Positions 1-64,000 of a stretch of DNA of 64,000 nucleotides are shown in pieces. The translations under genes and the position numbers were made by a program. The notes below the pieces were generated by a model. The model worked only from the letters and a program-made list of their open reading frames with translations. It was not told where the DNA came from and searched no databases. The DNA is taken from NCBI RefSeq assembly GCF_029229925.1, contig NZ_CP107254.1, forward strand, positions 2,728,001-2,792,000, given 5' to 3'. Every line of letters begins with the position of its first letter. The stretch's first letter is position 1. The DNA comes from Halorhabdus sp. BNX81. GTDB taxonomy: Archaea > Halobacteriota > Halobacteria > Halobacteriales > Haloarculaceae.

Positions 1-1141
1 CCTTCACCGTCAGCAATCCATTCTCGTTGATCGTCGACCCGACCACCTCGTCGCCCTCGCTCTTCTCGACTGGGACGGACTCCCCGGTCACCATCGACTC
101 GTCGACGGCCGACTGGCCATCGACCACGACGCCGTCGGTCGGGATCTGCTCGCCCGGCCGAATCTTCATCAGATCGCCGGTCTGGACGTCCTCCAACGGG
201 ACTTCCCGTTCGGTCCCGTCCGGACCGATCAGCGTCGCCGTCTCGGCTTCCATCTCCAGGAGCTTGCGGAGTGCCTCGCCGGCCTGGCCCTTCGAACGGG
301 CTTCGAGGTAGTTGCCAAGCGTGATGAACACCAAGATCAGCGCGGCGGTGTCGAAGTAAACCTCGCCCGCGACCAGGTTGGCCAGCACAGCGATCGAGTA
401 GAAATACGCTGTCGAGGAGCCAAGCGCGATGAGCACGTCCATGTTGGCCCGGCGATTGTTCACCAGCGCGTTGTACGAGTTCTTGTAGAACGGCCACCCA
501 AGCAGCGCCTGGACGGGCGTCGCGAGTGCGAACTCCACCCAGCCCAGTCTGATGCCGACGAGGGACTCGACGCCGGCGACGATCCCGCCGCCGAGGACGA
601 GTTTGTCGGCCATGAAGACCAACATCGGGGCCGACAGTAGCGCGCCGAACAGCGTCAGTCGAAGCTGCTTGCGGATCTCCTCGTCCCGTGCTGCGTCGCG
701 CGCGTCCGCCCCGGCGTCGTCCTCACGGACCGGCGAGTAGCCAGCGGCCTCGATGGCATCGTAGAGATCCGCTCGCGAAGCCTCGGCAGGGTTGTAGGTG
801 ACCTGGGCCTCGTCGGTCGCGTAGTTCACCTCCGCCCCGATCACGCCCGGCGTGTCTTCGAGGGCGGTCGCGTTGGCCTCCGCGCAGTTCGCACACGACA
901 TATCGGAAATCGCAACGGTGACAGTCTCGGATACTGCGCCGTAGCCAGCATTCTCGACCGCCTCGTAGATCTCACCGAGCGTTACCACCTCCGGATCGTA
1001 CTCGATCGAACCCTCGTCGGTGGCGAAGTTGGCGCTTGCCTCTATCACACCGTCGAGGGATTCGAGGGTGTCCTGGATCGTCCCCGAGCAGTTCGCACAG
1101 GACATCCCCGTGATATCGAGATGGGTCGTTCGTGTAGCCAT
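1..1141 (-). CDS. copA: Copper-translocating P1B-type ATPase, N-terminal part (runs off window)
   Basis: Membrane pump that exports (probably) Cu(I) at the cost of ATP. The 380 visible residues start at the ATG whose complement is 1139-1141. Two heavy-metal-associated domains come first, with metal sites GMSCANC (about residues 12-18) and DMSCANC (about 80-86). Transmembrane segments follow, then the actuator-domain region ending near [20 protein letters not shown], which holds the TGES motif. The CPC site, the DKTG phosphorylation site and the ATP-binding domain lie beyond position 1. The adjacent upstream TRASH-domain regulator supports copper as the substrate, because the same pairing controls the copper ATPase of Halobacterium. 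Silver or another soft metal remains possible because the transmembrane metal site is not visible. Confidence 0.93.
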
Positions 1142-1234
1142 GATATGTATACGTACGGGTTCACGCTTTAGGCAACTTTCCGCTTCGAGAAGTCGGCTAT
1201 ACCTCACGGAATACTTTCGATTCCAAAGCCCGTC

Positions 1235-1825
1235 TCACGCTCCTTCTTCGAGTCGCCGGTACCGGGTCTCGAAGCGATCCAGACAGGACGGACAACAGAA
1301 GTGATAGACATCGCCGTCGATCCGTGCCGTCTCTCCCTCGCTGTCGACCGTGTTCCCACACTCCGCACAGGTGAGTGCGAATTCCAACCCCTCGATCGAC
1401 GGTGTCCACTCGACATCGTCGACCAGGGTGACGGAATACCCCGCAACGTCGACGTCAGCGAGCAATCCAGCGACCCACGAACGGACGTTTTGGGCCTCGG
1501 CGCGCGCGTAAAACCAGACGTCAGCCTCCGCAGTGACGAAAACGTGTTCGATCCCATCCGCGTCACGGACACGTTCCCGAACCGTCTCAACAGAGTTCCC
1601 GGAGAGTTCGACCTGCACCAATACGGGGACGCCAGCACGAAGTTGCGTCCGATCGACATCGATCGTGAACCGCTGAATAACGCCCGCTTCCCGTAAGCGC
1701 GTGACCCGATCGGAGACTGCCGGTCCGGACAACTCGACTGCTTCACCGATATCGCTGAAGGGCCGACGAGCATCTTCGGCAAGCATCGAGAGGATCTCCA
1801 GATCGGATTCATCAAGATCGTGCAT
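1235..1825 (-). CDS. Lrp/AsnC-type transcription regulator with C-terminal TRASH metal-sensing domain
   Basis: Probable metal-responsive regulator of the adjacent copper ATPase. 196 residues. Residues 1-60 are an AsnC-type winged helix (SDLEILSMLAED, then SGPAVSDRVTRLREAG). The middle is a Lrp ligand-binding-like (RAM) fold. The C-terminus carries a TRASH/YHS zinc-type finger with paired cysteines CAECG and CCPSC. I chose MHDLDESD at 1825 as the start; a longer frame upstream would read through the tRNA-Cys gene and must be wrong. It lies 93 nt upstream of copA on the same strand. Lrp-TRASH proteins next to copper ATPases are established copper regulators in Halobacterium; the same role here is inferred from architecture and position. 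Confidence 0.9.
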   Translation of the reverse strand: MHDLDESDLEILSMLAEDARRPFSDIGEAVELSGPAVSDRVTRLREAGVIQRFTIDVDRTQLRAGVPVLVQVELSGNSVETVRERVRDADGIEHVFVTAEADVWFYARAEAQNVRSWVAGLLADVDVAGYSVTLVDDVEWTPSIEGLEFALTCAECGNTVDSEGETARIDGDVYHFCCPSCLDRFETRYRRLEEGA

Positions 1826-2001
1826 ACGCGCGCTTGTCCGCCCGCATACAAGACGGTTGCCCCAACAACTTCGAAATCCTCGGTCCGAAATCGATCTGAA
1901 GCAGGAATCCGAAACAGTATTCCACAAGCAGTATCGAATCCGAGGGAGCAACTGGATGTATTCTCTCCCCCTGAAAGTCGATTGATTCGGACAGTAAGGA
2001 G

Positions 2002-2077
2002 AGCCAAGGGCCGGATTTGAACCGGCGATGGGCGGCTCTGCAGGCCGCTGCGTTAGGCCGGACTCTGCCACCTTGGC
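2002..2077 (-). tRNA. tRNA-Cys (anticodon GCA)
   Basis: A complete cloverleaf can be folded: 7-bp acceptor stem GCCAAGG/CCTTGGC, anticodon arm GCGGC-CTGCAGA-GCCGC with anticodon GCA, and T arm GCCGG-TTCAAAT-CCGGC. No intron. The discriminator base is U and CCA is not encoded. Haloarchaeal rrn operons usually carry tRNA-Cys after 5S, which fits this position. A strong terminator and a protein gene on the opposite strand separate it from 5S here, so it probably has its own promoter. Confidence 0.97.
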
Positions 2078-2097
2078 ACAGTATTGTATCGGTGATC

Positions 2098-2251
2098 GGC
2101 CAAGTTATGGATTGTGATCCGGCCGTTTCGCCCAAACGGGCGATGGGCGGCTGTCGCACGTGATGAAAGAACGTGCGACGCTGACAGACGAACGAAGTGA
2201 GTCTGTCTGAACTGCAGGCCGCTGCGTTAGGCCGGACTCTGCCACCTTGGC
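2098..2251 (-). pseudogene. Second tRNA-Cys copy with a 59-nt insert at position 37/38 and an 18-nt insert before the T arm
   Basis: The first ~37 tRNA positions (acceptor 5' strand, D arm, 5' anticodon stem, GCA anticodon, G37) are identical to the intact tRNA-Cys. A 59-nt block (2153-2211) then interrupts the anticodon loop exactly between positions 37 and 38, the canonical archaeal intron site. The block contains a 7-bp hairpin (GACAGAC/GTCTGTC) and a 9-bp hairpin (GTCGCACGT/ACGTGCGAC). The 3' exon resumes with A-GCCGC and CCATC, is interrupted by 18 nt containing GCCC-GTTT-GGGC, then continues as GCCGG, a T loop altered from TTCAAAT to ATCACAA, an unpaired 3' T strand, and CTTGGC. The broken T arm argues for a pseudogene; an intron-bearing atypical tRNA is the alternative. 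Confidence 0.72.
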
Positions 2252-2277
2252 GCAACTTCGTCTAGTTCCAGCGATCC

Positions 2278-2288
2278 AATAAACATAG
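2278..2288 (-). promoter_or_regulatory. TATA box upstream of the degenerate tRNA-Cys
   Basis: Minus-strand CTATGTTTATTGG lies about 29 nt upstream of the first base of the tRNA-Cys-like copy, the usual archaeal spacing from TATA box to start site. This suggests the tRNA-Cys pair is transcribed independently of the rrn operon, which ends in a terminator upstream. Confidence 0.45.
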
Positions 2289-2404
2289 CGGTCTGGTCGC
2301 CACACAGTATGACGCCTCACGAATCCATTACGAATTATAATAAACCACAAGAATTGTTCAGAATATAAAAACATTCTTGCCCGTTTGTATCGTTGCTGCT
2401 CGTA

Positions 2405-2620
2405 ATGACACGGCACGATCGACCGTTCGAACTGCTCGACGCGGGGGACTGGCGACTGATCACTCTCGGCACAGGACTCGTCGTCGCGAGTCTACTAGCG
2501 GCCGGCTGGTTCCTGACCAGTGGCGACCTCCCCGGCGGGCTCGCCACACTGTTGTTGACTGTCTCGGGCGCGCTGTTTGTCGCGATCGGCACGTCGGAAT
2601 CCTCCCGACCGAGCGCCTGA
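2405..2620 (+). CDS. Small two-segment membrane protein of unknown function
   Basis: 71 residues. A short charged N-terminus (MTRHDRPFELLDAGDW) precedes two hydrophobic segments, roughly LITLGTGLVVASLLAAGWFL and ATLLLTVSGALFVAIG, and a short polar tail, so it is probably an inner-membrane hairpin. A TATA-like GAATATAAAA at 2361-2370 would start transcription shortly before the ATG. A TTG four codons upstream is an alternative start. It lies between the rRNA operon terminator and tRNA-Cys on the opposite strand. I do not recognise the family. Confidence 0.7.
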   Translation: MTRHDRPFELLDAGDWRLITLGTGLVVASLLAAGWFLTSGDLPGGLATLLLTVSGALFVAIGTSESSRPSA

Positions 2621-2689
2621 CCGTCGGCTGGATTCTCTCTGTATTGTACTGGAGCCCCGTGTAGCATTGCCACTCTCGGCAGCAGCTCC

Positions 2690-2741
2690 TTATAAAAATA
2701 CAAAAAGCCCACCCGAGAGTGTTGTCACTCTCGGATGGGCT
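2690..2741 (-). terminator. rrn operon terminator after 5S rRNA
   Basis: On the minus strand, 10 nt past the 5S 3' end, a 16-bp nearly perfect stem (2726-2741 with 2706-2721, tetraloop ACAA) is followed by TTTTT and a second U-rich stretch. This is an unusually classical intrinsic-type terminator for an archaeon and marks the end of the rRNA transcript. Confidence 0.85.
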
Positions 2742-2751
2742 GAAGTATGAA

Positions 2752-2874
2752 TGGAGGCGGCGAACCGATTTTCCCAGAGACTCTCGTACTCCAGTACTCG
2801 CCGGAACGCAGGCGGGCTTAACTTCCGTGTTCGGAATGGGTACGGGTGTTGCCCCGCCGCTATGGCCGCCTTAA
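2752..2874 (-). rRNA. rrf: 5S ribosomal RNA
   Basis: About 123 nt. Begins TTAAGGCGGCCATAGCGG and ends GTTCGCCGCCTCC, so the 5' and 3' ends pair (GGCGGC with GCCGCC). It contains the conserved CCCGTACCCATTCCGAACAC core. Ends are estimated to within a few bases. Confidence 0.96.
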
Positions 2875-2930
2875 CGCCGATCCGTGGAATCGAACCACGC
2901 GAGGCCAGCGATCGGTCGATGCAAAACCAG

Positions 2931-2946
2931 TGTACGTGCGATCCAG
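2931..2946. repeat. 23S processing stem, 3' strand
   Basis: Sixteen bases (TGTACGTGCGATCCAG on the plus strand) are the exact inverse complement of 5940-5955 on the other side of 23S. The two pair in the precursor to form the long stem that the archaeal splicing endonuclease cuts at a bulge-helix-bulge. Pairing continues with interruptions toward 23S (CCTGGACGCG side). Confidence 0.85.
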
Positions 2947-2987
2947 TTTGCGCCTGGACGCGACTACGTCGCGTTTACATGCGGTAT

Positions 2988-5899
<2,912 letters not shown>

Positions 5900-5939
5900 C
5901 GTCGAGTGTAAACTCGACGTAAACGCGTCCAGTGGACGC

Positions 5940-5955
5940 CTGGATCGCACGTACA
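5940..5955. repeat. 23S processing stem, 5' strand
   Basis: Inverse complement of 2931-2946; see that entry. It lies about 40 nt upstream of the mature 23S 5' end. Confidence 0.85.
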
Positions 5956-6031
5956 CACGGTCTCATACACACGCCCGTCGGTGGCGGTGCGTGCATCAAC
6001 CCTTCCCATCCACGTTCGCACGGGATGGTGC

Positions 6032-6095
6032 ATCGGTCGTCCGTACCCAATCGAAGCGCCGTCCCACACTTAAGGGGATCGGATTCGATCGGATA
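6032..6095 (-). promoter_or_regulatory. Promoter in the 16S-23S spacer
   Basis: Reading on the minus strand: TCGAATCCGATCCC, TATA-like CTTAAGTGT (6067-6074), then TTCGATTGGGTACGGACG at the expected start site. The whole ~65-bp block closely resembles the promoter at 8000-8068 upstream of 16S, with the same element order and spacing. It would allow 23S-5S transcription independent of 16S. Spacer promoters are known in haloarchaeal rrn operons. Confidence 0.7.
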
Positions 6096-6102
6096 CGAGC
6101 TA

Positions 6103-6174
6103 TGGACCCACTGGGATTCGAACCCAGGGCATCCTCCTTGCAAAGGAGGCACTCTACCGCTGAGCTATGGGCCC
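6103..6174 (-). tRNA. tRNA-Ala (anticodon TGC)
   Basis: 72 nt in the 16S-23S spacer, the standard archaeal position. Acceptor GGGCCCA/TGGGTCC, anticodon arm CCTCC-TTTGCAA-GGAGG, T arm CTGGG-TTCGAAT-CCCAG, discriminator A. No intron. Confidence 0.98.
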
Positions 6175-6186
6175 TTCCGCCGTACA

Positions 6187-6205
6187 ATGTTAGCCCTGGT
6201 AGTTC
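6187..6205. repeat. 16S processing stem, 3' strand
   Basis: Nineteen bases (ATGTTAGCCCTGGTAGTTC) exactly inverse-complementary to 7843-7861. A second pairing block, GCGAACGTGC (~6229) with GCACGTTCGC (~7810), lies inside it. Together they form the precursor-16S processing helix. Confidence 0.85.
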
Positions 6206-6273
6206 ATAGGTGCCCAACTGGGGTGGTGGCGAACGTGCAGGTGGGTCGGGGCAACGCCCCGATCCCGATCGTT

Positions 6274-7745
<1,472 letters not shown>

Positions 7746-7842
7746 GTCTCCCCGGAATGGGGAGGGTTAGGCGGGATGACACCCCAAAGGGGTGTCGTCG
7801 CTATCGTAAGCACGTTCGCTGACACCCCAGTCGGGTGTCACC

Positions 7843-7861
7843 GAACTACCAGGGCTAACAT
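7843..7861. repeat. 16S processing stem, 5' strand
   Basis: Inverse complement of 6187-6205; see that entry. Confidence 0.85.
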
Positions 7862-7902
7862 CAGATCCCATCTATACGGCGGACCGCAGGGGTGGAATCC
7901 TC

Positions 7903-7960
7903 ATGTCTTCCGGACCCAATCGTAAGCCGAGAAGGGCTATAAACCCTTCGAACCGGCTCG
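7903..7960 (-). promoter_or_regulatory. rrn promoter proximal to 16S
   Basis: Minus-strand TTCGAAGGG, then TATA-like TTTATAG (7937-7943), then ACGATTGGGTCCGGA about 25 nt downstream. The start-site sequence resembles those of the spacer promoter and of the middle upstream promoter. Confidence 0.6.
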
Positions 7961-7999
7961 GACTTGATCCGGGGTGCGACCGGGGCGATCCGTGCCCCG

Positions 8000-8068
8000 T
8001 CCGAACCACGTTCGTATTCAATCCGAAGTGCCCTGTTACACTTAAGGGCATCGGATCGAATCGCACCA
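8000..8068 (-). promoter_or_regulatory. rrn promoter, middle
   Basis: Minus-strand TTCGATCCGATGCC, TATA-like CTTAAGTGT (8038-8046), start region TTCGGATTGAATACGAACG. Strongly similar over ~65 bp to the spacer promoter at 6032-6095. Confidence 0.7.
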
Positions 8069-8115
8069 CGCGAGTGGCGCGACGCGGTCGGAGGGGCGCC
8101 GTTCGCCCTTCGTCG

Positions 8116-8165
8116 CTGCGTATCTATGCAGATGGGAGGTAATTACTTAAACCCGTCGAAGGAGA
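8116..8165 (-). promoter_or_regulatory. rrn promoter, distal
   Basis: Minus-strand CCTTCGACGGGTTTAAGTAATTA, a good match to the haloarchaeal rRNA promoter pattern TTCGACGG...TTTAAG (TATA 8146-8151). It gives three tandem promoters upstream of 16S, the usual haloarchaeal way of driving rRNA. Confidence 0.72.
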
Positions 8166-8536
8166 CCCGCCACGTCATGCGATTACAAGCAGAGAGGGAT
8201 GTCGTACCGTGACATGGTGGGCGTGGTATCGGCAGCGGGCCCACACACCCGCCAACACGTGGGGTCTGTGTGTGAGACAAGGGAAGATTGAGGCCATACG
8301 AGTCGACGACCGTTTGGCTGGAGGGCCAGCCCGGACACGGGAGTGGTTACTTCCGGAGCTGTAGTGACTCCCGGAGCAGGAAGAATGTCGCGCGGCCGGA
8401 GGTCGAGCGGTCATCCCGCGCGTCGTGCGTCAGGTCACCCCGAGTGAAAGCCGCGCACCGGGGGTTGGCTGTCGGGATAGTAGAGACTATCGACTCCGAG
8501 AAACCGCCGAAAAGTGATGTGCGGGTGGGGCTTGCC
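8166..8536. other. Intergenic stretch between rrn promoters and MC1 gene
   Basis: No convincing gene. A short dyad (GATAGT/ACTATC near 8478-8493), with TTTTC between it and the MC1 stop on the minus strand, may belong to the 3' end of the MC1 transcript. I looked for SRP RNA and RNase P RNA core motifs on both strands and did not find them. Confidence 0.5.
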
Positions 8537-8848
8537 TCAGATTTCCTCGAGATGCTCGACACCCTGCTTGGAGACGTTGCCCTTGGTGATCTCACCGGGC
8601 ATCCAGTCGGGCTTGTCGTCGGGCGCGTCCTCTTCCCAGGCCCAGCCTTCGTAGACGTGGACCTTCTCCGTCCCCTTCTCACGGAGCCGGATCGTCTCGG
8701 GATCGGCCGCGTCCTCGCTCGGTGCCGGATCGAGCCGTCGTGCAGCCTTCAGCGCCGCCTGGCGAGGTGTCCCCCCCGAGAAGACACTCGACTCGTTCCC
8801 GTCCGATTCGCGCAGTGCAAAGTTCCGTTTGTCCGTATCACGTGCCAT
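8537..8848 (-). CDS. Non-histone chromosomal protein MC1
   Basis: Small chromatin protein that binds and sharply bends DNA, known from Methanosarcina and widespread in haloarchaea. 103 residues. Family motifs in order: KRNFALRESDGNE (residues 7-19), TPRQAALKAARRL (27-39), ETIRLREKGTEKVHVYEGW (51-69), and PDWMPGEITK (79-88), a close match to the methanogen protein along its length. The haloarchaeal insert in the middle is acidic. A minus-strand TATA (TTTTTATAGTG near 8886-8896) lies some 45 nt upstream of the ATG. It stands alone, divergent from the next gene. Confidence 0.95.
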   Translation of the reverse strand: MARDTDKRNFALRESDGNESSVFSGGTPRQAALKAARRLDPAPSEDAADPETIRLREKGTEKVHVYEGWAWEEDAPDDKPDWMPGEITKGNVSKQGVEHLEEI

Positions 8849-9113
8849 GGTTTTCGATACTCCATGTCAACCCAGAACATGACACACTATAAAAATACCC
8901 CCCGATTCGGGGGGCGATTGCCACAAAATATTTATGTGAAAAATTGACGGGCGGCGATATTCGCCCGATTACCGGGCATTCGACCGACAGCGCGCGGTTC
9001 GCGCGCGCCCCATTGAGACCGATGTCCCAGAGTCCACAGTATGAGGCGCCTGAGACGGACGGCACGGTAGGCTTAAGTGTGTCCTCCGGCCAACCACAGG
9101 TTAAGATACCGCG

Positions 9114-9311
9114 ATGGTGCGAAAGAAGAAGCTCAGCCCAAGTGGCGCGAAGGACGAGGACGGGGAATACCACAACGTCCACATCAACCTTCACGAGGAC
9201 GAGTTGGCGGTCGCCGGGATGGAGATCGGCGACGAAGTGTTCGTCAGAGTCCGGGACAACAAGATCATCATCCAGAAAGCAAACCCGGAGGACGTCGAAC
9301 ACGACTTCTAG
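9114..9311 (+). CDS. Small AbrB/SpoVT-like protein
   Basis: 65 residues, basic N-terminus (MVRKKKLSP), and a C-terminal segment typical of the swapped-hairpin AbrB fold: GMEIGDEVFVRVRDNKIIIQ. Such proteins bind DNA as dimers, as antitoxins or general regulators. No toxin gene is adjacent; pyrD begins 38 nt downstream on the same strand, so the two may be cotranscribed. A TATA-like GGCTTAAG at 9070-9077 lies some 40 nt upstream. DNA binding is inferred from the fold only. Confidence 0.82.
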   Translation: MVRKKKLSPSGAKDEDGEYHNVHINLHEDELAVAGMEIGDEVFVRVRDNKIIIQKANPEDVEHDF

Positions 9312-9349
9312 GCCCTTCGCGGGTTGGCCGCACCCGGGATCGACATACC

Positions 9350-10402
9350 ATGAACCCCTATAACCTCACCAAGCCGCTGTTGTTCAAGCTATCACCCGAG
9401 ACTGCACACGCGCTCGCGCACGAGGGACTGTCGCTCGTCGACGGGACGCCGATCGAATCGGCCCTCGCCCGCGCATTCGGTGTCGACAATGATCGGCTGC
9501 GGACGTCGGTCTTCGGGTGTGAATTCCCAAACCCGATCGGCGTCGCGGCCGGCTTCGACAAGACGGCCGAGGCACCTGGCACGCTGGGTGCGCTCGGCTT
9601 CGGTCACGTCGAGGTCGGCGGCGTCACTGCCGAGCCCCAGGATGGAAACCCGCGCCCGCGCGTGTTTAGACTCGTCGAGGACGAAGCAGTCATCAACCGG
9701 ATGGGGCTCAACAACCCGGGCGCGGACGTCATCGGCGAGCGTCTCGATCACACCGACGTCTCGATCCCGGTCGGCGTGAATCTCGCCAAGAGCGAAGACG
9801 TGCCGATGGAGGAGGCGGCCGCGGACTACCGCTACACGTACGAGCAGGTTGCCGAGGGTGGCGATTTCTTCGTGATCAACGTCTCCTGTCCCAACTCGCC
9901 GGGGTTCAGAGACTTACAGAACCGCGAGTCGCTGGAAGACATCTTCGGCACGTTGAAAGACGCCGGCGCGAGTCCGCTCCTGGTGAAGCTCTCGCCCGAC
10001 CTGCCGGAGCCAGCCATCGAGGAGACGTTAGAGCTCGTCGAGGAGTACGATCTCGACGGCGTGATCGCGACCAACACCACGACGGACCGGCCGGAGACGC
10101 TCACCAGTCCGGACCGTGTCGAACAAGGGGGGCTTTCGGGCAGACCCATCGAGGAACAGGCGACCGAGATGGTGAAGTTCGTCGCCCGCCGAACGGACGT
10201 CCCGGTCGTCGGTGTCGGCGGCGTCTTCACTGCAGCCGACGCCTACCGGAAGATCCGTGCCGGGGCGAGCCTGGTCCAGATCTACACCGGCTTCATCTTC
10301 CGCGGGCCGACGATCGCCCGGAACGTCAACCGTGGGCTCGCGACGCTACTCGAACGCGACGGCTTCGACAGCGTCGAGGACGCCGTCGGTGCGGACCTAT
10401 AG
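9350..10402 (+). CDS. pyrD: Dihydroorotate dehydrogenase, class 2-like (quinone)
   Basis: Oxidises dihydroorotate to orotate in pyrimidine synthesis; class 2 enzymes are membrane-associated and reduce quinone. 350 residues. The N-terminal amphipathic helix (YNLTKPLLFKLSPETAH) and the FMN-barrel motifs NPIGVAAGFDKTAEA, NRMGLNNPGAD and GVGGVFTAADAYRKIRAGAS are class 2. The motif with the catalytic base reads NVSCPNSPGFRDLQ, with cysteine where class 2 enzymes usually have serine; cysteine is the class 1 residue. The start is MNPYNLTK; a longer open frame overlaps the upstream gene and is not credible. Confidence 0.95.
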   Translation: MNPYNLTKPLLFKLSPETAHALAHEGLSLVDGTPIESALARAFGVDNDRLRTSVFGCEFPNPIGVAAGFDKTAEAPGTLGALGFGHVEVGGVTAEPQDGNPRPRVFRLVEDEAVINRMGLNNPGADVIGERLDHTDVSIPVGVNLAKSEDVPMEEAAADYRYTYEQVAEGGDFFVINVSCPNSPGFRDLQNRESLEDIFGTLKDAGASPLLVKLSPDLPEPAIEETLELVEEYDLDGVIATNTTTDRPETLTSPDRVEQGGLSGRPIEEQATEMVKFVARRTDVPVVGVGGVFTAADAYRKIRAGASLVQIYTGFIFRGPTIARNVNRGLATLLERDGFDSVEDAVGADL

Positions 10403-10437
10403 GCAAAGAGCCGAGCAGAATACTCCGAGAAAAGTTC

Positions 10438-10641
10438 TTATCGCCAGTCGGCCGCTGACACCGCGTAGTCTACGTCAACGGAGATCCACGTTGTTCCGAT
10501 TTCCGGCCATTCGGCGTCAGCCGGAAACACCGTCAGGATCGACGGATCGTCTTGGTCATCGTAGGCCCGGTCCAGTTCGCGATCCGTCTCGCGAGAACTG
10601 GCTGGCAATGCGGGCGTCGCGGTGTCGTCGGTGGTCGACAT
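10438..10641 (-). CDS. Small acidic haloarchaeal protein of unknown function
   Basis: 67 residues. The first half is acidic and disordered-looking; the second half, ILTVFPADAEWPEIGTTWIS, looks like a folded core of a type often seen in small haloarchaeal proteins. A clear TATA, CGATATATAAGG (minus strand, about 10670-10682), lies ~30 nt upstream of the ATG, so it is probably an expressed, near-leaderless gene. Convergent with pyrD, 35 nt apart. Function unknown. Confidence 0.75.
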   Translation of the reverse strand: MSTTDDTATPALPASSRETDRELDRAYDDQDDPSILTVFPADAEWPEIGTTWISVDVDYAVSAADWR

Positions 10642-10902
10642 CGTTACTCAACTCCCTATAACAGTTGTTTCCTTATATATCGGATTGTACCGGAAATACT
10701 GGCGTCATCTCACAGAATTATCGGACAAAGTAATACAATCCAACCTAAATCCATACTGCAGAGTTAAATTATAATCCTAACACCCGTGGCAATGAGTATC
10801 CCACCACTGACTGCCGGCTTTTCCATCGACATCGACACTTCTCGCGCGCGTGGTCCACGTGAGCGAAGCGAGTGTGGGGCTCGGGAACGTTTACTCCGGT
10901 GA

Positions 10903-10977
10903 CGAAAAACCGCTTGCTTACTGCAACGCCGTCAGGTCGAACTCGAAGGCCACTACCGGCAGTTCCAGATCGTGTTC
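10903..10977 (-). repeat. Duplicated 3' end of pheT (75 bp)
   Basis: Bases 10903-10977 repeat 11026-11100 with only two mismatches. The block contains the last ~19 codons and stop codon of pheT plus 15 bp of 3' flank. It is a direct repeat 123 bp downstream of the real gene end, with about 48 bp of other sequence between the copies. It is too short to encode a function. It looks like a recent slipped or recombinational duplication; a shared transcript-end structure is possible but not evident. Confidence 0.9.
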
Positions 10978-11040
10978 AACCACCTTTTTCCGCTCGAAGC
11001 AAAGCTTCTCGCGCAAAAACGTGGGCGAAAAACCGCTTGC

Positions 11041-12771
11041 TTACTGTAACGCCGCCAGGTCGAACTCGAAGGCCACTACCGGCAGTTCCAGATCGTGTTC
11101 CACGAGCACGGCGGGGTGAACTTCGCCGATCACGCCGACCGCGTCGCCATCGATCTCGACGGCAGCAGTCCGACCGTCGATGAACGAGGGATGCGCCGTG
11201 GGTGGCGTCTCCAGTTCGGCATCGAAGTCCGCCACCAGTGCCTGGAGGCGAGCCTTGGCGTCCTCGTAAGACACGTCATGACGCGCGAGCGCGCCCGCGA
11301 CGTGACGGGCTTCGGCGACGCCAGTGTTTGCGCCGTCGTCACGCTGGGCGACGAACCCGACCTCGGCGAGGTCCTGGGGGTAGCGTCGATGAGTGTTGTT
11401 CTCGAGGACCTGCATGATCGACGGGAGCAGCCACGTCCGGACGACCGTGTAATCCTCGCTGTAGGGATTGCGGATCTCGACAGGGTCGCCGCCACCCAGG
11501 GCGTCCACGCCTGGCGCTATCCCCATGCGGTCATGCAGTTCCTCGGCGCTCGTCAGATGGAAGTTCAGCAGGTCCTGAAAGCCGAGTCCGACCAGCGCGG
11601 TCCGGACGGCCTCCTCGAGTCGTGCGCGCTCGTGTCGCCCGCCGATCGTCCCGACCGCGGGATAGCGCGGGTCGAGGTTATTGAAGCCGTAGGCCCGCCC
11701 GATGTCGTCGATCACGTCGACGGGGTGGAGGACGTCGACGCGATACGGGGGGATCGTGACGTCGTAAGCTGGCGACCCGTCCGTCTCGGTAGACTCCCCG
11801 TCCAGTCCGGATCGTTCGAGTAGGTCGATCACGTCCTCGCCTTGCAGGTCGATCCCGAGTGTGCGCTCGATCCGATCATGGGGAACGGTCTTGGTTTTCG
11901 TCGAGAAATCGGGGCAGAGGAGCGAGTCGCGGTACTCCTCGGGTGCGTTCTCGTACTCGACGCGGACATCCTCGATCGTCCCGCCGCGGGCGTCCAGGGC
12001 GTAGCAGACCACGTTGAGCATGTGATCGATCGTCCACTGGTCGGTGCCGGTCATCTCGATGAACAGATCCCGCGAGTCGGTCGAGACCTCCGTCCGGCGG
12101 CCGTTGACCACCGGCGGGAACGAGAACAGCCCGATCGAGTCGTAGATCGCGGGCACGCGGTCGTACTCGGCGACGAGGTCGGCGTACTCCTCGCCGATGT
12201 GGTGCTCGGAGAGGACCTCGCCGGGCGTCATCTCGGCGTCGCCCTCCAGTGGCACGAAGGTGTCGCCGTCGCGGTCGATCCCGGTGTAGCGGACGGACTT
12301 GCCCTCGCTGTCGTCGGCAGCCTCGCCGCCTTTCAGCATTGTCAGGTCGTGCACCCCGATCGCGCCCTTCGCACGCTTGCGACCTATCGTTGCGTGGAGT
12401 TTTTCCTGAAGCTGGATCAGCGAGTCCAGCGATGCCTCGTCGAGATCCAGCCCGCGGACGACTGCCCCTGTGACATACGGGCGTTCCTCGGGCACGTCCT
12501 CGACGCGGATCGTCCAGTCGGCGTCGTTGGTCTTCGGGACGTAGACGCCCCGCGAATCCCCGTACTGGTAGCGCAGCGACCGGGCGACCCCTTCGACGGA
12601 GAGGCGATCGAGGCGGTCGGGTTCGAACTCGAAGCGCAACTCGCCGTCCTCGGTTTCGCCCTCGTACTCCAGGCCGAGTTCGAAGAGATCATCGCGCAGG
12701 TCGTCATCGCTCTTCTCGCCGTGGCCGGTCAGTTCCCGCAGTTCGTCAGTGTCAATGTCGACAGTGGGCAT
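11041..12771 (-). CDS. pheT: Phenylalanyl-tRNA synthetase beta subunit
   Basis: 576 residues, the usual archaeal length. Forms the (alpha-beta)2 enzyme that charges tRNA-Phe; the beta subunit recognises tRNA and edits. Visible features: B3/B4 region (GVHDLTMLKGGEA), B5 domain (around YDVTIPPYRVDVLHPVD), and the catalytic-like domain ending AFEFDLAALQ. The start codon overlaps the pheS stop codon by one base (TGATG), indicating translational coupling. Confidence 0.97.
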   Translation of the reverse strand: MPTVDIDTDELRELTGHGEKSDDDLRDDLFELGLEYEGETEDGELRFEFEPDRLDRLSVEGVARSLRYQYGDSRGVYVPKTNDADWTIRVEDVPEERPYVTGAVVRGLDLDEASLDSLIQLQEKLHATIGRKRAKGAIGVHDLTMLKGGEAADDSEGKSVRYTGIDRDGDTFVPLEGDAEMTPGEVLSEHHIGEEYADLVAEYDRVPAIYDSIGLFSFPPVVNGRRTEVSTDSRDLFIEMTGTDQWTIDHMLNVVCYALDARGGTIEDVRVEYENAPEEYRDSLLCPDFSTKTKTVPHDRIERTLGIDLQGEDVIDLLERSGLDGESTETDGSPAYDVTIPPYRVDVLHPVDVIDDIGRAYGFNNLDPRYPAVGTIGGRHERARLEEAVRTALVGLGFQDLLNFHLTSAEELHDRMGIAPGVDALGGGDPVEIRNPYSEDYTVVRTWLLPSIMQVLENNTHRRYPQDLAEVGFVAQRDDGANTGVAEARHVAGALARHDVSYEDAKARLQALVADFDAELETPPTAHPSFIDGRTAAVEIDGDAVGVIGEVHPAVLVEHDLELPVVAFEFDLAALQ

Positions 12772-14276
12772 CAGTAACGCACCTCCTCGGTTCGCAGGTA
12801 CTCAAGGTCCGCCAGCGTCCCGTGAACGTCCCGGATGTCCTCGGCACCGGTGACGAGCATCATCAGCCGCTCGAGGGCGAGTCCCCAGGCCATCACGTCA
12901 CACTCGACGCCGAGGGGATCGAGCATCTCGGGCCGGAAGATGCCGGAGTTGCCGATCTCGACGACCTCGCCCGTGACCGGGTGCTCGCCGAAGAGCTCGA
13001 AACTCGGCTCCGTGTAGGGGTTGTACGTCGGCTTGAACTCCAGGTCGGTGATCCCGAACTGTTCGTAGAACTCCGTGAACGTGCCCATCAGGTCCCGCAC
13101 TGAGAGGTCCTCGGCCATCACCCACCCCTCGATCTGGAAGAACTCGAGGAGGTGAGTCGCGTCGATTTCGTCGTTGCGGTAGGCCTTCTCGACGGAGAAA
13201 AAGCGCTGTGGCGGTTCGAGGTCGCCCTGCGCAACGCCCGCGAGGTGACGGGCAGAGAGTGACGTGGTGTGGCCACGAAGGTCGACCTGGCGGGCCATCT
13301 CCTCGCCCCACGGCGAGTGATATCCCTCGCCATCGGGGCCAGCACCCTCCCGATGGGCTGCCTCGACATCCTGGCGGACCTCGTCGGGCAGGTCGTCCAT
13401 CGGCGGGACGTCCAGCGCGAACTGGTCCCAGTGCGTGCGCGCGGGGTGATCCTGGGGCATGAACAGCGCGTCGTTGATCCAGAACTCCGCGTCGGCGTGG
13501 GGACCGTTCATCTCCTCGAAGCCCATCCCGACGAGGACTTCCTTGACGCGCTCGGCCATCCCGCGAAGCGGGTGCATCTTCCCGCCGTCGATGGCTTCGG
13601 CGTCGGCCTCGACGTTGTAGTCGGCGAATTCGACATCCTCCCACTCGCCGCTGGTGAGGAGATCGGGCGTCAGACGATCGACTTCCTGGGCCTCCTCGAT
13701 CCCGGCCATGAGTTCCGTCACAGCCGCGTCGGTGAGTTCGACCGACCGGACGGTGCGCTCATCGCGCTCGATCAGCCCGCGTCGGTCGAGGTGGTCGAGG
13801 ACGTCGTCGTCCCCGACAGCGTCGCCTGCATCGATGGCCTTCAGGGCGGCAGCTTCCGGGTCGTCGTCCGGGTCGATGCCGGAATCAGCGTTGATCTCGC
13901 CGGAATCGATCTCGCCGTAGCCCTTCCGGGCGAAGTTCGACAGCGCGATGTCGACGGCCGCGCCATCGAGATCGGCGGCCCCGATGACCTGCCCCATCGA
14001 GACGCCCCCCTCGTCGGCACCGGCCTCGACGGCAGCGGAGTAGAGGCGGTGTTCGGGCAGACCGGCGTCGAGATAGGACTCGCCCTCCGCAGTCAGCGAG
14101 ACGGATTCGTCGGTCGTTTCGGTGACGGCAACCAGCCCCTCGGCTTCGAGTTCGAAGGCGGCCCGCGTGACGGCCGCGGTGGCTAGGCCGGTTTCCTCGC
14201 TCAGCTGTTCGACGGTGCGACGGTCGTCTGCGCTCGCGGCTTCGACCACCGCGAGTTGGTCGCTCGGGAGTTCCAT
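12771..14276 (-). CDS. pheS: Phenylalanyl-tRNA synthetase alpha subunit
   Basis: 501 residues. The N-terminal winged-helix tRNA-binding domains (QLSEETGLATAAVTRAAFEL, residues 24-43) precede a class II catalytic core: motif 2 region RFFSVEKAYRNDEIDATHL, then FKPTYNPYTEPSFELFG, and motif 3 WGLALERLMMLVTGAEDIR. First gene of the pheST operon. The start is MELPSDQLAVV; no earlier in-frame start is plausible. Confidence 0.97.
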   Translation of the reverse strand: MELPSDQLAVVEAASADDRRTVEQLSEETGLATAAVTRAAFELEAEGLVAVTETTDESVSLTAEGESYLDAGLPEHRLYSAAVEAGADEGGVSMGQVIGAADLDGAAVDIALSNFARKGYGEIDSGEINADSGIDPDDDPEAAALKAIDAGDAVGDDDVLDHLDRRGLIERDERTVRSVELTDAAVTELMAGIEEAQEVDRLTPDLLTSGEWEDVEFADYNVEADAEAIDGGKMHPLRGMAERVKEVLVGMGFEEMNGPHADAEFWINDALFMPQDHPARTHWDQFALDVPPMDDLPDEVRQDVEAAHREGAGPDGEGYHSPWGEEMARQVDLRGHTTSLSARHLAGVAQGDLEPPQRFFSVEKAYRNDEIDATHLLEFFQIEGWVMAEDLSVRDLMGTFTEFYEQFGITDLEFKPTYNPYTEPSFELFGEHPVTGEVVEIGNSGIFRPEMLDPLGVECDVMAWGLALERLMMLVTGAEDIRDVHGTLADLEYLRTEEVRY

Positions 14277-14410
14277 CAGTTGTTGTCGGAGTACCGTGTG
14301 TTGTTCGGATAACGGTTCTCAATTTCACTCATAGCGGAGCGCAACCTGCGACGTCGGTTTCGTCAAGGGGGCAATCCGACCCCCGAGTCCACCGATCGTC
14401 AGAACCCGTC

Positions 14411-14472
14411 AAAAAAGCCGAACGCCCGACCGACTCGCGACTGGCTGGCGATCCACCGAGCGTGGGCGTTCG
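14411..14472 (-). terminator. Hairpin with U-tract downstream of the MATE gene
   Basis: Minus-strand CGAACGCCC (14464-14472) can pair with GGGCGTTCG (14419-14427), followed within three bases by TTTTTT. It sits about 60 nt past the stop of the MATE transporter and upstream of pheS, so it probably ends that transcript. The loop is long (~36 nt). Confidence 0.5.
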
Positions 14473-14534
14473 GTGCCATATCCCTGGGTTGGTAAGCCAT
14501 CACACAAAAACGTTGCGTCCCGTGACTACAGCGA

Positions 14535-16031
14535 TCAGTCGTCCAGCGCCGTCTCAGGGCGGTACTCCCGGCTGATGGCCTTCCACTTGCCGGTCGAGAA
14601 GCGGTAGTAGTTCCCGACAGCAGGCACGAGCGTCTCGCCGAGGAACGCGACGTAGATGCCCCAGACGCCGATCGATGTCTTCGCACCGAGATACGCGGCC
14701 GGAATCGAGACGGCGAAGACGCCCAGCGTCTGATAAATGAACGGCCAGTTCGTGTCGCCGCTGGCGTCCAGGGCCCCGGCGATGGTGCTGTTGACGCCCT
14801 GGGGAATGATCGCGAGGCATCCGGCAAAGACCATGCCGACGGCGATCGGAATGACCTCGCCCTCGGCCCCGAGCAGGACGACACCTGGCCGAGCAACCAG
14901 GGCGACGACTGCGGCCGAGACGCCGTAGGTCGCGACCGCCATGAGGACGATCTCCCGGCCGTAGACCCCGGCTGTCTCCTCGTCGTCCTCGCCGAGATGC
15001 TGGCCGACCAGACTGGACGCCGCGAGGCCAAAGCCCCATCCGGGAACGTTCATCAGCCCCCAGATCCGCCGGGCGACGGTGTACGCCGTCAGGACGGTCG
15101 TCCCGAACATCCCGACGATGAACAGCATGGGAAAGCGGGCGACCGTCCAGGTCATGTTCCGGCCGACGACGGGCGTGCCGATGGAGACCACATCGGTGAT
15201 GTCGTCCCAGTGGAAGTACGTCCCACGCGGTGAGACCGAGACCGGGAACTGGCCGATACCGGGGAGCCAGCCGGCGATAAGCCCGACTATGAACAGCGAC
15301 GTGACGAGGACGTTCGCCGCGACGGTCCCCCAGGCCGCACCGGCCACGCCCATTCCCATCCCGAAGATGAACACGCCGTTGAGGACGATGTTGAGAACCG
15401 CACCGCCGCCACGGAGTATCATCGGGATCTGGGCGTCGTCGGCCCCGATGAGGACGCGACTGCCCACGAGGTTGAGCCCCGCGAACGGGACGCCGAGGCC
15501 GAGGATCTGGAGGTAGGTCGCGCCGTAGGTGATGACCGGTTGATCGCTGTTGAGCAGGCTGATGAGCCACTCGGGGAACAACCAAAAGGCCGCGCCGACG
15601 GGGACGGTCACCGCAACGACGACGACGAAACTCGAACGGACGGCCTGGCCGAGCTGGCCGAACTCCTCGGCCCCGAATCGCTGGGAGACCAGCGCGATCG
15701 TCCCGGCGGCAAAGCCGCCGCCCAAAGCAAACGCCAGCCCCCAGAACGGGCCGGCCAGACCGACACCCGAAATCGCCGGCTTGGTGGCGATCCCCGAGGC
15801 CGCCCCGACCATCGCCACGTCGGCCGCGTTTTTCGACATCCGGGCGATCCCAGTGACCACACGCGGCCAGGAGAGATCCGTCGCTTTGCGTGCCCGCTCG
15901 GCGTCCATCAACCCGAGGCGGGCAAGCCCCAGGCCGATGAGAAGGATAACGCCTCGGACAGGGTTTGCGCGGGAACCGGTACGCTTGATCGACTGGACGG
16001 CGCTGTCGATCGAGGACTCGGGACGAGACAC
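14535..16031 (-). CDS. MATE family multidrug/cation antiporter
   Basis: Polytopic membrane exporter, 498 residues, about twelve hydrophobic segments in two MATE repeats. Family signatures: NAADVAMVGAASG (~70) and a GGGFAAGTIALVSQRFGA stretch (~110), mirrored in the second half by TAYTVARRIWGL and GFGLAASSLVGQHLGEDD. Expels drugs or organic cations using Na+ or H+ gradients; the substrate cannot be told. The stretch between the start and the first transmembrane segment is longer than usual. No partner gene; the terminator-like hairpin lies downstream. Confidence 0.92.
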   Translation of the reverse strand: MSRPESSIDSAVQSIKRTGSRANPVRGVILLIGLGLARLGLMDAERARKATDLSWPRVVTGIARMSKNAADVAMVGAASGIATKPAISGVGLAGPFWGLAFALGGGFAAGTIALVSQRFGAEEFGQLGQAVRSSFVVVVAVTVPVGAAFWLFPEWLISLLNSDQPVITYGATYLQILGLGVPFAGLNLVGSRVLIGADDAQIPMILRGGGAVLNIVLNGVFIFGMGMGVAGAAWGTVAANVLVTSLFIVGLIAGWLPGIGQFPVSVSPRGTYFHWDDITDVVSIGTPVVGRNMTWTVARFPMLFIVGMFGTTVLTAYTVARRIWGLMNVPGWGFGLAASSLVGQHLGEDDEETAGVYGREIVLMAVATYGVSAAVVALVARPGVVLLGAEGEVIPIAVGMVFAGCLAIIPQGVNSTIAGALDASGDTNWPFIYQTLGVFAVSIPAAYLGAKTSIGVWGIYVAFLGETLVPAVGNYYRFSTGKWKAISREYRPETALDD

Positions 16032-16231
16032 GAAGTGATTGTTCGTTCAACGGCAGCGGAAAAAGGTCTTCCCATCTTCCGCGAATATCACTGCGAGGTA
16101 CCCATTCGCGGACGGCAGTTCGGATTGTCCGGCCGGCTGCGGGTTCATGGATGGTTCCATCGTAGGCATTACTGGCGAAGATCTGGAGAATCGAACGATT
16201 CAAGCACGCACTGTCCGACAGGGCCAATCGG

Positions 16232-18157
16232 ATGATACCCTGGATGGTCCTCCTGGCCGCAGTCGTCGTGTTCTCGGGTGGCTACTGGTGGTTCGTCGGC
16301 GGTCGCGGGCGCTGGGAGTCTCTGACCCGGGATCGGTTCGTCCGGGGGGTCCCCTGGGCGACGTTCGCGACGGCGGCGCTGGTCGTCGGCTTCTACCTGT
16401 TCGTCCAGGGCGGCATCGGACACTGGAGCCAGCCACTGACGATCCCCTTCCGTTCCTGGAGCCTCTTCGAACCGGTCGGACTCCTCACGTCGGGACTGGC
16501 ACATGCCGGTCCCGCTCACCTGCTCGGGAACATGACGGGGCTGGTGGTGTTCGGCGCGATCGTCGAGCACGCAATCGGCCACTACCCAGGGGACAGGGAC
16601 GACACTGCCTCCCGACGGTGGAACAGACTGCGTCGCCCGGGAGTCCGAATCCTTCTGATTTCGCTCGGCATGATTGGCCTGGCCGTGGTCCCCTCACCGT
16701 TCGTCCTCGGGTGGGTCCTTGGCTACTCGGGGGCGGTCTACGCCCTCGCTGGTTTCGCTCTGATGACGCGACCGCTCGCTGCCGTCCTCGCCATCGTCGC
16801 CCACGACGCGCTGGGAGTCCTCGTCGACGCCGCCGAACAGCCGGTCGTCGAGGCGACGCGGTCGGTCGGCCCGCCGACGCCACCTTCCTGGGCCGGGATC
16901 GCCTTCCAGGGCCACCTGCTGGGCTTCCTCATCGGCATCCTACTGGGAATCGGCCTCCTCCGTCGGTACGATTGGACGCCGGAACCGGTCAGGCTGTTCG
17001 GCGCGGTGATCGCCTTCGCCCTCACGAAGTCGCTGTGGTTGGTGGTCAGCTCCGGGGTCGAGGGCGTCTACGTGTTGTATCGCGGTGCGGGCGTCGTGAT
17101 GGTACTGCTCGGGACGCTCCTGGTGACGCTTGCGGCGACCGGCGCGCGGCCGGGGATCTCGGCCCCACGCGCGCTTCTGTCGCTGTCCTGGCAACCGGAT
17201 ATCGACACCGGCGTGATTCCGGGAGCACTCCGCCGTCGGGTCGCTGCCGTTTCGATGCCGACGTGGGTCCGGGAGGTACTGATCGTCGGACTCACGTTCG
17301 TGGCGTACGTCCTCGTCGAGCCGATCTCGGAACTGGCCGCCAGAGCGTTAGCGCTCGGCGTCGTCGCCGGCAGTGGCTATCTGGTTCTCAAACTCCTGAA
17401 ATGGGCCCTCGGCCACCTCATCGCCGCGGTGCCGACGGGCGGCTGGGTCGGACGCGTTCCAGTGCCGTCGATCCCCCGTCCAGGCAAGGCAACCGGGACG
17501 CTCCTTGGCGCACTCGCCGTGGTCGCACTGCTCGGCCTCCTGTTCAGCCCGGCCACCGTGAGCACGGCCTCGCTGGCGGACACCGGCGAGGTCGAGATAC
17601 AGGACTACACGATCACCTACGCCGAAAACGTCAGCGAGGGGCGAGCACTCACCTGGGACAGCGAAATCTTCGACGGAACGTCGAGCGGCGTCATCGTCGC
17701 CAGCGAGCGCCGGGCGGTCTGGATCGAGGCGATCAGCCCGGATCGACTGGCCCACGACGGGTCGGCGACCGTCCGCGTCGGTGGCCTCGACTGGGAGCAG
17801 ACAGTCGATGTTGAACGGCAGGCGGTCAGCGTCGTGGGGAACGAGAGCGTCTACGCCGTCGACCTCCGCACGGAGGGCACGACGACGCGGTCGTTCAGAT
17901 CGGCCCCCGCGACTGCTGACGCCCGCATCGACGGTCGCCGGGTCGCGGTTGCACCGACGGCGGACGGCTTCGAACTTCGGGTGCGCCGGAACGGAACACT
18001 CGTCGGGTCGCGCCCGCTCCCGGCTGCCAACGCGTCCACGTCGGTCGGGTCGCTCCGGTTCGTCGCGTCCGAAGCGAACGAAACCCGGTCGATCAGGGCC
18101 GTTTCGGGGACGACGAGCGTCCGGATCGCCAGCGTAGAGGGTAACGCGACTAACTGA
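16232..18157 (+). CDS. Rhomboid-family intramembrane serine protease with long C-terminal extension
   Basis: 641 residues. An N-terminal rhomboid core carries the required residues: HAGPAHLLGNM (oxyanion histidine and asparagine), the catalytic serine in GYSGAVYALAGF, and the catalytic histidine in FQGHLLGFLIG. Further hydrophobic segments follow, the last one ending near residue 440. The final ~200 residues are beta-rich with several N-glycosylation sequons (ENVSEG, NASTS, NETRS), apparently an extracytoplasmic domain. Cleaves transmembrane segments of other proteins; a Haloferax rhomboid affects S-layer glycoprotein glycosylation. Substrate unknown. It starts 200 bp from the divergent MATE gene. 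Confidence 0.9.
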   Translation: MIPWMVLLAAVVVFSGGYWWFVGGRGRWESLTRDRFVRGVPWATFATAALVVGFYLFVQGGIGHWSQPLTIPFRSWSLFEPVGLLTSGLAHAGPAHLLGNMTGLVVFGAIVEHAIGHYPGDRDDTASRRWNRLRRPGVRILLISLGMIGLAVVPSPFVLGWVLGYSGAVYALAGFALMTRPLAAVLAIVAHDALGVLVDAAEQPVVEATRSVGPPTPPSWAGIAFQGHLLGFLIGILLGIGLLRRYDWTPEPVRLFGAVIAFALTKSLWLVVSSGVEGVYVLYRGAGVVMVLLGTLLVTLAATGARPGISAPRALLSLSWQPDIDTGVIPGALRRRVAAVSMPTWVREVLIVGLTFVAYVLVEPISELAARALALGVVAGSGYLVLKLLKWALGHLIAAVPTGGWVGRVPVPSIPRPGKATGTLLGALAVVALLGLLFSPATVSTASLADTGEVEIQDYTITYAENVSEGRALTWDSEIFDGTSSGVIVASERRAVWIEAISPDRLAHDGSATVRVGGLDWEQTVDVERQAVSVVGNESVYAVDLRTEGTTTRSFRSAPATADARIDGRRVAVAPTADGFELRVRRNGTLVGSRPLPAANASTSVGSLRFVASEANETRSIRAVSGTTSVRIASVEGNATN

Positions 18158-18271
18158 TGCCGAAGAGGATTCTAGCGAATGAGGGGTGAGCGAAAAACGA
18201 GACGAGGGGTTCGGATCGCCAGGGGAGGCGGACTCACCCGGTGGCAGAAGTAGCGAATCGAGGACGGTCGA

Positions 18272-19885
18272 TCAAGTTCGTTTACGGCTCGAATCGAAGT
18301 CGATATCGAGTTCGTCGAGTTTCTCAGTCCACTCCTCGCGTTTTTCCTGGTGATCTTCGAGGAAAGACTCCATCAGTTCGGCGGCCTGTTCCTTGCAGCC
18401 GCCACAGAGTCGCTCGCCGCCGGCACACTCCTCGTACACTTCGGTCGCGAACTCGTCGTCGTCATCCGCCAGCAGGTAGGCGTAGAGTTCGTAGACCGGG
18501 CACTCGTCGGGTTTCCCGCCGAGTTCGCGCTGTTCCTCTGCGGTCTCGCGGCCGCCGGTCGTCGCCGCCCGGACCTTGTCGTAGCCGTCTTCGGGATCGT
18601 CGAGCAGGCTGATGTGACTCTCCGGAACGGACGAGGACATCTTCCCGCCGGTCAGACCGGTCATGAAGCGGTGATAGATCGAGGAGGGGGCCAAGAAGCC
18701 GTAGCCGCCGTTGGCGAGTTCGACCTCGCGGGCGAGTGCCGCGGCGGCCTCGTGATCCAGTTCGAAGGCGTCGATGTGCTCGTCGTAAACCCGCTTCTCG
18801 CCGTCGATGGCCTCGATCAGGGCCTCGAAGGCCTCCTCGGTGGCGTTGCGGTCGAGGAACCGGACGCGGGGACGGAGCGGTTCCTTGCCGGCCTCCCGGA
18901 GCATCGTGATGAGGCGATCTTTGGTCATCGCGCCACCGTCAGTCGCGTCGCGATCACGCTCGTTGTCGAGGTAGGTCGCGGCGTCGCCACACCGGATCGT
19001 CTCTCCCGGATGGTCGCCGGCAAGCGTCTCGTAGGCCTCCGCAAGCAGCGCTCGCTCCTCGTCGTCGGTCTCGAAGGAGGCGTAGGCCTTCGTGACGCCG
19101 AAATAGCGCATCCGGGCGGCGACGTCTCTCGCCAGGCGCATGTGCGGATCCTGGTCGGGACCCACCGGGATGACGGTCGGTTTCGGCTCGTCGAGTTGCG
19201 GGTAGAGGATGTCCGCGATCTGCGTGACGACGCTCTGCATGTGACTGACATCGGTCTCGCCGTCGAAGCCGTAGATCCCCTCGAACTCGGCGAAGCGGGC
19301 CTCCGCGCCGAGTTCGAACGCCAGATCCTGCAACTCGCGGTTCTCGGACTGTCGATAGAGCGTCCCTTCCTCCGGGTCGAAGCCCAGCGCGAGCAGCGAG
19401 AGGATGTAGTCACGGGCGTGCTCGTCGATCTCGTCCCACGTGAGTCCGCGGGCGGCGTGGGCCTCCAGATCAGCGATGAGGCCGTAGGCGTCCCCGCCCT
19501 GGCGTTGATGCCAGATGATCTCGTCGAAGACGAGTTTGTGGCCGATGTGGGGGTCGCCGGTGGGCATGAATCCCGAGAGGACGGCGAATGGGTCGTCGTC
19601 GCGCATGGCGCGGGCGACCGGCCGGTAGTCACGATGGCCGAAGATGACCCCGCGGCGCATCAGATAGTGGGGCGCAGGGACATCGGGCAGGATTTCGTCG
19701 AACTCCTCGATGCCGAACTCCTCGAAGAGGTTGCGGTAGTCGGCGACCGTCGAGGAGCCCCACGGATCAAGCGTCGTGTCGTCGGCACCGGCGGCTGCGC
19801 CGCCGTCAGTGCGGAGTCGGGGGGTGGCCTGTTCACGCCGTCGGTCGTCTGTCGGTTCGTCGTCGGTGTGTGAGTCTCGCGTCAT
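18272..19885 (-). CDS. trpS: Tryptophanyl-tRNA synthetase
   Basis: 537 residues from MTRDSHTDDE; a longer open frame upstream is probably not translated. Class I synthetase with a HIGH-type motif PTGDPHIGHKL and a KMSKS-type motif GKMSSSVPES. A ~65-residue acidic, low-complexity N-terminal extension precedes the core at TVADYRNLFEEFG. The C-terminus (CAGGERLCGGCKEQAAELM) is the standard archaeal/eukaryal TrpRS helix. The ~160-nt untranslated stretch between a TATA-like element and the start is unusual here (see the hairpin feature). Confidence 0.96.
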   Translation of the reverse strand: MTRDSHTDDEPTDDRRREQATPRLRTDGGAAAGADDTTLDPWGSSTVADYRNLFEEFGIEEFDEILPDVPAPHYLMRRGVIFGHRDYRPVARAMRDDDPFAVLSGFMPTGDPHIGHKLVFDEIIWHQRQGGDAYGLIADLEAHAARGLTWDEIDEHARDYILSLLALGFDPEEGTLYRQSENRELQDLAFELGAEARFAEFEGIYGFDGETDVSHMQSVVTQIADILYPQLDEPKPTVIPVGPDQDPHMRLARDVAARMRYFGVTKAYASFETDDEERALLAEAYETLAGDHPGETIRCGDAATYLDNERDRDATDGGAMTKDRLITMLREAGKEPLRPRVRFLDRNATEEAFEALIEAIDGEKRVYDEHIDAFELDHEAAAALAREVELANGGYGFLAPSSIYHRFMTGLTGGKMSSSVPESHISLLDDPEDGYDKVRAATTGGRETAEEQRELGGKPDECPVYELYAYLLADDDDEFATEVYEECAGGERLCGGCKEQAAELMESFLEDHQEKREEWTEKLDELDIDFDSSRKRT

Positions 19886-19995
19886 TGGTGTCGTGTCTCG
19901 TGTGGTTGGTGCTCGAAGCCACCGGGCCGAGAAAGCGGAGGGAGCATCGCCCGCCGGGCGACGAGTTACGCCCGCCGACCGGCGACGGCGACACT

Positions 19996-20041
19996 GTCCA
20001 CTTCCCGGGGGTGCCAGCGACGGACGTCGGGGGAAGTGGAC
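19996..20041 (-). other. Structured leader or small RNA upstream of trpS
   Basis: An 11-bp stem (GTCCACTTCCC with GGGAAGTGGAC), an internal loop and an inner CGAC/GTCG mini-stem. A TATA-like GTTAAAC (20069-20075, minus strand) would place a start site almost exactly at the hairpin. Either trpS has a long structured 5' leader, or this is a small RNA. The remainder of 19886-20205 shows no gene. Confidence 0.4.
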
Positions 20042-20205
20042 GCCATGTGCGTACGTCTCCACCAGCAGGGGTTTAACTGTTGTGAGACGACACGCCCGAG
20101 AGTGGATCACAACACGCCTGAACGATCCAACAGGCAGGACATCGCCACAAAGACAATATATCCGGTCGTGAAAACATATATAACTCGTTATGCCGTATCA
20201 ATCGT

Positions 20206-20718
20206 ATGATCGATACGAGCCCGGGCAGCCGGTGGCGAGAGGAGCGGACGACGTTTCAGCGAGTCTACGACGTGATCGTCGGCACCCAATCACCGGGCAC
20301 CGCCGGCGAGATCGCCGAGCGAGCCGATTGCTCGGAGACGGGTGCCCGAGAATCCCTGGAGCAACTCGTCGAGATGGGAGTCGCCAGGCGAGACGACGGA
20401 CGCCCGGCCACGTACCGGCGAAACGACGCCTACCTGACCTGGAAGCGCGTCGAGCGCCTCGCTCGCGAGCATCGACCGGCGGAGCTCCGCGAGCGCGTGG
20501 ACTCGTTGCTCGAAGCGGACGAGGCCTTTCAGACGCGCTACGGCGTCCCGGAGCCCGACGCCGTCACGAGCGAGGATGTCGAAACCGAGGATCACGACGC
20601 ACTCCACGACCACTGGGAAGGATTGAACGAGTGGCGGACGGTTCGTCGGGATATCCGTGTCCTGCGTCGGGCCGTCCAGCGCGCCGAGACACGACTCGAC
20701 GGCGAGGCGCGGGCGTGA
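20206..20718 (+). CDS. Winged-helix DNA-binding protein
   Basis: 170 residues. Residues 15-70 are a helix-turn-helix (SPGTAGEIAERADCSETGAR, then LVEMGVARRDDGRPATYRRN wing). The C-terminal half is a charged, probably coiled-coil region (RVERLAREHRPAELRERV, then RRDIRVLRRAVQRAETRL). A strong TATA (CATATATAAC at 20174-20183) sits ~27 nt upstream of the ATG: a leaderless gene. It overlaps the next gene by GTGA. It resembles haloarchaeal HTH proteins paired with a small partner, possibly as an antitoxin-type regulator; that role is inferred. Confidence 0.8.
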   Translation: MIDTSPGSRWREERTTFQRVYDVIVGTQSPGTAGEIAERADCSETGARESLEQLVEMGVARRDDGRPATYRRNDAYLTWKRVERLAREHRPAELRERVDSLLEADEAFQTRYGVPEPDAVTSEDVETEDHDALHDHWEGLNEWRTVRRDIRVLRRAVQRAETRLDGEARA

Positions 20719-21170
20719 ACGACGACGAGACGGCGGGTGGATCCCGCCACGATCAGGCGAGTGGAGCGCTCGACGTGGCGACGCTCTCTTTGCTTGCCCG
20801 ACGCGCCGAGACACACCCACTCGTCGTGGGGTGGGCATTCGAGCCGGATTCGATGTCGCCTCGGCTGCTCGAAGTCCATCTCGACGCCAGCCAGTACCCT
20901 CGATCAGTCACTGACGTCCGACTGGACGTTCGCTGGTTCGAGGGTGGCGACTACACGTTCCACTATCTCGAAACCCACGAACGAGACGACTGGCAATGCC
21001 GATGGGACCGCCACCCGAAGCCCGAGGCACCACGAGCACACGTCCATCCACCGCCGGACGCCGCGGGTATCGAGGAATCCGGGATCGACGAATCACACCA
21101 TCTCGGCGTCCTCTTTACTGTCCTGGAGTGGATCGAATCACGTCTCGAAGCACTTCATGAAGACGACTGA
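20715..21170 (+). CDS. Partner protein of the upstream HTH gene, possibly TumE-like
   Basis: 151 residues, GTG start at 20715 overlapping the upstream stop (GTGA), so translation is coupled. The core DVRLDVRWFEGGDYTFHYLE, then DDWQCRWDRHPKPEAPRAH and HVHPP, ends in a short helix with VLEWIESRLEAL. The pattern of a beta-sheet with a conserved W...Y..Y......RWD..P....HVHP resembles the small TumE/DUF6516 group annotated as toxin-antitoxin components. I am not certain of the family; a two-gene HTH/partner module is what the sequence itself shows. Confidence 0.7.
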   Translation: MNDDETAGGSRHDQASGALDVATLSLLARRAETHPLVVGWAFEPDSMSPRLLEVHLDASQYPRSVTDVRLDVRWFEGGDYTFHYLETHERDDWQCRWDRHPKPEAPRAHVHPPPDAAGIEESGIDESHHLGVLFTVLEWIESRLEALHEDD

Positions 21171-21198
21171 TCGACGAGAGAGGGACGGCCAATACCGT

Positions 21199-22245
21199 CT
21201 ATGGCGTCAGTCGCCCGACTTCGAGCCACTCGATTCGGGGGTCGCCGTCCGCGTCAGCCTCCGCCACCAGCGCGAACACCATCCGCTTTCGAACGCCGTG
21301 GGCCAGTCGGACGTCAAGCGCGAGATCGCGCGGCGTGAAAGCGTGATTCGCCGGTAACACCCGCACGAGCAACTCGGAGTGGCCCAGCGAGTCGACGGTC
21401 TCGACGTCGGCGTACGTCCGGAAATCAGCGCCGAACTTGTAGCCCGTCTTGGGCACGACGCCACGCTCGCGGAGTGCCCGATAGACCGCGAGGCGACGGT
21501 CGAAGCGCTCGCCCTCGACCTCGCGACCGCACTCGACGATCGCGTCCGCACCGCCCTCGACGTCGAGCACGCCTTGGCGGGCCAACGCGGCGGCCTCGAT
21601 CAGCGAGAGCTGGATGGGCTCGCCCGTCTCGTCGTCGAGCGGTTGGCCGTAGAACCCCTCGTGGTAGAGTGCTTCTGGCGGGTCCCAGACCAGGACTCGG
21701 TCGCCCAGCAGGTCGGCCGCGACCCCGGTCGACAGGTCGACCGTCGTCGAGCCGTCGATCTCGGGGTGGCCCGTTTCGAGATAGGTGATCGCCGACTCCT
21801 CGTCGACGACTGCCAGGACGCTATCGCCCAGCGTGGCCGCGGAGACGGCCGTCCGCTCACTTATCGCCCGGATCCGATAGGCGACATCGTCGTCCCAGGG
21901 CCCCTGTCCACGCGGGTAGACAACGAAGTCGGCCCCCGCTGGATCGTCGACCCAGCCCTCGCGGGCGGGCGAGAGGTAGAACCCCCGATCCCGGAGGTCC
22001 TTGTAGACTAAGACGGCGATCTCCGAGACGGCGGCCGAGGAAACGAGCGTCCGGAAGTCCAACGCATCGCCGGTTGTGGCATCCCGGACGTGTTCGACGT
22101 CACCCCGGTAGAGAAGATGGGCGGCCTCGACCGGTGCCAACACCAGCCCGCCGGCCTCGACATGACCGTACCCACGGGAGTCATAGAAGCGCTCGCGAGC
22201 CTCGCTACCCCCGCGGACCACGTCTCCCTCACGGACCAGTTCCAT
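21199..22245 (-). CDS. endA: tRNA-splicing endonuclease
   Basis: Cuts bulge-helix-bulge motifs in pre-tRNA and pre-rRNA. 348 residues, i.e. the fused two-unit form found in haloarchaea, which dimerises. The C-terminal catalytic unit shows the Tyr-His-Lys triad region: KFGADFRTY (Tyr), GHSELLVRVLP (His), GVRKRMVFAL (Lys). The N-terminal unit (YDSRGYGHVEAGGLVLAPVEAAHLL) is the degenerate repeat. Start chosen at MELVREGD; the longer frame is less likely. It lies 83 nt downstream of the NucS-like gene on the same strand. Confidence 0.94.
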   Translation of the reverse strand: MELVREGDVVRGGSEARERFYDSRGYGHVEAGGLVLAPVEAAHLLYRGDVEHVRDATTGDALDFRTLVSSAAVSEIAVLVYKDLRDRGFYLSPAREGWVDDPAGADFVVYPRGQGPWDDDVAYRIRAISERTAVSAATLGDSVLAVVDEESAITYLETGHPEIDGSTTVDLSTGVAADLLGDRVLVWDPPEALYHEGFYGQPLDDETGEPIQLSLIEAAALARQGVLDVEGGADAIVECGREVEGERFDRRLAVYRALRERGVVPKTGYKFGADFRTYADVETVDSLGHSELLVRVLPANHAFTPRDLALDVRLAHGVRKRMVFALVAEADADGDPRIEWLEVGRLTP

Positions 22246-22328
22246 GGTCTGACCTGCCGGCGGGCGGGCAAAGGCGCTACGGTCCAAGCCCACAGCGGCC
22301 GGTCGAAGGGAAACGGCCCATCGCCGTG

Positions 22329-23084
22329 TCAGGGTTCCGCCGGAACGCCGCCCGAACCGTCCCGCCAGGCCTCACAGGTCGCGTCCAGACACCGCCGCCC
22401 GCCGGCGGTCTCGAACAGCGGAAGGCCACAGGTACACTCGCCGACCACGACGCCGGCGGGGAACGCAAAGCCGGTGTCACACTCGGGATAATGCTCACAA
22501 CCTGCGAGCAAGCCGCCGCGACGGAGAACCCGGAGATCGCCCTCACAGTTCGGACAGTCCCACTCGCGGTCGAAGACCTCGGCGACGGCGTCGTCCATCG
22601 ATTCGCAGTCGCGGTCGACACAGACTTCGAATGCTCGACCGCGTTCGACCCGCATTTTCGGGAGGCCACACTCGCAGTGATCGTCGATGACTTCGGCGTC
22701 GCCGGGGAGTCCATGGCGGGCGTCACAACCCGTGCAGGCGACGGCGTCGGTAACCCGGACGAGGGCCGCTCCGCAGTCAGGACACTCGCCGACGGGCGAC
22801 CCCGCGGCGCTGGCAGGGTAGCGACCGCTCGCCGTCTCGTCGTGGATCTCGACGGTGAGGCGCTGGTCGCCGTCGGTCGCCGCGAGGTGGGTTCCGTCGA
22901 TCGTCACCGTCTCCGCCCGGGTGAGCCACGCGACCGGCTGGTACCCCTCGGCGTCGTGGACCAGGACCGTGTTGTCCGGCTTGACGACGACCAGGACCTG
23001 CCCGCGCTGTTCGTGCTCGCGGACGCGAGAACCGTCGAACGTAGTCGTACACTCCCCGGCGACGACGTGAATGCCATCGTGCAT
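22329..23084 (-). CDS. NucS N-terminal-like domain fused to topoisomerase-type zinc ribbons
   Basis: 251 residues. Residues ~1-95 match the N-terminal (DNA-binding, PCNA-associated) domain of the mismatch endonuclease NucS/EndoMS: VAGECTTTFDGSR, GQVLVVVKPDNTVLVHDAEG, YQPVAWL. Where NucS has its RecB-like nuclease, this protein has a run of zinc fingers: CPDCGAALVRV, CTGCD, CECGLPKMRV, CPNCEGDLRVLRRGG with CEHYPECD, and CTCGLPLF, the pattern of topoisomerase I C-terminal ribbons. No nuclease motif remains. Probably binds DNA; the job is unknown. Start MHDGIHVV at 23084. Upstream of endA in the same orientation. Confidence 0.85.
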   Translation of the reverse strand: MHDGIHVVAGECTTTFDGSRVREHEQRGQVLVVVKPDNTVLVHDAEGYQPVAWLTRAETVTIDGTHLAATDGDQRLTVEIHDETASGRYPASAAGSPVGECPDCGAALVRVTDAVACTGCDARHGLPGDAEVIDDHCECGLPKMRVERGRAFEVCVDRDCESMDDAVAEVFDREWDCPNCEGDLRVLRRGGLLAGCEHYPECDTGFAFPAGVVVGECTCGLPLFETAGGRRCLDATCEAWRDGSGGVPAEP

Positions 23085-23229
23085 ACGCCAGTTGGCCGCC
23101 CCCTCCGGTATAAACGCGCGGCCGGACTGACGGGCGACGGCGAACGGAACGACAGACGGCTGATCGACGGTGTTGCAGAAGTGCAGCGGTCGATCCCGGC
23201 GTGAGCACGGGCACGGCCCAGCGAGAGGG

Positions 23230-23658
23230 TCACCGCGAAGCACGCTCTGCAGTCCAATCAGCCCTCGGCTCGACAGCGTTTCGAATCGTCAGCCTGGCGA
23301 CTTCCGGCCGGGCGTTGTTCTCGCCGCCGGCCGGGAGGAATTCGAAGGGGTATGGGCCCCCACTGTCGCCGAGGCGTGCCGCAAGCGTAACGAGGTCCCC
23401 GGCCTCGGCAACAACGAATTCGCGCCGGACCCGGGTCTCGCCGGCGGGAACGATCGTTTCGAGGGACGCTTCGTATCGGTCTTCGACGGCCGTTACCGAG
23501 ACCGGAAGTGAACGCGCGGCCGTGTTCTCGATAACCACCGTGCCGCCCGGATAGATCGGATCGGCACTGTCGGTCATCACTAGCCCGAAGCAGCCTGATA
23601 TGGACGTGATGCCAAGCAAACTCCCGACTGTTCCGAGAAACTGTCGTCTGTCAGACAT
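23230..23658 (-). CDS. Tat-exported lipoprotein of unknown function
   Basis: 142 residues. N-terminus MSDRRQFLGTVGSLLGITSI carries a twin-arginine motif and ends in a lipobox SGC (cysteine ~22), so it is exported folded and lipid-anchored. The mature part is a small beta-sandwich (GGTVVIENTAARSLPVSVTA, then LVTLAARLGD). Its start overlaps the stop of a small upstream reading frame. No function recognised. Confidence 0.82.
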   Translation of the reverse strand: MSDRRQFLGTVGSLLGITSISGCFGLVMTDSADPIYPGGTVVIENTAARSLPVSVTAVEDRYEASLETIVPAGETRVRREFVVAEAGDLVTLAARLGDSGGPYPFEFLPAGGENNARPEVARLTIRNAVEPRADWTAERASR

Positions 23659-23836
23659 CGTCTCTCGTTTCGCGGATGGTGATGTCTCGGGTCATCGGTG
23701 GCGGGAACTGTCTGTCAGTTTCGGGGCCGTTACAGCAACGGCGGGAGTATCCCCACCTCCCCGGACGGAGTGATACCCGAAGGGGACGGACGATGACGAC
23801 GGCGGCGATCACGACGAGGGCGAAGGGAGGGCGCAT
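23651..23836 (-). CDS. Possible small membrane peptide overlapping the lipoprotein start
   Basis: 61 residues, MRPPFALVVIAAVVIV followed by a basic tail. One hydrophobic segment at the N-terminus. It ends 8 nt inside the lipoprotein gene (ATGTCTGA overlap), the arrangement seen in coupled operons. No TATA at the usual spacing. It could be chance; listed because nothing else occupies this stretch. Confidence 0.3.
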   Translation of the reverse strand: MRPPFALVVIAAVVIVRPLRVSLRPGRWGYSRRCCNGPETDRQFPPPMTRDITIRETRDDV

Positions 23837-24139
23837 GGATTGAATGTCTGATGTGGCTCGACTGGGTCGCACTGATCGACGGGCTTGCTGGACGGTCGTC
23901 GACAGGACGTCCGTTCCGGCGTTTGCCGCCAAGAGATATACGGATTGTTCGGCGTTTCGGATTCGGAAACCGTGCAAGCTATGGTATCGGTGTGACCCGG
24001 AAACGCAAGTATGGGCGTACGCAACCGGCTCGGTGAGATCGACGGCCTCGTCGCATTGCGGTAGTCGCTACTCAGTGTGTCTGCAACGATTGAATCGGCG
24101 GTGCTCCCCGAGCAATCCGACCATCACATTTATCCCCCT
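23837..24139. other. Intergenic stretch without a convincing gene
   Basis: Short frames on both strands have no family features or promoters. A minus-strand TATA-like CGTATATCTC at ~23934-23943 could drive the small peptide and lipoprotein. A plus-strand TATA-like CATTTATCC (24127-24135) belongs to the ABC operon. Confidence 0.4.
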
Positions 24140-24176
24140 GTGTAAAACATGCTTTACTGTAAAGAGTTGTTTACAC
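24140..24176 (+). promoter_or_regulatory. Operator-like dyad in the ABC operon promoter
   Basis: GTGTAAAACA (24140-24149) and its inverse TGTTTACAC (24168-24176) flank a perfect 13-nt palindrome CTTTACTGTAAAG. All lie just downstream of a TATA-like CATTTATCC, i.e. over the probable start site, the position of a repressor site. The half-site GTGTAAAACA recurs at 26891 before the DUF2178/XRE genes. Confidence 0.65.
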
Positions 24177-24273
24177 CCATGACGGACGACTCCGCCCCAA
24201 CACGGTCCCCACAGCACGCATCGCCATGTGGTCGACGAACGCCCGGTGTCCCATGTTCGAGGAGGGAGCCACA

Positions 24274-25080
24274 ATGACGGAACCAGCTGTCGTCGCCGAC
24301 GGCCTCACGAAGCGCTACGGCGAGGACCCCGTGGTCGATGACCTCTCGCTGTCGGTCCCGCGAGGAAGCGTCTACGGATTTCTCGGGCCGAACGGAGCCG
24401 GGAAGACCACGACCATGCGAATGCTGGTTTCCCTCTCGGAACCGACAGCCGGGTCCGGGACGGTTGCGGGCGTGCCGATCTCGAACCGGCCGGCACTGAC
24501 CCAACGGATCGGCTATCTCCCGGCTGACCCGCCAGTCTTCGAGGAACTCACCGCCTGGGAGCACCTGCGTCACGTCGCCCGTCTCCACGGAATCGACGAC
24601 GAGCGAGCCGACGAGCGGATCGAGACGCTCCTCGGTCGATTTGGCCTGCTCGAAGACGCCGATAGCCGGATCGAAGCCTACTCGACAGGGATGACCAAGA
24701 AGGTCGGGATCATCGCGGCGCTGTTTCACGACCCCGACGTGGTCTTTCTCGACGAACCGACCGCCGGCCTCGATCCGCGCGCCGCCCGCACCGTCAGAAA
24801 CACGATCGCCGATCTCGTCACCCGGGAGATGACCGTTTTCCTCTCGACGCACATCCTGCCCGTCGTCGAGGAACTGGCCGACACCGTCGGCGTCATCGAC
24901 GAGGGGACGCTCGTCGCGGAGGCCCCGCCCGCGGAATTGAAGCGACGGGCCGAAGCGTCGCCCGATCTCGAGACGGCCTTCCTCGAGATCACTGCCGAAC
25001 GGGACGGATCGCCCGCCGATCAACCGGCATCGTCGGCAACCACCCAGGCAGCCGCCGGCGGAGGTGGGGCGGATGGCTGA
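24274..25080 (+). CDS. ABC transporter ATP-binding protein
   Basis: 268 residues. Walker A GPNGAGKTTTMRM (residues ~38-50), signature STGMTKKV, Walker B VVFLDEPTAGLD, H-loop STHIL, then a long helical/acidic tail. Start MTEPAVVADG is preceded by a GGAGGGA ribosome-binding site; an ATG seven codons upstream is an alternative. The DrrA-like exporter type pairs with the membrane protein that overlaps it by 8 nt. Substrate unknown; the operator suggests control by the XRE protein encoded nearby. Confidence 0.95.
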   Translation: MTEPAVVADGLTKRYGEDPVVDDLSLSVPRGSVYGFLGPNGAGKTTTMRMLVSLSEPTAGSGTVAGVPISNRPALTQRIGYLPADPPVFEELTAWEHLRHVARLHGIDDERADERIETLLGRFGLLEDADSRIEAYSTGMTKKVGIIAALFHDPDVVFLDEPTAGLDPRAARTVRNTIADLVTREMTVFLSTHILPVVEELADTVGVIDEGTLVAEAPPAELKRRAEASPDLETAFLEITAERDGSPADQPASSATTQAAAGGGGADG

Positions 25081-26809
25081 GGAGTCGTCTGTGCTGTCGC
25101 GGTCCTCGACGAGTGCGTCGAGCGACCGCGGCGTCCGGTCGGTGGGAGGGTGGCTGTACTCGTTCCTGCCGGTCCCGGCCCGGAGCCTGGAGGTCGCCCG
25201 GATCGACCTGTTGCGGGGGTATCGCTGGGTCAGACACCAGGATCTCTGGCTCGCCTTTAGCGCAGTCGTTGGCGTGATGGGCGCGTTCTTCCTCGTCCAG
25301 ACGTACGCGATCGCGAGTGACGTCGGCGCGGCGATCGCCGCCGGGGAGAGACTCCCGACGTGGCTCGTCTTGGCGACGAGCGTGGTCTGGGTCTTCCTGG
25401 CGGTCTTCCTCGCGGGGGACGCCTTTGGGACGAACGGCGATCTCGATCACGGCGGACAGTACCTCACGATCCGACCCGCCGCGGACCTTGTGGGCGGACT
25501 CCTGCTGTCGGCCGCCGCGAAGTTCTCGGTGTACACGATCGGTCTCGGCCTGGCCGGCGGTGCGGGACTCGTCGTCGGGACTGGCTCACCACTCCCGCTG
25601 GTCGGAGTCGCCGGTGCGGCCGTGCTCATACCGACGACTGCGACGGCGGTCGGCTACCCGGTCGGGTTGGCGCTGAAGGGTGTGGTCCGCCGCTCGGCGA
25701 ACCTCAAGCGGCTGACGACGGTGCTCGGCGTCGGGATCGGCCTCGCGTACGTCACGCTCTCGGTGACCGGCGAGTTGGTCACCCTGGTCGTCTCCCTCCA
25801 CCCAGTTCTGACCTCGCCCCCGCTAACGTGGTTCGGGCATCTCACCGTTGTGACGACGCCCGGTGCCGGCGTACCCGTCGCCGGCGTTCTCTGGCTCCTC
25901 GCCGTCGCCCCGCTGGTCGTCGTCGGTGGAACGATCCTTTCGGTCCCGATCGCTCGCTACGCGTGGCTCGCAGATCCAGCCCGCAGGACTGACGACGAGG
26001 ACCCGGATCTGCCGGCTGCCCCCGACTCCCGGCTTGACGACGTGCTCGACGTGCTCTGTCGAACGCCCGCGACGCGTGGCGTCGCAAGTACGACGCTCAG
26101 GCGGGCGGTCCGGTCGCCGTTCCAGTTCGTCTTCGTCGCTCCGCCGCTTTTGGCCGGGATCCTCTTCGTCGAGAGTGCGGTGACGACCGGCACCGTCCCG
26201 TGGTACGTTCCCTGGTTCGTCGTCTGGTACGGGGCGTGGGCGGCCGGCGCGGTCGTGCCGCTGAATCCACTGGGGAACCAGGGCGGGACGCTGCCCAGGC
26301 TGCTGACGTCCCCGGCACGGGGCCGACACGTCGTCCACGGCACCGTTGTCGCCGCCACGCTCGTCGCCGCTCCGCCGACCGTCGGCATCGCGCTCGGGGC
26401 TGGCTACCTGGCCGACAGTTCCCTGGCCGTGCTGGCCTCCCTCGCCCTCGCCGGCGTCGGTGCTGTCGCGGGAAGCGCCGTCCTCGCGACCGGAATCGGG
26501 TCCGTCTTCCCGCGCTTCGAGGGGATCAGTCTGGACGGGGGTCGACAGGCAGTCCCGCCGAGCAAGCGTGCCTACACCCTCTTCTCGATCGTGCTGAGTA
26601 CGGTCGTCCTCGCTGTCGCATTCGTCGCCGACGGGACCGCTCGGGTTCTGGGGTCTGCCCTGGTGTCGCAGTGGCTGCCGTTCGGACTCGATATCGGTGC
26701 AGGGATGCTTGAGACGGTCGCGTGGCTCGCCCTTGCGAGTGCAGCCCTCGCGCTCCCGCTCGCCTACCGACTCGCCGTCCATCGGCTCGAAACCTATCGT
26801 CTCCCGTAA
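25073..26809 (+). CDS. ABC exporter membrane subunit
   Basis: 578 residues with about twelve hydrophobic segments; begins with a short cytoplasmic stretch (MAEESSVLSRSST). It overlaps the ATPase gene by 8 nt, so the two are cotranslated. It looks like the large two-domain permease of ABC-2-type exporters, with a central cytoplasmic loop (~residues 300-345: DDEDPDLPAAPDSRLDDVLD) between two membrane halves. No substrate-binding protein is encoded, consistent with export or lipid/peptide handling. Confidence 0.88.
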   Translation: MAEESSVLSRSSTSASSDRGVRSVGGWLYSFLPVPARSLEVARIDLLRGYRWVRHQDLWLAFSAVVGVMGAFFLVQTYAIASDVGAAIAAGERLPTWLVLATSVVWVFLAVFLAGDAFGTNGDLDHGGQYLTIRPAADLVGGLLLSAAAKFSVYTIGLGLAGGAGLVVGTGSPLPLVGVAGAAVLIPTTATAVGYPVGLALKGVVRRSANLKRLTTVLGVGIGLAYVTLSVTGELVTLVVSLHPVLTSPPLTWFGHLTVVTTPGAGVPVAGVLWLLAVAPLVVVGGTILSVPIARYAWLADPARRTDDEDPDLPAAPDSRLDDVLDVLCRTPATRGVASTTLRRAVRSPFQFVFVAPPLLAGILFVESAVTTGTVPWYVPWFVVWYGAWAAGAVVPLNPLGNQGGTLPRLLTSPARGRHVVHGTVVAATLVAAPPTVGIALGAGYLADSSLAVLASLALAGVGAVAGSAVLATGIGSVFPRFEGISLDGGRQAVPPSKRAYTLFSIVLSTVVLAVAFVADGTARVLGSALVSQWLPFGLDIGAGMLETVAWLALASAALALPLAYRLAVHRLETYRLP

Positions 26810-26890
26810 CGGTGTCCGATCGACGCCATCCGTCGTTACCGATCGTGCGGTTCGCTCCCGACGGCGGATGACACCAACTATATGATCGCG

Positions 26891-26900
26891 GTGTAAAACA
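26891..26900 (+). promoter_or_regulatory. Operator-like half-site before the DUF2178/XRE genes
   Basis: GTGTAAAACA, identical to the left half-site at 24140, again just downstream of a TATA (AACTATATGATC, 26877-26888) and 26 nt upstream of the GTG start. Both copies continue with NNCTT (identity over 15 positions with two free bases). Confidence 0.6.
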
Positions 26901-26925
26901 GCCTTGACGACAACGAGGCTCAACC

Positions 26926-27342
26926 GTGACTACTGGAAACGTACTGAACCTGACCCGTCAACGCTACCGGGGGCTCGTTTACGGTATCGCCGCCGTCGCC
27001 ATCCTTGCACTCCTCGCCGGGTTGGCGGTTGGGCAGCACCTCGCCGGTACCGTCGTCTACATGGTCGGTGCATGGTTCGCCGGCGGCATTGCCGTGGTTG
27101 GGCCCGTCTGGAGCGACAGGACACTGCAGGACGAGCGCGATTACGAACTCCACAACCGGGCCAGCGGGCTACTCATCGGGATCACGATGGTCGTCGGGTT
27201 GAGTGTGTTGCCGGCAGTCTACGTTCTCGACGCCGGCGACGTCCTCGAGATCTCGGGCGTCGTCTCGGGCATCGTCCTCACGCTCTCGGCGCTGTTCCTG
27301 CTGTACGGCGTCTGTTTCGGGATCGTCAAACGACAGTACTGA
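26926..27342 (+). CDS. DUF2178-like four-segment membrane protein
   Basis: 138 residues, GTG start. Four transmembrane segments in two pairs (YGIAAVAILALLAGLAVG, VVYMVGAWFAGGIAVVGPVW / GLLIGITMVVGLSVLPAVYV, VVSGIVLTLSALFLLYGVCF), separated by a charged loop with RTLQDERDYELHNRAS, typical of DUF2178 proteins, which are regularly encoded next to a small XRE regulator. The XRE gene starts 3 nt after its stop. Function unknown; a membrane partner or sensor of the regulator is plausible. Confidence 0.82.
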   Translation: MTTGNVLNLTRQRYRGLVYGIAAVAILALLAGLAVGQHLAGTVVYMVGAWFAGGIAVVGPVWSDRTLQDERDYELHNRASGLLIGITMVVGLSVLPAVYVLDAGDVLEISGVVSGIVLTLSALFLLYGVCFGIVKRQY

Positions 27343-27345
27343 CCC

Positions 27346-27549
27346 ATGCGTAATGACCTCTCCGAACGACGGGAAGCCCAAGGCGTGAGCCAGGGCGACC
27401 TCGCGCAGGCGGTCGGCGTGACGCGTCAGACGATCAACGCGATCGAACGTGATCGCTACAACCCGTCGCTCGAACTCGCCTTCGCCCTTGCGGAGCACTT
27501 CGACTGCGCTATCGAGGACATCTTCGATCCAGTCGAGATCGACCCATGA
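27346..27549 (+). CDS. XRE-family transcriptional regulator (minimal helix-turn-helix)
   Basis: 67 residues, a single XRE domain: RREAQGVSQGDLAQAVGVTR, QTINAIERDRYNPSLELAF, then ALAEHFDCAIEDIFDP, the YozG/YgzD type. Encoded directly after the DUF2178-like gene (3 nt gap). The shared GTGTAAAACA motif upstream of its own operon and of the ABC operon 2.7 kb away makes it the natural candidate for autorepression and control of the exporter; this is inferred. Confidence 0.95.
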   Translation: MRNDLSERREAQGVSQGDLAQAVGVTRQTINAIERDRYNPSLELAFALAEHFDCAIEDIFDPVEIDP

Positions 27550-27623
27550 GAGTCGGTCTTTCCACCGCCGTCGACCCGTTGGACCGACAAACCGAAGAGG
27601 ATCGCCACCTGTGACCCCGACAC

Positions 27624-28946
27624 GTGCGCGTCCCGCCCTCCACCATCGATTCGTTGCCCGCTCCCGCGTGGCTCCGTGACCTCCCCGTCGTCGTCGGGAA
27701 CCTCCTTCCGATCGCCGGCGTCCTCTGTTTCGGGTGGTCGCCGACGGCCCTGTTGCTCGTCTACCAGGCCGAGCTGGCGGCGATCTGCGTCTGGACCGTA
27801 GTCAAGATCCCCTTCGCCCACAAGCGACCCAACAACGCCATCGACGACCGCTTCAGGCTGCTCGGGCCACTCCAGGAGAAACGCGGTGCGGTCGGAGTGC
27901 CGGGGCGGCTCCCGCCGGTGTACCCGCGGAACGTCCCGACGCTCGTCTTCGCGGTCGTCATCGCACCCGTCGTCGTCGGACTGGCGTTCGTCGCTTTCGC
28001 ACTGACGCGGCCGACGGTCACCGAGGCCGACGCGGCTGCGTTCCTCCTCGGGGGGGCCGCGGTGTTTCTCACCCGCGGGATCGACACCTACCGCGAGTAC
28101 TTCCGTGGAAACGGGTATCGCGAGCACTCCCCTCGCTCGTTGCTGCTCGTTCCCTTCAAGTACCTCTTCGTCGTCGGCCTCCTGTTCATGGCCTTTCTCT
28201 CGCTTGAATCGACCGTGGAGACGACTGCAATCCTCGATCCCCGGCGGTCGGTGCTGGTCCTCGCCGTCGGGAAACTCGCCTACGACATCCGGGCGAGCCG
28301 ACTCGAACGTGACGACGACCGCCGGAGCCTGTTCTCGCGGCTCTACGGGAGCAAACGCACCGAGATCGAACCCGAACCCGTCGAGACGCCGGACGCGGAA
28401 CCGGGTCTCCGGACATCGATGAGTCGGACGGCGGCAATCGTCGATGCCCTGCTTCACGGGCTCGCCTATCTGGCTGGCGCGATCGGGTTCGTCACCGCTT
28501 TGATCGTCGGCTTTGGCGTGCTCGCGTCGAGCGTCGGGATCGTCGTCGTCGGCCTCGGCCTGGGCGGGTTCTTCGTGGCAGTGCGAGCAACCACGCGCTA
28601 TCTCCGGTACGGGACGCTCGAATACCACTGCTACGACGACGTGCTCGTGGCCTACGACCGTCTCCTCGGGGAACCACAGGCGAAAGTAGAGAAGCATGCG
28701 ATCACTGATATCACGCGCTCGGAAGGACTGATCGATCGCCTGCTCGGAACTGAGACTCTCGATTTCGACGTGTATTTGACGGACGACACGACGATGGAGC
28801 TGTTCGTCCCGGGTCCCGAAATGGTCGATACCGACGACGACGCCAACGAGAGCGTTGCGATGGTCGTCCCGCATCTCTCGGATCCCCGGTCGATCACGGA
28901 GACGCTCGGACTCTCGTGGCATCTCGACGACAGCGCAGGTGAGTGA
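27624..28946 (+). CDS. DUF6498-like membrane protein with C-terminal PH-like domain
   Basis: 440 residues, GTG start. The N-terminal half has about six transmembrane segments (LPVVVGNLLPIAGVLCFGW, TLVFAVVIAPVVVGLAFVAF, etc.) in a pattern I associate with DUF6498. After a linker come two further segments (~LLHGLAYLAGAIGFVTALIV) and a ~100-residue soluble domain beginning TTRYLRYGTLEYHCYDDVLV that resembles bacterial PH domains. No function can be assigned. 75 nt downstream of the XRE gene, so possibly the same transcript. Confidence 0.8.
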   Translation: MRVPPSTIDSLPAPAWLRDLPVVVGNLLPIAGVLCFGWSPTALLLVYQAELAAICVWTVVKIPFAHKRPNNAIDDRFRLLGPLQEKRGAVGVPGRLPPVYPRNVPTLVFAVVIAPVVVGLAFVAFALTRPTVTEADAAAFLLGGAAVFLTRGIDTYREYFRGNGYREHSPRSLLLVPFKYLFVVGLLFMAFLSLESTVETTAILDPRRSVLVLAVGKLAYDIRASRLERDDDRRSLFSRLYGSKRTEIEPEPVETPDAEPGLRTSMSRTAAIVDALLHGLAYLAGAIGFVTALIVGFGVLASSVGIVVVGLGLGGFFVAVRATTRYLRYGTLEYHCYDDVLVAYDRLLGEPQAKVEKHAITDITRSEGLIDRLLGTETLDFDVYLTDDTTMELFVPGPEMVDTDDDANESVAMVVPHLSDPRSITETLGLSWHLDDSAGE

Positions 28947-29062
28947 ACGGGTGCGTTGGGCCCCCGGACAACACCGCCGCCGAACGCGGTTCAAACGCCC
29001 CTTTGACCTTCTGTCAGGTATATGAGCGTGGGTCGAATACGGTGAAACGTGGAGGTGTCACG

Positions 29063-29176
29063 ATGCCGCTCCTGAAATGTTCCCACTGTCCCCGACGGTT
29101 CGACTCGCTCTCCGACGTGCGCGAGCACGTCTCCCGTGACCACGAACAGAACACGCACGGACACACGGGACGCTGA
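29063..29176 (+). CDS. Mini C2H2 zinc-finger protein
   Basis: 37 residues with one zinc finger filling most of it: CSHCPRRFDSLSDVREHVSR, with histidines at H and DHEQ, i.e. C-x2-C-x12-H-x3-4-H. A GGAGGTG ribosome-binding site (29051-29057) precedes the ATG by 5 nt and decides the start; longer upstream frames lack it. Such tiny C2H2 proteins are recurrent in haloarchaea and often regulatory; the target is unknown. Confidence 0.85.
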   Translation: MPLLKCSHCPRRFDSLSDVREHVSRDHEQNTHGHTGR

Positions 29177-29391
29177 TTTCGTCCCGGAACCCGTAGACCG
29201 GCCCCGAAACGACCCGTCAGAGACTGTTTCACGTCCGGAAACGCTGGCCACTGTTTGACGGCCCATCACCGCGTAGCCGCCTGTGCCCGCCCAGGTCGGA
29301 GGCGGGGGGTCAGTATCCGGCCCCGGCTTGCCCGCCGGTTGTCGCTTCCCACCCTAACCCGCCCTGTTTTCCGTTCTGTTTCCGACGGCGA
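29177..29391. other. Intergenic stretch, nothing recognised
   Basis: GC-rich, no frame with family features. Convergent 3' ends of the zinc-finger and HalX genes. Confidence 0.5.
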
Positions 29392-29967
29392 TCACCCACT
29401 TTCGCGCGCAATGTCGTCGAAGGCGTCGAGTAGTTCCGTCGCTTCCCCCAGGAGTCGGCGCACGCGTCGTTCAAGCCGCCGTGACCGTTCCTGCCTGCGC
29501 TGGTAGGCCTCGTGGGACTCGCGCTGATCGGCCGGGAGTTCGGCCGCGATGACCTGTCGCTTCGCTTCGACGCTGAAGTACTCCCCCAGCGTCGCGTACC
29601 CGAGGATGGTACACTGCTGAGTCACGGCCGCCCGGACGTCCTCGCGATCGACCGGCTTACAGAGGTAGTCGTCAAACGGCATGTCGAGGACGTCGAAGTC
29701 GGGATCGATCGCCGTGACCATGATGACCCGCCCGGTGAACGTCATCGCCGCGAGTTCTTCAAGCACGTCGTCGCCGGATATGCCGGGCATGTGCCGATCG
29801 AGGAGGATGACGTCAATCTCGCGATCGCGGACGGTCTCCAGCGCTGTCTCGCCGTCGTAGGCAGTCTCGACGTCACAGAGCCCGCGCAGGCGGAGCGCGT
29901 AGGCGTCCGCGACCTCCCGTTCGTCGTCGACCACCAGCGCGTTCGGGAGTTCGTCGGTGGCACCCAT
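29392..29967 (-). CDS. HalX-domain response regulator
   Basis: 191 residues. Receiver domain with phospho-acceptor Asp in VILLDRHMPGISG (~residue 54), the upstream acidic pair VVDDEREVAD, and the conserved Lys in DDYLCKPVDRED. The C-terminal HalX domain (SVEAKRQVIAAELPADQRE, then a basic RRLERRVRRLL helix) is found only in haloarchaea. No classical DNA-binding domain. Start chosen at MGATDELP (29967); upstream codons belong to the right end of the TnpB element inserted ~33 bp away, so the original promoter was probably displaced. The cognate kinase is not adjacent. Confidence 0.92.
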   Translation of the reverse strand: MGATDELPNALVVDDEREVADAYALRLRGLCDVETAYDGETALETVRDREIDVILLDRHMPGISGDDVLEELAAMTFTGRVIMVTAIDPDFDVLDMPFDDYLCKPVDREDVRAAVTQQCTILGYATLGEYFSVEAKRQVIAAELPADQRESHEAYQRRQERSRRLERRVRRLLGEATELLDAFDDIARESG

Positions 29968-29979
29968 CGGGCACAGTTC

Positions 29980-30110
29980 CGCGGCGACCGCTCTTGAATG
30001 TTCCCCGCGCACGGTGGCGCGGGGAATCCTGCTCTCACGAGGGCAGGCTTCCTGTTTCCACGACGTGACTTGCAGACACAGATTCAAACTGAATCGTGTC
30101 CGTAGCGGTC
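29980..30110 (-). ncRNA. Predicted omega-RNA of TnpB
   Basis: By analogy with characterised TnpB systems, the guide RNA covers the 3' end of tnpB and the right end, with the guide taken from the flank. Two hairpins are visible past the stop region: CCTGC...GCAGG (30028-30050) and the terminal CCCCGCG hairpin (30001-30026). The flank 29980-30000 would be the guide. Boundaries are inferred. Confidence 0.45.
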
Positions 30111-31360
30111 ACAGTCTCAACAGGCGTGTCTTCGGGCCATCCCAGCCCTAACTCCTGAAAGCCTCTCTGCAACACGTTCATCGCCGCATTCGCGTCCCGA
30201 TCCGTCTCGAATCCACAGGAGGGGCAGGAGTGTTCCCTGATCCAGATGGGTTTCGCCGTTTCCACGCCACACCGAGCACACTCTTTGGTTGTTCCCTCGG
30301 GTTCGACCTGCACGACGTGCGTGCCGTGCAGGTCGGCCTTGTATTCGAGGAGCGTGATGAATTGTCGCCACGCCGCGTTCTGCTTGTTCCGGGCGTTTCC
30401 ATCGCCCTGAAGCATCCCCTTCACATTGAGATCTTCCACGAACACCGCATCATACTCACGGACGAGATACTTCGTTATCTTGTGCTGGTAGTCCAGCACT
30501 TTGCGACGAACCCGACGCTTCACCGTAGCGACCTGCTTCCGTTGCTTCTCGTAGTTGTTCGACCCCTTCTCCTTTCGTGAGAGGGTGCGTTGCTCGCGGC
30601 GCAGACGCTCGTATTCGTCTTCGAGATCAAGCCACTCCACTGTCGTTCCGTCCGACGTGTGGATGTAGTTGAGAATGCCGAGGTCGATACCCACGCTGTT
30701 GCTCGCGTCCAACGAGTCCACGTCGGGCTTCTCGGGGAGGGCAGCATCGTCGATTTCCAGCCCGAAAGAGACGAACCACTCGCCAGTTGTCTCCTGTTTG
30801 ACCGTGACTTCTTTAATCGTGGCGTGGTCAGGGATTGGACGTGAGTAGCGGATTTTTACCCACCCAATCTTACTGAAGCGGACGGACGCGTCTTTGTCGT
30901 GGCCCCTCTTTTCATCGAGGTCGAAACCACTTTGGTTGTACGTCACACTCCGGTAATCACTGGGCGCTTGGCGTGTGAGCCGACCGACGTTGTACCCCCT
31001 CTCCTTGAGTTTGCTCAAGACAGTGAGATTGTGGTGGAAGCGTGCGACGGTGGCTTGGGCGGCTTTCGAGTGTAGATCACTGAATAGCGGCCACTTGCGC
31101 TTCCACTCGGGGAGTTTGTTGTTCTGTTCGTACTCGCTCGGCTTGTCGTCCGCGGGGCTATTCTCGTAATCCCAGCGGACGTGGTTGTAGAGTTGGCGAT
31201 GAACATCGAGATGGTGCTCCAGCCGCTCCGCTACCGCTTGTGTCGGGTAAGCTTGGTAGCGGTAGCTGTATTCCATCGCTATCTATTGGTTAGAGATATG
31301 TCGACTTAATGGTTTGTATCCTGGTGTGACGGCTTCATCCCCGACCACGGTGGGTCGGGA
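30001..31360 (-). mobile_element. Solo TnpB element (IS200/IS605 group, IS1341-like)
   Basis: Contains tnpB but no tnpA. Each end carries a hairpin with the same loop: right end 30001-30026 (TTCCCCGCG stem), left end about 31340-31359 (CCCGACC stem), both with CACCGTG read on the element strand. Subterminal palindromes of this kind are what TnpA recognises, so they define the element well; exact cleavage sites are not resolved. The right end abuts the HalX regulator gene. Confidence 0.78.
30035..31276 (-). CDS. tnpB: TnpB RNA-guided endonuclease
   Basis: 413 residues, the ancestor-type nuclease of Cas12, using an omega-RNA made from the element's right end. RuvC residues appear intact: Asp in SVGIDLGILNYI, Glu in VFVEDLNVKGM, Asp in TDRDANAAMNV. 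The zinc finger CARCG...CPSCG lies between the last two. The N-terminal REC/wedge region (YRYQAYPTQAVAERLEHHLD) is present. The coding frame is unbroken, so it may be active even without tnpA; transposition would need TnpA in trans. Confidence 0.93.
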   Translation of the reverse strand: MEYSYRYQAYPTQAVAERLEHHLDVHRQLYNHVRWDYENSPADDKPSEYEQNNKLPEWKRKWPLFSDLHSKAAQATVARFHHNLTVLSKLKERGYNVGRLTRQAPSDYRSVTYNQSGFDLDEKRGHDKDASVRFSKIGWVKIRYSRPIPDHATIKEVTVKQETTGEWFVSFGLEIDDAALPEKPDVDSLDASNSVGIDLGILNYIHTSDGTTVEWLDLEDEYERLRREQRTLSRKEKGSNNYEKQRKQVATVKRRVRRKVLDYQHKITKYLVREYDAVFVEDLNVKGMLQGDGNARNKQNAAWRQFITLLEYKADLHGTHVVQVEPEGTTKECARCGVETAKPIWIREHSCPSCGFETDRDANAAMNVLQRGFQELGLGWPEDTPVETVTATDTIQFESVSASHVVETGSLPS

Positions 31361-31555
31361 TATTCGCCTCGCTCTTTATATAAATGCCGGCCCTTCCGGC
31401 GACGGACAGCAGCGTTCCTCGCCCCCATGCCGAAATCGAGGGGTGCCGACCGGCGTTGATCGCTCGTGTCTGTATAGCTAGAGGGTGTCGAAGACCGCCG
31501 CCTCGATAGCTAGCTGCCATCGATACGGCCCCGGGACACCTCTCCCGATGTACAG

Positions 31556-31987
31556 ATGTCGAGCGAACCACTCCGACCCCGAGTTGGTCCCGACGCACCG
31601 GCAGGCACCCCCTCCGCCACGGATCGAAACGACGAATGGCACCACGACGACCCGACGGCGCTGCTCGAAGCCCTTGGCGACGAGTACACGCGAGCGGCCG
31701 TCGAGGCCGTCCTCGATCAGCCCCGGAGCGGGCGGGAGGTCGCGGCGGCAACCGACATGTCCCGGCCGACAGCGTTCCGACGGCTCAACGCGCTCGTTGA
31801 TCTCGGGATGCTCGAAACCGAGCACCGGATCGACGCGGCCGAGGGCCACCACCACAAAGTGTATCGCCCCGTCGTCGACTCGGTTGCGGTGACCTTCGAC
31901 GACGGCGAGATAACGGTGGTCCTCGAATCAGCCCGCCCGTCCGGCCCCCACGTCGAGCAGTCGACGCCCGTCCCGGCGAACGACTGA
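31556..31987 (+). CDS. ArsR-like winged-helix regulator
   Basis: 143 residues. HTH core: ALGDEYTRAAVEAVLDQPRS, REVAAATDMSRPTAFRRLNA, then a wing with EGHHHKVYRP. A paralogue with the same core (GREL/V-AATDMSRPT) is encoded at 41826-42212; both are next to histidine kinases, although the membrane kinases here are 170 nt downstream. TATA-like TTTATATAAA at 31375-31384 is far upstream. Target genes unknown; likely a regulator partnered with the following sensor pair. Confidence 0.88.
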   Translation: MSSEPLRPRVGPDAPAGTPSATDRNDEWHHDDPTALLEALGDEYTRAAVEAVLDQPRSGREVAAATDMSRPTAFRRLNALVDLGMLETEHRIDAAEGHHHKVYRPVVDSVAVTFDDGEITVVLESARPSGPHVEQSTPVPAND

Positions 31988-32157
31988 GCAGTCGCGTCTC
32001 AGCCGGATCTCGCGACCCCCGGTATCCAAGTGGCGCGGGCCGCCAGTCGAACCCACACGCCAGCGATCACGGGCAGATATAGTCGGCCCCTGCTCTCGGC
32101 CGGGGCCGCCACGTCGATGGCTTCGGACCGACGCGACAGTCGATAGACCACGGACAC

Positions 32158-33816
32158 ATGGCGCCCCTCACTGTACTCCGCCTCGGTATCACCGCGTTCG
32201 CGGCGCTGGTAGCTGTTGGGCTGATCGTAACCCTGCTGGGCGATCGTGAACGGGGCAGTGCCCGTCCACTCCTGGGCGTCGGCCTGGCCACGGCCGTGGG
32301 CACCGTCCTGCACCTGCTGGTCGCCGATCTCACGCCGCCGAACGCGGCGCTCGCGGTGACCGGCTGGGACCTCGATGCGACGGCGTGGGTCGTCGTCGGG
32401 ACGACTACCGCGGTAATCGTCGGCGGGCTGTGGGTACTGTTCGCGTTTCGATACACCGGTCGGTCGCGACGCGTAACGCAGGTGACTGCGGGGATCGTCG
32501 CGGGGGTGTCGCTCGGTGCCGTCGCGATCGCGGGGGTCGCACTCGGTGACCCGTCGACGATCGCCTTTCAGCTGTTGACGGTGGCGTACCTCCTGGTGGG
32601 ATTTCTGGTGACAATCGGCGTGTTCTTGCTCCTGTGGACGTCGATCGGACAGCAGGCAGTCCCGCTCCGGGAACCGGTGTTGCTGTCCGCCGGTGCGATC
32701 GTGTTGCTCGCCGGGAGTTTCGTCGCGCAGCTATTCGAACGGCCGATCCTCCTGCCCGCGCTCACGTCGGTTGGGTGTGGGCTGGTGGTGGTTGCCGTCG
32801 TTCGTTACCCAGTCTTCGAGACGCCACCGGCCGCACGGGTTCTGGGCCGCGATCGGGTTGTCGACGAACTGGCCGACGGCGTGCTCATCGCCGACCGGCG
32901 GGGGCAGCTGCACGACCTCAATCCTGCCGCGGAACGGCTGTTCGACGTCTCGCGGGCGTCGGCCCTGGACGAGCCGATCGAGTCGCTCTTCCCGACGCCC
33001 GTCGCTCCCGGGGAGCTAGCGGGGGACGGGGAACCGCTTCGAGTCGAACTCGCGGACGGGACGACGCTGTCCGTGACGGCCGATCCTGTCACCGACGGGA
33101 GAGACCGTTCGTTCGGCTATCTGGTTCGCTGTACGGACGTCACCGACAGACGACAGCGGGAGGAACAGCTAACCCTGCTCAGTCAGTTCCTCGTCGAGGT
33201 GGTCCGGGGACGCATGGCCGCGGTGGCCGACGAGACGGCGTCGTGGACCGCCGAGCCGGGGGATGGCGACGCCGCGGCGCTCGCGGATCGGATCTGGGAG
33301 CGGACGACCGAACTCACGACGCTCGTCGCGGGGACGCGCTCGATCGAGCGTGCCATCGCCGAGGGGGCGGTCACCCCGGAGCAGCGACTCGGCATTCGGC
33401 CCGTCGTTCGTGAACTCCGTGACTCGATCGCCACCGAGCCGGGTCCACAGATCGCGATCGACGTGCCCGGAGAGCCGATCGATACCACAGTGACCCCGAC
33501 CTTGCTATCGTCGCTCCTCGAACCAGTGCTCGAAGACGCTTGTGCCAACGCAGTGACGCGGGTCGAGATCGCCCTCGACACTGACGGGCCGGCAATCCGG
33601 ATCACCGACGATCGCCCGGTTGGGGCCGAGTGTGGGGAGCAGGAACGCGACGCCGACCTCCCGCTTGCGGTCACACGCCTGGCGCTCGAACAACTCGGTG
33701 GACAGCTCTCGGCGAAGCGGACCGACGACGGGCGATGGGCGGTCGTCGTTGGGCTCCCGACGGCTGACGCACGCGGAGCGGCCCCACCGGCACCGGGCGG
33801 GGGTGACGGAAAGTGA
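32158..33816 (+). CDS. Membrane sensor with degenerate histidine-kinase core
   Basis: 552 residues. Seven hydrophobic segments (residues 1-220, the HisKA_7TM-type sensor), then a PAS domain (DELADGVLIADRRGQLHDLN...), then a kinase-like region. The usual phospho-acceptor box is replaced by LLSQFLVEVVRGRMAAV, with no histidine. The ATP-binding domain is eroded: N-box region LEDACANAVTRVEI and IRITDDRPVGAECGEQ instead of a DDGxGI G1 box. It looks like a pseudokinase that may sense and modulate the intact kinase it overlaps (GTGA). Confidence 0.85.
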   Translation: MAPLTVLRLGITAFAALVAVGLIVTLLGDRERGSARPLLGVGLATAVGTVLHLLVADLTPPNAALAVTGWDLDATAWVVVGTTTAVIVGGLWVLFAFRYTGRSRRVTQVTAGIVAGVSLGAVAIAGVALGDPSTIAFQLLTVAYLLVGFLVTIGVFLLLWTSIGQQAVPLREPVLLSAGAIVLLAGSFVAQLFERPILLPALTSVGCGLVVVAVVRYPVFETPPAARVLGRDRVVDELADGVLIADRRGQLHDLNPAAERLFDVSRASALDEPIESLFPTPVAPGELAGDGEPLRVELADGTTLSVTADPVTDGRDRSFGYLVRCTDVTDRRQREEQLTLLSQFLVEVVRGRMAAVADETASWTAEPGDGDAAALADRIWERTTELTTLVAGTRSIERAIAEGAVTPEQRLGIRPVVRELRDSIATEPGPQIAIDVPGEPIDTTVTPTLLSSLLEPVLEDACANAVTRVEIALDTDGPAIRITDDRPVGAECGEQERDADLPLAVTRLALEQLGGQLSAKRTDDGRWAVVVGLPTADARGAAPPAPGGGDGK

Positions 33817-35483
33817 TCCGCCCCGTCTGGACCGTTCTCGGTGTCATCGTGCTGGGGGCTGGGGTCCTGATCGCGGGGCGAACCGCACGGCGCGAGCATC
33901 CGGGGGCCGTGCCGTACGCGCTGGTCGCCATGCTGCTGGCCGGCCTCGGCGCGACGATCGCGTTGGGCCGCTCCGGGGCAGTGCCGATCGAACTCGACGC
34001 GGTCAGCGAGTTGCTCCTCATCGGGGGGTACGCCTTCGCGTCGCTGTTGTGGATCGCGTTCGTCTTCGAGTACACCGGCCGCGGGCCGGCGATCACGCCG
34101 TGGCGCTGGGTGGTGATCGTGGTCCTGGGCGGCCTGACGGTCGCGAGCACGGCGGTCACGTGGGGCCAGCAGACGGGCAGGATACGGCTGGGCCTGCTCG
34201 GGCAACTGTCGTATCTCACGACGTTCGGCCTGCAGGTGACCGTGTTCTCGCTGGGCTTGCTCGGCGTGATCTTGCTCGTCAGGTCGGCGGTGGCGTATGA
34301 CGACCTGCCGCTTGGCTCCGCGGTGGCGTTCGTCTTCGCAGGGGTCGGGATCTCGTTTCTCCCGCTCTCGATCGGGTACGGCGGCCGAGTGGGCGGCGCA
34401 TCGATCTATGGCGTCGTCTTCCTCCAGTTGATCGCTATCATCGCAGTCTTCGCCTGGATCTCGTTCGGTACCGACGCCTTCGAACGCGCGGCTGCGGCGG
34501 GGCATCTCGCACGCGAGACTGCTCTCGACGCGATGTCCGCGCCCGTGATCGTCGTCGATCGAACCGGCCGACTGCTGGACGTGAACCGGGCCGCCGCGGA
34601 CACCTTCGGCGTCGGGACCACCCGACTCCGGGACCAGTCGCTCGCGGACGTGGTAGACATCCCTAAGGATCCGTCTGTCGAGCAGCCGATCACGCTCGAG
34701 ACAACCGCCGGGCGACGGGAGTTCGTCGTCGACCGGACCGCGATCGACGAGGGCCGCGGCCGTGCCTACCGGTTCGAGGACGTGACGGATCGTCGGACCC
34801 GGGAACAGCGGATTCAGGTCCTCAACAGGGTGATCCGACACAACCTCCGGAACGACCTCGACGCGATCCGCGGGTTCGCGGAACCGATCCGCGACGGGGA
34901 ACTCCCGGCGGCGGAGGCCAGTCAGTACGTCGACCGGATCGGAACGCTCGCGAGCGGGCTGGTCGAGCTCGCCGACGCCGTCGAGCGATCCGAGCGCGTC
35001 CTGACGGAGGCACGCCTCGATCGCGAAGCGTGTGACCTCGTCGCGATCGTGCGGTCGGTCGCCGACGGGGGCGTGGACGGCGACATCACGCTCGACACGC
35101 CGGCGAGCGTCAAGCTCCGATCCGATCGCGACGCCATCGAACTCGTGGTCGTGGAACTGCTCGAGAACGCCGTGACCCACACCGACCGGGAGACACCGTC
35201 AGTGACGATCCGCGTCCGCTCGACGGCCGCCGGTGGGCGGATCGAGGTCGCAGACGACGGCCCGGGGATCCCACCCGAGGAGCGGGCCGTCCTCCTCGAC
35301 GGTGAGGAGACGCCAGTCAGACACGGCAGTGGGATCGGCCTCTGGCTGGTCTACTGGACCGTAACGCGGCTGGGTGGAGACCTATCGTTCGGAGACCGGG
35401 AGCCACGCGGGAGCGTCGTGGTCGTCGACCTGCCGGACTTTGCCACGTCGAGCCGTCCCGAGCGGACGGCGGAGGGAACGTAA
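33813..35483 (+). CDS. Membrane histidine kinase (7TM + PAS + HisKA-type + HATPase)
   Basis: 556 residues, GTG start overlapping the upstream stop. Architecture parallels the preceding gene: seven hydrophobic segments (1-220), PAS (LDAMSAPVIVVDRTGRLLD...), then a full kinase: phospho-acceptor RVIRHNLRNDL (His ~343), N box ELLENAVTH, G1 DDGPGIP, G2 GSGIGLWLV. It autophosphorylates and passes phosphate to an unlinked response regulator; no receiver gene is adjacent. Overlap and shared layout suggest the two proteins work as a pair, possibly as a heterodimer. Confidence 0.92.
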   Translation: MIRPVWTVLGVIVLGAGVLIAGRTARREHPGAVPYALVAMLLAGLGATIALGRSGAVPIELDAVSELLLIGGYAFASLLWIAFVFEYTGRGPAITPWRWVVIVVLGGLTVASTAVTWGQQTGRIRLGLLGQLSYLTTFGLQVTVFSLGLLGVILLVRSAVAYDDLPLGSAVAFVFAGVGISFLPLSIGYGGRVGGASIYGVVFLQLIAIIAVFAWISFGTDAFERAAAAGHLARETALDAMSAPVIVVDRTGRLLDVNRAAADTFGVGTTRLRDQSLADVVDIPKDPSVEQPITLETTAGRREFVVDRTAIDEGRGRAYRFEDVTDRRTREQRIQVLNRVIRHNLRNDLDAIRGFAEPIRDGELPAAEASQYVDRIGTLASGLVELADAVERSERVLTEARLDREACDLVAIVRSVADGGVDGDITLDTPASVKLRSDRDAIELVVVELLENAVTHTDRETPSVTIRVRSTAAGGRIEVADDGPGIPPEERAVLLDGEETPVRHGSGIGLWLVYWTVTRLGGDLSFGDREPRGSVVVVDLPDFATSSRPERTAEGT

Positions 35484-35583
35484 CTATGGTCACGACGAGG
35501 TGTGTAAAGACATCGTTTATGGCGCTGGTCGCCAAACGCTTCCGTCAAGCTGGCCGGTCACCGGCCCAGCCCTCGCTATACCC

Positions 35584-36930
35584 ATGACAGCCCTCCACCG
35601 ACGTCGGTTTCTGGAACTCGGCGCGGCCGCGACTGTCGTCGCACTCGGCGGCTGCCTCGCGGACGACGATACGCCGTCCTACGCGGAGTGGATCCCGGCG
35701 ACAGCTGGCGGCGTCCGTGTCGGCTATTTGGACTTCAGTATCGCAAGAGAGACGACGGCGGGCGAGGAACTGTTGCCGCTGATCCTTCCCGCGGACGCGA
35801 CCGGCGGCCCCGGCGAAGTCCTGACCGAGATTTCTGGCGCCGACAGTGTCGATGATCCGTTGCTCACCTGGCCGCTTGAGATCGGCGGGCGGCTGGTCGC
35901 CGGAGCCTCCATTGCCATTGCCGTGTCCGGTCTCGACTATCTCATCGATCCGGCACAGCCCGACCGCGGTATCGACGAGCTGTTCATGGCGGATACCGTG
36001 GCCGTCGGACGGGGCGAGATCGACCTCGACGAAGCCACAGAGCGGTTGCGTGCCGGATCCGACGACCCCACTGGTGGCATACAACTCGAAGAGAGCGGGT
36101 CGATCGGGGAGTTCACCCTGTACGAACCGAGCGACGACGAGACACTGGACGGCGTCACGGCGATCAGTGAGACCGCCGTCCTCGTCGCCGATACGAGCGA
36201 AGCGATCCGAGGCGTCGTCGAGGCCACGGCGGACGACCGCGCCAGGGAAATCGAGAAGACCGAACCGTTCGAGTGGCTACTGAAGACGGCTGGCGACGGC
36301 CACGTCGCGGGCGGGTGGCTGGGACCGATCGACCTCGGGGACGCGTATTTCGGCGATCCGGCCGAGCGTCCCGTAGCCGACCTCCTCAGGGAAGACGACG
36401 ACGTTCTCGCGTCGGTGCGTTTCGACGCCGACAGCGGCGAGGTCACGGCTTCCCTCGCCGCCCGGCGTCCGCTCGAGGGCGCGACCGCCGAGCAGTTCGA
36501 ATCCCGGTTCGGGTCCGAGAGCGAAGACCACTCGGTGACGGTCAAAGACGAACGCGTGACCGCAAGCGGAACCTACAGCGAGGACGTGCTCGACTTCGAG
36601 TTCACCCGGCCCGACCGGACGGCGACCGGGGAGCCAGACGCGAGCGAGGCCGTCGATCCGCCCGAAGCGGTCGCGAAAGCAGTTCCCGAGGGGGCCTTCG
36701 AGTTTACCTACGTGGAAGGCGACAATCGCGTCCGGGTCGGGATCGTCAAAGAACTCCAGGCCGACGAAGTCACGTTTTCAGCCGTCCAAACGGACTCCGA
36801 GGCCTCGACGACGACACCCCGATCTGGCCTGTACATGTACCTCTACGTCGATCCTGCTGGCGATACGGTCATTGTGACGGCCACCGTCGACGGCACGTCC
36901 GGCGTCGTCGCTCGGAAGGAATTCCCCTGA
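35584..36930 (+). CDS. Tat-exported lipoprotein of unknown function
   Basis: 448 residues. N-terminus RRRFLELGAAATVVALGGC: twin-arginine motif plus lipobox cysteine (~24). The mature part is long, acidic and mostly beta, with repeats of weak similarity and no recognised catalytic motif; it begins ADDDTPSYAEWIPATAGG. It follows the kinase gene by 100 bp, so it could be an extracytoplasmic sensor partner, but a separate TATA (GTTTATGG, 35515-35522) suggests its own promoter. Unknown role. Confidence 0.85.
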   Translation: MTALHRRRFLELGAAATVVALGGCLADDDTPSYAEWIPATAGGVRVGYLDFSIARETTAGEELLPLILPADATGGPGEVLTEISGADSVDDPLLTWPLEIGGRLVAGASIAIAVSGLDYLIDPAQPDRGIDELFMADTVAVGRGEIDLDEATERLRAGSDDPTGGIQLEESGSIGEFTLYEPSDDETLDGVTAISETAVLVADTSEAIRGVVEATADDRAREIEKTEPFEWLLKTAGDGHVAGGWLGPIDLGDAYFGDPAERPVADLLREDDDVLASVRFDADSGEVTASLAARRPLEGATAEQFESRFGSESEDHSVTVKDERVTASGTYSEDVLDFEFTRPDRTATGEPDASEAVDPPEAVAKAVPEGAFEFTYVEGDNRVRVGIVKELQADEVTFSAVQTDSEASTTTPRSGLYMYLYVDPAGDTVIVTATVDGTSGVVARKEFP

Positions 36931-36951
36931 TACTGGTAATCCAGCCGCCGC

Positions 36952-37407
36952 TCAGGTTCGTATCACGATGGTGTTTCCCACCCGGTCACCGAGCCGTCTG
37001 TCCGATTTCGAGACCGCGATCGTGACGATCCCGACCAGGTAAACGAAGGGCAACCAGTCGATGAGCCGGAAGAGGTTCCGAAGGAGCGAGCCCAGAAACG
37101 ACGGCGGTGAGCCGTCCGGTCGCGTCACCGTGATGCTGACGAGGTACTTCCCGACGGTCTTGCCCCACCGCCATTCCAGCACCGTGTGATAGCAGATCGA
37201 GACGGCGAGCCACAGCGCCAGTCCGACGACTGCAGGGCCACCTTCGAGATTCGTCTCGATCCCCTCGCTCGTCGTCTGTAAGTCGCCGCTCACGAAGCCG
37301 ACCGCGGAGACGACGACCATGAACAGGGCGATCCAGACGATCGAGTCGATCGCCATCGCGACGCCGCGAATGCCGACGCCACACCGCCGATCAGTATTCG
37401 ACGTCAT
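36952..37407 (-). CDS. RDD-family membrane protein
   Basis: 151 residues, start MTSNTDRRC at 37407. An RDD domain: GIRGVAMAIDSIVWIALFMV with the acidic residue in segment one, WRWGKTVGKYLVSITVTRPD, and SLLRNLFRLIDWLPFVY. RDD proteins are small membrane proteins, some tied to Na+/H+ antiport or envelope function. Convergent with the upstream lipoprotein gene, divergent from the next gene. Confidence 0.9.
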   Translation of the reverse strand: MTSNTDRRCGVGIRGVAMAIDSIVWIALFMVVVSAVGFVSGDLQTTSEGIETNLEGGPAVVGLALWLAVSICYHTVLEWRWGKTVGKYLVSITVTRPDGSPPSFLGSLLRNLFRLIDWLPFVYLVGIVTIAVSKSDRRLGDRVGNTIVIRT

Positions 37408-37511
37408 TCCTATGTACCGCTGTCTCGGCGGAACGGAAAGACCCGATCTGTGCGTTTCCCCCGGTGAAACACGCCGCCCCGGGTTTTGTTCTCTCCCCCA
37501 TTGGTAGTGGT

Positions 37512-38198
37512 ATGGAACCGATCGAAACATCCCCACGAGACGTTGAAACGACTGCCACGACGCGGTCACCCCCTGCTTTCGACCGCCCGCTCGACTGGGC
37601 GATCGGCGGGGTGCTGGCCGTCCTCGGGTTCCTGATCGCCCTCGGCGGCGGGATCCTGTACGCCGCCGTCGATCGCCCCGAGATCGCGACACTGATTCAG
37701 GAAAGCGAGTTCCGCTCGGACGGCTTCACCGAGGGGGAGGCGATCGACGCGGTGGTGGCACTCGCCGAGTGGGGCGGTATCGGCCTCGTCGCGACCGGCG
37801 TCTCGATCGTGCTCATCGGCGTCGCCGTCGTGGTGGCCCACGGCCGGGCCCGACGCCACGGCCGGGGCACCCCGCGGTGGATCCTCGGCGTGGTCGGCGC
37901 GATCATCAACACCGTCCTCAGCTTCGTCCCGCTCTCGCCGCTGCTGGGCGGCGCGGCCGCGAGTCACCTCTCGACCGATCGCGAGGCGAGCGGCGTCGCA
38001 GCCGGGGCCTTCGCCGGCCTGTTCACGATCGTTCCGGCACTCGTCACCCTCGCGTTCGTCGGCGTCGGGCTGTTCACGGGCCTCCCCGAAGCGACCGCGG
38101 GGGCCGCCGTCGCAGCACTCGTGATCGGCGTCCTCCTCACCATCGTGTATGTCGTCGGGCTGAGTGCCCTGGGCGGGTACATCGGGCATCGATTGTAG
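37512..38198 (+). CDS. DUF5518-type membrane protein
   Basis: 228 residues, four or five hydrophobic segments: GGVLAVLGFLIALGGGILYA, VATGVSIVLIGVAVVVAHG, then GAIINTVLSFVPLSPLLGGA and LTIVYVVGLSALGGYIGHRL. The glycine-rich segment pattern and closing GGYIG suggest the haloarchaeal DUF5518 group. Function unknown. The start is the ATG at 37512 within a short divergent promoter region shared with the RDD gene. Confidence 0.8.
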   Translation: MEPIETSPRDVETTATTRSPPAFDRPLDWAIGGVLAVLGFLIALGGGILYAAVDRPEIATLIQESEFRSDGFTEGEAIDAVVALAEWGGIGLVATGVSIVLIGVAVVVAHGRARRHGRGTPRWILGVVGAIINTVLSFVPLSPLLGGAAASHLSTDREASGVAAGAFAGLFTIVPALVTLAFVGVGLFTGLPEATAGAAVAALVIGVLLTIVYVVGLSALGGYIGHRL

Positions 38199-38261
38199 TC
38201 GACAGCGTCGGATCGCCGGGGGGAACACCCTTAACAGCCCGCCACACGGTGATGGAACACG

Positions 38262-39833
38262 ATGGACACCGGGTTCGAGCACGCACCGATCGGAATCCTC
38301 GAAGTGAGTCCGGACGGCGTCGTTCGGGACGGCAACGACGCTGCGGCGTCCATGCTCGCGGTGGACGCGGCCGCCAGTGCCGGCGAGCCGATCGATACCG
38401 TCTTTCCGGCATCCGTCGAGGGGCGCGTCCCTCAGGCGTTCGAGACGCCACCGGACGCGGAGCTGTCCTTCGTGGAATACTACCCGGAACTGGATCAGTG
38501 GCTCGCGGTCGATCTCGTCCCCGGTGACGACGCCGTCTACGTCTACCTCCGGGACGAGACCGACGGCCGCCGACGCGAGCAGCGACTCGACTCGCTACGA
38601 TCGGACCTCCGCCGGCTGACGATCGGAAACGAACTCATCGCGGACATGCTGGGCGACCTCGTCGGGGCCTCGACGCGCGAGGAGATCGCCGAGACCATCT
38701 GCCGGCGGCTGGGCGGGACCGACATCTACGCGTTCGCCTGGGTCGGCGAGCGCGCGGTCGGATCCGGGGAAATCGTGCTGCAGGCCGCCGCTGGGACGAC
38801 CGGCCGCACGCTCGAACAGCTCAAGACGGCACTCGACGGCGACGCGGATATCCCCGAACTGCGTACGATCGAACGGGGCGCACCGACGATCGTCGGGTCA
38901 CTCGGCGAGGACAAGTCCGTCCCCGAAGACATTCGTCGAGCGGCGTTCGCCGACGGGTTGGGATCGCTGCTCGCGGTGCCGCTGACGTACGGATCGAGCG
39001 TCTACGGCGTCGTCGGTATCTACGCGGCCGAACGCAACGCCTTCTCCGAACGCGAACGCGAGAGTTTCGGGACCGTCGGGGAGATGGCCGGGTTCGCCAT
39101 CAACGCGACCCGCAACCGGTCGTTGCTCTCGTCCGAACGGGTCGTCGAACTCACGTTCCGGTTGGCAGATCCCGCCGCGCCACTCGTCGCCACGGCCACC
39201 GAGACCGACGCCCGGATCGACGTGACAGGCGTGCTCGCGCAGGGCGAGGAGCTTCGCTGTTACGTCGACGCCGAGACCGAGCGGTCCCCGGACGAAATCG
39301 GCGCGGTGCTGGCGGACCACGAGTCGGTGATCGAGACGCGAACCGTCGCCGAGTACGACGGCGGGGGCTCGATCGAAGTCGTTCAGCGCGCCGAGACGCC
39401 GCTCGGGCAACTCCTCAGTCAGGGCGGCACAGTCCAGTCGGCCACGTTCGGCCCGGACGGCGATCGGGTCGTCGTCGACCTCCCACCGTCGGAAGACGTC
39501 CGCCGGATCGCCGACGCGATCACCCGCCGCTACGATGCCGCTGTGATCGCAAAACGGGAACGCCGACGGGACGAACGGACGACCGGGGAAGTCCGGGACA
39601 GCGTGACCGACAGGCTGACCGACCGGCAGGAAGAGGCCCTTCGGACGGCGTTCTTTGCGAATTACTTCGAATCACCACGCGGCAGTTCCGCCGAGGAAGT
39701 CGCCGATGCCCTCGGGATCACCGGGCCGACGCTGTTGCATCACCTCCGGGCCGGACAGCGCAAGCTCCTGGCGGACGTGTTCGAGGCGACCGATCGACGG
39801 CCCGACGTGGACCGGTCAGCGACTGACGGCTGA
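38262..39833 (+). CDS. Bacterio-opsin-activator (Bat)-like regulator: PAS + GAF + HTH
   Basis: 523 residues. A short PAS-like N-terminus (FEHAPIGILEVSPDGVVRDG), a GAF domain (~130-285: MLGDLVGASTREEIAETICR to GEMAGFAINATRNRSLL), a Bat-type middle domain (ELTFRLADPAAPLVATA...), and the C-terminal HTH_10: LTDRQEEALRTAFFANYFES, then SSAEEVADALGITGPTLLHH. Senses an unknown signal and regulates transcription. No opsin or carotenoid gene is near, so the target differs from classical Bat. Confidence 0.93.
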   Translation: MDTGFEHAPIGILEVSPDGVVRDGNDAAASMLAVDAAASAGEPIDTVFPASVEGRVPQAFETPPDAELSFVEYYPELDQWLAVDLVPGDDAVYVYLRDETDGRRREQRLDSLRSDLRRLTIGNELIADMLGDLVGASTREEIAETICRRLGGTDIYAFAWVGERAVGSGEIVLQAAAGTTGRTLEQLKTALDGDADIPELRTIERGAPTIVGSLGEDKSVPEDIRRAAFADGLGSLLAVPLTYGSSVYGVVGIYAAERNAFSERERESFGTVGEMAGFAINATRNRSLLSSERVVELTFRLADPAAPLVATATETDARIDVTGVLAQGEELRCYVDAETERSPDEIGAVLADHESVIETRTVAEYDGGGSIEVVQRAETPLGQLLSQGGTVQSATFGPDGDRVVVDLPPSEDVRRIADAITRRYDAAVIAKRERRRDERTTGEVRDSVTDRLTDRQEEALRTAFFANYFESPRGSSAEEVADALGITGPTLLHHLRAGQRKLLADVFEATDRRPDVDRSATDG

Positions 39834-39857
39834 CGGCCGAGCGACTCGGACGGAATT

Positions 39858-40514
39858 TCAGGCGTGTTCTTCGTAGGGCTGGACGACGACGAACCCGCCG
39901 GGATCGGTGAACTCCATCTGGAACCGTTCGCCGGACTCCTGGCCGATCATGTCCGAGAGGTTGGTGTTGACCTCGACCTCGGGCGCGGTCGCGCTCCAGG
40001 CAACTGTCGCACCCGGATCGGTCGTGACGGGCGGTTCCATCACGACCGGATCGCCGTGGGTGGTCAGCGCGACGTGACCGGGGCCTTCGAGTGCGACGTT
40101 GGTGAACCCGCCGGCAAAGGCTCCGGCGAGGCTGTCGATCTCGGTAATCTCGTAGGACAGTCCCGACTCGAAGGCGAGGATGTCCTCGCCGTTGACGGTG
40201 AGTGATTCGCCGTCGTCCAGTCGGAGGATCTGGATTTCCTTCCGCTGATCGGCGAGATAGAGGTGGCCCGATCCCTCGACGCGCATGATCGGCGTCCCCT
40301 CGCCGGTCGCGGCTTCCTTGATGAAGCCGGTGATCCCGCCTTCCGGAGTCGCCTGGCCGGTGAAGGTGAGGTCCCCGGTATACGCGACCATCGAGCCGGC
40401 TTTCGCCAGCAGCGACCCTGCAACGGCCACGTCGAGCGTGTATTTGTTCTCCAGGTCGAACGTCTCCTCGGTCTCTGTCGGTGCGTGTTCGGCGGTAAAT
40501 TCGTCTACGTTCAT
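39858..40514 (-). CDS. AIM24-family protein
   Basis: 218 residues, start MNVDEFTAEH at 40514; a longer frame exists but lacks family character. Single beta-helix-like AIM24 domain: GSLLAKAGSMVAYTGDLTF, GSGHLYLADQRKEIQILRL, then ESGLSYEITEIDSLAGAFAGG. The bacterial and archaeal members are of unknown function; the mitochondrial namesake organises inner-membrane complexes. No signal peptide. Convergent with the Bat-like gene. Confidence 0.9.
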   Translation of the reverse strand: MNVDEFTAEHAPTETEETFDLENKYTLDVAVAGSLLAKAGSMVAYTGDLTFTGQATPEGGITGFIKEAATGEGTPIMRVEGSGHLYLADQRKEIQILRLDDGESLTVNGEDILAFESGLSYEITEIDSLAGAFAGGFTNVALEGPGHVALTTHGDPVVMEPPVTTDPGATVAWSATAPEVEVNTNLSDMIGQESGERFQMEFTDPGGFVVVQPYEEHA

Positions 40515-40614
40515 CGTTTCACAGAGCCGTGTGAACAGACTCCGGGTTCGAATCAGTTCGCCGAACAAAAGAACCGGTAGACCGTGTTTCCGAGCGGGAA
40601 ACCCGACTCGGCGA

Positions 40615-41613
40615 TCAACCGGTGTCGAGACCCGTGATCTCGAAGCGAGCGCCCCCGCTCGCGGAATCGGTGGCCGCGACCGACCAGCCGTGGTGGTCGG
40701 CGATCCGGGCGACGATCGACAGCCCGAGTCCGGTCCCGTGATCGTCGGTGCTGAATCCAGGCTCGAAAACGCGCTCGCGTCGCCCCGGCGGAATGCCGCG
40801 ACCGTCGTCGGCGACGTAGAACCCGGGAGCGTCAGCGAGCGGCCCGACAGTGACCGTCACGTCGGTCCCGCCGTGCTCGATCGAATTTCGGAAGAGGTTC
40901 TCGAAGAGCCGTCCCAGGCGGTCGGGATCGGCGACGACCGTGGGCAGCGATTTCTCGACGACGATGTCGGCGTCGTCGGTCTCGACAGTCGCCCACGCCC
41001 GCTCGGCGGCGGCCGAGATATCGACTCGTCCATCCGGCTGGACGACGTCGGCCCCCCTGGCCAGCGTCAGCACGTCCCCGACGATCCGTTCCATCCGGTC
41101 GTGGGCGTCAGCGACGTGTTCGAAGTGCTCGACCTCGCCGGTTTCCCGAGCCGCGCGCAAGCGGGCTTTGGCGACATCCAGCGGGTTGCGAAGGTCGTGG
41201 CTGATCACACTTGCCACGTGGTCCAGCCTGATCTCGTCGGCCGCCCGGGCGATCCCCGTCGGCACAGGAGTAAAGAGGAGGACCCCGCCGGCGTTTCCGT
41301 CCGTGGGGACGACCCGCAGGAGATATCGGTCATGCGACGCCGCCCCCGACTCGGACGGCTGCGTGCCCGTTTCGACGGTGAACTGATCGGCGGCCGTCCC
41401 GACGACAGCCGGCTCGTCAGGCCCCTGGACGATCGACAGCCCGACCGTCTCGAACAGCGAGGCCACCGGTTCGCCCGCATCCACGGGCCCGAAGGTTGTC
41501 TCGAAGGCTTCGTTGACCGTTTCGACGACCGGGGTTCCGTCTTCGATCCCGTAGTGACAGACCGGGTCGGGCCATTGCTCGGCGTCGACGATGCTCGTGG
41601 GGTTGTCGGTCAT
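40615..41613 (-). CDS. Soluble sensor histidine kinase
   Basis: 332 residues, no membrane segment. N-terminal PAS-like domain (VCHYGIEDGTPVVETVNEAF), HisKA phospho-acceptor SVISHDLRNPLDVAKARL (His ~141), N box NLFRNSIEHGG, G1 DDGRGIPPG, G2 GTGLGLSIVARI, i.e. all motifs intact. Typical haloarchaeal PAS-kinase. The partner regulator is not adjacent; a winged-helix gene starts divergently 213 bp away. Confidence 0.95.
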   Translation of the reverse strand: MTDNPTSIVDAEQWPDPVCHYGIEDGTPVVETVNEAFETTFGPVDAGEPVASLFETVGLSIVQGPDEPAVVGTAADQFTVETGTQPSESGAASHDRYLLRVVPTDGNAGGVLLFTPVPTGIARAADEIRLDHVASVISHDLRNPLDVAKARLRAARETGEVEHFEHVADAHDRMERIVGDVLTLARGADVVQPDGRVDISAAAERAWATVETDDADIVVEKSLPTVVADPDRLGRLFENLFRNSIEHGGTDVTVTVGPLADAPGFYVADDGRGIPPGRRERVFEPGFSTDDHGTGLGLSIVARIADHHGWSVAATDSASGGARFEITGLDTG

Positions 41614-41825
41614 GTCTCGCGTGGTGCTGTGTCCGGCCCCTGTAGCGCTCCGATCGAGAACGGTCTTGCGGACGTCATTTGTGCGATGGCGGTGATCACC
41701 GTTCGTCCCGGTCGCCTAAAGCCCTGGAGGCTAGTTATACAGACGCCACCGACGGGGACGGCCACGGTACCGACTCAGTATCCCTAGCCTGGGAACTCAG
41801 GGGAGTACAGCACGACTATCCGGCC

Positions 41826-42212
41826 ATGAAGGGACGCCGCTCAACGCCGAACGGAACTCCCTCACCCAACGGCGCTGTCGATCGTGGAGACGAACCCCGA
41901 CCGGACACAGTCCCAAGCGGGACGATACTCGCCCTGCTCGGGGATACGTACGCTCGCCGGCTTCTGTCACTGGTAGTCGAGCAACCCCGGACGGGCCGGG
42001 AGCTCAGTGCGGCGACTGACATGTCCAGGCCGACGATATACAGACGGCTCGAACGCTTAGCCGAGCACGGGCTCGTCCGGACGGAGCTGGAGTTCGATCC
42101 AGACGGCCACCACCGAAAGCGGTTCCACGCCACCGTCAGCGAGTTCGACTTCGACCTCGGCTCCGACGGGATCGACGTGCATCCGCGAACTCCGGACGAC
42201 GAACGGTCCTGA
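41826..42212 (+). CDS. ArsR-like winged-helix regulator (paralogue of 31556-31987)
   Basis: 128 residues. HTH core LLGDTYARRLLSLVVEQPRT, RELSAATDMSRPTIYRRLER, wing DPDGHHRKRFHA. The shared AATDMSRPT recognition-helix region and GHH wing suggest the two paralogues bind related sites. TATA-like AGTTATACAG at 41734-41743 is ~90 nt upstream, so the transcript has a leader or starts elsewhere. Divergent from a histidine kinase. Confidence 0.9.
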   Translation: MKGRRSTPNGTPSPNGAVDRGDEPRPDTVPSGTILALLGDTYARRLLSLVVEQPRTGRELSAATDMSRPTIYRRLERLAEHGLVRTELEFDPDGHHRKRFHATVSEFDFDLGSDGIDVHPRTPDDERS

Positions 42213-42236
42213 CAGCGCCGCTGACGGCGCGTCCGC

Positions 42237-43406
42237 TCACCCGCAGTCGATCGATTCGCCGACGGCGCGGACCGTCTCTCTCGGGGCGTCGCCAAAGACC
42301 GTATAGCGATATCCGTCACAGGACCAGATCAGCGACGTGCCGCTTTCGAACGACTGGATCACTGCCTCCTGTCCGTTGATGTCGAGGCGATCGCCCTCGG
42401 GGAGAGTACCACTGTCGCCTCTCGGTTCGGACTTCGTCACCCGGAGGGTCGCCGACCCGTTCGTATACTGGAGTGACGTGCGGACCGTGCCGTTGTCGTC
42501 GAAATATCGCGCGGAATCGAACTCCAGGGGTTCGGGCACGTCCGGATCGGGAATCGCCATCTCGCTTGCGGCAGCCAGTTCACCGCTGGTCCCGAAAGTC
42601 CGGCTGACGATCTTCCGTTCGGTGACCGTCACGTTCGCCGGCGGATCGAACGTGAACGTGCCGGCCGGGATCGCGGGATTGAACGTCACGTTCCGGTAGG
42701 TCGTCCTCACGGTCCGTCGCTCCGTATCGACGACGATCGTCGAGTTCCACTGGAGCGGATAGTACCACTCCTGGTCGATCCACAGCGTGATATTGGCCGT
42801 GTTGACGTCCGCCTGTGGGACGGCTTCCACGACGTACGCCTCGCGACCGGCGACTGTCCCGGTCCCTCGGTAGTGCAGCGAGGCGTTTTCGAAACTCTCG
42901 ACCTGTCCAGTGAACGGCTGTGGGCCGCCGCTTCCGGCAGCGGGTAAAACGAGTGGATCGAGTGCCGCTTCCCGCTCGGACTCGTCCGCCGGTGCGTTCA
43001 ATCGCCCGAAGATCGACCGCATCGCTCGCGAAATGCTGGTGGTTGACTGCTGGTCCCCCTCGACCCGTCGCGTCCGCTGGACGGTGTTCGCGGCTCGGTC
43101 GTATCGCCACGTCACGGAGTCGTTTGCGACGACGAGTGACCGCGTTTCACCGGTCTGTGTCGTCGATCGACGCCGGTCGGTTCCGACCTCGAACACGGTC
43201 TGCCGGGCCGTGATTCGTGTCCCGTCCAGTGTGGACACGACCGTCGCATTCACTGCGTCAAGATCGGCGAGCGACCCCTCGACCGCCTCCGCCGTCGGCA
43301 GGTCCGACTGCTGGCTCCCCACTCCTGCACAGCCTGTGAGGACCGCGAGGATCGCGATCGACACCAGGAGGAGCGGTCGAAGCCGGGAGGTGGAGGGCGT
43401 CTGCAT
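42237..43406 (-). CDS. LolA-like exported lipoprotein
   Basis: 389 residues from MQTPSTSRLRP at 43406. Sec-type signal with lipobox: LLLVSIAILAVLTGC (Cys ~26). The mature part follows the plan of haloarchaeal LolA/DUF-type outer proteins: an N-terminal segment with FEVGTDRRRSTTQTGETRS, then VTWRYDRAANTVQ, and a central ITLWIDQEWYYPLQW lipoprotein-carrier-like strand, with NVTF and NGTV sequons. Possibly handles lipids or lipoproteins outside the membrane; uncertain. A longer upstream frame covers the divergent promoter region and is rejected. Confidence 0.85.
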   Translation of the reverse strand: MQTPSTSRLRPLLLVSIAILAVLTGCAGVGSQQSDLPTAEAVEGSLADLDAVNATVVSTLDGTRITARQTVFEVGTDRRRSTTQTGETRSLVVANDSVTWRYDRAANTVQRTRRVEGDQQSTTSISRAMRSIFGRLNAPADESEREAALDPLVLPAAGSGGPQPFTGQVESFENASLHYRGTGTVAGREAYVVEAVPQADVNTANITLWIDQEWYYPLQWNSTIVVDTERRTVRTTYRNVTFNPAIPAGTFTFDPPANVTVTERKIVSRTFGTSGELAAASEMAIPDPDVPEPLEFDSARYFDDNGTVRTSLQYTNGSATLRVTKSEPRGDSGTLPEGDRLDINGQEAVIQSFESGTSLIWSCDGYRYTVFGDAPRETVRAVGESIDCG

Positions 43407-43534
43407 GTGACACAGTACGTATAGATCCCGAAAAACCTGATGGAGGTCGCTCAGATCGCACACGGTGTAAGCGATCCCCGAACAGTGTGTACCGGAGCCC
43501 GAAGGTTCGTGTCCCCGGCACACATGATATCTGT

Positions 43535-44152
43535 ATGGAAGGACCCCGCGTGGTTGTCGTGATCGCCGTCCTGCTGGCCGGCTGTACGCTACCGGGCATC
43601 CAGCCGGACGCCGGGACGGCCACATCACCAGAAACCGGTGGCACCGCCGCGGAAACGCCGGCGACGGGGACGCCAGTACTCCCGGCGGAGGAGACCTGGA
43701 CGGTGACGGTCGTCGAGGTGATCGACGGCGACACGATGGACGTCCGGTTCGCGAATGGGTCCACCGAGCGGGTCCGGTTGCTCGGCGTGGACACGCCCGA
43801 ACCCTACGCGGAAGTGGCTCCCGCTGAGTGGGACGGCGTTCCCGATACAGAGGGCGGGCGTGCGTGGCTTCGCGGCTGGGCTGACAACGCCACGGCGTTC
43901 GCCGAGCGGCGACTGGCCGGCGAGGACGTCCGGATCGTCACCGACGAGGTGGCGGGTAGCCGTGGGGGATACGGCCGACTGCTCGTCTACGTAGTGGTCG
44001 ACGGCGAGGTGTTCGGCGAGCAGTTACTCGAGAAGGGCTACGCGCGGCTGTACGAGACCGAGTTCGGGCTGTACGATCGGTTCGCCGCGGCCGAGGTGCG
44101 GGCACAGACGGCCGAAAGTGGCGTCTGGGGGTTCAGCGACAGGTCACGGTAG
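43535..44152 (+). CDS. Exported thermonuclease-family (SNase) lipoprotein
   Basis: 205 residues. Signal with lipobox VVVVIAVLLAGC (Cys ~17), a Thr/Pro/Ala-rich linker (residues 25-50), then a staphylococcal nuclease domain: VTVVEVIDGDTMDVRF, RVRLLGVDTPEPYAE, GGYGRLLVYVVVDGEVFGE, LLEKGYARLY. Catalytic Asp, Arg and Glu positions appear present. Anchored nuclease that could degrade external DNA for nutrition. TATA-like ACATGATATC at ~43521-43530. Divergent from the LolA-like gene. Confidence 0.93.
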   Translation: MEGPRVVVVIAVLLAGCTLPGIQPDAGTATSPETGGTAAETPATGTPVLPAEETWTVTVVEVIDGDTMDVRFANGSTERVRLLGVDTPEPYAEVAPAEWDGVPDTEGGRAWLRGWADNATAFAERRLAGEDVRIVTDEVAGSRGGYGRLLVYVVVDGEVFGEQLLEKGYARLYETEFGLYDRFAAAEVRAQTAESGVWGFSDRSR

Positions 44153-44236
44153 CCCGAGGCGATCGTTCCGAGCAGCCCGCGCCGGACGGCCAACCATGTC
44201 CGTGGGTTTATATACCAGAGTCAAACCAGGGCAGGC

Positions 44237-44812
44237 ATGACCAAGTCGTACGACATCGAGGGCATCGAGTTGACCGACGACCGCTACACCGTCGTCCAGT
44301 CGCTGATTCGCAACAAGTACCGGGCCGAGGACGAGCAGGGGAACGTCGTGCTTCGGGGCAAACAGAAGCTGTTCAAGCTGAAAGAGAAGTTCCCGTTCGT
44401 CGACGCCGACGGCGAGGAGGTCTTCACCGTCACGGCGGGCGGGATCCTCGACGTCGCCGGCGACTACGTCCTCAGCGACGCCCGGACCGGCGAGGACATC
44501 GTGATCCTCGACAACGACTACTCGATCTTCCAGGACACGTGGAAGATCCGGGACGCCCGGACGGAGGCCAAACTCGCGGAGATCAACTCCCGGGGCGCGA
44601 TGGTGACGCTGGCGCGAGCGTACGTCCCCTTCGGTGGCTGGATTCCACACAAATACGAGATCACGGACCTCGACGGCGACCACGTCGGGCGGATCGACGG
44701 CGAACTCTCGCTGAAAGACCGCTACGACATCGTCATCGACGATACGAGCGACGTCCCGAAAGAGCCGATCGTGGCCGCCGCGATGGTCGTCGACGCGATC
44801 CAGGGCCACTGA
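44237..44812 (+). CDS. LURP-one-related protein
   Basis: 191 residues forming a single LURP-one/tubby-like barrel: SLIRNKYRAEDEQGNVVLR, KFPFVDADGEEVFTVTAGG, YSIFQDTWKIRDARTEAKL, HKYEITDLDGDHVGRIDG. Members bind nucleotides, lipids or act as scaffolds; the role in archaea is unknown. A strong TATA (GTTTATATACC at 44206-44216) lies ~26 nt upstream of the ATG: leaderless. Confidence 0.9.
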   Translation: MTKSYDIEGIELTDDRYTVVQSLIRNKYRAEDEQGNVVLRGKQKLFKLKEKFPFVDADGEEVFTVTAGGILDVAGDYVLSDARTGEDIVILDNDYSIFQDTWKIRDARTEAKLAEINSRGAMVTLARAYVPFGGWIPHKYEITDLDGDHVGRIDGELSLKDRYDIVIDDTSDVPKEPIVAAAMVVDAIQGH

Positions 44813-44888
44813 CGAGACTCACAGCGACACCGTTGCTCGGCCACCCACGAACCGCCACGGCTTTGTCTCGCCTGGCGAACGTCGAAGT

Positions 44889-45530
44889 ATGACTGCAGTC
44901 CTCTGTGACATGGACGGCGTGATCGTCAGTTCCGAGGCCCACTGGAAGCGCCACGAGAGCGAGGACATCTACCCGGCGACGGTCCCCGATCAGGAGGTCC
45001 CGCCAGAGGAGACCACGGGCATGTACTACCGCGAGATCTACGACTATCTGGACGACAATTACGGCGCGGCGATCTCTCGCGAGGAATTTCTCGAACTCTT
45101 CGAGGAAGCGGGTCGGCAGATCTACGGCGAGGAGGCAGAGATCGTCGCGGGTGTCCCCGAACTGCTCCGGGACGTTCGCGCCGACGGGCACGGCGTCTCG
45201 CTGGTGACCTCCTCGCCACATCACTGGATCGATGTCGTGCTCGACCGGTTCGACCTCGAAGACGATTTCGACGCGATCGTCAGCGCGGCCGACGTCGAGG
45301 CGGGCAAGCCCGCCCCGGATGTCTACGAGCGAGCGGCCGAGCTTGCCGGCGAGGATCCCACGGACTGTATTGCGATCGAGGACTCGACGAACGGGGCGTC
45401 GGCAGCCAAAGCGGCGGGCGCGTTCACGATCGGCTTCACCGGCGTCCACAACGACATCGACCGCTCGATTCCGGACGTCGTCGCCGAGGACGTCGCGGAG
45501 TTGCGGGAGCGCCTGCTCGAACGATTGTAA
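44889..45530 (+). CDS. HAD-superfamily phosphatase (beta-phosphoglucomutase-like)
   Basis: 213 residues. Motif I CDMDGVIVSSE (nucleophile Asp and acid/base Asp), motif II VTSSPHHW, motif III Lys in EAGKPAPDVYERA, motif IV IEDSTNGASAAKAAG. C1-type helical cap (~residues 15-80). Hydrolyses a small phosphorylated metabolite, probably a sugar phosphate; the substrate cannot be read from sequence. 76 nt after the LURP-one gene. Confidence 0.93.
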   Translation: MTAVLCDMDGVIVSSEAHWKRHESEDIYPATVPDQEVPPEETTGMYYREIYDYLDDNYGAAISREEFLELFEEAGRQIYGEEAEIVAGVPELLRDVRADGHGVSLVTSSPHHWIDVVLDRFDLEDDFDAIVSAADVEAGKPAPDVYERAAELAGEDPTDCIAIEDSTNGASAAKAAGAFTIGFTGVHNDIDRSIPDVVAEDVAELRERLLERL

Positions 45531-45542
45531 GCACCGACCGTC

Positions 45543-46826
45543 TCAGTCCGGAGTGAACGACGTCTCCTCGTCGGCCGTCCGGCGACAGACGGCCCGACCG
45601 CGCGCCAGGTCGTGCTGGACCCAGACACAGGCCCCGAGCACGAGGCACGCGCCGATCAATGGGGGCTGAATCCGTCGCAGGACGTCCGTAGCCAGCCATG
45701 TGGCAGCCCCACCCAGCCCGGCCGGAAGGTCGCTCGTCATCATCAGCAGGGGCTCGGGCGGGATAGCGAGCCAGAGCAGGATCGTGCCGATCGCGAGGAC
45801 GCGTACTGCCGGATGGTTCTCGATCCGGTAGGCGACCAAGACGAGGGGCGCGACAGCGAGCGTGAAGTAAAACCATTCCAGCGGGACGACCGCCAGCAGG
45901 CCGATCACCGTCGCGAGAAAGGCCGTCTCGGCACCGGCCGGCTCGTCGAGTCGACGATAGCACGCGAGCACTGGCGGGCCGAGGAGGCCAGCGGCCCCGA
46001 TCCAGAGCCACGGGCCCGAGACGCCCAGTGCCGACAGCGGACGCATGACGGTCACGTGGGCCGGTCGAAGCGGCGGCCCACCCGCGAAGACGGCGGTCGA
46101 AGACTCCTCAAAGAGGACCGTCGTGACGTAGGATTGGGTCAACTCGATGCCGACCACGAGGTTCCCTAGCCACCCGACGGCCAGGACCCCGATCGCGACG
46201 GCAAGTGCCCGCCAGGAGCGCCGGGCAAACAGCCAGGCCCACGTCCCGCCGGGATAGACTTTGATGAGCGCCCCCAGCCCGAATCCGACCCCTCCTCGCC
46301 AGGCGCGGTCGGTGAGGGCGACGAGGAAGCCGCCACCCACACAGAGGGCCACGACCGGGGATATCTGTCCCATTACGAACGTGCTGGTGACTGGCCCGGC
46401 GGCGAGGATCGCGAGCGCGGCGAGTCGCCGGTCGATCCGAGACTTCGTTGGGAGGCGATCCAGGACGAGCCACGCAAGGGTGCCGAGTGCGAGCAGATTG
46501 ACGCCGACCTGCGTGACGTAAGCGGCGGTCGGCCCGATGAGCCCGTACCCGATCGAGAGAACGGCGACGACAGGTGGGTACTTGAACGTGAATCCGGGGG
46601 TACCGGTCGGGCTCACGGCGTAGACCGCCTCGCCGTCCAGCATGGCCCGGCCCGCCCGGGCGTAGACGTCGGTGGCGACCGAGAACTGTGCCGGACGAAC
46701 CACGGCCATCGAAATGACTGCGGTGAGACCGGCGAGCAGCCCGACGACGAGGGAAAGGCGTACCCACCACCGGCCGCTCGGCCGGTCGCCACCCCCCACC
46801 GACGGAATCGAGTTCGGCAGCGCCAT
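45543..46826 (-). CDS. GT87-family (DUF2029) membrane glycosyltransferase
   Basis: 427 residues, about ten transmembrane segments. GT87 signatures: a luminal loop with TDVYARAGRAMLDGEAVY early, and FTFKYPPVVAVLS after it. Transfers mannose or another sugar from polyprenyl phosphate outside the membrane. Start MALPNSIP at 46826 is 26 nt downstream of a TATA-like GATACTTTTC (46850-46859, minus strand), hence leaderless; a 15-codon upstream start is possible. Convergent with the HAD gene (12 nt). Confidence 0.88.
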   Translation of the reverse strand: MALPNSIPSVGGGDRPSGRWWVRLSLVVGLLAGLTAVISMAVVRPAQFSVATDVYARAGRAMLDGEAVYAVSPTGTPGFTFKYPPVVAVLSIGYGLIGPTAAYVTQVGVNLLALGTLAWLVLDRLPTKSRIDRRLAALAILAAGPVTSTFVMGQISPVVALCVGGGFLVALTDRAWRGGVGFGLGALIKVYPGGTWAWLFARRSWRALAVAIGVLAVGWLGNLVVGIELTQSYVTTVLFEESSTAVFAGGPPLRPAHVTVMRPLSALGVSGPWLWIGAAGLLGPPVLACYRRLDEPAGAETAFLATVIGLLAVVPLEWFYFTLAVAPLVLVAYRIENHPAVRVLAIGTILLWLAIPPEPLLMMTSDLPAGLGGAATWLATDVLRRIQPPLIGACLVLGACVWVQHDLARGRAVCRRTADEETSFTPD

Positions 46827-47027
46827 ATCCCATCTCCAACCGGTCTTCGGAGAAAAGTATCGGTTCGACACTGGGGTTGCTAGCTCGGAGTCGAATCCCG
46901 TCCAGGGTGGTTCGATCCAGCGGTGGCCCCGCCGACACCGAATGACGTGCTACTGAGGCGAAAAAGGCTCGATCGGGCCAGCTTCGGTCGGAGGGCTACA
47001 AGAGGGACGGAAGCGTACCTGGAGCTG

Positions 47028-47402
47028 ATGGCGGACTTCGAACTCACCGTCGACGATCGAACGCTCGAAGCCGAATGGCTCGACGAGAGTCCCGACCTTC
47101 GGGACGCCCTGGCTGATGCCCTGCCGGTCGAAGGCCAGGCGGCCCGGTGGGGTGACGAACTGTACTTCGACGCGAGTCTGGACGGCCAGCCGGAGACGAC
47201 GAGCGAGGAAGTGCCGGTCGGCACGATCGCCTACTGGGCAGGCGGTGAAGTGATCGCACTGTTCTGGGGGCCGACACCCGCAAGCACCGACGAGACACCG
47301 AAAGCGGCAGCCCCGGTCGCGCCACTCGCGCGGATCGAAGACGTGCGTCCGCTGGCGGATCTCGACGGGGGCGCGACGGTGCGGATCGAACCCGTGGAGT
47401 GA
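47028..47402 (+). CDS. Cyclophilin-like domain protein (TM1367 type)
   Basis: 124 residues from MADFELTV, preceded by GGAG at 47021. Fold signature: VPVGTIAYWAGGEVIALFWG, then GPTPAS, and C-terminal PLARIEDVRPLADLDGGATV. These proteins have a cyclophilin fold but usually no prolyl isomerase activity; function unknown. Upstream in-frame codons to 46923 are unlikely to be translated. Confidence 0.85.
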   Translation: MADFELTVDDRTLEAEWLDESPDLRDALADALPVEGQAARWGDELYFDASLDGQPETTSEEVPVGTIAYWAGGEVIALFWGPTPASTDETPKAAAPVAPLARIEDVRPLADLDGGATVRIEPVE

Positions 47403-47726
47403 TTAGGACGGGCGCGCCGACAAGTCGCTTGCGAGGATGAGGGCACAGCTGCGAGAACTGGACCGGAGTCGGACCCTACTCGGCCCCAGCAACGGTTGCA
47501 GCGACGACACGCCAGTCAGAAGAGCGTAAGCCCGCGTCGGGCAGACAGACGACTCGTCGGAGCAGCATCGGTCAGTATGATTCAGTCCACACGTCGCTTG
47601 GTCGACAGAGGAGAAGTGGATGCGTTTAGCTGAAATCACCATAAATCATCCATCGAAATCATGGACCCTCAACTCAAAAATACTTTCCGTTAAATTTATA
47701 TATACACTATATAATCTGGAGTTGTG
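47403..47726. other. Intergenic, entry into the AT-rich accessory region
   Basis: No gene. Composition drops from GC-rich to strongly AT-rich after ~47630, and the last 35 nt (ATTTATATATACACTATATA, 47694-47713) contain overlapping TATA elements for the subtilase gene. Confidence 0.6.
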
Positions 47727-50700
47727 ATGAGAATTATTGAAAGAAATGGAAATTATAGTGGAATGAAGTACAAGCTGCAAGGACAACGAAAGAGTTCAGT
47801 TCTGACTGCTGCTCTCCTCGGAGCGATCCTGATTCTACTGGTATTGTCAGCCACCGGTGCTGCGTCAGCGAGCACTGCCGTGGAAAATTTGTCGGATCCA
47901 GCAGTGAATACGGGACTACAGTCTACGGCAACGGAAAACAACCAGACTTCAGTCGAGTATGTCACTCTCATCACTGGCGATACAGTGGCCATTGTCGACA
48001 GTGCTAACGGGACACAATATCGTTTCCTCGGCAATACGAACGGCACGATCTACGAGACGGATACCAGCGTCTATGTAGTCCCCGACGGCGTCAACCGTTC
48101 ACGGTTCGATCGGACGCTTTTCAACGTTGACCTCCTTCGCCAGCAAAACCTCACTGATCGAGAGAGCGGATCACTGCCGATCATCGTCAAGTGGACCAGT
48201 GACGGTCAAAGCCGCCATAGTGGTCGGCGGCTACTCCGTCGATCGGGCAGTCGTACGACCCATAATCTGGATATTATAAACAGTACGTCTATCACTATCC
48301 CCAAGGCGCAGGCGACAGAGGTGTACCAACGCCTCAAAACAAGCGATCGGATTGCGCACGTGTATTATAACGCAAAAGTCCAGGCCACAGCAGCACCCAG
48401 CAGAACGGCGATCGATGCCCAGATTGCACGGAATCGATACAACGTCACAGGAGAAGGGCTAACCGTCGCAGTTCTGGACTCCGGCGTTAACGAATCCCAT
48501 CCGGACATCAATGGTTCGGAAATTGCCGAGAAGGATTTCACTGGAGAGGGGACAACTGTTGACCTCGCCCGGCATGGTACCGCCGTTGCCGGGTTGATTA
48601 CTGGCGATGGAACAGCCTCAAACGATACGTACGTCGGCGTTGCCCCCAACACGAATATCGTTGATGCACGCGTACTCGATCGGTTTGGGGACGGAAGCGT
48701 TGCTAACGTCATCGCCGGCATCGAATACGCTCTCGAACGAGATGTAGACGCCATTTCGATGAGCCTCGGACACCCGGCGACCAGCACTCGCCAGAACGAC
48801 CTATTCCGAGAAAGTATCGCCAGGGCATCACAGCAGGACGTTCTGGTAGTTACTTCGTCCGGGAAACAGCCCGGATATGGATCGATCACCTCACCCGGAA
48901 CACTCGGCGAAGTGTTGACGGTCGGTTCGAGTATCGGCGACAAACAGCTTGCTCAGTATACCCCGCAAGGCCCGACACCGCACGGGAAGTACGTTAAGCC
49001 GAACGTTGTTGCTCCAGGATCAAGCGTCCGTGCTCCTGGTACCGACGGCGGATACCGGACGTCGAAGGGGACATCCTTTGCAACACCGCTGGTCACTGGG
49101 ACTGGCGTGCTGGTCCGACAGGCACATCCCGGATGGAGTGACGAGCGGATCAAACATGCGATCACATCAACCGCGGATCCGTTCTCAGGTGCCGACGTGT
49201 ACACGCAAGGGGCGGGCATCGTGAATGCCTCGGCAGCGATCGATACACAGGTGCTTGTCGAACCAGCTACGATAAACTTTGACACCGTGACAGTTGGTTC
49301 GAGTGAATCCCGGACATTCACGGCCACAAATCTCGGAAACACATCACGGAAAATGAATATCTCCGCAGAGGTTCGCTCCGTCGAATCAGGTACTCCGGAT
49401 GACATCTCGCTCAACCGGACACAGCTACATTTAGAGCCTGCCGAATCAGCGACTGTTCGAGTCACAGTGCGTCCGACTGACGAAGTCTCGGTACCACATT
49501 CCGGACGGATCACAGTCGGGAACAAGACAGCGATCTTCGGATACACTCCTTCGCGAACGATTACAGTCAAAAAGCGGGGGTTCGGATCGAAGAACAACGA
49601 CACAGTCGCAGTAGTGAATACCGACACCGACCGCGTGTACGGCCCCCGTGAAATCGGTGGATCGACAACCACATTCTCCGTTTCGAAACCCGGAACGTAC
49701 GTTGCGGTCTCGACGAGCCGGCATAATGGCCAGCCAGTTGTCACAGCGAACGAAACGACCGTACAGGGGGAGGCGACGATCATCCTCGACGAACACCGGA
49801 CAGTGCGACGAAGCATCGCAACGTCATCGCTGCCGGAGCCCGCGTCAGCATTACACAACCGGACAGTGGCCCTAAACGCCACCGTCGATGGCGCACCGTA
49901 CGACGTGCGACTGGTCGCCAACGACGCCGGAACTGGAACGGTGCGTGTGAGTCCGACCGAGCGGATGACCTACGCAGTTCGGCGAGTGATCACAGTCTCA
50001 CCCGAGGCCAGGACGTTCGATACGCCGACGATCTACCACCTGAAACACGTCTCCGAGACCATCGAAGATTCTCACAGGCACGACACGGTCAACGTGGAGA
50101 ACCTTGCGACTCAACACGTCTCCTATTACCGTGGTCGACCGAACGAGACGTATTCGGCAACGCTGGCGGCTGATGAGTTCGACGACGTCTCGCTCGCGCA
50201 GGCATATACAACCGGAGGGCTCGCCGATCGTCACGAGCAGACGATTCGCGTATCACCGAGTATCGTCCAATATCACGATTCGGTTGCATTCGGCCAGTCC
50301 GGATACGTCAGGTGGACGGCAACGGGACAGGCCTTCGTCCGATCTCTCGAAGGCGGCGAAGCGATCCGAACAGCTGTCAAGAAACAGCCCTATCGGTCGA
50401 TGCTCAAGTCGTGGTCCCTCTCCGACCGTTATTTCGAGGCGGCAATATTCCCGACGGTCGGCCAGCCACCACGTGGGTACGTGATGAGTGATAGCCCCCG
50501 CGAACAGTACACGGTCTGGATTAACGGGAACCGGACAAAAACGACAACTCGAAACTATGCGACGGCATATCTTTCGGCCCGACAGCAAGGGATCGACAGG
50601 GTGCGGCTTCGCGTACAGGACCAACATGGAATGTCGCCGCTGTCGAACGACACCGTGACGACGTTCGCGGCGTCGACGAACGGGAGCGATCGGCGACCGC

Positions 50701-52265
50701 CGGCCGTTCCGGACGTGATCTTCGAAAGCCAGAGTGCGACCAACGTCGTACCGAACGGCAATCTGAGCGTGACGATTCGAACGAGCGATGCCGGCAGTGG
50801 CCTCAGAAACGCCACGCTCTACGTCGGGACGCGTAACACCACAGGTTCACCGACCGGTACGCCCTTCGAGAGTGGAACCGAATGGCAGGAAGTCCCACTA
50901 CACCGGACGGCTAGTGGCGAGTATACAGCGACGTTGCCGCTGGAGAAGTACCGCGGCAGCCTCAGCGTCGCCGTGCGAGCGATCGACAAGGCGGGGAACT
51001 ACGTCGAGACGACGGCGACGGACGCGGTCGTCGTCGGGAGTCGTCGTCCAACACCCGTTGTGACGGCAAATCGGACATTGATCACCGTGAACAGCACTGT
51101 TCGGCTTGACGCGAGCAATTCATTCGACGATCTCGGAATCGATAGCTATCAGTGGGATATTGACGGTGATGGAACCACTGACCGAACGACGACCAGGCCG
51201 ACGACCACTGTGAGCTACGCCGAGCCGGGTGCGGTCAATCCAACCCTGACCGTCAGCGACCTGCAAGGCTTCTCGGCGAGTACGGCCATCGCGACGATCG
51301 CGGTTGCGGAGCGTTTACCTGCGGAGCAGTTGCCAAAGCAGGTTCGAACTGACATCCACGATGCAGTTATCACTGACAGTGTCGGGACAGCCGGCGTGGC
51401 GTACGGTCGCCGGTCAGTCAAAGGTGATTCTGTGTTGTACGTCACAGGCAGAAGTAATGGCGGAATCGACGCTGGCCCGAACAGTACCGTCGTCGTGAAC
51501 GGCACGTCCGTCAGTGGGAGGACGGCTGGGCACAACGTGATCGCACGGAACGGAACGTTCCGGGGTGGAATCAATGCCTCTGGGACCGTCGTCGTTGCAA
51601 GTAATCAAACAATCGTATCCGGAAATCTGCAGTGCGAGGAGTTAATCCGAGTTCTGCCCGGTGCGACACTACGCGTGCAGGGGACGATCGAAGCACAACG
51701 CGTCGACGTCGCAGAAAGTGGAAGTGTCGTAGCTGACGCGGGGATAGATGCACAGGTTGATGCTGAATCCGACGCGAACGAGACTGATACGGCCGACGCA
51801 CGTGCACTCGTGGATGCACGCCTTTCGGACGTACTATCGTCGAACGCGAGCGTCCAGCCCGACATCGAGCATGCGGTCGAGGGCGGGCAGGTCGAAATAG
51901 CACGGAAGGCACAGCCCGGCAGAACGGTCGCCGCCGAGTCAGTCGTGTTTGTGGATGGCAAGACGAACGGCGGGATCAGCGCCGGCTCGAACAGTACCCT
52001 CGTCGTGAACGGGACTGCAGTCAATGGGAAGGTGAACGGTCACAACGTGATCGCCCGGAACGCGACGTTCCACGGCGGAATCAACGCATCCGGGACGGTG
52101 GTTGTTACGGGCAACCGAACAGTCGTGTCCGGCGATATGCAGAGTGCCGAAACAGTCAGAGTGTTGCCAGGTGCGACACTGCAGGTCAGCGGGACAATCG
52201 ACGCACAGAAAGTCATCGCCGAGAAGGGGGCCGTGTCGGTCGCAAAGACCAGTAACGCCAGCTAA
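47727..52265 (+). CDS. Large exported subtilisin-like protein with PKD and bactofilin-like repeats
   Basis: 1512 residues, leaderless ATG behind a TATA cluster. Signal segment VLTAALLGAILILLVLSATG. Peptidase S8 domain ~235-500: Asp in AVLDSGVNESHPD (~251), His in LARHGTAVAG (~282), Ser in KGTSFATPLV (~450). The oxyanion-hole motif, normally AAGN, reads SSGK (VVTSSGKQPGYG), so the asparagine is lysine. Then beta-sandwich domains with many N-x-S/T sequons, a PKD-like domain (~1107-1190, DASNSFDDLGIDSYQWDIDG), and two C-terminal bactofilin-like repeats (~1229-1338 and ~1403-1505), each with GHNVIARN and GINASGTVVV. No anchor. The first gene of the accessory region. Confidence 0.88.
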   Translation: MRIIERNGNYSGMKYKLQGQRKSSVLTAALLGAILILLVLSATGAASASTAVENLSDPAVNTGLQSTATENNQTSVEYVTLITGDTVAIVDSANGTQYRFLGNTNGTIYETDTSVYVVPDGVNRSRFDRTLFNVDLLRQQNLTDRESGSLPIIVKWTSDGQSRHSGRRLLRRSGSRTTHNLDIINSTSITIPKAQATEVYQRLKTSDRIAHVYYNAKVQATAAPSRTAIDAQIARNRYNVTGEGLTVAVLDSGVNESHPDINGSEIAEKDFTGEGTTVDLARHGTAVAGLITGDGTASNDTYVGVAPNTNIVDARVLDRFGDGSVANVIAGIEYALERDVDAISMSLGHPATSTRQNDLFRESIARASQQDVLVVTSSGKQPGYGSITSPGTLGEVLTVGSSIGDKQLAQYTPQGPTPHGKYVKPNVVAPGSSVRAPGTDGGYRTSKGTSFATPLVTGTGVLVRQAHPGWSDERIKHAITSTADPFSGADVYTQGAGIVNASAAIDTQVLVEPATINFDTVTVGSSESRTFTATNLGNTSRKMNISAEVRSVESGTPDDISLNRTQLHLEPAESATVRVTVRPTDEVSVPHSGRITVGNKTAIFGYTPSRTITVKKRGFGSKNNDTVAVVNTDTDRVYGPREIGGSTTTFSVSKPGTYVAVSTSRHNGQPVVTANETTVQGEATIILDEHRTVRRSIATSSLPEPASALHNRTVALNATVDGAPYDVRLVANDAGTGTVRVSPTERMTYAVRRVITVSPEARTFDTPTIYHLKHVSETIEDSHRHDTVNVENLATQHVSYYRGRPNETYSATLAADEFDDVSLAQAYTTGGLADRHEQTIRVSPSIVQYHDSVAFGQSGYVRWTATGQAFVRSLEGGEAIRTAVKKQPYRSMLKSWSLSDRYFEAAIFPTVGQPPRGYVMSDSPREQYTVWINGNRTKTTTRNYATAYLSARQQGIDRVRLRVQDQHGMSPLSNDTVTTFAASTNGSDRRPPAVPDVIFESQSATNVVPNGNLSVTIRTSDAGSGLRNATLYVGTRNTTGSPTGTPFESGTEWQEVPLHRTASGEYTATLPLEKYRGSLSVAVRAIDKAGNYVETTATDAVVVGSRRPTPVVTANRTLITVNSTVRLDASNSFDDLGIDSYQWDIDGDGTTDRTTTRPTTTVSYAEPGAVNPTLTVSDLQGFSASTAIATIAVAERLPAEQLPKQVRTDIHDAVITDSVGTAGVAYGRRSVKGDSVLYVTGRSNGGIDAGPNSTVVVNGTSVSGRTAGHNVIARNGTFRGGINASGTVVVASNQTIVSGNLQCEELIRVLPGATLRVQGTIEAQRVDVAESGSVVADAGIDAQVDAESDANETDTADARALVDARLSDVLSSNASVQPDIEHAVEGGQVEIARKAQPGRTVAAESVVFVDGKTNGGISAGSNSTLVVNGTAVNGKVNGHNVIARNATFHGGINASGTVVVTGNRTVVSGDMQSAETVRVLPGATLQVSGTIDAQKVIAEKGAVSVAKTSNAS

Positions 52266-52488
52266 TCCGTCGGTCACGTTCGAACGTGACCCACGTGACT
52301 GAGACGGACACTCATATATCGATTAGGAAAATAGTATAGATGGTACATTCATCCGCACTATATAATATAATATATTAATAAGTAATATCTATTATAGTTA
52401 TATCCAAATTAGAAATTATGTAAGTTATAATGGTCTAACCAGATTGTAGATTGAAAAGACTTATTGTGTTGTTATGATATCACCCTGT
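52266..52488. other. AT-rich intergenic promoter region
   Basis: After the subtilase stop the sequence becomes extremely AT-rich (52370-52430). TATA-like ACTTATTG (52459-52466) is at leaderless distance from the ATG at 52489. No gene. Confidence 0.55.
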
Positions 52489-53352
52489 ATGGTTGAAAAC
52501 CATGAAAAGAGTCGGAGATCGTTTTTGAAAACAACTGGGATAGTCGCCGCTGGGGTCGTTGGGGTCGGAAGCAGTACCACCGTATCTGCAAGACGAAGAC
52601 GACAGCATGCAGGAAAAAAGGAAGAAGATGACAAGCAACAGAATTCATTCACACCGTCCGGCAAGAATTCTGATTTGCATCAGAAAATGAGTGAGGCATT
52701 TCGTAAAGAAGGATCATCTGGAGTTGATTCAATATTGTCCGAATCGGGTCGGGGGTATTCCCATATTTCATCTTCAGCAGAAGATACATCGGAGAAAGAT
52801 GATGAACTTGAAACAATGGACAGGTATATCGAAGATGATTCAGAGATAAGTACAGCTACTGTCGCTATCCCTAATACAGACCAAATCAGTGTGCATGTTA
52901 TGGTGAATCTGAGAAATGTCGAATCATCTTGGGGATCGGCCACATATGCGGAGGATGCAATCGGTGTGGGTTTCAATCCCGACCACTGGTCGTCAGTCGG
53001 TGAGCCAGACATCTACGCTGAAGATCCTCATTCGGGGGACTTCTTTTCAGGAACTTTGGATGGCGATGGTGGTGGTGTTATCGGAGTGGTCGATCTGGAA
53101 GCCGACCCAGTAGTTCTTCCGAACGAGTCATATGTTGAGCTCTATGCTGAGTTAGAGAATTTAGATGGGGTTGCAGGAACAGTATTAGGATACTATGAAC
53201 ATTGCGAAAAGCTTACTACATGGACGGGGAAAGGAGTGATCGATAGTGTCGAAATTATTACAGATAAGCTTGGTATAAATATAGACACCGGCGCGTCTAC
53301 TTTATGGGATTTTGCTGATCCCCATGATCCAGAAGACGCTCTAAAAAAGTAA
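52489..53352 (+). CDS. Tat-exported protein of unknown function
   Basis: 287 residues. N-terminus has a twin-arginine motif SRRSFLKTTGIVAAGVVGVG and cleavage region TVSA, with no lipobox, so it is secreted folded. A basic stretch ARRRRQHAGKK follows the cleavage region. The rest is acidic and serine-rich, then a beta-rich core (ATVAIPNTDQISVHVMVNL, then NPDHWSSVGEPDIYAEDP). No known family recognised. Base composition is visibly lower in GC than the housekeeping half. The next gene, a small membrane protein, starts 18 nt after its stop: probably one operon. Confidence 0.82.
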   Translation: MVENHEKSRRSFLKTTGIVAAGVVGVGSSTTVSARRRRQHAGKKEEDDKQQNSFTPSGKNSDLHQKMSEAFRKEGSSGVDSILSESGRGYSHISSSAEDTSEKDDELETMDRYIEDDSEISTATVAIPNTDQISVHVMVNLRNVESSWGSATYAEDAIGVGFNPDHWSSVGEPDIYAEDPHSGDFFSGTLDGDGGGVIGVVDLEADPVVLPNESYVELYAELENLDGVAGTVLGYYEHCEKLTTWTGKGVIDSVEIITDKLGINIDTGASTLWDFADPHDPEDALKK

Positions 53353-53370
53353 TTTAAGTTAGTAAATACA

Positions 53371-53589
53371 ATGGATACTGAAGCATTCATTTTCAATTGC
53401 GGCGAGCTCTGGTTTTTAGCTCTAATATACATTGAAGTCTATCCACATCCAGGTGACGTTCCATCTTTGGGGGCCTTCATTACTTTGATAGCCCTCGGAC
53501 TGATCTATGCGATTCCGCTATATTTCGCGTGGAGGATCGTCTCTGAGCTATACGATACCGCTTTATCTCTCGTGGGAGATCGTCTCTGA
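53371..53589 (+). CDS. Small membrane protein paired with the Tat protein
   Basis: 72 residues, two transmembrane segments (CGELWFLALIYIEVYP, then GAFITLIALGLIYAIPLYFAW). 18 nt downstream of the Tat protein gene with no promoter of its own. Could be an accessory or protective partner of the exported protein; this is only a positional guess. Confidence 0.68.
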   Translation: MDTEAFIFNCGELWFLALIYIEVYPHPGDVPSLGAFITLIALGLIYAIPLYFAWRIVSELYDTALSLVGDRL

Positions 53590-53804
53590 GCTATGATTTT
53601 CGATAATTTGGTCTTGCTCGGCAACGAACGGGATTCAATGTCAGGAATGCTCACCGGCTACTCAGCGATACCACAGCCGATCGGGAGCAAAAGCGTGCGG
53701 CCCGCGAATCGCTGAAAGATATCTGGACGGATGTCGAGATCAAATCCCAGACCAAATCTTGGCGGGCGATCCAGAGACAACGCGAGAATGGGGGGAGAGA
53801 ACAT
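53590..53804. other. Gene debris
   Basis: A frame with protein-like character (HRLLSDTTADREQKRAARES, then LKDIWTDVEIKSQ) runs through 53632-53780 on the plus strand without a start, which suggests the tail of a deleted gene. The source is not recognised. Confidence 0.35.
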
Positions 53805-53933
53805 TCACGCGGTCGGTGCGCTGACGACGACGTTCTCCTTGGTCTCGATCAGGGCCGACAATGTCTCGGCCTGCATCGCGTTGAAGGTCTCGAAGGGGAA
53901 CGCGCCGGCGAAGGCACTCTTCGGGAAGGACAT
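53805..53933 (-). pseudogene. hel308 N-terminal remnant
   Basis: Minus-strand frame beginning MSFPKSAFAGAFPFETF and continuing NAMQAETLSALIETKENVVV-SAPTA, then a stop. It aligns with the start of the intact hel308 product (FPFESFNAMQAETLPALLER, then DENVVVSAPTASGKT) and ends inside Walker A. Only ~42 codons remain. Confidence 0.85.
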
Positions 53934-54042
53934 CTCCAGCGGAGAGACGAACTGGCGGTGGTTCTTGATGTAGATATTGTCGGTGATCGCCACGACGGTC
54001 GAATAGAAGGGTGGCTGGCAAAAGCTATTCGGACCAAAATAT

Positions 54043-54090
54043 ACCCACCGTATCTGTAAGACGAAGACGACAGTATGCGGGAAAATCGGA
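54043..54090 (+). repeat. Duplicated piece of the Tat-protein gene
   Basis: About 45 bp almost identical to 52575-52619, i.e. codons just after the signal peptide of the Tat protein gene (shared CCACCGTATCTG and AGACGAAGACGACAG). A leftover of a second copy of that gene, next to the hel308 remnant. Confidence 0.8.
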
Positions 54091-54127
54091 TGCAACATAT
54101 AATTAGTCAGTAGAAAAAGAAGAAAGT

Positions 54128-54343
54128 ATGGCTGGAGTACAGATCGTTGGCGAACTGGGCTTGCCAAGCGTGGCGTGGATTCCAAATACAAGGACAGCCG
54201 GGCCCAGGTTTCAGAGTTTCAGTTCGAGTGGAGATGCCTCAATTACGTTCGGTAGCGAAACCAAAGTGTGGCGAGCTGAAACACACGCAACAGAGGAGGA
54301 GATGGATGATGGTGACTCGTGGGTTGACCCAGACCCGGTTTGA
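54128..54343 (+). CDS. Possible small protein upstream of the Tat lipoprotein
   Basis: 71 residues (MAGVQIVGELGLPSVAWIPN... to a highly acidic tail DGDSWVDPDPV). A TATA-like ACATATAATT (54095-54104) is ~28 nt upstream and the next gene begins 16 nt after the stop, so it may be real; no family and no membrane segment. Confidence 0.42.
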   Translation: MAGVQIVGELGLPSVAWIPNTRTAGPRFQSFSSSGDASITFGSETKVWRAETHATEEEMDDGDSWVDPDPV

Positions 54344-54359
54344 ATAACAAGTTCTCAGA

Positions 54360-54950
54360 ATGGAAACAAAACAAGATGAAACGAACCGAAGGCGTTTTCT
54401 CGGCGTGGTAGCGACAGCACTCGGATCGACGGCCGGTTGTGCAGAAATCAGTCGCCTTCTCGGGGAGCCAAGGGCGCGAAAACGAACGAATCTGAGCTGG
54501 CGCGCATTTGAACCGTACGTGAAGGGGCAACCGAACCTCGATGCGGCACCGGCCGCGGACGGCTGGCTCGCGACCGATCCGGACTGGATCGATCGGAACG
54601 TTAGATGGCCAAATCTGACGGGGCACGAACAGGATAGTATGCGCCAATTGCAACAGCGGTTCGAGCCGGGCGAATACTTCTTCACGGCGATCGTCGGTGC
54701 GCTCCCGTTTGACTACGCTCTGGGAAAATACCGAGATGTCAGAATCGACGGGCAAGCGATACACGTCTACGCAAAAGGTGCCTCAACATCTCCCGATGGT
54801 AATTCGGATCCGGACCCCAGCGAACCGGAGTCAATCTACGACTACACGTTCACACTCTGGAAACTTCGGGACAATCTGAGCGCGCCGACCGACATCGACT
54901 TCAACTTCCGACGTGGTGAATTGCCGACCGACACCTGGTCGAACAGGTAG
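54360..54950 (+). CDS. Tat-exported lipoprotein, unknown function
   Basis: 196 residues. TNRRRFLGVVATALGSTAGC: twin-arginine motif and lipobox (Cys ~27). Mature part polar with aromatic-rich stretches (LSWRAFEPYVKGQPNLD, then NLTGHEQDSMRQLQQRFEPG) and a proline/aspartate-rich linker PDGNSDPDPSEPES. No family recognised. It lies exactly between the two hel308 remnants: its stop is 8 nt from the remnant of the hel308 C-terminus. Confidence 0.82.
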   Translation: METKQDETNRRRFLGVVATALGSTAGCAEISRLLGEPRARKRTNLSWRAFEPYVKGQPNLDAAPAADGWLATDPDWIDRNVRWPNLTGHEQDSMRQLQQRFEPGEYFFTAIVGALPFDYALGKYRDVRIDGQAIHVYAKGASTSPDGNSDPDPSEPESIYDYTFTLWKLRDNLSAPTDIDFNFRRGELPTDTWSNR

Positions 54951-54958
54951 GCTCAGAT

Positions 54959-55075
54959 TCACTCCACCGCGACCAACCGGCCCTCCACCACCGGCCCAAT
55001 GGCACGTCCGGGAACGCCACCTCGATCGCGAACTCTAGTTCCTCGGCATCGCCGCCGGCGGGCAGCGTCAGGCCT
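54959..55075 (-). pseudogene. hel308 C-terminal remnant
   Basis: Minus-strand frame GGDAEELEFAIEVAFPDVP followed, after a one-base shift, by PVVEGRLVAVE and a stop. The intact hel308 product ends GGDADELTFRVEVAFPELP then PVVETRTVEVV and stop. About 39 codons left. With the N-terminal remnant it shows that a second hel308 copy once stood here. Confidence 0.82.
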
Positions 55076-55159
55076 ATTCCTGAATTCCAAAGAGGAGGTA
55101 CTTGAAAAATCTCAATACCCGGTCGAATGGGGGCTAGATCACCGCAGTAGTAGTCCGTG

Positions 55160-55360
55160 TCACCCCGAGGACTCAGGCTCAGCCTCTTCAAGCATGGAGT
55201 ACAGCGACGAAAGAACACTTCCGAGTAGCGCGATTCCGCCGATGAATAACGGAAGTTTTGCCTGCTGTTCCGCGATGGGGTCAACTCCCCCTGTTTCAAT
55301 TTGCACTACCCACACCATCAATAGGATACTGAATAGGAGCGCATCTCTTGACAGTGACAT
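55160..55360 (-). CDS. Small membrane protein
   Basis: 66 residues from MSLSRDALLF (55360), two transmembrane segments (LLFSILLMVWVVQI and LPLFIGGIALLGSVLSSLY) and an acidic tail. A strong TATA (TTTTATAAATATG, 55378-55391 on the minus strand) is ~25 nt upstream, so it is leaderless. Unknown function. It lies next to, and divergent from, an exported protein. Confidence 0.72.
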   Translation of the reverse strand: MSLSRDALLFSILLMVWVVQIETGGVDPIAEQQAKLPLFIGGIALLGSVLSSLYSMLEEAEPESSG

Positions 55361-55635
55361 GTGTGAATTGGTTGTAGGCATATTTATAAAAGATTTCGTT
55401 CTACTGATACCATCGGCGACGAGAACGCCACCTGGCTGGACATCCCACCGGGTGAAAATGCCCACGCGAAATGTGCACTTGCATCCGTCGTTAGGCAAGA
55501 GAAGAGCCACACCACTGCGGCGGCTTGGCGAAAACGGGTTGTCCCGAGCATGGGGCCACTCAGCCGACACGAACATGCGGATGTGATAGCAGGATAGAAA
55601 GACTGATATGATAATCGGATTGGAGATTGTATATA

Positions 55636-56856
55636 ATGCGTCGACGGAAGTTCCTCTCGCTGGCGTCTACGTCGTTCGCACTGGCAAGCGTTCCTGTATT
55701 ACGCAGTGTGATGGGACCGACAACCGTCAGCGAGACCGTCTTCGGCGCGAGTGAATCTCCCCTCTCAGAGGCGGACATCAAAACGGCCAATCGACGGGCA
55801 CTGAAGAATACAGACGAGATCTCGGCCCAGTCGAACGGTGGAGATGCTGCTGCGATGATGCCGTCGCCGGTGACCGGAGAGAACGAAGCCGTCGTCGGCT
55901 ATCGAGTTGCAGTCGATAGTAGCGGGCATGTCGATTACCTACTCGGGAGTGTCAGTACCGGCCGTGGCGACGAACGACGACGATCCCACGACACGACGAG
56001 GGGACGCCAACGCCGTGACAGCGAGGCCACAACCCGCGCGGCCAGTGACGAAAGTCCCGCTCAAAGCGCCGTCGAAAGGGTACACGAAGGATTGAAAGGC
56101 GCAACTGATCGAACGGTTTCAGCACGATCGGGCGGGTGCTTCGAGCCAAGCGGCCTGTTCTCGGATGCCACGAATCTCGAAGCGTGGACCGACCAGTGGG
56201 GGTGTCCTGATACGAGTGGTCGCAGAGTCACGATCGGAGAGCCCGCAGGACGGGATCAGTTTACCAACAAGGATGTGGAACGGGCGTACGGACAACTGTT
56301 CGTCGATGAGTATGTCTTCCGGCAGAAACGAGACGGCGAGCAACTCATCAGCACGCTGAGCGAGTACGAACTGCGGCCAGGCGAAGCCATAGATGAGGAC
56401 GGTTTCAAGAACTACAAGCTCGAGGGATTTGAGCCCACCCATGACTACGGAGTGGCCACCAGAAACGAAGTTCGCCAGATCGAGGGGGCACCAACCTACA
56501 AAAACGAAGCCCCTTCCGACATTACGGGGTTCTCGATGGATGCCGGTGTCACGCCAGTCAGTATTGATCTGAGCTGGAGCAACGAGCCCGACGAAATTCA
56601 GCTGATCAAGCACGGCCATCCGGCTGATGCTATCAGATGGGAACACACGTGGGCGAAGACACAAGCAACACCGACTGTGTTCGCGGCGAGCGCAGCCAGA
56701 GTCGCTGACGAGTTTGCGGACGGTGAGAAAGTGCTCCGGACCGAAGCAGAAATGGACGTGATAGATCCAACGCCGTGGTATTTGCCGTTACCAGGGAGCC
56801 ACGGATCGCTTTTGACCGCCGTGGAATATTATGTGGGAGAAGGAGAGAGTGCGTAG
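55636..56856 (+). CDS. Tat-exported protein of unknown function
   Basis: 406 residues from MRRRKFLSLASTSFALASVP (twin-arginine motif, no lipobox). A TATA-like TGATATGATAATC (55602-55614) is ~28 nt upstream. Middle region (~100-150) is Arg/Ser/Asp-rich and low-complexity; the C-terminal part (~180-400) looks folded: NLEAWTDQWGCPDTSGRRVT, then SIDLSWSNEPDEIQLIKHGH and WYLPLPGSHGSLLTAVEYY. Family not recognised. Confidence 0.82.
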   Translation: MRRRKFLSLASTSFALASVPVLRSVMGPTTVSETVFGASESPLSEADIKTANRRALKNTDEISAQSNGGDAAAMMPSPVTGENEAVVGYRVAVDSSGHVDYLLGSVSTGRGDERRRSHDTTRGRQRRDSEATTRAASDESPAQSAVERVHEGLKGATDRTVSARSGGCFEPSGLFSDATNLEAWTDQWGCPDTSGRRVTIGEPAGRDQFTNKDVERAYGQLFVDEYVFRQKRDGEQLISTLSEYELRPGEAIDEDGFKNYKLEGFEPTHDYGVATRNEVRQIEGAPTYKNEAPSDITGFSMDAGVTPVSIDLSWSNEPDEIQLIKHGHPADAIRWEHTWAKTQATPTVFAASAARVADEFADGEKVLRTEAEMDVIDPTPWYLPLPGSHGSLLTAVEYYVGEGESA

Positions 56857-57030
56857 ATGAGTGGTGTGGGCCGAATGATCTGAACGGAGCATTCCACCTG
56901 ATGTAGGAGGACACAGTGACAAACGATCACCTCGGCACCATGTTCCCCAGTACCATACTGCTGGATTGCGATGGAACTGGCGATATGATTTGTACCCATA
57001 TACCACCCGGAGTTTCGACAGGGTCGTCGC
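56857..57030. other. Intergenic, nothing recognised
   Basis: Convergent 3' ends of the Tat protein gene and hel308; no gene and no clear terminator. Confidence 0.5.
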
Positions 57031-59433
57031 TCAGACAACTTCGACCGTCCGCGTCTCGACGACCGGCTGAATCGGGAGTTCCGGGAACGCCACTTCGACG
57101 CGGAAAGTCAGTTCGTCGGCGTCACCCCCGAAGACGCCGACCGGAAGCGTCGCCTCGCCAAGGTAGGTCTCACTCGCAGTCATCTCGACGCCGTTGACGG
57201 TCACGCGGATGCCAGCCTGCCCGCCGCCGGCCGTGTTCCGGATCGTCACCTCGCACATCTCGTTCTCGCCGTGGGGGATCGACTCGGGGAAGTCACCCCA
57301 GTCGATCTCGACCACCGGCAGGTCACGTGCACTCTCGAGGACGCGCTCGGCGACGCCCTCGCTCAGGTCCGCGTCGACCAGGCCCTCGACACCCGCCGCG
57401 ACCACGTCGGCTGGCGTCGCCAGTCCCTCGGCGGCGAGTTTGCTCGCCCGACCGGACCCGACGCCGTCGATGGCCGTCAACCCGACCGCGTCGTCGCTGA
57501 TGCCGTGTTCGACGCGGGCCTCGATCCGACGGGCGAGATTCGCCGCGCGTGCGCCGTCGAACTCCGCAAGAAAGGCCTGGAGTGCAGCCAGGAGGCGATT
57601 GGCGTTCTGGCGGATCACCCAGGCGTCGCTCTGAAGTTCGGTCGGCGTCGTTCCCCGCATGCTGGCCTCCAGGATCGCCAGCACCTTCCGCTGACCCGAA
57701 TCGAGATCGACGTCGACGACGGTCTCCTGATCGGTTCGGTCGTCGCCCAGGACCGCGTGGACAGCGTCGCGTTCGTCGGTTCGGGCGCTGACGCTGTCAA
57801 ACTCGCCGGCCCCCGCGACGGCCGAGAGTATGTCTCGCTCGGTGAGTTCGGCCTCGCCCGCGGCGTCGGCGAGATCGCCGAAGTGCCGGGCAGTATCCAG
57901 CCGGAGGTAAAAACGCGAGGCGAGGCGGCCAAGGGCGGTCGCCGAGACCCGGAGATCGTCGTCCATCTCGACGAAGCCCCGATCAACCAGCCCACGCATC
58001 GTGGAACTGGCCTGCTCCCGAAGCGATCCCGCGGCGTCGTAGCGATCTGGGGCATTGTTCGCGCGCACGTAGTAGAACGTCGTCTCCAGCCAGTCGAGCA
58101 CGTCGTCGAGATCCCGGATCGTCCCCATCGCGATCTCGGCGTTGAGGTGGGCATCCAGGCTCTCGGCCAGCCGTGACTCGATCTCCTTCCCGTCTCGGAG
58201 GAGTCGCCGGTACTTGTCGGCCTCGCTGCGGTCGGTGATCACCCAGGCGTACCCGTGTTCGTCGTAGCCCGGCCGGCCCGCCCGCCCGAGCATCTGGAGG
58301 ACGTCCAGCGGACTCATGTCGACCTCGCCCTCCAGGGGATCGTGGAGTTTGGTATCACGGATCACGACACACCGGGCGGGGAGGTTGACGCCCCAGGCGA
58401 GCGTCGAGGTGGAGAAGAGGACCGCGAGTTTTCCCTCGCGGAACCACTGCTCGACCAGATTTTTGTCCTCCCGGGAGAGCCCGGCGTGGTGGAACCCGAC
58501 GCCGTCGAGCACCGACTGTCGGAGGGTGTTGTTGTTGAGTTCGGAAGCGTCGTTGTGAAAGTCGTAGTCGCCCCGGGCACCGACCGGAATGTCCCGTTCG
58601 GCGAGTTCGTCGCGGGTCTTCTTGGCCGCCTGGACCGTGTCCTGCCGGGAGGAGACGAACACGAGTGACTGCCCGTCCTCCCGGAGGTGGGGTTCGACGA
58701 GATCGAGGGCTCGGTAGAGGCGACGGTACTTGTCGGCGAAGGCGTTCTCGCCGTGGCTGTAGGTCTTGACGTCGGCGTTGAGGGGGACCGGTCGGTAGTC
58801 CTCGCCGAAGGCGAAGGTGCTCTCGGCGGGGGCCTCAAGCCACTCGGCGACGTCCCCGATGTTGGTCATCGTCGCCGAGAGGGCGACGATCCGGGGGTCA
58901 CAGAGGCGTCGCAGTCTGGAAATGGTGACCTCCAGCACGCTCCCGCGGCGGTCGGCGTCGAGTAAGTGGACCTCGTCGATGACCACGCAGTCGACGTCGG
59001 TGACGAAGCTGTACCGGCTGGAGTCGTGCTTGCGAGTCGCCGAGTCGGCCTTCTCGGGGGTCATGACGAGAACGTCCGCACGCTCTGCGCGGCGGGGGTT
59101 GAGGTCGCGTTCGCCGGTGACGACGTACACCGAGTAGCCCAGTTCCTCAAAGCGATCCCACTCGCTCTCCTTCTCGTTGGTGAGTGCCCGGAGCGGCGCG
59201 AGGAAGAGCGCCGTCCCGCCCCGATCGATGGTCTTCGCGATGGCGACCTCCGCGACCGCGGTCTTGCCGCTGGCGGTCGGCGCGCTCACGACGACGTTCT
59301 CGTCGCGCTCGAGCAGCGCCGGCAGGGTCTCGGCCTGCATCGCGTTGAACGACTCGAAGGGAAACGCCGGCGCGAAGTCGGGCAATACGTCGGCGACGGG
59401 CACCGCTTTTGGGCTCTCGACTGGCTCTGCCAC
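57031..59433 (-). CDS. hel308: Hel308 DNA helicase (superfamily 2)
   Basis: Unwinds lagging strands at stalled forks; 3'-5' helicase. 800 residues from a GTG start (MAEPVESPKAVPVADVLP); a longer frame overlaps the Usp gene antisense and is rejected. Motifs: Q-like FNAMQAETLPALL, Walker A SAPTASGKTAV, DEVH box CVVIDEVHLLD, SAT in ALSATMTN, motif VI QMLGRAGRPGYD. Winged helix and ratchet domains follow, then a helix-hairpin-helix (GLTAIDGVGSGRASKLAAEG). An extra ~100-residue beta-sandwich (VTIRNTAGGGQAGIRVTVNG...) ends the protein. Two remnants of a second copy lie at 53.8 and 55.0 kb. Confidence 0.94.
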   Translation of the reverse strand: MAEPVESPKAVPVADVLPDFAPAFPFESFNAMQAETLPALLERDENVVVSAPTASGKTAVAEVAIAKTIDRGGTALFLAPLRALTNEKESEWDRFEELGYSVYVVTGERDLNPRRAERADVLVMTPEKADSATRKHDSSRYSFVTDVDCVVIDEVHLLDADRRGSVLEVTISRLRRLCDPRIVALSATMTNIGDVAEWLEAPAESTFAFGEDYRPVPLNADVKTYSHGENAFADKYRRLYRALDLVEPHLREDGQSLVFVSSRQDTVQAAKKTRDELAERDIPVGARGDYDFHNDASELNNNTLRQSVLDGVGFHHAGLSREDKNLVEQWFREGKLAVLFSTSTLAWGVNLPARCVVIRDTKLHDPLEGEVDMSPLDVLQMLGRAGRPGYDEHGYAWVITDRSEADKYRRLLRDGKEIESRLAESLDAHLNAEIAMGTIRDLDDVLDWLETTFYYVRANNAPDRYDAAGSLREQASSTMRGLVDRGFVEMDDDLRVSATALGRLASRFYLRLDTARHFGDLADAAGEAELTERDILSAVAGAGEFDSVSARTDERDAVHAVLGDDRTDQETVVDVDLDSGQRKVLAILEASMRGTTPTELQSDAWVIRQNANRLLAALQAFLAEFDGARAANLARRIEARVEHGISDDAVGLTAIDGVGSGRASKLAAEGLATPADVVAAGVEGLVDADLSEGVAERVLESARDLPVVEIDWGDFPESIPHGENEMCEVTIRNTAGGGQAGIRVTVNGVEMTASETYLGEATLPVGVFGGDADELTFRVEVAFPELPIQPVVETRTVEVV

Positions 59434-59598
59434 GCGTAGGTCAGAGACGGGGCGGCGCGTGCATAGGCGTTTCTGTCGCGGGTCCCAGCCCGATCGGCCG
59501 ATCGAGATACCTGGCCAACCGGTCGACACTGGCGGCGACCGGACAACCACCCCGGACAGTCCCCCTGTTTTATCCTGCCAACGAATGAATGCGACCCT

Positions 59599-60462
59599 AT
59601 GTACGACCAGATCCTCCTCCCGGTCGACGAGCAGACTGGACCCGCCGAGGTACTCCACCATGCCGGCGAGATCGCCCACCACTTCGACGCCGAGATCCAG
59701 ATCCTCTACGTCGCTGATACCGACGAGTACAGCGTGACAGTCGTTGACGAGGGGGTGGTCGACGGGCTCGTCGAACACGGCAAGCAGGTCGTCGCCGACG
59801 TGGGCGAGACCCTCGACTCCCTCGACGTCGCCCACAGCGCCGATGTCGTCCAGGGGACGCCGGCCGAGACGATCGTCAAGTACGCCAGCGAATACGGCTA
59901 CGACCTGATCGTGATGCCGACCCACGCCCGCGAGGGACTCTCGCGGTTCCTGCTCGGTAGCGTCACTGAAAAGGTCGTCCGACTCGCGGACGTGCCGGTG
60001 CTGACCGCCCGGATGATCGAAGAGGATGCGTTTACCTTCCCATACGAGCGCATCCTGCTCCCGACCGACAGCAGCGAATCGTCACGTCGCGCCGCCGAGC
60101 ACGGCCTCGACCTCGCGGCGGCCATGGACGCCGCGGTCGACGTGCTCTCGGTGGTCGAGACCGCCGCGCTCGGGCCGGATATCGGCTCGAACGTCACCAG
60201 CGGCGACTTCGACCAGGGTGCCCACGAGGCGGTCTCGGAGGTCGCGAGCATGGCCGAAAAGCGGGGCGTCGAGGCGAGCACACACGTCGAGACCGGGTCG
60301 CCCGACGAGGAGATCCTCTCGGCCGTCGACGAGTACGACTGCCAGGCCGTCGTGATGGGCACGACCGGCCGCCGCGGCGTCGATCGAATCCTGTTGGGCA
60401 GCGTCGCCGAGAAGACCGTCCGGTCCGCGCCGGTGCCGGTCGTGACCGTGCGTGAGGAGTGA
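59599..60462 (+). CDS. Universal stress protein, two tandem Usp domains
   Basis: 287 residues: Usp domain 1 (1-140: MYDQILLPVDEQTGPAEVLH... with THAREGLSRFLLGSVTEK) and Usp domain 2 (~150-287: ERILLPTDSSESSRRAAEHG..., ending TTGRRGVDRILLGSVAEKTV). Both carry the G-x2-G-x9-G-S/T-type ATP-binding signature or a close variant. Typical haloarchaeal stress protein, role general. Divergent from hel308 by 165 bp; a T-rich TATA-like TTTTATCC (59569-59576) sits ~27 nt upstream. Confidence 0.94.
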   Translation: MYDQILLPVDEQTGPAEVLHHAGEIAHHFDAEIQILYVADTDEYSVTVVDEGVVDGLVEHGKQVVADVGETLDSLDVAHSADVVQGTPAETIVKYASEYGYDLIVMPTHAREGLSRFLLGSVTEKVVRLADVPVLTARMIEEDAFTFPYERILLPTDSSESSRRAAEHGLDLAAAMDAAVDVLSVVETAALGPDIGSNVTSGDFDQGAHEAVSEVASMAEKRGVEASTHVETGSPDEEILSAVDEYDCQAVVMGTTGRRGVDRILLGSVAEKTVRSAPVPVVTVREE

Positions 60463-60618
60463 GAACGCAGACGAGACCGCTATCGGCAATGGATTTTGAG
60501 TACCGCGTGAGTACAGCATCTCCCGCTCGCTTTCGTCGTGACCGGTGACGACTCCGGACCAGAATATATTTATTAGATTTACTGCAAGATTCGATATCAG
60601 GTCGAAGATGATCTCGAC

Positions 60619-61155
60619 ATGAACCGACGGACGTTTCTCGCAACGCTGGGCGGGACTGCCGCGGTCGGTGGCGCGGGCTATATCGCCATAGATCCGTTCC
60701 AGCGAGAACACAGGCTCTGGTGCGTTCGTCTCAATAATACGTGGTTTGGAGAAGCCGAAGTCGATGCGCGAGTGAAACGTAATGGCACAGTTGTCCACGA
60801 AGATAGTTACGAAATCCCAGGAATGGACGCAAGTCCGAGGGGGGACGAGGAGCCGCTGTATTGGGTCGACGTGAACAGGAGATTACTCTACGGGTGGAAT
60901 ACCGATCCGGCAGTGTTCACTGTCGAAAGTCGCAGGTCCGACCGGGACAAGTGGGTGAGTCAATCATTCGACCATGTTGAAGCCACCAACATCCATGCAA
61001 CAGTCGATATATATGGTAGCTCGGGAGTCGCCGGGACCCGCGCACACGAATTCGGATCGTTAGCGCAAGCGAAAGGATTCGTCGAAGAAGTCAAACCAGC
61101 CAATAGAGATCAGTCGGCCGGGAACACCACTGAGAGGGCAAGCCCACAGAAATGA
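60619..61155 (+). CDS. Tat-exported small protein, copy 1 of a tandem family
   Basis: 178 residues. Twin-arginine signal MNRRTFLATLGGTAAVGGAG, then DPFQREHRLWCVRLNNTW. Mature beta-rich core: VDARVKRNGTVVHEDSYEIP, LLYGWNTDPAVFTVES. Ends NTTERASPQK. Overlaps copy 2 by ATGA and repeats its sequence at 533-bp spacing. TATA-like ATATTTATTAG (60573-60583) ~40 nt upstream. An unknown family, secreted or membrane-attached through the signal. Confidence 0.88.
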   Translation: MNRRTFLATLGGTAAVGGAGYIAIDPFQREHRLWCVRLNNTWFGEAEVDARVKRNGTVVHEDSYEIPGMDASPRGDEEPLYWVDVNRRLLYGWNTDPAVFTVESRRSDRDKWVSQSFDHVEATNIHATVDIYGSSGVAGTRAHEFGSLAQAKGFVEEVKPANRDQSAGNTTERASPQK

Positions 61156-61688
61156 ACCGACGTCGGTTTCTCGCAACGCTGGGCGGGACCGCCGCGGTCG
61201 GTGGCGCGGGCTATATTGCCTTGGATCCATTCCAGCGGGAACACCGGCTCTGGTTCGTTCGTCTCAACAGATCGTGGCCTGGAGAAGTCGAAGTCGATGC
61301 CCGGGTAAAACGCAATGGCACAGTCGTTTGCGAAGATAGCTACGAAATCCCAGGAATGAACGCAAGTGAAAGTGTGAGCGAGAAGCCAGTGATTTTTGTC
61401 GACGTAAACAGTAGATTACTTTACGGCTGGGATACCGACCCAGCGGCGTTCACTGTCGAAAGTCGCATCTCCGGCCGGGACGAATGGGTGAGTCAATCCT
61501 TCGGTCACGTTGAAGCCAATGCCAGCATCGGAGCAACGGTTGAAATCCTAGGCCGCGGAGTCGCTGGTGTCCAAGCACACGAATTTGGATCCGCAACGCA
61601 GGCGAAACAGTTCCTCGAAGAAGTCAAACCAGCCAATAGAGATCAGTCGTCCGGGAACACCACTGAGAAGGCAAGCCCACAGAAATGA
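61152..61688 (+). CDS. Tat-exported small protein, copy 2
   Basis: 178 residues, close copy of the preceding gene (same signal, REHRLWFVRLNRSW, VKRNGTVVCEDSYEIPGM, LLYGWDTDPAAFTVES). Same length as copy 1, start to start 533 bp. Copies 2 and 3 share more (RSWPGE, SRISGRD, NASIGATV/NTSIGATV) than either shares with copy 1. Translationally coupled on both sides by ATGA. Confidence 0.9.
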   Translation: MNRRRFLATLGGTAAVGGAGYIALDPFQREHRLWFVRLNRSWPGEVEVDARVKRNGTVVCEDSYEIPGMNASESVSEKPVIFVDVNSRLLYGWDTDPAAFTVESRISGRDEWVSQSFGHVEANASIGATVEILGRGVAGVQAHEFGSATQAKQFLEEVKPANRDQSSGNTTEKASPQK

Positions 61689-62125
61689 ACCGACGTCGGT
61701 TTCTCGCAACGCTGGGCGGGACCGCCGCGGTCGGTGGCGCGGGCTATATTGCCTTGGATCCATTCCAGCGGGAACACCGGCTCTGGTTCGTTCGTCTCAA
61801 CAGATCGTGGCCTGGGGAAGTCAAAGTCGATGCGCGAGTGAAACGCAACAACACAGTTGTCCACGAAGATAGTTACGAAATCCCAGGGATGGACGCGAGT
61901 GAAACGCTGGACGAGAAGCCATTAGTTTGGGTTGACGTGAACAGTAGATTACTCTACGGTTGGGATACCGACCTAGCGGCGTTCACTGTCGAAAGTCGCA
62001 TCTCCGGTCGGGACGACTGGGTGAGTCAATCCTTCGGTCACGTTGAAGCCAATACCAGCATCGGAGCAACGGTCGATATCCTCAGTACCTCACAAAGCCG
62101 GTTAGTTAGAACGTCTGCTTGCTGA
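61685..62125 (+). pseudogene. Tat-exported small protein, copy 3, truncated by the ISH3 element
   Basis: Matches copies 1-2 for 133 codons (to ATVDIL), then runs into the left end of the transposon at 62083 and stops 14 codons later (SRLVRTSAC). It lacks the last ~45 residues; the missing 3' end is not found beyond the transposon. Confidence 0.9.
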
Positions 62126-63480
62126 AGATGTGTCCAAACACCAGCAGCAAGCAGACAGTGAAATCCACGAAGACCAACTCCTTAAGTTCCTCGTCAACCG
62201 ACTTGACGAGGAAGTTTCTCTGAACCTCGCCAACAACGCTGAAATCGATGCAGAAGACATCTACGAGGTCCTCGTCGGCGCTACCGCCGACGGGACCTCG
62301 ATCTCCACGCTGTGCAACTCCAGTGAAGACTCGCCATCTGCGAACACGATCCTCTACCATCTGCGGACGAAGTTCGAGCCGGAACGGCTCGGTCGAGTCG
62401 CTAACACGCTCCTTCGACGGGATGTCGTCGAACTGCTTCCCGAGCAGATGGAGGTCTGCGCAGACCTCCACCTGCGACCCTACTACGGTGACGAAGACGA
62501 TACAGACAGCCACTACCACTCGGAAGCGAAGCGTGGAACCACCGCGTTCCACGCTTACGCGACACTATACGCGCGTGTGAAGAACAAACGGTACACGCTG
62601 CGGTGCGCCGTCTCAAAGACGGCGACACCGCCAGCAGCGTCCTCGCTGAGTTTCTTGGAGTGCTCGACGGCTTTGACATCGAGGTCAAGGCCGTCTACCT
62701 TGATCGCGGATTCTACGACAGCAAGTGTCTCACGTTACTCTACGCGCACAACTACGCCTACGTGATGCCGATCATCCAGTGGGGGAAGACGATTCAGCAG
62801 GAACTCTCGAAAGGGTGGAGCCGCGTCATCAACCACGACCTGACAGGGAAACTCGACGGTCACAGCTGGACCGTCGAATTTCCCGTCTACATCGACTGTA
62901 CGTACCTAAATGGACGGTACGACGAGAACGGTGTGGCGCGTCACGGCTACGCCGATGACGCGCCGTTCATCGAGACACCACGCGATGCTCGATACCACTA
63001 CAACAAACGCTTCGGTATCGAGTCGAGCTATCGCTTGTCTGAGCAAGCGATAGCGACGACAACGACACGAGACGCAACGGTGAGACTGCTGTACGTCGTG
63101 GTGAGTCTGCTGTTGCAGAACGCCTGGCGGTATCTCCACCACGAATACGTGGCGACGCCCCGCCGAGGCGGGCGTCGCCTCTGGTAGTGGCCCTACAAGG
63201 AGTTCATCAATATGGTTCGACGGGCCGCGTGGACGGCCCTCGCGGTGCGTCGGGCCGTCCCCGCGAATCGGCCACCAGACGACCGGTTCCACCGGTAGTC
63301 ACCGACCGAGTACGCCGCTTCGTGAGTGGCAACGCTGTCGAGTCGGCGGCTGAGTGCCGCCGACAGCGACAGCCCCCACCAATTCATCCGTGATTGCTTG
63401 GTGAGAATCAACAGTAGGTTCGCTTCGACACAGAACTCACGCTCCAGAAGCATTAGCCGAGGACGCTTTGTGAGGTACTG
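62083..63480 (+). mobile_element. ISH3-family insertion sequence, decayed
   Basis: 1398 bp with perfect 16-bp terminal inverted repeats (CAGTACCTCACAAAGC and its complement at 63465-63480) and a haloarchaeal ISH3-type transposase. Flanks TATCCT and AACATT do not match, so no target-site duplication is visible. Confidence 0.92.
62130..63298 (+). pseudogene. ISH3-family transposase, frameshifted and truncated
   Basis: First part from GTG 62130 (SKHQQQADSEIHEDQLLKFL) to NKRYTL at ~62598; a single missing G (family sequence TLAVRRLKDGD) shifts the frame. It continues in the next frame (RRLKDGDTASSVLAEFLGVL, YLDRGFYDSKCLTLLYAHN, ...) to RRLW, where TAG at 63185-63187 replaces a Trp codon. After it the frame reads WPYKEFINMVRRAAWTAL and ends at 63298. 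Two lesions make a functional transposase unlikely. Confidence 0.9.
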
Positions 63481-63518
63481 AACATTTATATGCATTTGGG
63501 ATGAATACCGGATTATAA

Positions 63519-63980
63519 ATGTCATCCAACAATGTAAAAACGGATTTATTGATTACAACGATCGCATTTATAATTCTCCCAACTACTTTGCTCGTTATGT
63601 TCGTTTGGGCACCACCGATGGAAGTCGTGGATTTGACGGGCTTGAAACTATTTCCTGCATTTGGAGTCTTCATATTAGCACTCATTCTTGGAGTGCTCTT
63701 CGCAACTACTCCGACATCCGATTCCGATGATAGGTTCATCCGAAGTCCAGGCCTGACCTCGGAGTTGAGCGTCAGCTCATGGTTATCTTGGCTTGTCCTC
63801 GTTTGTAGTGTTGGGGCATTATCAGGTTTGATCGGGGCCTTCGCTGGGGAAATGACGAAGTATTCGGTATTGTTCTGGATCTGCGCTGCATACGGAGCAG
63901 CACTAATCAAGTTCTATGACCTAAGCATTGAAGACCAAGCACTAGGCTCTGCCAATGGTGACAAGGCTTCCAAACATTAA
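63519..63980 (+). CDS. Four-segment membrane protein of unknown function
   Basis: 153 residues, four hydrophobic segments (LLITTIAFIILPTTLLVMFV, FPAFGVFILALILGVLFA, WLSWLVLVCSVGALSGLIGA, VLFWICAAYGAALIKFYDL) and a polar tail. TATA-like CATTTATATG (63483-63492), a few bases past the transposon end, is ~30 nt upstream of the ATG. AT-rich relative to the rest. No family recognised. Confidence 0.8.
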   Translation: MSSNNVKTDLLITTIAFIILPTTLLVMFVWAPPMEVVDLTGLKLFPAFGVFILALILGVLFATTPTSDSDDRFIRSPGLTSELSVSSWLSWLVLVCSVGALSGLIGAFAGEMTKYSVLFWICAAYGAALIKFYDLSIEDQALGSANGDKASKH

Positions 63981-64000
63981 AGCGGATTTGCATTTCAAAC

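Follow-up and report, generated by a model that had tools for sequence, protein, structure and literature searches.

The window analysed here, a stretch of 64,000 nucleotides from the 2.83-Mb chromosome of Halorhabdus sp. BNX81 (genome G000), carries a truncated tRNA-Cys gene split exactly between tRNA positions 37 and 38 by a 59-nt insert. This locus is probably a leftover partial duplicate of tRNA-Cys, comprising positions 1–51, whose anticodon loop was interrupted by a two-hairpin repeat that inserts at loop edges. The rRNA operon lies on the minus strand in the order 16S, tRNA-Ala, 23S and 5S (2752..2873, minus strand; Rfam RF00001), followed by the partial copy and then by the genome's only intact tRNA-Cys(GCA) (2001..2077, minus strand; ARAGORN and Infernal). 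All further features of the copy are on the same strand. It starts behind a promoter, P1 (2252..2296; GACCGCTATGTTTATTGG), assigned by its match to the tRNA-Cys promoter of the relative G006. The first segment (2212..2251) shows 0 differences from the intact gene; the identity reported in the initial annotation thus holds, with a length of 40 nt covering positions 1–37 instead of 37 bases. Then comes the insert (2153..2211), which folds into two hairpins of 7 and 9 bp, as had been described. Neither of its ends can be shifted, given that its first base T differs from A38 and its last base C differs from G37, and the junction shows no target duplication. The copy resumes (2139..2152) with A38-GCCGC and positions 44–51, corresponding to A38, the 3′ strand of the anticodon stem, the variable loop and GCC. 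It departs from the tRNA sequence at position 51, and at about position 51–53 in most genomes. In the place of the T arm, RNA folding yields a third small hairpin (2119..2138), where G004, G001 and G027 hold a different one. Some folds also showed long-range pairing of the D loop with the sequence preceding the second promoter, a helix too weak to claim.

Promoter comparison showed that the copy retains the old tRNA-Cys promoter, P1, and that the working gene downstream has its own promoter, P2 (2078..2122). Over 50 nt, P1 matches the promoter of the sole intact tRNA-Cys in G006 without a difference, and over 400 nt the identity is 99%. P2 was assigned by aligning, in register, the P2 regions with the single-copy tRNA-Cys promoters of relatives; CATAACTTGGC within P2 aligns with the TATA regions of those promoters (CATAAATCG, CATAAGCC and others), equally far from the start of the tRNA. 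The stretch once read as a degenerate T arm with a retained CTTGGC acceptor strand is therefore P2 with its TATA region. CTTGGC occurs at that place in only two of the eight distinct copies (G000 and G004) and is missing from the other six.

Among 445 haloarchaeal genomes, eight, which belong to three families (f1, f10 and f12), were found to have a copy with an insert at the same site, a pattern-based count that copies too diverged for the patterns would escape. Besides G000, the carriers are G004, G001, G027, G011, G058, G070 (Salinarchaeum laminariae) and G127, and in all eight the copy sits immediately upstream of an intact tRNA-Cys. This recurrence agrees with the earlier view that the placement is not random. 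A pattern scan of contigs returned two records only, from Halorhabdus amylolytica and S. laminariae. In Halorhabdus and G027 the copy is linked to the rRNA operon; in the other carriers, the stretches examined showed no rRNA beside it. G011 and G001 carry an extra module of the T-loop type (CCG-hairpin-CGACCTTCGC-hairpin) at 37/38. Comparison with relatives, as proposed in the initial annotation, also gave a genome without the copy: G006, a close relative with 99% identity across 400 nt upstream, carries a single intact tRNA-Cys behind P1. Loss via recombination between the 40-nt repeats and original absence would both give this state. In S. laminariae, a second and more decayed tandem copy unit with its own promoter lies upstream of the copy (L063). 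Downstream of tRNA-Cys, genomes of many genera share a conserved stretch (ACCCTAAAGCCCAAGACGAC..GTCTTGG; L003, L006, L008, L023, L024, L027 and L031) with differing upstream regions, which is possibly an integration border. Another such border possibly exists in two distant genomes (L009 and L030), in which a common TTGTAAC..GTTACACAA-like palindrome directly follows tRNA-Cys.

The insert itself belongs to a dispersed haloarchaeal repeat family, with relatives of like architecture near the 3′ edge of seven-nucleotide loops in partial tRNA copies. A covariance model of the 59-nt insert, termed R1, matched 143 of 392 genomes at a threshold of E ≤ 0.01, versus about 4 expected by chance. G000 has seven matches, and within the window the insert is the only strong one (84.4 bits). 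Several matches away from tRNA-Cys also lie within partial tRNA copies, such as L156, which reads GGTTCAAA, then TTCCG...GGGAC, then TCCCAGC. A scan of G000 further revealed two-hairpin inserts of 50–55 nt interrupting the 3′ copies of six other tRNAs, at position 60 in Gly, Ala, Asp and Glu, at 61–62 in Arg and at 62–63 in Gln. The junctions of the two-hairpin inserts in G000 share 0–3 nt, none for Cys and 1–3 nt for the six other tRNAs. In G058, seven 3′ copies start at position 58 or later, six of them at 60, and four of these six are preceded by two clear hairpins ending in GCTCAG. The anticodon loop (32–38) and the T loop (54–60) both have seven bases; therefore 37/38 and 59/60 correspond to each other, both adjoining the last base of the loop. 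The stems of different repeats have little sequence in common, and some of the repeats may be alike in design rather than descent. The R1-type and GCTCAG-type repeats appear to be related, judging from their shared architecture and some shared sequence.

Like PATE-type members of the IS200/IS605 group, the insert has no target duplication, subterminal hairpins at both ends and no coding capacity. We do not claim membership of that group, because a search of G000 for a Y1 transposase (PF01797) found none, control genomes being positive, and no fixed target word of 4–6 nt was seen by eye 5′ of the inserts, whose flanks differ (GCAG, CAAA, GAAT, GAAC and TCAC immediately before the insert). IS200/IS605 mobilization within G000 was rejected on the same transposase search. 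We tentatively propose, as a somewhat less than even chance, that haloarchaea carry undescribed, gene-free two-hairpin elements of about 50–60 nt that insert at the 3′ edge of seven-nucleotide stem-loops, and that haloarchaeal tRNA genes are systematically accompanied by partial self-copies on which these elements land. Two-hairpin repeats matching R1 also occur inside an apparent coding region, at the same place in several genera and as if inserted in frame (L145, L149, L150, L160 and L166); by eye, this region looks UvrA-like. Some others lie between GAAAGCCCC and CCCCTTTCAGTC (L144, L147, L154, L155 and L161), so that a larger repeat unit is possible.

Defining a 3′ self-copy as an exact copy, of at least 12 nt, of a gene's own 3′ end within 800 nt downstream, we found one behind 22 of the 41 tRNA genes of G000, and none upstream. 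The same applies to 11 of 30 tRNA genes in G058 and 9 of 30 in the distant G056, which represent two other families. These copies begin at positions 50–53, or at 58–62 when interrupted, and the interval that separates them from the gene usually holds a hairpin plus the T arm of that tRNA in inverted orientation. Behind many tRNA genes (L096–L136 in G000, L167–L196 in G058 and L197–L226 in G056) follow one to three units, in each of which a hairpin and the inverted T arm are joined by a conserved GTCGCAG..ACCGTC hairpin and a 3′-end copy in direct orientation. The 12-mer GAACGAAGTGAG occurs 17 times in G000, versus 0 for the reversed control, and many occurrences are hairpin apexes beside tRNA genes. 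In a search that covered the subscription literature sparsely, we found no publication describing such 3′ self-copies for haloarchaeal tRNA genes.

These observations enable us to propose a putative course of events. The tRNA-Cys duplicate would have arisen by recombination in the T arm and been left beside the gene, as suggested by the 5′ copies ending at about 51–53 and the 3′ copies elsewhere starting at 50–53. The repeat would enter hairpin loops while the DNA is single-stranded, and only redundant tRNA copies would tolerate it; lineages that retained the spare copy would also have retained its structure. Judging from promoter identity and gene order only, the copy may be transcribed from P1 as a structured leader of tRNA-Cys of about 170 nt, from which RNase P would free the tRNA at the intact gene. 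Several points argue against this reading: the structure is preserved better than plain decay would allow, with changes on both sides in 7 of 18 pairs; eight genomes of three families retain it at one site; the stems of different repeats have little sequence in common; and neither a mobilizing enzyme was found in G000 nor a conserved target word seen.

The duplicate might alternatively be the scar of an integrative element, which is possible, though not our favoured origin. Here an element that brought along a complete tRNA-Cys and its promoter would have split the host tRNA-Cys at about 51/52, leaving the 5′ piece upstream and the 3′ piece downstream of the intact gene, and the hairpins would have come later. 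As expected of an integration fragment, the locus does have an incomplete tRNA-Cys copy next to the complete tRNA-Cys gene. The matching end points of the 5′ and 3′ copies are also consistent with such a split, as is the flanking of the intact gene by 5′ and 3′ pieces in G011, G058 and S. laminariae, and imperfectly in G027. Furthermore, Caldiarchaeum offers a known case of an integration that left the 5′ fragment of a tRNA upstream (PMC3293823). However, only about 60–70 nt separate the end of the 5′ piece from the intact gene, with neither an integrase gene nor an element between them, and in most tRNAs the 3′ pieces stand alone. A scar is compatible with the leftover duplicate interrupted by a repeat, as it concerns only the origin of the duplicate.

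A functional structured RNA gene, composed of the tRNA-Cys 5′ half and two selected hairpins, transcribed from P1 and serving for example as a leader or decoy for tRNA-Cys, seems unlikely. In its favour stands strong covariation. In an alignment of the eight distinct copies, which are related by descent and from which loops were removed by hand to give gap-free helices, 96.5% of the cells pair; both sides changed in 7 of 18 pairs, with covariation in both hairpins, a result matched by 0 of 500 shuffles. The copies thus display a covarying secondary structure of the kind expected of a structured non-coding RNA. Because the copies are related, this counts as supporting evidence and falls short of proof, and DNA-level processes can also keep hairpins perfect. 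An RNA gene would moreover fit the intact P1 of G000, identical to a working promoter, the separate promoter of the second tandem unit in S. laminariae, and the 5′ half that is identical to the local tRNA in five of the eight copies. Against it, the arrangement occurs in only 8 of 445 genomes and was lost or never gained in G006, the TATA region of P1 is altered in G001 (CATAAATCG to CCTCACTCG), and G001 and G011 have a disrupted anticodon stem. Similar perfect hairpins also occur at many sites without tRNA 5′ halves, so pairing alone is no proof of RNA function.

That the copy is, or once was, a tRNA-Cys with an intron that EndA splices at 37/38 is highly improbable. Position 37/38 is the commonest archaeal tRNA intron site, the insert junction falls exactly there, and EndA, with two pairs of domains, is indeed encoded in the window where the initial annotation placed it (21199–22293). 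We scored by script the hBHBh′ geometry, a 4-bp central helix with 3-nt bulges at both splice sites. The bulge-helix-bulge search that the annotation had recommended found no perfect motif anywhere in the G000 copy: at 37/38, the central helix forms one of four pairs in seven of the eight distinct copies, including that of G000, and three of four in G027, being complete in none. In the same window, the pre-16S (7837/6206) and pre-23S (5934/2947) sites scored a perfect 8/4/8 and were among the script's three top hits; two tRNA introns from other haloarchaea (30–32-nt insert, anticodon loop CTCAT) were likewise perfect, the controls giving 4/4/4 or 8/4/8. Removal of the insert would not leave a complete tRNA either, as the 3′ half is missing and only a small hairpin and P2 lie beyond position 51. 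Haloferax EndA strictly requires hBHBh′ (PMC7714728), so the idea that the copy is an EndA substrate fails together with that of an intron, both being rejected by a scan whose positive controls passed. A dispersed two-hairpin repeat, of a kind also seen at the T-loop edges of other partial tRNA copies, accounts better than an intron for the insert at 37/38. Pure chance decay is rejected on recurrence in three families and on covariation.

The interpretation offered in the initial annotation is thus partly supported. Its non-random placement holds; of its three suggestions, the intron-bearing tRNA and the EndA substrate fail, and a tRNA-derived RNA is possible, though unlikely. Nor is the copy a case of mere random decay, because the helices covary across families. 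An insert exactly at the tRNA intron site need not be an intron, which makes such loci a trap for intron annotation. The locus also offers a concrete path for tRNA gene disruption and points to a genome-wide haloarchaeal pattern, in which partial copies of a tRNA gene's 3′ end follow the gene and hairpin repeats sit at loop edges. Breakage and re-use of archaeal tRNA genes thereby become testable in culturable species.

Dispersed paired hairpins are familiar from REP/BIME repeats and Rickettsia palindromic elements, which occupy intergenic and possibly coding DNA. Compared with these, the present repeats are archaeal, their stems vary strongly among copies, and no RAYT-type (Y1) transposase was found. 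The Cys copy resembles archaeal pre-tRNA introns, which carry a bulge-helix-bulge and are cut by EndA (as in Haloferax tRNA-Trp, tRNA-Met and tRNA-Gln), in having its insert exactly at 37/38; unlike them, it lacks the motif and the tRNA 3′ half, and has two closed hairpins in place of an exon-intron helix. The closest known repeats are the gene-free elements of Haloquadratum, namely PATEs, SMR-A repeats and IS605-type elements, among which SMR-A elements insert within palindromes (PMC3119063). They are similarly short and gene-free, with hairpins and no target duplication, whereas our repeats are about 50–60 nt long, consist of two hairpins, lie at the 3′ edge of tRNA loops and lack the terminal inverted repeats of SMR-A. 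The closest precedent for a 5′ tRNA piece ahead of a complete gene whose own upstream region differs comes from Caldiarchaeum, in which a tRNA-Thr 5′ fragment lies upstream of intact tRNA-Thr (PMC3293823). The Caldiarchaeum pieces are at least 1.8 kb apart and come with a recombinase gene, whereas the gene-free gap of about 60–70 nt at tRNA-Cys follows a copy that additionally carries a hairpin insert.

Follow-up and report, generated by a model that had tools for sequence, protein, structure and literature searches.

The window analysed here is a stretch of 64,000 nucleotides (positions 2728001-2792000) from the 2,828,981-bp chromosome of Halorhabdus sp. BNX81 (G000), which was compared with six other Halorhabdus genomes (G001 to G006). 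It contains an intact hel308 gene and, downstream of it, a series of exported-protein genes interspersed with fragments of hel308 and of other genes. Copies of a gene end lying beside an intact gene are called scars below, the two hel308 pieces being the N-scar and the C-scar. From hel308 toward its flank gene the features are as follows, in window coordinates:

57031-59433, minus: intact hel308 with a GTG start (Pfam DEAD, Helicase_C and Sec63; aligned to six congeners)
55130-57023, plus: Tat409 insert directly behind hel308 (93.7% blastn identity to G006; absent from this site in G004 and G001)
55627-56856, plus: Tat409 gene, inside the Tat409 insert
55160-55576, minus: small ORF, inside the Tat409 insert
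55064-55110, minus: non-hel308 DNA preceding the C-scar and common to the G002 C-scar (by alignment)
about 54960-55063, minus: hel308 C-scar, the last ~39 codons to the stop
54360-54950, plus: ORF of a Tat lipoprotein, 196 aa
54045-54085, plus: Tat292-like fragment, codons ~35-48, lacking the signal part (41 bp, 93%)
53901-54033, minus: 5' end of a DUF5814 gene with its leader (91% to the DUF5814 gene of G000; 84% over 135 bp to G005)
53809-53912, minus: hel308 N-scar, codons ~19-55, ending within Walker A
53620-53788, plus: piece of an exported-protein gene of the Tat477/482 type (76% identity to the gene in G001)
53371-53589, plus: 72-aa hydrophobic ORF in a block shared with G005
52474-53352, plus: exported protein Tat292 (G005 retains the last codons only)
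47724-52265, plus: subtilase carrying PKD repeats and bactofilin-like ones (inside the 7.7 kb that G006 lacks)
47019-47414, plus: flank gene, the ancestral downstream neighbor of hel308, which it adjoins in G004 and G001

An earlier note on this DNA had placed an intact hel308 near 57 kb and, before it, an N-terminal and a C-terminal hel308 piece, both on the minus strand, with a small frame and a Tat lipoprotein between them. The intact gene, the order of the fragments and their strand are as it stated. The N piece likewise has the place, strand and Walker A end given for it, but it is not the N-terminus of the protein, since it comprises codons ~19-55 behind the 5' end of a DUF5814 gene. The lipoprotein ORF is present, but the 128-aa frame that contains the N piece is no gene. 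The C piece does hold ~39 C-terminal codons, but it lacks 9 nt and its reading frame is shifted by 1 nt, and its TGA lies 9 nt from the lipoprotein stop. A tblastn search of Hel308, proposed as a check, recovers the N piece clearly (E 2e-10), but the C piece is weak in the whole-genome search (E 0.04) and becomes clear only at the DNA level, against hel308 of G005 (78% over 100 bp, E 7e-16).

The lipoprotein has zero Pfam matches above cutoff. In a search of 293 genomes, BNX81 included (292 others), homologues of the lipoprotein were found in 10 (nine of the 292 others), of Tat409 in 7 and of Tat292 in 16, own genome included in each count. That a Tat protein and a small membrane ORF might act as toxin and immunity protein was considered as a possibility. 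The subtilase (1513 aa) joins a protease to C-terminal PKD and bactofilin-like repeats, an unusual combination of protease and polymer-forming domain. Elsewhere in the window, at 60619-62125, a Tat-signal gene occurs three times in tandem upstream of a universal stress protein gene; it is single in G006.

Structure and relatives of the two hel308 scars

The N-scar matches the intact hel308 of its own genome at 84% DNA identity (E 1e-23) and 78% over 37 aa of protein (E 2e-10), and it is closer at the DNA level to hel308 of G001 (90%) and G005 (88%). The first ~30 codons and leader of the supposedly N-terminal frame (53901-53996, extending to 54033 in comparison with G005) match, at 91% identity, the 5' end of the DUF5814 gene that G000 carries ~24 kb from hel308; the Pfam DUF5814 match of this piece (E 5e-4) falls under the cutoff. 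At its downstream end the N-scar is fused to a fragment of a Tat477 gene, with hel308 'SAPTA' within Walker A followed immediately by TGA and then by the Tat477 piece. With a DUF5814 5' end, hel308 codons ~19-55 and a Tat477 piece joined in this way, the 128-aa frame is a mosaic.

Exactly the same junction between scar and Tat477 occurs in G005, where the scar lies upstream of the intact hel308. There the junction bears a longer hel308 5' end, with leader, and it belongs to a 598-bp block common to G000 at 90.6% identity. A complete Tat477 gene precedes the scar in G005, and G001 has a Tat gene of this type upstream of hel308. Tat477/482 proteins are without Pfam match; their histidine motifs are reminiscent of zinc-dependent phospholipase C or P1 nuclease. 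In G001 (locus L048, reversed orientation, 1798-5299) IS200/IS605-type TnpA and TnpB genes lie between the Tat482 gene and hel308.

The C-scar has its own counterpart in G002, located 2.6 kb behind the G002 hel308 and after a different Tat gene; the two C-scars have ~45 nt of preceding non-hel308 DNA in common, and neither adjoins the ancestral flank. Where scar and intact copy of G002 differ, the sites divide 15:13 (scar:intact) against G003 and 6:18 to 6:21 against G004, G005 and G001. For the G000 C-scar the division is 16:13 against G003 and 10:20 against G004, to whose end the scar is thus not closer than the intact copy. Both C-scars lean to a G003-type hel308 end, which over so short a stretch is only suggestive.

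Contents of the slot downstream of hel308 vary among the congeners. G004 and G001 have nothing in it, hel308 lying directly on the flank gene. In G006 Tat409 is the sole occupant; the slot measures 9.6 kb in G000 and 7.3 kb in G002, where it contains a different Tat gene. G005 and G003 have short junctions from hel308 to the gene after the flank gene. The comparison of relatives therefore bears out the proposal that exported-protein genes have been exchanged repeatedly beside hel308, different ones occupying a single slot, with hel308 scars in G000 and G002. Divergence per site of the hel308 tail exceeds that of the body 2.4-fold between G000 and G004 and 1.9-fold between G006 and G004, the value for G000 and G001 being 1.0 (Fisher p 8e-5, with the break picked post hoc). 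This excess in the lineage carrying Tat409 indicates a recombination break inside hel308, at a position chosen from the data; either side of the break may be the replaced one.

A survey of 92 hel308 loci across haloarchaea (some species represented twice, the window's own locus not included) found same-strand hel308 fragments of at least 37 aa and at least 60% identity solely in Halorhabdus, namely in G005 and in G002, the latter listed twice (L050/L118). The many short or low-identity matches in the other haloarchaea were taken as chance or distant paralogues, and a search of a plasmid collection gave zero hel308 matches. A hel308-specific hot spot across haloarchaea was considered and rejected.

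Duplicated gene ends at other loci

In a sample of 40 stretches of 20 kb from G000, the 3' end of an intact gene is repeated downstream on the same strand at six loci:

L187: 321-aa frame, 72-bp scar; between them a frame resembling the HTH-nucleotidyltransferase of L315 and a HEPN-like ORF (by eye)
L191: 379-aa gene, 39-bp scar; between them an RHH protein (just under cutoff) and a RelE-like ORF (by eye)
L203: DEAD-box helicase, scars of 88 bp and again 65 bp; between them HepT (Pfam) and a Tat-type protein (signal by eye)
L315 (case D): 795-aa gene, 54-bp scar; between them an HTH-nucleotidyltransferase (Pfam)
L316: SSF symporter, 196-bp scar; between them a Tat-type protein (signal by eye)
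L327 (case F): gene taken to be msrA, 116-bp scar; between them a DUF7387 protein, presumably HicB-like

Toxin-antitoxin (TA)-like genes thus occupy the interval between gene and scar at L187, L191, L203, L315 and L327. The automated scan, run with a tolerance of 60 bp, returned six downstream 3'-end copies at five of these loci; L327 was added by eye, its ORF being uncalled there, and matches inside L310 and L311, which are tandem arrays, were not counted. L316 also contains a TenA-like piece that forms a further scar-like repeat, and L328 is ambiguous. For several scars the end falls no more than a few bp from the stop codon. The same scan detected zero 3'-end scars in 18 stretches of G006 and zero in 20 of G005, so the rate of scarring is uneven; in other haloarchaea it detected two (L073 and L103) in 1.42 Mb, made up of 82 hel308 neighborhoods with some species present twice. 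A 5' piece of a trkA-like gene in G005 (L309, 6342-7874) was rejected as a scar and left out of the counts, as it is the remnant of an upstream second copy, body-deleted there and complete in G000, G006 and G004.

Four loci, designated cases A, B, C and E, were compared with a relative whose site is empty; cases D and F stand outside that comparison. At each of the four the insert lies between long direct repeats that are single-copy in the empty site, and at each the scar runs on into the ancestral flank: in case A by comparison with G004, in B and E with G006, and in C with G003, through the G004 scar. The hel308 locus differs from these in having extra DNA between scar and flank. Scars are also present at the orthologous loci of other genomes, for case A in G006 and probably G002, for case B in G002, and for case C in G006, G004, G001 and G002.

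Case B is the most direct. Its scar and flank match G006, and the last ~50 nt of the intact gene, stop codon included, differ. Judged from these alignments, it is clearly the scar that is native here, the end of the intact gene being foreign. In case E the foreign tract is patchy: ~5 sites in the left part favor a native scar and one favors the intact copy, the right part being identical in both copies. The 279-bp scar of case A has 15 sites for a native scar and 11 for the intact copy. Case A further comprises two inserts, a HepT insert common to G000, G006 and G002 and an additional Tat225 insert of G000, which lies on the gene side and has its own scar. A 5' counterpart is found at DUF5814 in G005 (L149, 7932-8514), where the ancestral upstream flank is followed by a 27-codon scar, an insert with a decayed small membrane-protein frame, and the intact gene.

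Proposed insertion at gene ends, related systems and alternatives

The preferred explanation, with a probability of roughly two in three, is that accessory cassettes were inserted at gene ends by a homology-anchored process of the type of homology-facilitated illegitimate recombination (HFIR) or of insertion with long target duplication, and that at hel308 this took place repeatedly and with shuffling. Incoming DNA from a related haloarchaeon would consist of a donor copy of the end of the resident gene together with a cassette, either a Tat-exported protein or a toxin-antitoxin pair. A single crossover inside the resident gene would take in this DNA, and its far end would presumably attach at a point further along that gene end, through microhomology or some other illegitimate event. 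The outcome would be a resident gene that remains whole with a donor end, the cassette beside it, and the old native end left as a scar by the old flank.

The hel308 locus would have passed through multiple such rounds, in a presumed order in which the C-scar arose in a G002/G003-like lineage and the N-scar in one resembling G001/G005. Import within larger blocks, followed by rearrangement, seems to account for the scars, because they have junctions in common with two different species. Both would thus have reached G000 inside such blocks and then been reshuffled, yielding the DUF5814-hel308 chimera, and from their sequences the two look like separate imports. How the far end was joined, which lineages were donors and in what sequence hel308 was altered are inferences.

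Related processes have been described elsewhere. HFIR was proposed to account for the way T6SS effector-immunity modules were inserted step by step in Vibrio cholerae (PMC5361080). It resembles the mechanism suggested here in having a conserved anchor on one side and a non-homologous join on the other, with older modules pushed off the anchor and remnants staying behind. Native recipient DNA beyond the second junction, as expected of HFIR, was found at all four loci with an empty relative and not at hel308. Unlike those of V. cholerae, these haloarchaeal loci have an unrelated housekeeping gene's end as the remnant, many different genes as anchors, and cargo that is TA-like or Tat-exported. 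For restriction-modification genes, insertion with long target duplication has been described (Nobusato et al. 2000, as presented in PMC1643837 and PMC3031569); it shares with the Halorhabdus loci addiction-type genes and long, variable direct repeats of the target. It differs from them in that both repeats should be the recipient's own, whereas in case B one copy is foreign and the other native, and in that the repeat here keeps a coding gene intact. In Haloquadratum walsbyi, deletion-coupled insertions place unrelated sequences at identical positions of collinear genomes by a mechanism that the authors call undescribed (PMC3119063). The likeness lies in haloarchaea swapping unrelated sequences at identical positions; there the insertions replace DNA, and the accessible text of that study does not mention duplication of gene ends, whereas here native ends are kept as scars.

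The gene-end scars of Halorhabdus are accordingly regarded as a variant of these three processes and not as a new kind, apparently frequent in G000. Searches of open-access literature turned up no title or abstract opening on haloarchaeal gene-end scars of this kind. For each event the scars record the target and the native end, and at young loci the foreign tract as well, and insertion of unrelated genes at identical haloarchaeal positions becomes testable through genome comparison and simple transformation assays. Insertion of this kind would explain why TA and exported-protein genes lie just behind unbroken housekeeping genes. A broader and rather doubtful extension is that gene ends act as homology 'sockets', TA and Tat-export cassettes carrying the end of a neighbor gene as an address; with host recombination as their only means of transfer from strain to strain and species to species, they would not disrupt the gene and would accumulate on the gene side much as integron cassettes do, but with no integrase.

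One-sided homologous recombination in the gene end followed by an illegitimate second join is the simplest reading, and a single-crossover circle fits nearly as well. In such a Campbell-type event a circle bearing the cassette and one copy of the gene end would integrate by a single homologous crossover in that gene end and could pop out again by recombining gene with scar, being mobile without an integrase. It predicts the same anatomy, it accommodates the cassette and scar of case B being present in G000 and G002 and missing from the nearer G006, and it accommodates the recurrence of the left ends of scars between species. However, no circles were seen, and the left part of the scar should be donor-like, while the 72-bp scar of case B is native throughout, its informative stretch being short. 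A circle is on balance considered unlikely.

The earlier note had proposed that hel308 was once duplicated in tandem around the lipoprotein gene and that the two bodies were then lost, one C-end and one N-end surviving. Fragment order and strand fit this proposal, and deletion of the body of a tandem copy does occur in the genus, at the trkA-like gene of G005. Against it, no second full hel308 was seen in the seven Halorhabdus genomes or the 92 surveyed loci, the scars share their junctions with different genomes, in which they recur apart (the N-scar upstream in G005, the C-scar downstream in G002), and the N-scar is fused to DUF5814. As the N- and C-scars resemble different lineages, they are unlikely to derive from a single tandem pair that lost its bodies, and the tandem model is very improbable. 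Least credible of all is site-specific integration, in which an integrase or IS would insert at gene 3' ends and the repeats would be attachment sites: the proximity of several scars to stop codons and the IS200/IS605-type genes beside hel308 in G001 speak for it, but a non-exhaustive search recognized no integrase in the inserts of cases A, B, C and E, the repeats are imperfect and range from 39 to 279 bp, and the G001 elements lie on the opposite side of hel308 in a genome without scars.
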